Below, one piece after another: positions 1-16,429 of a DNA stretch of 16,429 nucleotides. Origin of the DNA: Bacteroidaceae bacterium (lineage in GTDB: Bacteria; Bacteroidota; Bacteroidia; Bacteroidales; Bacteroidaceae). How positions within the stretch are numbered: the first letter of the stretch is position 1; every line of letters begins with the position of its first letter. The position numbers were made by a program, and so were the translations under genes. The stretch lies in assembly GCA_021443285.1 (NCBI GenBank), contig JABUUG010000003.1, positions 26,055-42,483 on the forward strand, in the 5' to 3' direction. A model generated the notes under the pieces. It had not been told where the DNA came from, ran no database searches, and saw only the letters and a list, made by a program, of their open reading frames with translations.

Positions 1-28
1 AATGCGTAATGCGCAGTCCGCCACAGTG

Positions 29-48
29 TTCGGCGATATTTCGCCGAA
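29..48. repeat. Short perfect palindrome after the last tail gene
   Basis: TTCGGCGA and TCGCCGAA form a perfect 8-bp stem with a 4-nt TATT loop, about 40 bases beyond the stop codon of the 882-aa tail gene. It could be a terminator for the minus-strand operon, but no run of U follows the stem on that strand, so it is not a canonical intrinsic terminator. The rest of the 88-base stretch is AT-rich and shows no gene. Confidence 0.45.
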
Positions 49-88
49 TCAAAATCATAAATTATAAATCACCAAATCATAAATGTCC

Positions 89-2737
89 TTATCCCACATA
101 CAGCATCATGTCGTTCTTCTGCCGACCGTTCAGCACAACCCAGCACCCCATCTGTCCGCTGTACCTGCCCACTAGTCCCTCGCCCGTATAGCTTATGCTC
201 ACACCGTCAAACACTATCCCCTGCGAGCTGTGCGCCGCTATCGTCTTCGGGAATCTCTCCGGCGCTGCCGCGTAGGCCGCCTGTGGCGTCCGCTCCAGTT
301 TCTCAATGAACGGGTCTTCAAACCACACACCGAAGTCGTTGCGGCTCTCTATCACAACGTCCATGTCGCTGTCATTAACAACGGTCGCCGTGAACGACGC
401 CACGGCTATCGTTGCCGTCGACCCCGTTGCCGTGGACGTTATCGACAGACCGCCCAGCCTTACATTTATCAGCGAGTCGTAGAATCGGAAAAGTTCGTTG
501 TACCCTATCCTGTACAGCACCGTCTTCACCCCGCCGTCCATCACCCAGCCCGTTATCACCGGCTGACCCTGTTCGTCTATTATCTGGATGCCGCTCTCCC
601 CGTTTGCGCCAGCCACTATTGACCCGCCCGCCACGAGGTCGCCAGCCTCATTCACACCGAACGTCTTATCGCCACTATTGTTCTGTATCTCGAAGTTATC
701 GGCGGTACAGAGTATCTTCCGATTCGTTATGTCAATGCCAGTGTCAAGGAGGTCTTTCCTTGACAGGGATATTGTCGCAGCTTCTCCGTATTTTTGCAAC
801 TTCAAATCGCAGACATATACAGGAGCATACACTCTGACCAGTATCCGTACAGGTGCTGACAGTGTCGCGTTTCTCCGAGTCGTGAATGTAGCCTGCAATA
901 TCTTCCAATCTGATGTTATCGTATGTACAGCCGCGCCGTCAAATCCAGAAGCATTATAATAGTATCGGTTAGTGTCAGCCGTTGAAGAATATCTCCCCAA
1001 ACATGGATAATCGCTTGATGTGTTATAGAAGTACAGGGTAACTTTAGGATTGGAAGCCGAGCCTACGAGTTTGGAGTAGAGCGAGAGCGTATATGTCTCA
1101 TTGGCGATAATACTATCATAGAACACGTATTCGTAGTCGGTGTAACTGCCCTGTAAATCCATTTTGTACACTTCTATGCCTTCAACAGGCGCAGAAACAT
1201 CTTTCTGGAGGCTTATGAGTTGTGGGTTGGATATTGTCTTTCCCCCAAGCATATTGGATTGCGCCGCCGCATCGTCCTTGTTATGCGTAAAGCCTGTAAT
1301 GATTTCCTGTAGCCATGATTCGAGTGTCAGACCGCCTCTCTCTCCGATATATGCCCCAGTATGAGTGCCTTCAGTGCGCCAATACACGCCACCAGCATTA
1401 TTGAGAGCGTCCGTTACATCCACAAGAACAAACCAGTTAAGGAACATTGCTTCGCCAATACCTGCAATAGGACGGAGGCTATATGTGTCAGATGAGGTTG
1501 CTTGAACAAGTGTGAACACTGTCTTGCCTGTATTAACAGGAGTATCAGAGAAGTCCTGAACCATTGTCCGAGTCGTGCCTCCTTTATCCTTGTAACCATC
1601 CAACTTGACTGATGATGGGGAATAAAGATATGCGGAATAGTTGTCTGTCCCACCTATCTGTGCCGTGCCATATCTTCCTCCATGTACAGCATAGGCATAA
1701 TAGCGTCCTGTTGATAAAGACACTTTGCGCAGCTGCATTGTGGGCGAGGAGTTATTGAAGCACATATTGATATATCCATTCGCAATCAGATTATCGGCAT
1801 ACATCCTCTCTAACTCTCCAAGTTTGAAGGAGAATGCTGTGGCTGTCTGTCTGATTGTCGTTATGTCGCCGTTCAGGTTATATACATCCTGCTGGAAGCC
1901 TTGCATATCATTGTTTAGGCTGACAAACTGCGCCGATGTGTCTATCTCTACAGGGATATTGACGGAATAAACAGTGCTGTTGTATGTGCAATTAACGGTA
2001 AATGACGCATAGGTCGGACAGACATATACACCCTCTCGTGTTGTTGCCGCACCAATGAGATACGACTGGTTTGCCGTTAATGTGATAGTGCATACCCCGT
2101 TATCAGTCAAGGAATAGCCATACATACCATTCGAGCTGCCAGTCCATGCGCTTGTGGATTTTGGCGATGCACCCTCCATGAGCCTTATCGTAACAGCCTT
2201 CGTCTCCTGAAGATAAAAGCGGTTAGGATATGTGCCTGACTGCGATACTTTCATCATCCCAAACTGCCCTGTTACAGAGAGCGTGTAAGCGTCCGCACCT
2301 TTTGCTCCAGGCTGTTGTGCTATAATGCTTATCTGCTTCGTGATATTATGAGTCCATGTGCCACTGCTGTCCTGAATAGCAAGTGTAGCGTTAAGGGTGA
2401 CGAGATACTTCGCTCCTTCGGAGAATGTTGCAGACTGCTGCGCTGTAACAGTCATCTTACGGTTGTTGCCGCTGCCGCTCAATACCACAGTCATCCCAGA
2501 CGGATATGAGGGGTCGGTCTTTGTAAGTGAGGTAATGGTGGCGTTAGCATGAGAAACACCGATATTAACCTCTGTTGTTACGGACAGCGCAGACGGATGC
2601 ATCTCTGCGTCGAGGGCGATAAGCACGGAGTCAGCGGACAGTTGCAGGTCGTAAGAGCCTACTCCGTCTTTCCCCGGCTTACCGTCCTGCGTCATCCAGC
2701 GCACAGGGAAGGCACCCTTTATGGTTTTCTTTGCCAT
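89..2737 (-). CDS. Large tail fibre or tail-tip structural protein (882 aa)
   Basis: Probable virion protein at the distal tail, likely involved in host contact. The N-terminus carries a short collagen-like motif (GKPGKDG, residues 19-25) leading into a beta-rich module that begins SYDLQLSADS. A second Gly-rich motif (GAKGADA) introduces another beta-sandwich-like module beginning YTLSVTG. A middle stretch containing NNDMQGFQQDVYNLNGD looks like the short helical linker seen in phage tail spikes. The rest is rich in Ser, Thr, Tyr and Gly, as in receptor-binding fibres, with a region of carbohydrate-binding-module style near the middle. There is no signal peptide and no membrane segment. The start ATG lies 23 bases after the 131-aa gene, behind an AT-rich leader typical of Bacteroidota. 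The fibre role is inferred from composition and context; no specific enzymatic motif is seen. Confidence 0.7.
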   Translation of the reverse strand: MAKKTIKGAFPVRWMTQDGKPGKDGVGSYDLQLSADSVLIALDAEMHPSALSVTTEVNIGVSHANATITSLTKTDPSYPSGMTVVLSGSGNNRKMTVTAQQSATFSEGAKYLVTLNATLAIQDSSGTWTHNITKQISIIAQQPGAKGADAYTLSVTGQFGMMKVSQSGTYPNRFYLQETKAVTIRLMEGASPKSTSAWTGSSNGMYGYSLTDNGVCTITLTANQSYLIGAATTREGVYVCPTYASFTVNCTYNSTVYSVNIPVEIDTSAQFVSLNNDMQGFQQDVYNLNGDITTIRQTATAFSFKLGELERMYADNLIANGYINMCFNNSSPTMQLRKVSLSTGRYYAYAVHGGRYGTAQIGGTDNYSAYLYSPSSVKLDGYKDKGGTTRTMVQDFSDTPVNTGKTVFTLVQATSSDTYSLRPIAGIGEAMFLNWFVLVDVTDALNNAGGVYWRTEGTHTGAYIGERGGLTLESWLQEIITGFTHNKDDAAAQSNMLGGKTISNPQLISLQKDVSAPVEGIEVYKMDLQGSYTDYEYVFYDSIIANETYTLSLYSKLVGSASNPKVTLYFYNTSSDYPCLGRYSSTADTNRYYYNASGFDGAAVHTITSDWKILQATFTTRRNATLSAPVRILVRVYAPVYVCDLKLQKYGEAATISLSRKDLLDTGIDITNRKILCTADNFEIQNNSGDKTFGVNEAGDLVAGGSIVAGANGESGIQIIDEQGQPVITGWVMDGGVKTVLYRIGYNELFRFYDSLINVRLGGLSITSTATGSTATIAVASFTATVVNDSDMDVVIESRNDFGVWFEDPFIEKLERTPQAAYAAAPERFPKTIAAHSSQGIVFDGVSISYTGEGLVGRYSGQMGCWVVLNGRQKNDMMLYVG

Positions 2738-2760
2738 AGGTGGTTTGGGTTATAATGATG

Positions 2761-3156
2761 TTAGAAGTGCGACATTACCTCATGTGCTGCTGCCGCACAC
2801 AAGGCGCGGTATTCCTTGAAATGCTTGAACTTCACTATATCGGGATGCTGCATATCCTCTTCCGATAATGCCTCGGAAGCAGAGAGTTTGTCGAATAGTG
2901 CTTCAAGGGCATTGATGATTAGGGCAAACTCCTCTTTCGGCGCGTAGGCAGCCTCTATGAGTTGGCTCTTGATATGCGCATAGTCCATTTGTGCGTCTAT
3001 CTGCACTTGCGCAGCGGTGTAGCCTTCCTCTTCCTCGTTGGTGTCGGAATTGGTCTGTATGGCAGGGTTGATGTTAAGGGTTACTGTGCGAGTATCCTTG
3101 TCGAATATCGCAGGTGCTTCGTTGAAGAAGCGGTGTTGTAGTCTTCCTGTAAGCAT
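2761..3156 (-). CDS. Hypothetical phage protein, acidic and helical (131 aa)
   Basis: I do not recognise a named family with certainty. The N-terminal half looks beta-like (DTRTVTLNINPAIQ). The C-terminal half is predicted helical and acidic, containing YAHIKSQLIEAAYAPKEEFALI and ending in a Tyr-Arg and Ala-rich helix (EYRALCAAAAHEVM). This layout resembles small proteins found between tail fibre genes in Bacteroidales prophages, with a Y-x-x-[VI]-[KR] helix and an A-x-Y-[KS]-x-[DE]-[DE] segment. It is acidic, which argues against its being a basic Avd-type DGR accessory protein. It sits 14 bases after the 77-aa frame and 23 bases before the fibre gene, so it is probably co-transcribed with both. 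A role in tail assembly or as a fibre chaperone is a guess from position only. Confidence 0.65.
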   Translation of the reverse strand: MLTGRLQHRFFNEAPAIFDKDTRTVTLNINPAIQTNSDTNEEEEGYTAAQVQIDAQMDYAHIKSQLIEAAYAPKEEFALIINALEALFDKLSASEALSEEDMQHPDIVKFKHFKEYRALCAAAAHEVMSHF

Positions 3157-3170
3157 GGTCGTATTGGTGT

Positions 3171-3404
3171 TTATATGATTACTTTTTCTTTATTGTCTGT
3201 ATATATCATTATTCCTTGACTGTCCTCTGTTACCTCACGGTCATTAATCTCCATTATGGATGTTGAAGCAATATCTATATCATATTTCCTTCCACCCTTA
3301 TCAATGAAGACGGTCTTGAAGCGGGTAACATTATGGCGTATCATGTCATCGCAGAATGACTTGATGCCAATGGCGTTCACGATTAACTTGTGAACTACCC
3401 ACAA
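3171..3404 (-). CDS. Orphan 77-aa reading frame next to the insertion, probably 5'-truncated
   Basis: This frame is open from inside the right-end hairpin of the insertion element to a TAA 14 bases before the 131-aa gene. Its longest form would start at a TTG inside the hairpin, so the first few residues (LWVVHK) come from, or abut, the mobile element. The first in-frame ATG is the Met of CDDMIRHNV, which would leave about 56 residues, and no ribosome binding site stands before it. The protein has a mixed beta pattern (FKTVFIDKGGRKYDIDIAS) and no motif I recognise. It does not match the C-terminal motifs expected of a DGR reverse transcriptase. The best reading is the 3' end of a phage gene whose start was lost with the insertion; it may not be expressed. 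Confidence 0.45.
   Translation of the reverse strand: MWVVHKLIVNAIGIKSFCDDMIRHNVTRFKTVFIDKGGRKYDIDIASTSIMEINDREVTEDSQGIMIYTDNKEKVII
3375..3395. repeat. Inverted repeat just outside the right-end hairpin
   Basis: GTTCAC and GTGAAC form 6-bp arms separated by 9 bases, directly abutting the tnpB stop codon and the right-end hairpin. It may be part of the transposon end or a chance palindrome at the target. The exact element boundary cannot be set here without an empty-site sequence. Confidence 0.4.
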
Positions 3405-4600
3405 ACTAAAGATTTGTGGGCTTCCGACTTCACAGAGGAATGCCCTTTCAAAAGATTAGGTCTTCTATCCTCTCCATCGGTGTAATCGACAGTCCCTGCC
3501 GATATATTGTTTAATCCTAATTTTAGAATATTGATAGCAGCATTGACATCTCTGTTATGAGATGTTCCACAAGATGGACAAGCCCAGTCTCTTACATTTA
3601 AGTCATTGATTCCGCTATTAACAAAGCCGCAGACATTACAAGTTTGAGAGGACGGATAGAACCTATCAATCTTAACTACTTTTCTGCCATTCCAATCAGC
3701 CTTATATGTTAGCATAGTTACGAATGCTCCCCAACTCACATCGGTAATTGATTTTGCAAGTTTGTGATTTCGTAACATACCTTTCACATTAAGGTCTTCA
3801 ACGCAAATGGTATCATAGTTAGAGATTAGAGTGTGAGAACACTTATGCAAGTAGTCCATACGGCAATCAGAAATCTTCTCGTGAAGTTTGGCAACTTTGA
3901 GCCTTTGGTTTTCGTACTCATTACTGCCTTTCTTTTTTCTTGAGAGGTGTTTCTGCGCTACTGCAAGTTTCTTCTCATATCTCTTTGTGTATCTGTTATT
4001 CTTGAATACTTCGCCATCAGATGTCGTCAAAAGGTCTTTCAATCCTAAATCTACACCAACTACTTTGTTAATGGGTGCAAGTTCTTGGTATTCCTCCGTT
4101 GTGAAGACTGATACAAAATACTTTCCTGTCGGAGTTTTAGTTAGGCTAACTTTACCCATCTCGCCTTTAATATCTCTATGCAGACGGATAGATATACCAC
4201 TCTTGAATTTAGGTAGCCACAACTTACTATCTTCAATAGTTGCATATTGAGGGACAGTAAATGTATTCTTTCCTTTCTTCGAGTGATATTTCGGAAACTT
4301 TGCTCTCTTTTGAAAGAAATTGGTATATGCTGTTTCAAGATTACGCAACGCAAATTGGAGTGTTTGAGAATTTACCTCCTTGAGCCAAGCAGTTTCTTCT
4401 TGTTTTTTCAACTCAGTTAGAATCTTTGCTTGAGCATAGTAGTTATCGCTTTCTCCTTTCTCTTTGTATTGCTTTTGTCTTTGATTAAGGAAATAGTTAT
4501 AGACAAAGCGAGTACAACCAAAATGCTTTGCTAACAATTCCGTCTGGGAAGCATTTGGGTATATCCTAAATCTGTATGTTCTATTTATAGTCTTAATCAT
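3395..4600 (-). CDS. tnpB: TnpB, IS200/IS605-family RNA-guided nuclease (401 aa)
   Basis: TnpB proteins are RuvC-like, RNA-guided DNA nucleases related to Cas12 that favour retention of their element. The N-terminus (YRFRIYPNASQ, then FGCTRFVYNYFLNQR) is the conserved OrfB helix-turn-helix region. All three RuvC acidic residues are present: Asp184 in GVDLGLKD, Glu268 in ICVEDLNVKG, and Asp351 in HNRDVNAAINI. The zinc-ribbon cysteines 321, 324, 341 and 344 lie between RuvC II and III, as usual, so the enzyme looks catalytically complete. I chose the ATG at 4598-4600 because it begins the family N-terminus; the open frame extends 36 codons further upstream, but that part is antisense to the tnpA remnant. 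A TATATTTG motif (4605-4612), like the Bacteroides -7 element, lies five bases upstream, too close for an ordinary leader. The stop codon TAG directly adjoins the right-end hairpin. Confidence 0.95.
   Translation of the reverse strand: MIKTINRTYRFRIYPNASQTELLAKHFGCTRFVYNYFLNQRQKQYKEKGESDNYYAQAKILTELKKQEETAWLKEVNSQTLQFALRNLETAYTNFFQKRAKFPKYHSKKGKNTFTVPQYATIEDSKLWLPKFKSGISIRLHRDIKGEMGKVSLTKTPTGKYFVSVFTTEEYQELAPINKVVGVDLGLKDLLTTSDGEVFKNNRYTKRYEKKLAVAQKHLSRKKKGSNEYENQRLKVAKLHEKISDCRMDYLHKCSHTLISNYDTICVEDLNVKGMLRNHKLAKSITDVSWGAFVTMLTYKADWNGRKVVKIDRFYPSSQTCNVCGFVNSGINDLNVRDWACPSCGTSHNRDVNAAINILKLGLNNISAGTVDYTDGEDRRPNLLKGHSSVKSEAHKSLVCG
3398..3420. repeat. Right-end (RE) hairpin of the insertion element
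   Basis: CCCACAAA, loop CTAAAGA, TTTGTGGG: a perfect 8-bp stem. It overlaps the last codons of tnpB (SLVCG). Its loop is identical to that of the left-end hairpin, which ties the two ends together as TnpA recognition structures. Confidence 0.9.
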
Positions 4601-4612
4601 GCTGCAAATATA

Positions 4613-4834
4613 CATATAATTTTTCTCATCAGCTATCCACCTAACATATCGGTAACTTCTATTGTTAGAAAACTCAAACAAGAAAGTACTATATTCGCTT
4701 GGAGACACTTTGAGAATAAGTTGAAAAGAGAGTTTTGGGCTGAACGCACACTATGGAGTGATGGTTACTTTGTATGCTCTATTGGGGAAGCAAATCCCGA
4801 AACGATTAGAAGGTATATTGAACAACAAGGATAG
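4613..4834 (+). pseudogene. tnpA: tnpA remnant: 3' part of a Y1 (HUH) transposase
   Basis: Reading the plus strand in the frame ending at TAG 4832-4834 gives a typical IS200 TnpA C-terminus: SYPPNISVTSIVRKLKQ, then FWAERTLWSDGYFVCSIG, then ETIRRYIEQQG. The YIEQQ motif carries the catalytic Tyr and Gln (YxxxQ). Upstream, where the HUH motif should lie, the frame reads H-I-I before FLIS, so by my alignment the first His is kept and the second is lost. The N-terminal half, about 70-80 residues, is missing and there is no start codon. The remnant starts almost exactly where tnpB starts on the other strand, suggesting an internal deletion at about 4600-4613. It should be inactive, so the element cannot transpose on its own. 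It was missed as a gene because it has no start. Confidence 0.85.
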
Positions 4835-4877
4835 TGCCTTACATCCCATAGGCTAAAGACCTATGGGTTTTCGGCAC
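4834..4877. repeat. Left-end (LE) hairpin of the insertion element
   Basis: The inner stem is CCCATAGG (4845-4852), loop CTAAAGA (4853-4859), CCTATGGG (4860-4867). An outer stem GTGCC (4834-4838) with GGCAC (4873-4877) extends it across short internal loops. The stop codon and last ten or so residues of the truncated reverse transcriptase are encoded inside this structure, so the junction between phage and element lies close to 4877-4885. Confidence 0.88.
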
Positions 4878-5621
4878 TTCCTTATATAAATGCTTCTCAA
4901 TACGTTTCACTCGCCATTTGATTTGCCACCTGCTGTTAGCAAAGAAAACAAAATCATCAAGATACCTTACATATCCCTTGCATTTCAGTTCTTCGGTAGC
5001 AAATCGGTCAAGAGTCATAAGGCATATATTTCCTGCCTGCTGGCTTGGTCGTATGCCGAGAGGTATCTTCTTGCCTGTATCGCTATACCGCTCGAACGGC
5101 TCCATAAAAGCATTGATGAAATCTTTATCCTTGAATAAGCGAGACAGATTGGTACGGAGTAAATCATGAGAAATGTTATCGTAATACTTGATAATATCAC
5201 ATTGAGCGTACCATATATCTTCTCCTCTATGCTTACGGAGAAAGTTGCGGATTGCCAATGCCGCCTTAATCTGCCCATAACCGATACGGCTTGCGTATGT
5301 ACGCCCTATCAGTGCCTTTTCAACTCTTCTCATAGACATTAACACAAGAGACTGGTGCTGGATATGGCTTGGATGAAAATGGAGTTTGGCAATATCGCGC
5401 AACTTATTCTGACCGCTGCGCCGAAACTCATGCTTATATTCTCCAGTCCTCATTGTATGATTAAGAATATGCTGCTGTATCTCTATGAGATTGTTCCAGC
5501 GGTTATGAATATGCTTCCTTATTCCGAGATTACTCTGTTTTCGCTTTGTACTTACGCGCTCCGCTTCCACAAGGTTCTCCCATACAGCCATCTGCTCGTA
5601 TATGTGTCCTACACGCTTCAT
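4839..5621 (-). CDS. Diversity-generating retroelement reverse transcriptase, C-terminally truncated by the insertion (260 aa)
   Basis: DGR reverse transcriptases copy a template-repeat RNA with errors opposite adenines; the cDNA then replaces the variable repeat of a target gene. The core motifs are present: CDIIKYYDNISHDLL (Asp142 and Asp148, motif A), IPLGIRPSQQAGN (residues 186-198), whose G-x-x-x-S-Q form is typical of DGR enzymes rather than group II or retroviral ones, and YLDD (220-223), the catalytic aspartates. The frame breaks off after IEKHLYKE; the last residues (about VPKTHRSLAYGM) and the stop are encoded by the IS left end. Family members usually run to 300-400 aa, so the final conserved segments (the lysine-bearing one and the one ending F-L-G) and the thumb are missing. 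The enzyme is probably inactive. It lies 197 bp downstream of the target gene. The start ATG has only a weak ribosome binding site. Confidence 0.9.
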   Translation of the reverse strand: MKRVGHIYEQMAVWENLVEAERVSTKRKQSNLGIRKHIHNRWNNLIEIQQHILNHTMRTGEYKHEFRRSGQNKLRDIAKLHFHPSHIQHQSLVLMSMRRVEKALIGRTYASRIGYGQIKAALAIRNFLRKHRGEDIWYAQCDIIKYYDNISHDLLRTNLSRLFKDKDFINAFMEPFERYSDTGKKIPLGIRPSQQAGNICLMTLDRFATEELKCKGYVRYLDDFVFFANSRWQIKWRVKRIEKHLYKEVPKTHRSLAYGM

Positions 5622-5818
5622 GTCATTCTATCCGCTTGCTTCGTTTCTGTGTGTAGCTTTCAGCTTCTATTATATAGATTTACTAACGCCACTGGCAAAG
5701 GTGCTGACACCTGTTGCGCAAGGTGAATGTTGTTTTGACAGACACAGGCTATACATACGCTACCTGCCGCCAAGGTTCATGGTAATCGGAGGTGTTCCCA
5801 TGACGCAGTAATGACCTC
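5622..5818 (-). other. Non-coding spacer between DGR target and reverse transcriptase
   Basis: This is where a template repeat and avd gene are often found in DGRs. I compared it by eye with the VR and found no copy of the VR sequence, and no frame long enough for Avd. It holds an inverted repeat next to the target stop (5788-5819), an AGGAGG directly at the target stop, a 13-codon mini-frame (5801-5760, reading MGTPPITMNLGGR) about 13 bases beyond that AGGAGG, and a promoter-like site at 5669-5698. The mini-frame is probably not a gene, but a strong Shine-Dalgarno is unusual for this host group. Confidence 0.5.
5669..5698 (-). promoter_or_regulatory. Possible promoter for the reverse transcriptase
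   Basis: On the minus strand TTGCCA (5698-5693) and TATAAT (5674-5669) are separated by 18 bases, a near-consensus sigma70-type promoter about 50 bases before the RT start. Bacteroidales housekeeping promoters usually have TAnnTTTG at -7, which is not matched here, so its use in this host is uncertain. Confidence 0.3.
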
Positions 5819-5819
5819 C
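5788..5819. repeat. Inverted repeat immediately downstream of the VR
   Basis: GGAGGT (5788-5793) and ACCTCC (5814-5819) face each other across 20 bases, ending in the target stop codon. Many DGRs carry a hairpin or cruciform just after the VR that helps target recognition. The position fits; the stem is short and the loop long, so this assignment is tentative. Confidence 0.4.
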
Positions 5820-7141
5820 TAATCTTTTCTTAAAGTATGGCGCGCCGCAATGTTCGAGTTCGTGTTCGACCAAGCGTTGTTCGAGTTCGAGCAAGCGAGA
5901 CCGCAAGCCGACCCGTTGTTCGAGGTACCGCCCCAGAGCCACAGCAGACCCAAAGAAGAACAATAATAAAAGTCGCCATAGTTCGTATTAGCGTTGCTCT
6001 CCTTTGGCAGCATATAGGCACCTTGCCCTGTAGCATCTGCTATAATATTAATGCCTACAGAACTAATTGTTGATGATGCTCGCTGTAGTATTATATGGTC
6101 AATATTAGTGAATGAGGAGGCAGTAGGTGTTCCAGTAGGAAGAACATTACCGCGCCAGCGATATGTGTCTGTTGAGTTGGCTATGGAGCATAAGCCCTGC
6201 ACCATCTCCCAATACTGTCCCCACGGATTTTCAAAACCATGCACGCTGACGCAATGAACGGTGTCTCCGTTAGCATCTGTTGTGGCGACCTTACCGTCAG
6301 CATTGCCGAGAGAGAGCGTCTTTCCTGTGGTAATTGATTTCTGGTCGTTAAACCTATCTGCTCCTTTAGACTCTGTTCCGTCAAGCCCGACTCCCCATAT
6401 CAGCGTACCATCGGAGAGAGTCGCTTCCTGACAACTGCGCTGCGCATACTTGCTCATCATGTAGAACAGTAATATATCGCGGAAGTCCGCATTGGCGAGA
6501 CCGAAGTTCTTGCCCCTTACTTGCGCCCAGTTCCAGAATGTGTTGATAGTCTGGGACGTGGTAGGCACTTTGTTCGGCAGTGAGCGATAGCCTCCGCTTG
6601 CGCTGCCATATCCAGTGAACTTGCCAACCACCTGCTGCGGAATGACAAAGCCGTTTGGCAGCGGAATGAGCGACAGCCATAGACGCTGTATGGTGTTCGC
6701 GCCGACAGAAACCTCCTGTATATGCCCGTATGTGAGCGGTATGACGGTCATCATGTCGCAGTGCGCCCACTTGGAGAGTATCTCGTTTGTAGTCATATCC
6801 ACCACCGCTTCGCCTTCAGAAGTATAGCGGCAGTCGTTAGGATTGAGCAGACAACAGTTGCCATCTTTCTGGAGCAGGATGTCTTTCCACGAGTCCTCCC
6901 ACATCTGCCTCATGTGGGCATTGCCGCCAACATCAACGTGCTTTACATTACCGTCAGAAGCCCTCTTGTTGATGTCTATGTAGAAGGCGAGGTCATTAAG
7001 CACTTGGTTGTCATTGTCGTTGAGGTGTGTGCGGAAATCCTTTACTGTCATGCGTTTTGTTGCATTGCCTACGACCATAAGCATAGCATCGTCATCGGTC
7101 ATCTGCGTAACCACTGGTTTTTCTGTAATCTTTGTTGCCAT
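5819..7141 (-). CDS. DGR target: tail adhesin with C-type-lectin-like variable domain (440 aa)
   Basis: Probable receptor-binding tail protein. The N-terminus (ITEKPVVTQMTDDDAMLMVV) is a short attachment module of the kind found at the start of Bacteroidales prophage fibre proteins. The C-terminal part has the features of the formylglycine-enzyme or C-type-lectin fold used by DGR targets: FRDILLFYMMSKYAQ, IWGVGLDGTES, ENPWGQYWE (residues 304-312, with Trp307 and Trp311), and a final variable segment from WLWGGTSNNGS to AARHTLRKD (residues 401-440). The variable segment is full of Asn encoded by AAC. No signal peptide is present, as expected for a virion protein. It follows the 353-aa gene by 24 bases and is followed by the DGR reverse transcriptase. 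The fold and the neighbouring RT together make the DGR-target call strong; receptor binding itself is inferred. Confidence 0.88.
   Translation of the reverse strand: MATKITEKPVVTQMTDDDAMLMVVGNATKRMTVKDFRTHLNDNDNQVLNDLAFYIDINKRASDGNVKHVDVGGNAHMRQMWEDSWKDILLQKDGNCCLLNPNDCRYTSEGEAVVDMTTNEILSKWAHCDMMTVIPLTYGHIQEVSVGANTIQRLWLSLIPLPNGFVIPQQVVGKFTGYGSASGGYRSLPNKVPTTSQTINTFWNWAQVRGKNFGLANADFRDILLFYMMSKYAQRSCQEATLSDGTLIWGVGLDGTESKGADRFNDQKSITTGKTLSLGNADGKVATTDANGDTVHCVSVHGFENPWGQYWEMVQGLCSIANSTDTYRWRGNVLPTGTPTASSFTNIDHIILQRASSTISSVGINIIADATGQGAYMLPKESNANTNYGDFYYCSSLGLLWLWGGTSNNGSACGLACSNSNNAWSNTNSNIAARHTLRKD
5822..5941 (-). repeat. Predicted DGR variable repeat (VR)
   Basis: The last 40 codons of the adhesin. 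Eight Asn codons, all AAC, lie in short Ser/Thr/Asn clusters (SNN, SNSNN, SNTNSN), the usual substrate of adenine mutagenesis because AAC can change to many residues but never to a stop. Trp and Gly positions between them would form the invariant scaffold. The exact limits need the template repeat, which is not in this window. Confidence 0.75.
5839..5848 (-). promoter_or_regulatory. Candidate IMH (initiation of mutagenic homing) site
   Basis: A run of ten G/C bases (GCGGCGCGCC on the coding strand) stands at the 3' end of the VR, after the last AAC codon and before the invariant end of the gene. In known DGRs the IMH is a GC-rich tract in this position. The assignment is by analogy. Confidence 0.45.
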
Positions 7142-7165
7142 AAATAAAGTTTTTAATGATTGTCC

Positions 7166-8227
7166 TTAAAAAGATGCTGTTACCTGTACATCGCAGTCGG
7201 CATACGCAACATTCTCCCCATCACCTATCTGACAGTAGGCTGGAGTGATAGTGATAGGAGAGCCTGATAACACCGCCTTCTCCACGCCGAGTGCGTTGAA
7301 CACCTTACTTGTAAGTGTAACCCCCTCCAATGATTGCGCCGTGCCATTCTTCGTCAGGGAAATATTAAATGAAGCATTATGGTCAATGGTTACATAGTTG
7401 CTTCCGCTATTTGTAGGCGTGTATGCTATCTGCCATTCGTCGGCAATATCGTTGATGCGCTGGGCGTCCTGTGCCACAAGTTCTCCGTTAAGTGATAGTT
7501 TTGCCACGAAGATGCTTCCTCCATCTACCATGCTGCGGGTTACAGTAAGTACAGAAGAGGTCTTGCCTTCCATCTTCGTACCGTCCTGATACCACTGGAG
7601 TGTATAACCGCCCTGTCCGATGGTAACAGGCGAAGTGCCGTAATAGCACTCTGCCGTGAGATGTGCTTCGTCCTCTCTTGCCTGTGTGGAGGCATCATCC
7701 TCCTTGATAGTCGTGCGGTCGGTGGTAATGATGACGATATGGCTTGACGAGCCAGACTGCTGTATTATAATATCAACAGAACTGCGATAGGTATCACTGA
7801 CCGCATTGCTGACATACGACACGCTGTAGGAAATCTGTTTGTTGCCCACCTCTTCCGCAGATGCGATATTGTTTGTGATGCGCAACTGATATGAGCCTAC
7901 AGCAGTCTTGCGTGCCGAGAACGGCTTGCCTGTCTTTTCGACCTGCCATGATGTGGTTATTTCATCATACTGTAGATTAGTGCCGTCAAAAGCCCACAAT
8001 ACGCTTGTGGTATCTACAGGGAATCCTGCCGCCGAGCGCGCCGAGATGTCTATGATAGGCTGGTTCGCTGCCACGCTCCAGTCAGGCACCACCTCTCCAG
8101 AAGTAGGATTGATAGCCTGAAAGAGTGCTGCACCAGTGCCATTTTCGTGAATGATATTCTGGTCGATGTATATCTGGTCTCCGTTCTTCAAGAATCTGAC
8201 CGTAAATGCTGCTCCTGCCTTGCTCAT
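7166..8227 (-). CDS. Ig-like tail or baseplate structural protein (353 aa)
   Basis: No named family is recognised. The protein reads as a chain of beta-sandwich modules: an N-terminal segment with FTVRFLKNGDQIYID, a middle immunoglobulin-like module with YTLQWYQDGTKMEGKTSSVLTV (the buried Trp and the Q-D-G turn are typical of Ig folds), and a C-terminal module containing FNISLTKNGTA. There are no membrane segments or signal peptide. Its start overlaps the stop of the 70-aa gene (ATGA), implying translational coupling, and it lies 24 bases upstream of the DGR target. Ig-like domains are common decorations of phage tail and baseplate proteins and often bind sugars weakly. It may hold the adhesin on the virion, but that is inferred from position. 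Confidence 0.7.
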   Translation of the reverse strand: MSKAGAAFTVRFLKNGDQIYIDQNIIHENGTGAALFQAINPTSGEVVPDWSVAANQPIIDISARSAAGFPVDTTSVLWAFDGTNLQYDEITTSWQVEKTGKPFSARKTAVGSYQLRITNNIASAEEVGNKQISYSVSYVSNAVSDTYRSSVDIIIQQSGSSSHIVIITTDRTTIKEDDASTQAREDEAHLTAECYYGTSPVTIGQGGYTLQWYQDGTKMEGKTSSVLTVTRSMVDGGSIFVAKLSLNGELVAQDAQRINDIADEWQIAYTPTNSGSNYVTIDHNASFNISLTKNGTAQSLEGVTLTSKVFNALGVEKAVLSGSPITITPAYCQIGDGENVAYADCDVQVTASF

Positions 8228-8436
8228 AATGCTTTATCTTTATTTATTCTGTTCATTACTTGTGAGTCTGTGAGTAGTTCACTACTGCACATTTCTGCCG
8301 CAGTATTTATGTCGGAACTAATCTTGCGTAACTCATTCTCATTGATGATAACACTGCCGTCCTCCAACACTCGGTGAAGCACTGGATTGATGCCGTATTG
8401 TCCTGCCGCCTGTTCTGGGATAATACTGTATAACAT
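8224..8436 (-). CDS. Small hypothetical phage protein (70 aa)
   Basis: A 70-residue, mostly helical protein with a hydrophobic start (MLYSIIPEQAAGQYG) and an amphipathic acidic second half. It contains no recognisable domain. It is a real gene by context: it starts three bases after the stop of the 422-aa gene, and its TGA stop overlaps the ATG of the 353-aa gene, so the three are translationally coupled. A structural or chaperone role in tail assembly is plausible; nothing in the sequence decides it. Confidence 0.65.
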   Translation of the reverse strand: MLYSIIPEQAAGQYGINPVLHRVLEDGSVIINENELRKISSDINTAAEMCSSELLTDSQVMNRINKDKAL

Positions 8437-8439
8437 TGT

Positions 8440-9708
8440 TTAGCCTATTAAGAGGTTATTATCTTCATCGCAAAGTGCCACACCGTTCTCGTCAAGAAGA
8501 AGTGTGTCTCTGTCATGCGGCGTTAAATCAAACCATATATCGAAGAATGAGTCATTCCTCGTGATACCAATGCCGAGACCTTCTATCGGCGCGCTCATGT
8601 CTGTACCGTCCTGCCATCGCTTTACCTCCGCGTACCTCCATACGCCGCCGTCATTGACCTGTGCCTGCGTGAACCACGTAAGCAGATAGTACAGTTCTGG
8701 ATAATCAACCTGGCGGTCTGCAAGATTTAACAGTGCATAGTTGAAGTATTGCTGTGTTGATACTGGTATGTCCGCGTTGTTCATCGGTTGCCCATTCATC
8801 GGCATTGTTACCGTTGTCTCCAGACCGATTGCCGCACGGCATATAATCTTGCTGTCCGTTACGAACTGCACCTCATAGTCGGCACGCGCTATCTGCCTCA
8901 TGTCGAACTTGACGGTCGGATATGCCGCCGCCATCACTTCAGGATGTGCTTCGCTGTTAGGAGTGATAGGCGTTGTAGTACCGAGAACGCATAGGCGCAT
9001 CGTAGTTCCAGAAGGTAGTGTTGCCAATGCCGTCTCGCCATCAGTGAAGTTTACGGTTACTGACTGTTCGAAGCATTTCCCGTTGATATAGTCGCTGCGC
9101 TGACCTGTCACTGGAATGTTGTTTGCTTTCTTATAGTCATATAGCAACAAGTCGTCATATAACGGGTCATATACGATTATAGGCTTATCAACAGTGCAAG
9201 ACTGCTGGTTCGCCCCCTTATCTGTTGTGAACAGGGCTATTTCGTCAGACTCTACATTATAGTTGATGCCAGTGCGCCAGTCGTTGAATACGCCCTTGAA
9301 AGTCAGTATAGCCTTCTCGTTTGCGGCGATATTCTTGTAAATCTTTATTGCGCCGCGAGTGTCATCTGACGTAGTGATAATGTCATAGTCTGTGCCTTTC
9401 ACCCATTTGCCAGCAATAGGCAGTTTTTCGCCATCGACAAACCATTGAAGCGTGTTATCAACAGCAAGAAACTCGTTGGCACTACCTGCATGGAAAATGT
9501 TATCAGGGTCATTGGCACGCACATCGGGCAGGATGACAGTAGGTGTTTCTGCACGGTTAGGCTCATATTCGGGAGGAACGATGTTCGCGTTCACTGTCTG
9601 CGTGCATGGAGACTGCGGCGTGAGGCATACAAGCGTGCAACTGACAGTCAGCGGCTGAAACTTCACTCGCGTATGCTTCCTCTGCGACTTGAATGTATTG
9701 TTTGCCAT
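8440..9708 (-). CDS. Tail or baseplate-associated structural protein (422 aa)
   Basis: A beta-rich protein with no enzyme motif. The N-terminal tail is basic (KSQRKHTRVKF) and is followed by an Ig-like stretch containing LQWFVDGEKLPIAGKW, similar in pattern to the QWYQDGTKM segment of the 353-aa neighbour. A Tyr/Asp-rich central part (VYDPLYDDLLLYDYKKAN) follows. The C-terminus contains FDIWFDLTPHDRDTLLLDENG and ends in an acidic repeat-like tail (LLLDENGVALCDEDNNLLIG). It starts 12 bases after the 1487-aa hub gene and stops three bases before the 70-aa gene. By position it belongs to the distal tail. I do not know a family name for it. Confidence 0.7.
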   Translation of the reverse strand: MANNTFKSQRKHTRVKFQPLTVSCTLVCLTPQSPCTQTVNANIVPPEYEPNRAETPTVILPDVRANDPDNIFHAGSANEFLAVDNTLQWFVDGEKLPIAGKWVKGTDYDIITTSDDTRGAIKIYKNIAANEKAILTFKGVFNDWRTGINYNVESDEIALFTTDKGANQQSCTVDKPIIVYDPLYDDLLLYDYKKANNIPVTGQRSDYINGKCFEQSVTVNFTDGETALATLPSGTTMRLCVLGTTTPITPNSEAHPEVMAAAYPTVKFDMRQIARADYEVQFVTDSKIICRAAIGLETTVTMPMNGQPMNNADIPVSTQQYFNYALLNLADRQVDYPELYYLLTWFTQAQVNDGGVWRYAEVKRWQDGTDMSAPIEGLGIGITRNDSFFDIWFDLTPHDRDTLLLDENGVALCDEDNNLLIG

Positions 9709-9720
9709 ATATTAGATATA

Positions 9721-12700
9721 TTATGAAAAGAAATCTACGGTGTTCTGTATCTGCTGCCCAGAAGTGTCGGAAGCGACCACAGTAAAGATTGTCGCCAGTC
9801 GGTGTATTCCGTCTATATTGAGGTCGGAAAAGGCAATAGTGAACGGGTTGGTAACGGAAGTGTGCGAAGCATTCCATACTGCGTCAGATGGCGGGTCTCC
9901 AGAGTCGCGCGTAACAGAAATATAGATGAATCGCGGCGTGAGGTCTTCCTGTGTCGATGACTGCCGTACAGTAATTGTTACCTGTTCGCTCTCATTTGGG
10001 GCAAGACTGCCGTTCATACTCTGCTCTATCTCCATATACGGAGGATACAACCTTTCAGGATAGCCGCCCACGAGCTTCCAGCCATCGCTTACCTTCCAGC
10101 CTCCCTGTCCGTCAGATATGATAGGGTCTTGCTGCGTAGAAGGCACTGCGACATTGAATGTGCCGCCCTCGAAGTAATACTGTTGGTACTGATAGCCTAT
10201 ATGCGGCGATGTCTCCCAGTCGCCGCAGTTATATACGGTCGGATATTTGTAGCCTCCCTCGCTTGTGAACTTGAAGTATTTTGCGTTGAACTCTACACCT
10301 TGGGGAGAGATAAGTACCACCCTATTGTCGTCTATCGTAGTCCAGTAGGTGGATGGGTCGGTATATCCTGTGCTGTCGGGTCTTCCTACACCGAGTCCTT
10401 CGTATATCTCTATAGAAGGGGAATTGTCGGAGTTCGTGTATAGTCCTACAAGCGTTGTCCTCTTCTTCAGATGCTCATCCTCTGTAACGAGCCTGTAGCC
10501 GTACTGTATAATCTTGTCCCCTATAGCAGGTATGCAGTTGGCGTTGTTGTTGTATGTGGACGGACAATGCTCCTCGAAGTTGTCGTCCGTACTGAACTCT
10601 ATATAGTCATCGCCGACTGCCTTTATGCGGCGGTAGTAATACCTGTTGGAAGTGTTGTCATAAGTGCCTATGGCAGCATTCATCGTCTGGCATTTCGCTT
10701 GGTCATCTACGAGCCATGTGTTTGTGGTCATCGTATTCCCGTCTTCCGAAGCCCAATAGCAACGGAGTCTTTTCACGCCTTCAACAAAAGCCCCATTCTG
10801 CCAGAAGACAGACGGGCGTCCGTCAAGCCCGCGTATTTCGTTTCCGTTTGCATCAACGCCTACGACCGTCTTTATCGTGCTGCCAGCCTGTGATACAACA
10901 AGGTTTCCACCGACATACGACAATTCCCTAATCTCCAGTTTCAGGAAAGTGGCGAGTTTTCTTACAAGCAATTCGTCAATCTCCAACTTCGATGTGTTGT
11001 TTTCCACCCACATCTTAAAGCCGTTCCCTACATTGCCGCTGCTGAAATCCTCGCTCTGTAATATATCTGCTACAAGGGATTTGAGAATACCTTTTGCCTC
11101 GCTGTCAATGCCTTTCCCGTTTGGCAGAGAGACAGACTGGAGTGAGGCGTTCCCTTCTTTGTCAATGCCGCTTCCATTGTCTAACTTCAGCGATTGCAGG
11201 TCTGCATTACCGTATTCATCTATGCCTCTCGTTATCAGGGTTTCCTCTTCTGTGGCATCCGTAGTCCTTTCAGCCCTCGCCTTGCTCGCATCTACATTGT
11301 CAATAGTCCGACCGATAGTGATGCCCTTCGCAAACTGCGTCTTCGCATTCACTTGGTCAATGATATTCTTTCGGATGAAATACCCTGTAGCGCGTGCAAT
11401 CGTGTCGGAGGTTATTGTCTGCTGCAAGCCAGTCGTCGCCGCTGATACAGCCGTGCGCAGTGCGCTGCTGCCCTGTTCAAGGTCATCGGACAACTCAACA
11501 GTTACCTCATACAGTATCTTTCCGTCTGACTTGATGGTGTATGTCTTGACAAACAGGAGGTATTCGCCATCATTATACCTTATCGTGATAACCGCATTTT
11601 CGTTTACCAGAGCCATAAGGTCATCATGGGAGGCAACGAAGTTTCGGGAGAACGTGATAGAGAATGTGAACTTCTCTTCATTATTCTGCTTCATGTACTC
11701 GATAAGCGCGTTGTCGAGTCTTGCTTCAGCGGCATAGATGAACTCCGTAGGCATTTCTATGCCAGTGATAACGAATGAGTCTCCAGCCTTCGGTCTGTAC
11801 TGCGGCACTGCATGGGGCATGATGGTGCCGAAGGTGTCAGCGTCCTTCTCTACCGCAATCCACAACTCATTTGTCTGTGTGTCTTGGTTGTTCGGAGACA
11901 GATTGTTGGCTGAAATCCTGTCTGTGTAATCGCCAGGCACAAGGTTTCCATTCGCGTCCACATGGACAGGGTTTTTCAACCCCTCTGTCGCCTTTATCGT
12001 GAAGCTGCAAGCCGCACAAGTACCGCTTGTTATCTCAATGACAGCCTTGCTTTCCGCAGACGCTTGGTCGAAGAGAGAGAATCCATAATTGCCGTCAAAC
12101 TTGCGGAGTTTTATGTAGAAGTATGGATGTAGGTAGTTGCCTTCTGTGTCCGTCTCATCGGAGTCATGCTCATCAAACGCCACATCTGCGATAACAGCCA
12201 TGTTCTGGTTAAGCCCTGTTATCTGCTGACCCTCATCATCATACTCTGCATCGGACTCGTATATATATTTCCCTGTTGTAGGGTCGGTCGGCGCAGGGTG
12301 CGCGTTCCTCATTCCCTTTATCGTCGGGTAAATATCCGTGAAGTCCTGTTTGTACTCATGCGGATTCCCCTCATGATACAGGTTCTTGAAGATGACATAT
12401 CCACCCTTGCCGTCAGGGTATGTGTTGTTCTTGGCATTATAGAAACGCTCCTCGCCTCCGCTGGTGCGGTATATGGACGGCATAAGTTTCCCTGTCGGCT
12501 GGATATAACTGCGACCATTGAGAATGATTGTCGCAGGATTCGGGGAAGGAGTGTAAGACTCTGTCCATTCGTCTGTAGAGTGGTCGTATGTCAGAAGGTA
12601 GTTATGTGCAGGAAGTTGTGCAAGTTCCTGTGCGCTGATGACGAATCCGCTCTTGTTATGCGCAATATGTTTGTCTGTATCGTATTGCCACGAGTGGTAA

Positions 12701-14184
12701 ATGTCATTATCAGACAATGTCCTGTGTATAAGAAGAGTGAAGCTGCTCTGCTTGCCGCTCTTGATGCTCAACTGTGTCCTTATGTAATCAACATGGAAAG
12801 TGGCATCAAAATCTTCAGGGAACATCGGCGGTACAATGGATATTGCGATATGTACCCAATAATACCCCTCTATAAGGACTGTGCCATCTACTATGGTAGA
12901 GTCTTCTTCTGTGTCATCAGCATTCCATATCTGTAGTGCGAATCCCGATTTGCCGACCTCTTTCGCAGGATAGTCAAACGCTTTTGTTTCTGGTTCTCGT
13001 CCATATAAATGCCATTTGAACTCTCCGCTCTGGACAGCCATTATGCCCTCTACCTGTTCTGTATCGTCCCAGCCTTTTGACAGACGCTCGCCCTTTCTGC
13101 AATATACGCGCTTTTTCCATACGGTAGTGGTATGTTGCTTTATGGCATTGAATATGGAAGACGCGGATATGGTTTTGCCTTCCTCCTCTTTCTTATCAAC
13201 CCTAAAATCATCGAAATATCCGTCCAGCGAGAATATTGCGTTCATGAAACTTTTCCCGCCATTCTCCGAAGACTTGTGCCGTTCAAGATAATAGGTGTCA
13301 TTCTCGGAAGCATTGTATTTATATACGCTTGAAAGGTCAATGCTTACAGGTGTGCTTCCGAAATTCAGCGTGCTGAACTTCGCTGTTCCTGACTCGTTCT
13401 CGTTAGGATAATAGTAGGGTATGTTCTGGTCGCCACCGCAGCCTGTTATCCTGTCTATAAGGCGTTGGTTGGCATTGGTCTTTGTGACGGAGAGGAAACC
13501 TTTGTCGTCGCCGTATTCAAGGGTGTTCTCGCCACCGATGAAACTCTCATACTGCCCCACATGGATAGTCTTCCCAACAAAATAATACGGTATCTTGAAG
13601 GTGGAATAAATGAACTGGAGAGCCTCCGTGACGAACTTCGTGTCGAATGACACCTCCAGTGTCTCGCTGCGCAGGTCGGGGTCATCAATCTCTATGTGGT
13701 AGCCAGTATGCTGACCTTCGACAATGCTGTCAAGTTTTGAGTAAAGCAGAGAGTCGTTGATACGCGCACATAACTCATGCACGTCTCCGAAAAACTTCAC
13801 ATCGGTGGAGTTGGAGCGTTTCCTGTCCTTATATTGCTGCGGCGTGAGCGGCGTTACGACATCAAGGAAGTAGGTATTCTCTAACTTTATGCGCTCGGAG
13901 ACAAATGTTATCTCGTGCTTATAGAATAGATTCGTATTGTCTTTTGAGGAAGTCGGAGTCTGGTCTGCATAGTACCTCTCGCCTTTGAACTCCACATATT
14001 CCTCGTGCGTCCAAAGTTCATCAAGGCATATCGGATATTCAAGTGTGGCGGTTATCGTTGGTGCGCTGCCCATGCGCTGCCGCGTATGCGTGAACTTGCC
14101 TATGCGTGCAGGATTGTCAGCATTTGGGAAAGGCTTCACCTCTCCATTCTGCACTACCTTTATGTATAATGACTCCGCTATCAT
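9721..14184 (-). CDS. Large tail-tip or hub-like protein (1487 aa)
   Basis: The N-terminal part resembles the tail-hub or tail-endopeptidase-like proteins of Bacteroidales prophages: it has THTRQRMGSAPTITATLEYP, ELWTHEEYVEFKGERYYADQ and LFYKHEITFVSERIKLENTYF, the order usual in that family. Such hubs sit at the tail tip, form the base for the fibres and may contact the cell wall. The middle is beta-rich. A helical linker (TGLQQTITSDTIARATGYF) precedes three tandem 19-residue repeats (residues 987-1043) of the form G-I-D-x-x-G-N-A-x-L-Q-S. Spike-like modules follow, and the last 100 or so residues (ending FTVVASDTSGQQIQNTVDFFS) look Ig-like. I see no catalytic triad or peptidase motif that I can assign. 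It starts three bases after the portal stop, an unusual neighbour for a hub protein. Confidence 0.78.
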   Translation of the reverse strand: MIAESLYIKVVQNGEVKPFPNADNPARIGKFTHTRQRMGSAPTITATLEYPICLDELWTHEEYVEFKGERYYADQTPTSSKDNTNLFYKHEITFVSERIKLENTYFLDVVTPLTPQQYKDRKRSNSTDVKFFGDVHELCARINDSLLYSKLDSIVEGQHTGYHIEIDDPDLRSETLEVSFDTKFVTEALQFIYSTFKIPYYFVGKTIHVGQYESFIGGENTLEYGDDKGFLSVTKTNANQRLIDRITGCGGDQNIPYYYPNENESGTAKFSTLNFGSTPVSIDLSSVYKYNASENDTYYLERHKSSENGGKSFMNAIFSLDGYFDDFRVDKKEEEGKTISASSIFNAIKQHTTTVWKKRVYCRKGERLSKGWDDTEQVEGIMAVQSGEFKWHLYGREPETKAFDYPAKEVGKSGFALQIWNADDTEEDSTIVDGTVLIEGYYWVHIAISIVPPMFPEDFDATFHVDYIRTQLSIKSGKQSSFTLLIHRTLSDNDIYHSWQYDTDKHIAHNKSGFVISAQELAQLPAHNYLLTYDHSTDEWTESYTPSPNPATIILNGRSYIQPTGKLMPSIYRTSGGEERFYNAKNNTYPDGKGGYVIFKNLYHEGNPHEYKQDFTDIYPTIKGMRNAHPAPTDPTTGKYIYESDAEYDDEGQQITGLNQNMAVIADVAFDEHDSDETDTEGNYLHPYFYIKLRKFDGNYGFSLFDQASAESKAVIEITSGTCAACSFTIKATEGLKNPVHVDANGNLVPGDYTDRISANNLSPNNQDTQTNELWIAVEKDADTFGTIMPHAVPQYRPKAGDSFVITGIEMPTEFIYAAEARLDNALIEYMKQNNEEKFTFSITFSRNFVASHDDLMALVNENAVITIRYNDGEYLLFVKTYTIKSDGKILYEVTVELSDDLEQGSSALRTAVSAATTGLQQTITSDTIARATGYFIRKNIIDQVNAKTQFAKGITIGRTIDNVDASKARAERTTDATEEETLITRGIDEYGNADLQSLKLDNGSGIDKEGNASLQSVSLPNGKGIDSEAKGILKSLVADILQSEDFSSGNVGNGFKMWVENNTSKLEIDELLVRKLATFLKLEIRELSYVGGNLVVSQAGSTIKTVVGVDANGNEIRGLDGRPSVFWQNGAFVEGVKRLRCYWASEDGNTMTTNTWLVDDQAKCQTMNAAIGTYDNTSNRYYYRRIKAVGDDYIEFSTDDNFEEHCPSTYNNNANCIPAIGDKIIQYGYRLVTEDEHLKKRTTLVGLYTNSDNSPSIEIYEGLGVGRPDSTGYTDPSTYWTTIDDNRVVLISPQGVEFNAKYFKFTSEGGYKYPTVYNCGDWETSPHIGYQYQQYYFEGGTFNVAVPSTQQDPIISDGQGGWKVSDGWKLVGGYPERLYPPYMEIEQSMNGSLAPNESEQVTITVRQSSTQEDLTPRFIYISVTRDSGDPPSDAVWNASHTSVTNPFTIAFSDLNIDGIHRLATIFTVVASDTSGQQIQNTVDFFS
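11056..11226 (-). repeat. Three tandem 57-base repeats inside the hub gene
   Basis: Copies begin with GGC-AT[AT]-GA[CT] at 11226, 11169 and 11112, exactly 57 bases apart, and encode GIDEYGNADLQSLKLDNGS, GIDKEGNASLQSVSLPNGK and a more diverged third copy beginning GIDSEAKGILKSLV. Codon-level divergence shows the duplication is old and the protein repeat is conserved. Confidence 0.8.
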
Positions 14185-14187
14185 AGA

Positions 14188-15738
14188 TTACTCTTGTACT
14201 GCGCCCTCTTCATTGGTTTTTGTTTCGATATTCTGCTCCGCAGTTTGGTTTGCCTGATTGGCTTTAGTCTCCCTGTCAAGTCTTTCCAGCTCCTTCTTGT
14301 CCCTGTCTTCTTCCTCCTTCATGATACGCGCAAGTTCGTCAGGTCTGCTTTCTGTATTCAGTTCAATGGCGGTTTTCTTTGACAGAAGTCCTGCGCCGAC
14401 CATGGTGGAAAGCATCTGGTTGTATTCAGCGACAGAGAATGGTCGCCATAGTTTGTACGATGCGCTAATTTCCATCTTGGCGAACTCCGTAAACGCCATC
14501 GGGTTTGCGCCAGTATTGACAAGTTCCTTTGAGAATCCTTCCTTGAACAGCCTGCAACACTTGTCTGCGAAGTTCTGCCAGTCTATGATAGAGAGGCTGC
14601 CGCCTTCTATGTCCAATGACTGCGTGAGCATTACAGCCAGTCCGCTGATGTCGCCGCCTGTGCGTATATCCTCTGGAAGCAGGAATGTCGTTGAAGAGCC
14701 TATCTGTATCTGGTTGAAAAGAGACTTCAGGGAGTCAAGGATTCCGTCAGGTTTCGGTGGAGACTTGAACTCTGCTGAGCCGTTACCATCGACGGATGTG
14801 TCGTTGAGGATAATGCTTCCTGCAATCTTCTTCGCGTTCTCCGAAAACTTGCCCTTGATGTAGAGTATTCCCCAGCCGTGCCGTTTCTGGATAACGAGGA
14901 AGATATTGTACACTATCTCATAAGCCTCTATGAGGTCTTGCACATTGTTCCATGCCACATCTCCTCTCTTTGTCGCAACGGGGCTTTCGGAGAATCCGTG
15001 TCGCTCCTTGCGCATCTGCCAGCCATTGACACCTTCCATGCCGCTAACGAATGAATACAGATAGGTGTCATCGTAGCAGTCCATGTGGATGATATTGTTG
15101 CAGTCCTGATAGTATATTACATCAAGCAGTCTGTCTCCGTTTTCATCGTTGTGTGATATTATCTGATAGCCATCGGCGTAAGTGAGAAGTCTGCTCTTGA
15201 TGCGTCCCTTATAGTCCATGTAATACAGCAGGGCGCAGTCGCCGAGACTCTTCTGTGCATAGACAGCCTTTGTGCGCATACCGTCCTGATTGCGGCGTTT
15301 CCATGCGTTCTTGAAGGCGTGGTAGTTAGCCATCTCCTTATCCGTAGGGTTGCCGTTCTGCAATGTGAACTCTACAGGATAGCCACACAGCACAAGGACT
15401 TGCTTCTCCAGTATCCTCTTCTGTAATGGCAGTGGCAGACGTTTCCATTTTATCTCCCTGAAATTGTTGTCATTCAACTTCACACAGATGCTTGGCAGGT
15501 TGTCGTCAAACATTATGTCGTGGGAGTCAGGGTCAAGTTCCATCATGAAACGGTCTTGGCTGACAATGGTCTTATATACATTAGGCAGAGTGGCAGCCTG
15601 TGTGTTGTTCACATTATAGTCCTGTCCGTTTGTCGGGTCATTGACGGAAAAAGAACTTGCGCCCCTGAAAAACGGCTTCTTCTTTACCAATTCGTCTGGG
15701 TGTTCAAGAAGGAATGTTATTTGTTCTAACCTGTTCAT
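14188..15738 (-). CDS. Phage portal protein (516 aa)
   Basis: The portal forms the dodecameric ring at the capsid vertex through which DNA enters and leaves, and docks the terminase. Length and layout match the SPP1 gp6-like portal family: an early segment TLPNVYKTIVSQDRFMMELD, a long helical region with FKNAWKRRNQDGMRTKAVYAQ, then GDCALLYYMDYKGR and QIISHNDENGDRLLDVIYYQD in the beta wing, and LPEDIRTGGDISGLAVMLTQS near the crown-side helix. The C-terminus is a charged helix (KEEEDRDKKELERLDRE) with a Gln/Asn/Thr-rich tail, common in portals. It starts one base after the 163-aa gene and stops three bases before the hub gene. The call rests on overall pattern rather than a single motif. Confidence 0.82.
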   Translation of the reverse strand: MNRLEQITFLLEHPDELVKKKPFFRGASSFSVNDPTNGQDYNVNNTQAATLPNVYKTIVSQDRFMMELDPDSHDIMFDDNLPSICVKLNDNNFREIKWKRLPLPLQKRILEKQVLVLCGYPVEFTLQNGNPTDKEMANYHAFKNAWKRRNQDGMRTKAVYAQKSLGDCALLYYMDYKGRIKSRLLTYADGYQIISHNDENGDRLLDVIYYQDCNNIIHMDCYDDTYLYSFVSGMEGVNGWQMRKERHGFSESPVATKRGDVAWNNVQDLIEAYEIVYNIFLVIQKRHGWGILYIKGKFSENAKKIAGSIILNDTSVDGNGSAEFKSPPKPDGILDSLKSLFNQIQIGSSTTFLLPEDIRTGGDISGLAVMLTQSLDIEGGSLSIIDWQNFADKCCRLFKEGFSKELVNTGANPMAFTEFAKMEISASYKLWRPFSVAEYNQMLSTMVGAGLLSKKTAIELNTESRPDELARIMKEEEDRDKKELERLDRETKANQANQTAEQNIETKTNEEGAVQE

Positions 15739-15739
15739 A

Positions 15740-16231
15740 CTATGCTTCTACGAGATTGTAATATGTCATGCACGCCTCCTTTGACGGCATTGCGCTGCAC
15801 TCTCTGTTTGTAAACTTGCAGATAAGGTCGTGTTTCTTCGGCACTACGATGATACGGCGTTGCTTCTCGCTGTCCTCTATCTCGAACTTTGTCTGTAACT
15901 TGAGGCGTATGTCCGCTTTGAGTTTTATCGCATCCTTCGCGTCCATGCCGCTATTATCAATATCCTTCAGGAGTTTTATCAGTTCCTCCCTGTTCTCATC
16001 CTTTGTGATATTCTCCTTATCGCCGATGCCATACGGCTTGAGGATGTCCGCAAGCGCATCCATCGCCTTTGCACCTGCGCTTTTCTTGTTTGTGTAGATA
16101 AGGCTGCGAATAGCATCTTTATCTGCAAGTGTGTCGGATAATGCGAGAAACGCTATGTCCGCTATTGTTACCGTATGTCCGTCATTCTTCAGCGAGCCGA
16201 TGACGGACTTTATGTCTTCTGAACCTATCAT
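15740..16231 (-). CDS. Hypothetical protein between terminase-like gene and portal (163 aa)
   Basis: No family is recognised with confidence. The first 120 residues are helical and rich in Lys, Asp and Ala (GIGDKENITKDENREELIKLL, MDAKDAIKLKADIRLKLQ). The C-terminus has a compact His/Cys cluster, His134-x3-Cys138-x6-Cys145-x8-Cys154 (HDLICKFTNRECSAMPSKEAC), which could bind zinc or be a structural motif. Its ATG directly follows the upstream TAG stop (TAGATG) and it stops one base before the portal start, so the packaging genes are tightly coupled. Position suggests a small terminase subunit, packaging adaptor or DNA-binding protein, but the sequence alone does not prove any of these. Confidence 0.7.
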   Translation of the reverse strand: MIGSEDIKSVIGSLKNDGHTVTIADIAFLALSDTLADKDAIRSLIYTNKKSAGAKAMDALADILKPYGIGDKENITKDENREELIKLLKDIDNSGMDAKDAIKLKADIRLKLQTKFEIEDSEKQRRIIVVPKKHDLICKFTNRECSAMPSKEACMTYYNLVEA

Positions 16232-16429
16232 CTAATACCAGATTGTTTCATCATATATGCTCTCCTTGTGGTAAGCGTTATCATCTTCTTCCTGTTGGCT
16301 GTACCGCCTGAATGATAACTCATCGCCATATTCCACCTCTGCGAAAATCATCATGAGCATTGCACATGGGTCAAGCACGTCCATAGACCGACCCTTGCCC
16401 AACTTCATGTTCATCTTCTTCTTGTTCCA
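16232..16429 (-). CDS. 3' end of a gene continuing past the window, possibly terminase large subunit
   Basis: The frame is open to the window edge, so only the C-terminal 65 residues are seen; the first ATG in view (16414) is probably internal. The stretch KLGKGRSMDVLDPCAMLMMIF followed by an acidic tail (SQQEEDDNAYHKESIYDE) is compatible with the end of a terminase large subunit, where a conserved D-x-x-A-x-A helix follows the nuclease domain. The place upstream of the portal also fits. The evidence is weak: no ATPase or nuclease motif is within the window. Confidence 0.45.
   Translation of the reverse strand, partial: WNKKKMNMKLGKGRSMDVLDPCAMLMMIFAEVEYGDELSFRRYSQQEEDDNAYHKESIYDETIWY

What the first reader, a model, noticed from the sequence alone, without database searches (positions are those of the whole stretch)
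3390..7141. A DGR disabled by an IS200/IS605 insertion in its reverse transcriptase
The sequence shows a C-type-lectin-like adhesin with an AAC-rich end, followed by a reverse transcriptase with the DGR-type G-x-x-x-S-Q motif and YLDD. The RT frame runs straight into the left-end hairpin of an insertion element and stops there, losing the final conserved segments and thumb. Frozen DGRs are informative: they may mark a phage or prophage locked on one receptor specificity. The loss could be recent, because all RT motifs upstream of the break look intact.
Basis: partly seen in the sequence, partly recalled or inferred. Interest (0 to 1): 0.85.

Follow-up and report, generated by a model that had tools for sequence, protein, structure and literature searches.

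The report
Doubly broken phage tail-mutating system
A gut-bacterium prophage carries the wreck of a system that normally hypermutates its tail adhesin: a jumping gene sits where the middle of its reverse transcriptase should be, and the mutable end of the adhesin appears fused with the template it was copied from, so the adhesin looks permanently fixed.

Summary
The window carries the remains of a diversity-generating retroelement (DGR) of a Prevotella-group prophage with two lesions. (1) The reverse transcriptase (RT) gene is split by an IS200/IS605 element (about 3390-4885). (2) There is no separate template repeat (TR). The single repeat at 5839-5947 has the adhesin gene in front and the sequence that normally follows the TR behind it: VR and TR have merged, with loss of the adhesin's C-terminal tail (present in all 119 other listed homologues) and of the hairpin found behind the VR in 21 of 22 relatives. 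Those 22 relatives keep a full RT frame and separate VR and TR, with 310 of 337 VR/TR mismatches at TR adenines. Insertion-disrupted DGR RTs are already in print (PMC3521204); I found no VR-TR merger in eight searches of open-licence papers. Main caveat: one draft assembly, so lesion 2 could be a collapsed repeat; activity was not measured.

The parts
5819..7141 (-). DGR target: phage tail/adhesin protein, 440 aa; lacks the conserved C-terminal tail of its homologues
5839..5947 (-). single fused VR/TR repeat (109 nt): in frame at the end of the adhesin gene, TR-like, with TR-type 3' end
5622..5838 (-). sequence homologous to the post-TR flank and RT leader of intact relatives (so the region between VR and TR is missing)
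4886..5621 (-). RT 5' fragment, 245 host codons, up to and past YLDD; the ORF 4839-5621 runs about 15 codons into the IS
3390..4885 (-). IS200/IS605-family element, about 1.5 kb, end hairpins at 3398-3420 and 4845-4867; left flank TTTAT, right end TAGTTCAC
3395..4600 (-). tnpB, open 401-aa frame of IS200/IS605 TnpB type
4625..4834 (+). C-terminal remnant of tnpA (about 69 codons); the N-terminal part with the H-x-H motif (name recalled) is missing
3171..3389 (-). RT 3' remnant: last 72 codons, homologous to residues 406-476 of a 477-aa intact RT
2761..3156 (-). conserved 131-aa gene that directly follows the RT in relatives (synteny marker)

Best explanation
A once working DGR of a Prevotella-group prophage has been destroyed twice. 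In one event the VR at the adhesin's end recombined with the TR 130-220 bp downstream, deleting one repeat, the adhesin's C-terminal tail and the post-VR hairpin; the adhesin now ends in a mostly template-like, Asn-rich repeat. In another event an IS200/IS605 element entered the RT and about 480 bp of RT were lost beside it. No separate template, no VR boundary and no complete polymerase remain, so mutagenic retrohoming should be impossible and the adhesin should change only by ordinary mutation. Shown: the two lesions in this assembly and the intact layout in relatives. Inferred: recombination as the route of the merger, the order of events, loss of activity, a still functional adhesin.
Against: One draft assembly only; a collapse of the two repeats could fake the merger. 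The pre-flank scores are low, and 2 of 22 loci do not favour pre-VR. The genome is 76.8% complete, so a distant TR or RT could be missed. No reads, so loss of variation is not measured. The 22 loci are not independent (several near-identical groups). The hairpin scan also finds weaker hairpins behind the TR in 8 of 22 relatives.
Confidence: 0.78

Rival explanations
1. Only the RT lesion is real. The VR-TR merger is an assembly shortcut between two similar repeats, so a TR and an intact adhesin tail still exist in the true genome.
For: The genome is a fragmented draft (309 contigs); VR and TR are direct repeats of about 110 bp in relatives.
Against: The longest exact in-register VR/TR run in 22 relatives is 13-32 nt (median 21), from position 61 on 10-27 nt, short for an assembler shortcut (inference); the joined frame is open and ends in a stop; no other contig of the genome shows a second copy, though small contigs may have been left out of the genome.
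Confidence: 0.15
2. The DGR is broken here but works in trans: another RT and TR in the same cell still diversify this adhesin.
For: One RT can serve distal second VRs in gut prophages (PMC12629997, passages).
Against: One RVT_1 match in the own genome, no second copy of the repeat, no hairpin behind the repeat. The genome is incomplete, so absence is not proof.
Confidence: 0.05
3. The RT fragment is a naturally short functional RT.
For: Three homologues of 231-250 aa are listed.
Against: 22 of 22 counted loci have RT frames of 470-497 codons; the missing tail lies behind the IS; the break falls inside a helix (231-248) of the intact model; two of the three short homologues break off in the way that cut sequences do.
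Confidence: 0.02

Closest known systems
DGRs with RTs disrupted by insertion elements, nonsense or frameshift mutations (DiGReF paper, PMC3521204; passages seen)
   Same: RT frame broken by an insertion element (their example Acaryochloris marina)
   Different: Their disrupted examples had intact VR/TR repeats; here the RT also lost about 160 codons and VR and TR have merged
Degraded DGR cassettes and remnant TR-VR homology in cyanobacteria (PMC7517822; passages seen)
   Same: DGR parts lost, transposases nearby, IS200/IS605 the most widely distributed family near variable proteins; authors suggest removal of the machinery once a good variant is selected
   Different: Cellular, dispersed remnants; here a phage locus with both lesions readable in place
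Phage DGR of BPP-1 (PMC3240598; passages seen)
   Same: Intact relatives have target VR, TR, DGR-type RT and a hairpin behind the VR
   Different: The window lacks separate TR, hairpin and complete RT; RTs of this family run about 140 residues beyond the part that aligns with 8ub7
Treponema denticola strains with target genes but neither RT nor TR (PMC4891356; passages seen)
   Same: Targets left behind after loss of the DGR core
   Different: The passages seen describe neither a VR-TR merger nor an IS in the RT

Membership tests
Diversity-generating retroelement (ancestral identity) | RT of the DGR type | tested here: met
   Window fragment's best PDB sequence match is 8ub7 (E 3e-11), a DGR RT by its entry title; the intact relative's model has DGR RTs as ranks 1-2 by Z. 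No tree was built.
Diversity-generating retroelement (ancestral identity) | VR/TR pair with mismatches at TR adenines in intact relatives | tested here: met
   310 of 337 mismatches at TR A, 22 loci
Working DGR | separate TR | tested here: not met
   (in this assembly)
Working DGR | complete RT | tested here: not met
Working DGR | hairpin behind the VR | tested here: not met
   21 of 22 relatives have one, window none; 95th percentile of shuffles 3, relatives 4-9
Working DGR | VR variation in a population | not testable with these tools
   no reads; one genome
C-type lectin fold target | fold of the VR domain | tested here: inconclusive
   no Pfam match, no PDB sequence match, poor model
IS200/IS605 element | TnpB of that family and hairpins near both ends | tested here: met
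   NF038281 456 bits, cut-off 425; paired hairpins shared with other copies
IS200/IS605 element | complete TnpA (needed for autonomy, not for membership) | tested here: not met
   only the C-terminal part remains

The most novel reading that the evidence does not exclude
The merger is an adaptive lock: recombining the TR into the adhesin resets most of the receptor-binding loop to the template ('germline') sequence and removes the template in one step, and lineages that settle on one host surface are selected to keep it. The four adenine-column differences in the first 56 of the repeat's 109 positions, and none in the rest, would then mark the crossover between a mutated VR and the TR.
Probability: 0.15. 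Interest if true: 0.6.

Novelty: new variant of a known kind. Interest (0 to 1): 0.42.

Why it matters
DGRs are thought to be kept because a hypervariable adhesin helps, yet how lineages lose them is little documented. Here both lesions can be read at base level against 22 intact relatives, and the merger suggests a simple way for any DGR to die: its own direct repeats recombine. If general, a TR-like, tail-less target with no TR behind it is a signature that can be searched for, which would let one ask how often DGRs die and whether frozen lineages are dead ends.

Tried and rejected
Looked for a TR in the window by an adenine-tolerant ungapped scan and in the own genome by BLAST: none. Other copies of the IS: one in the own genome; partial relatives of about 70-78% identity in 2 other genomes of 398 at E 1e-20, but only two candidates per genome were scored. 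A TTTAT target before the right-hand RT flank was sought to test 'two insertions plus recombination': none in the 15 loci for which the scan printed that flank (17 were given), and none at the left site in the 11 printed either, so the route of the 480-bp loss stays open. Residues conserved in homologues: the RT 5' fragment differs at 7 of 67 (95% threshold) and 5 of 52 (98%), more than any of 115 homologues, and at 10 of 83 (90%), reached by 2 of 115; the RT tail differs at 0 of 17 (90%). This may be mild decay, but the homologues were gathered with a distant member (L010) as query; the regression shows a small deficit only. The adhesin too differs at 31 of 185 conserved columns before the VR, the highest of the set (others up to 14%), as expected of an outlying lineage. 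Adenine bias of the window's repeat against majority TRs is suggestive only: 5 of 22 adenine columns against 3 of 66 others, Fisher p 0.02 at the 80% threshold, one of the 5 at the repeat's edge; 2 of 18 against 1 of 52, p 0.16 at 90%. Rfam: no match at gathering threshold. Structure of the adhesin: poor, not used. The VIA-align rows cover model residues 3-336, so nothing is said about the fold of the RT's C-terminal extension. Phage records: 94 with an RT match, all under 60% identity. Literature: eight searches in open-licence PMC text; most papers seen as listings only, passages seen of PMC8144416, PMC12135933, PMC3521204, PMC12629997, PMC3240598, PMC4891356, PMC7517822, PMC8143477; no paper read whole.

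Full report
Setting. The window is the right end of a 42,483-bp contig (G000:C243:26055-42483) of a draft genome, 76.8% complete, 309 contigs. A phage integrase (PF00589) lies towards the contig's other end and an SPP1-type portal gene in the window, so this is a prophage or phage contig. The genus of G000 also holds G386, whose matching stretch lies letter for letter in Prevotella sp. 885 (L014 within L048), so the host belongs to the Prevotella group.

The insertion element. TnpB (3395-4600) passes the NCBIfam IS200_TnpB cut-off. Both ends carry a hairpin with the same loop; other copies show such ends: a TTTAT-type left flank in 5 of 5 readable, a right end TAGTTCAC in 4 of 6 readable and one base different in the two copies of G042. 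In the window host RT sequence runs to TTTAT at 4886-4890 and resumes after TAGTTCAC at 3389. Only the C-terminal part of tnpA remains. It is the only copy found in the genome.

The VR-TR merger. In relatives the order is target gene with VR, 133-219 bp, TR, RT. Of 32 loci given, I counted 22: five duplicates (L048, L051, L053, L054, L060), two without RT (L042, L047), one cut RT (L050) and two distant ones (L066, L067) were dropped. All 22 have an RT frame of at least 470 codons and a VR/TR pair; 310 of 337 mismatches fall on TR adenines. The window has one repeat only. Upstream it continues the adhesin frame; downstream it continues into the sequence that follows the TR in relatives. The repeat is nearer to TR than to VR in 22 of 22 loci and the flank behind it nearer to post-TR in 22 of 22; the flank before it is nearer to pre-VR in 20 of 22, with low scores. 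Of 120 listed target homologues (700 found; one of the 120 is the window's own), the other 119 all have the RLAYYG/A-type tail and the window's does not; it has Asn at 8 of 10 template-Asn positions against 0-5 in the 115 others that could be scored. A GC-rich hairpin follows the VR in 21 of 22 relatives (scores 4-9; 95th percentile of shuffled flanks 3) and not in the window; the same scan finds hairpins scoring 0-4 behind the TR in 8 of 22. Such a hairpin is a target determinant in BPP-1 (PMC3240598, passages). The repeat's few adenine-column differences sit in its first 56 positions, as a crossover between a mutated VR and the TR would leave, but the statistics are weak.

Age. No stop interrupts the 245 + 72 host RT codons. 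Against 78-105 intact pairs, the RT fragment is on average 2.4-5.6 identity points lower than expected from three neighbouring genes, under one residual SD, and it departs from highly conserved residues somewhat more than other homologues do. Relatives are too distant for a codon test. The loss looks recent on the family's scale; the order of the two lesions is unknown.

What is known. RT disruption by insertion elements in DGRs was reported in 2012 with intact VR/TR (PMC3521204); degraded cassettes and IS200/IS605 elements near variable proteins are reported in cyanobacteria (PMC7517822). I found no printed VR-TR merger in eight searches of open-licence papers (listed under Tried and rejected), a limited library. 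Hence a new variant of a known kind.

Noticed in passing
L049 (Segatella copri iA622) 7608-7724: The TR of this otherwise intact DGR differs from the majority of other TRs at 10 of 22 adenine columns but 5 of 70 others, as if the template had been overwritten by mutated cDNA or by its own VR.
   Followed up: partly
L010 8001-9434, residues about 335-477: RTs of this phage family carry a C-terminal extension of about 140 aa, largely strands in the model, beyond the part that aligns with the solved DGR RT; its role is unknown.
   Followed up: partly
3390-4885: The IS keeps an open tnpB but only the C-terminal part of tnpA, so it probably cannot move by itself.
   Followed up: partly
L071, L072, L073, L079: Relatives of the same IS (TnpB 70-72% identical) sit in other viral contigs, each next to a TTTAT-type flank.
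   Followed up: partly
P0123, P0126, P0134: Three RT homologues of 231-250 aa; two break off like cut sequences, one is distant. Their contigs were not seen.
   Followed up: partly
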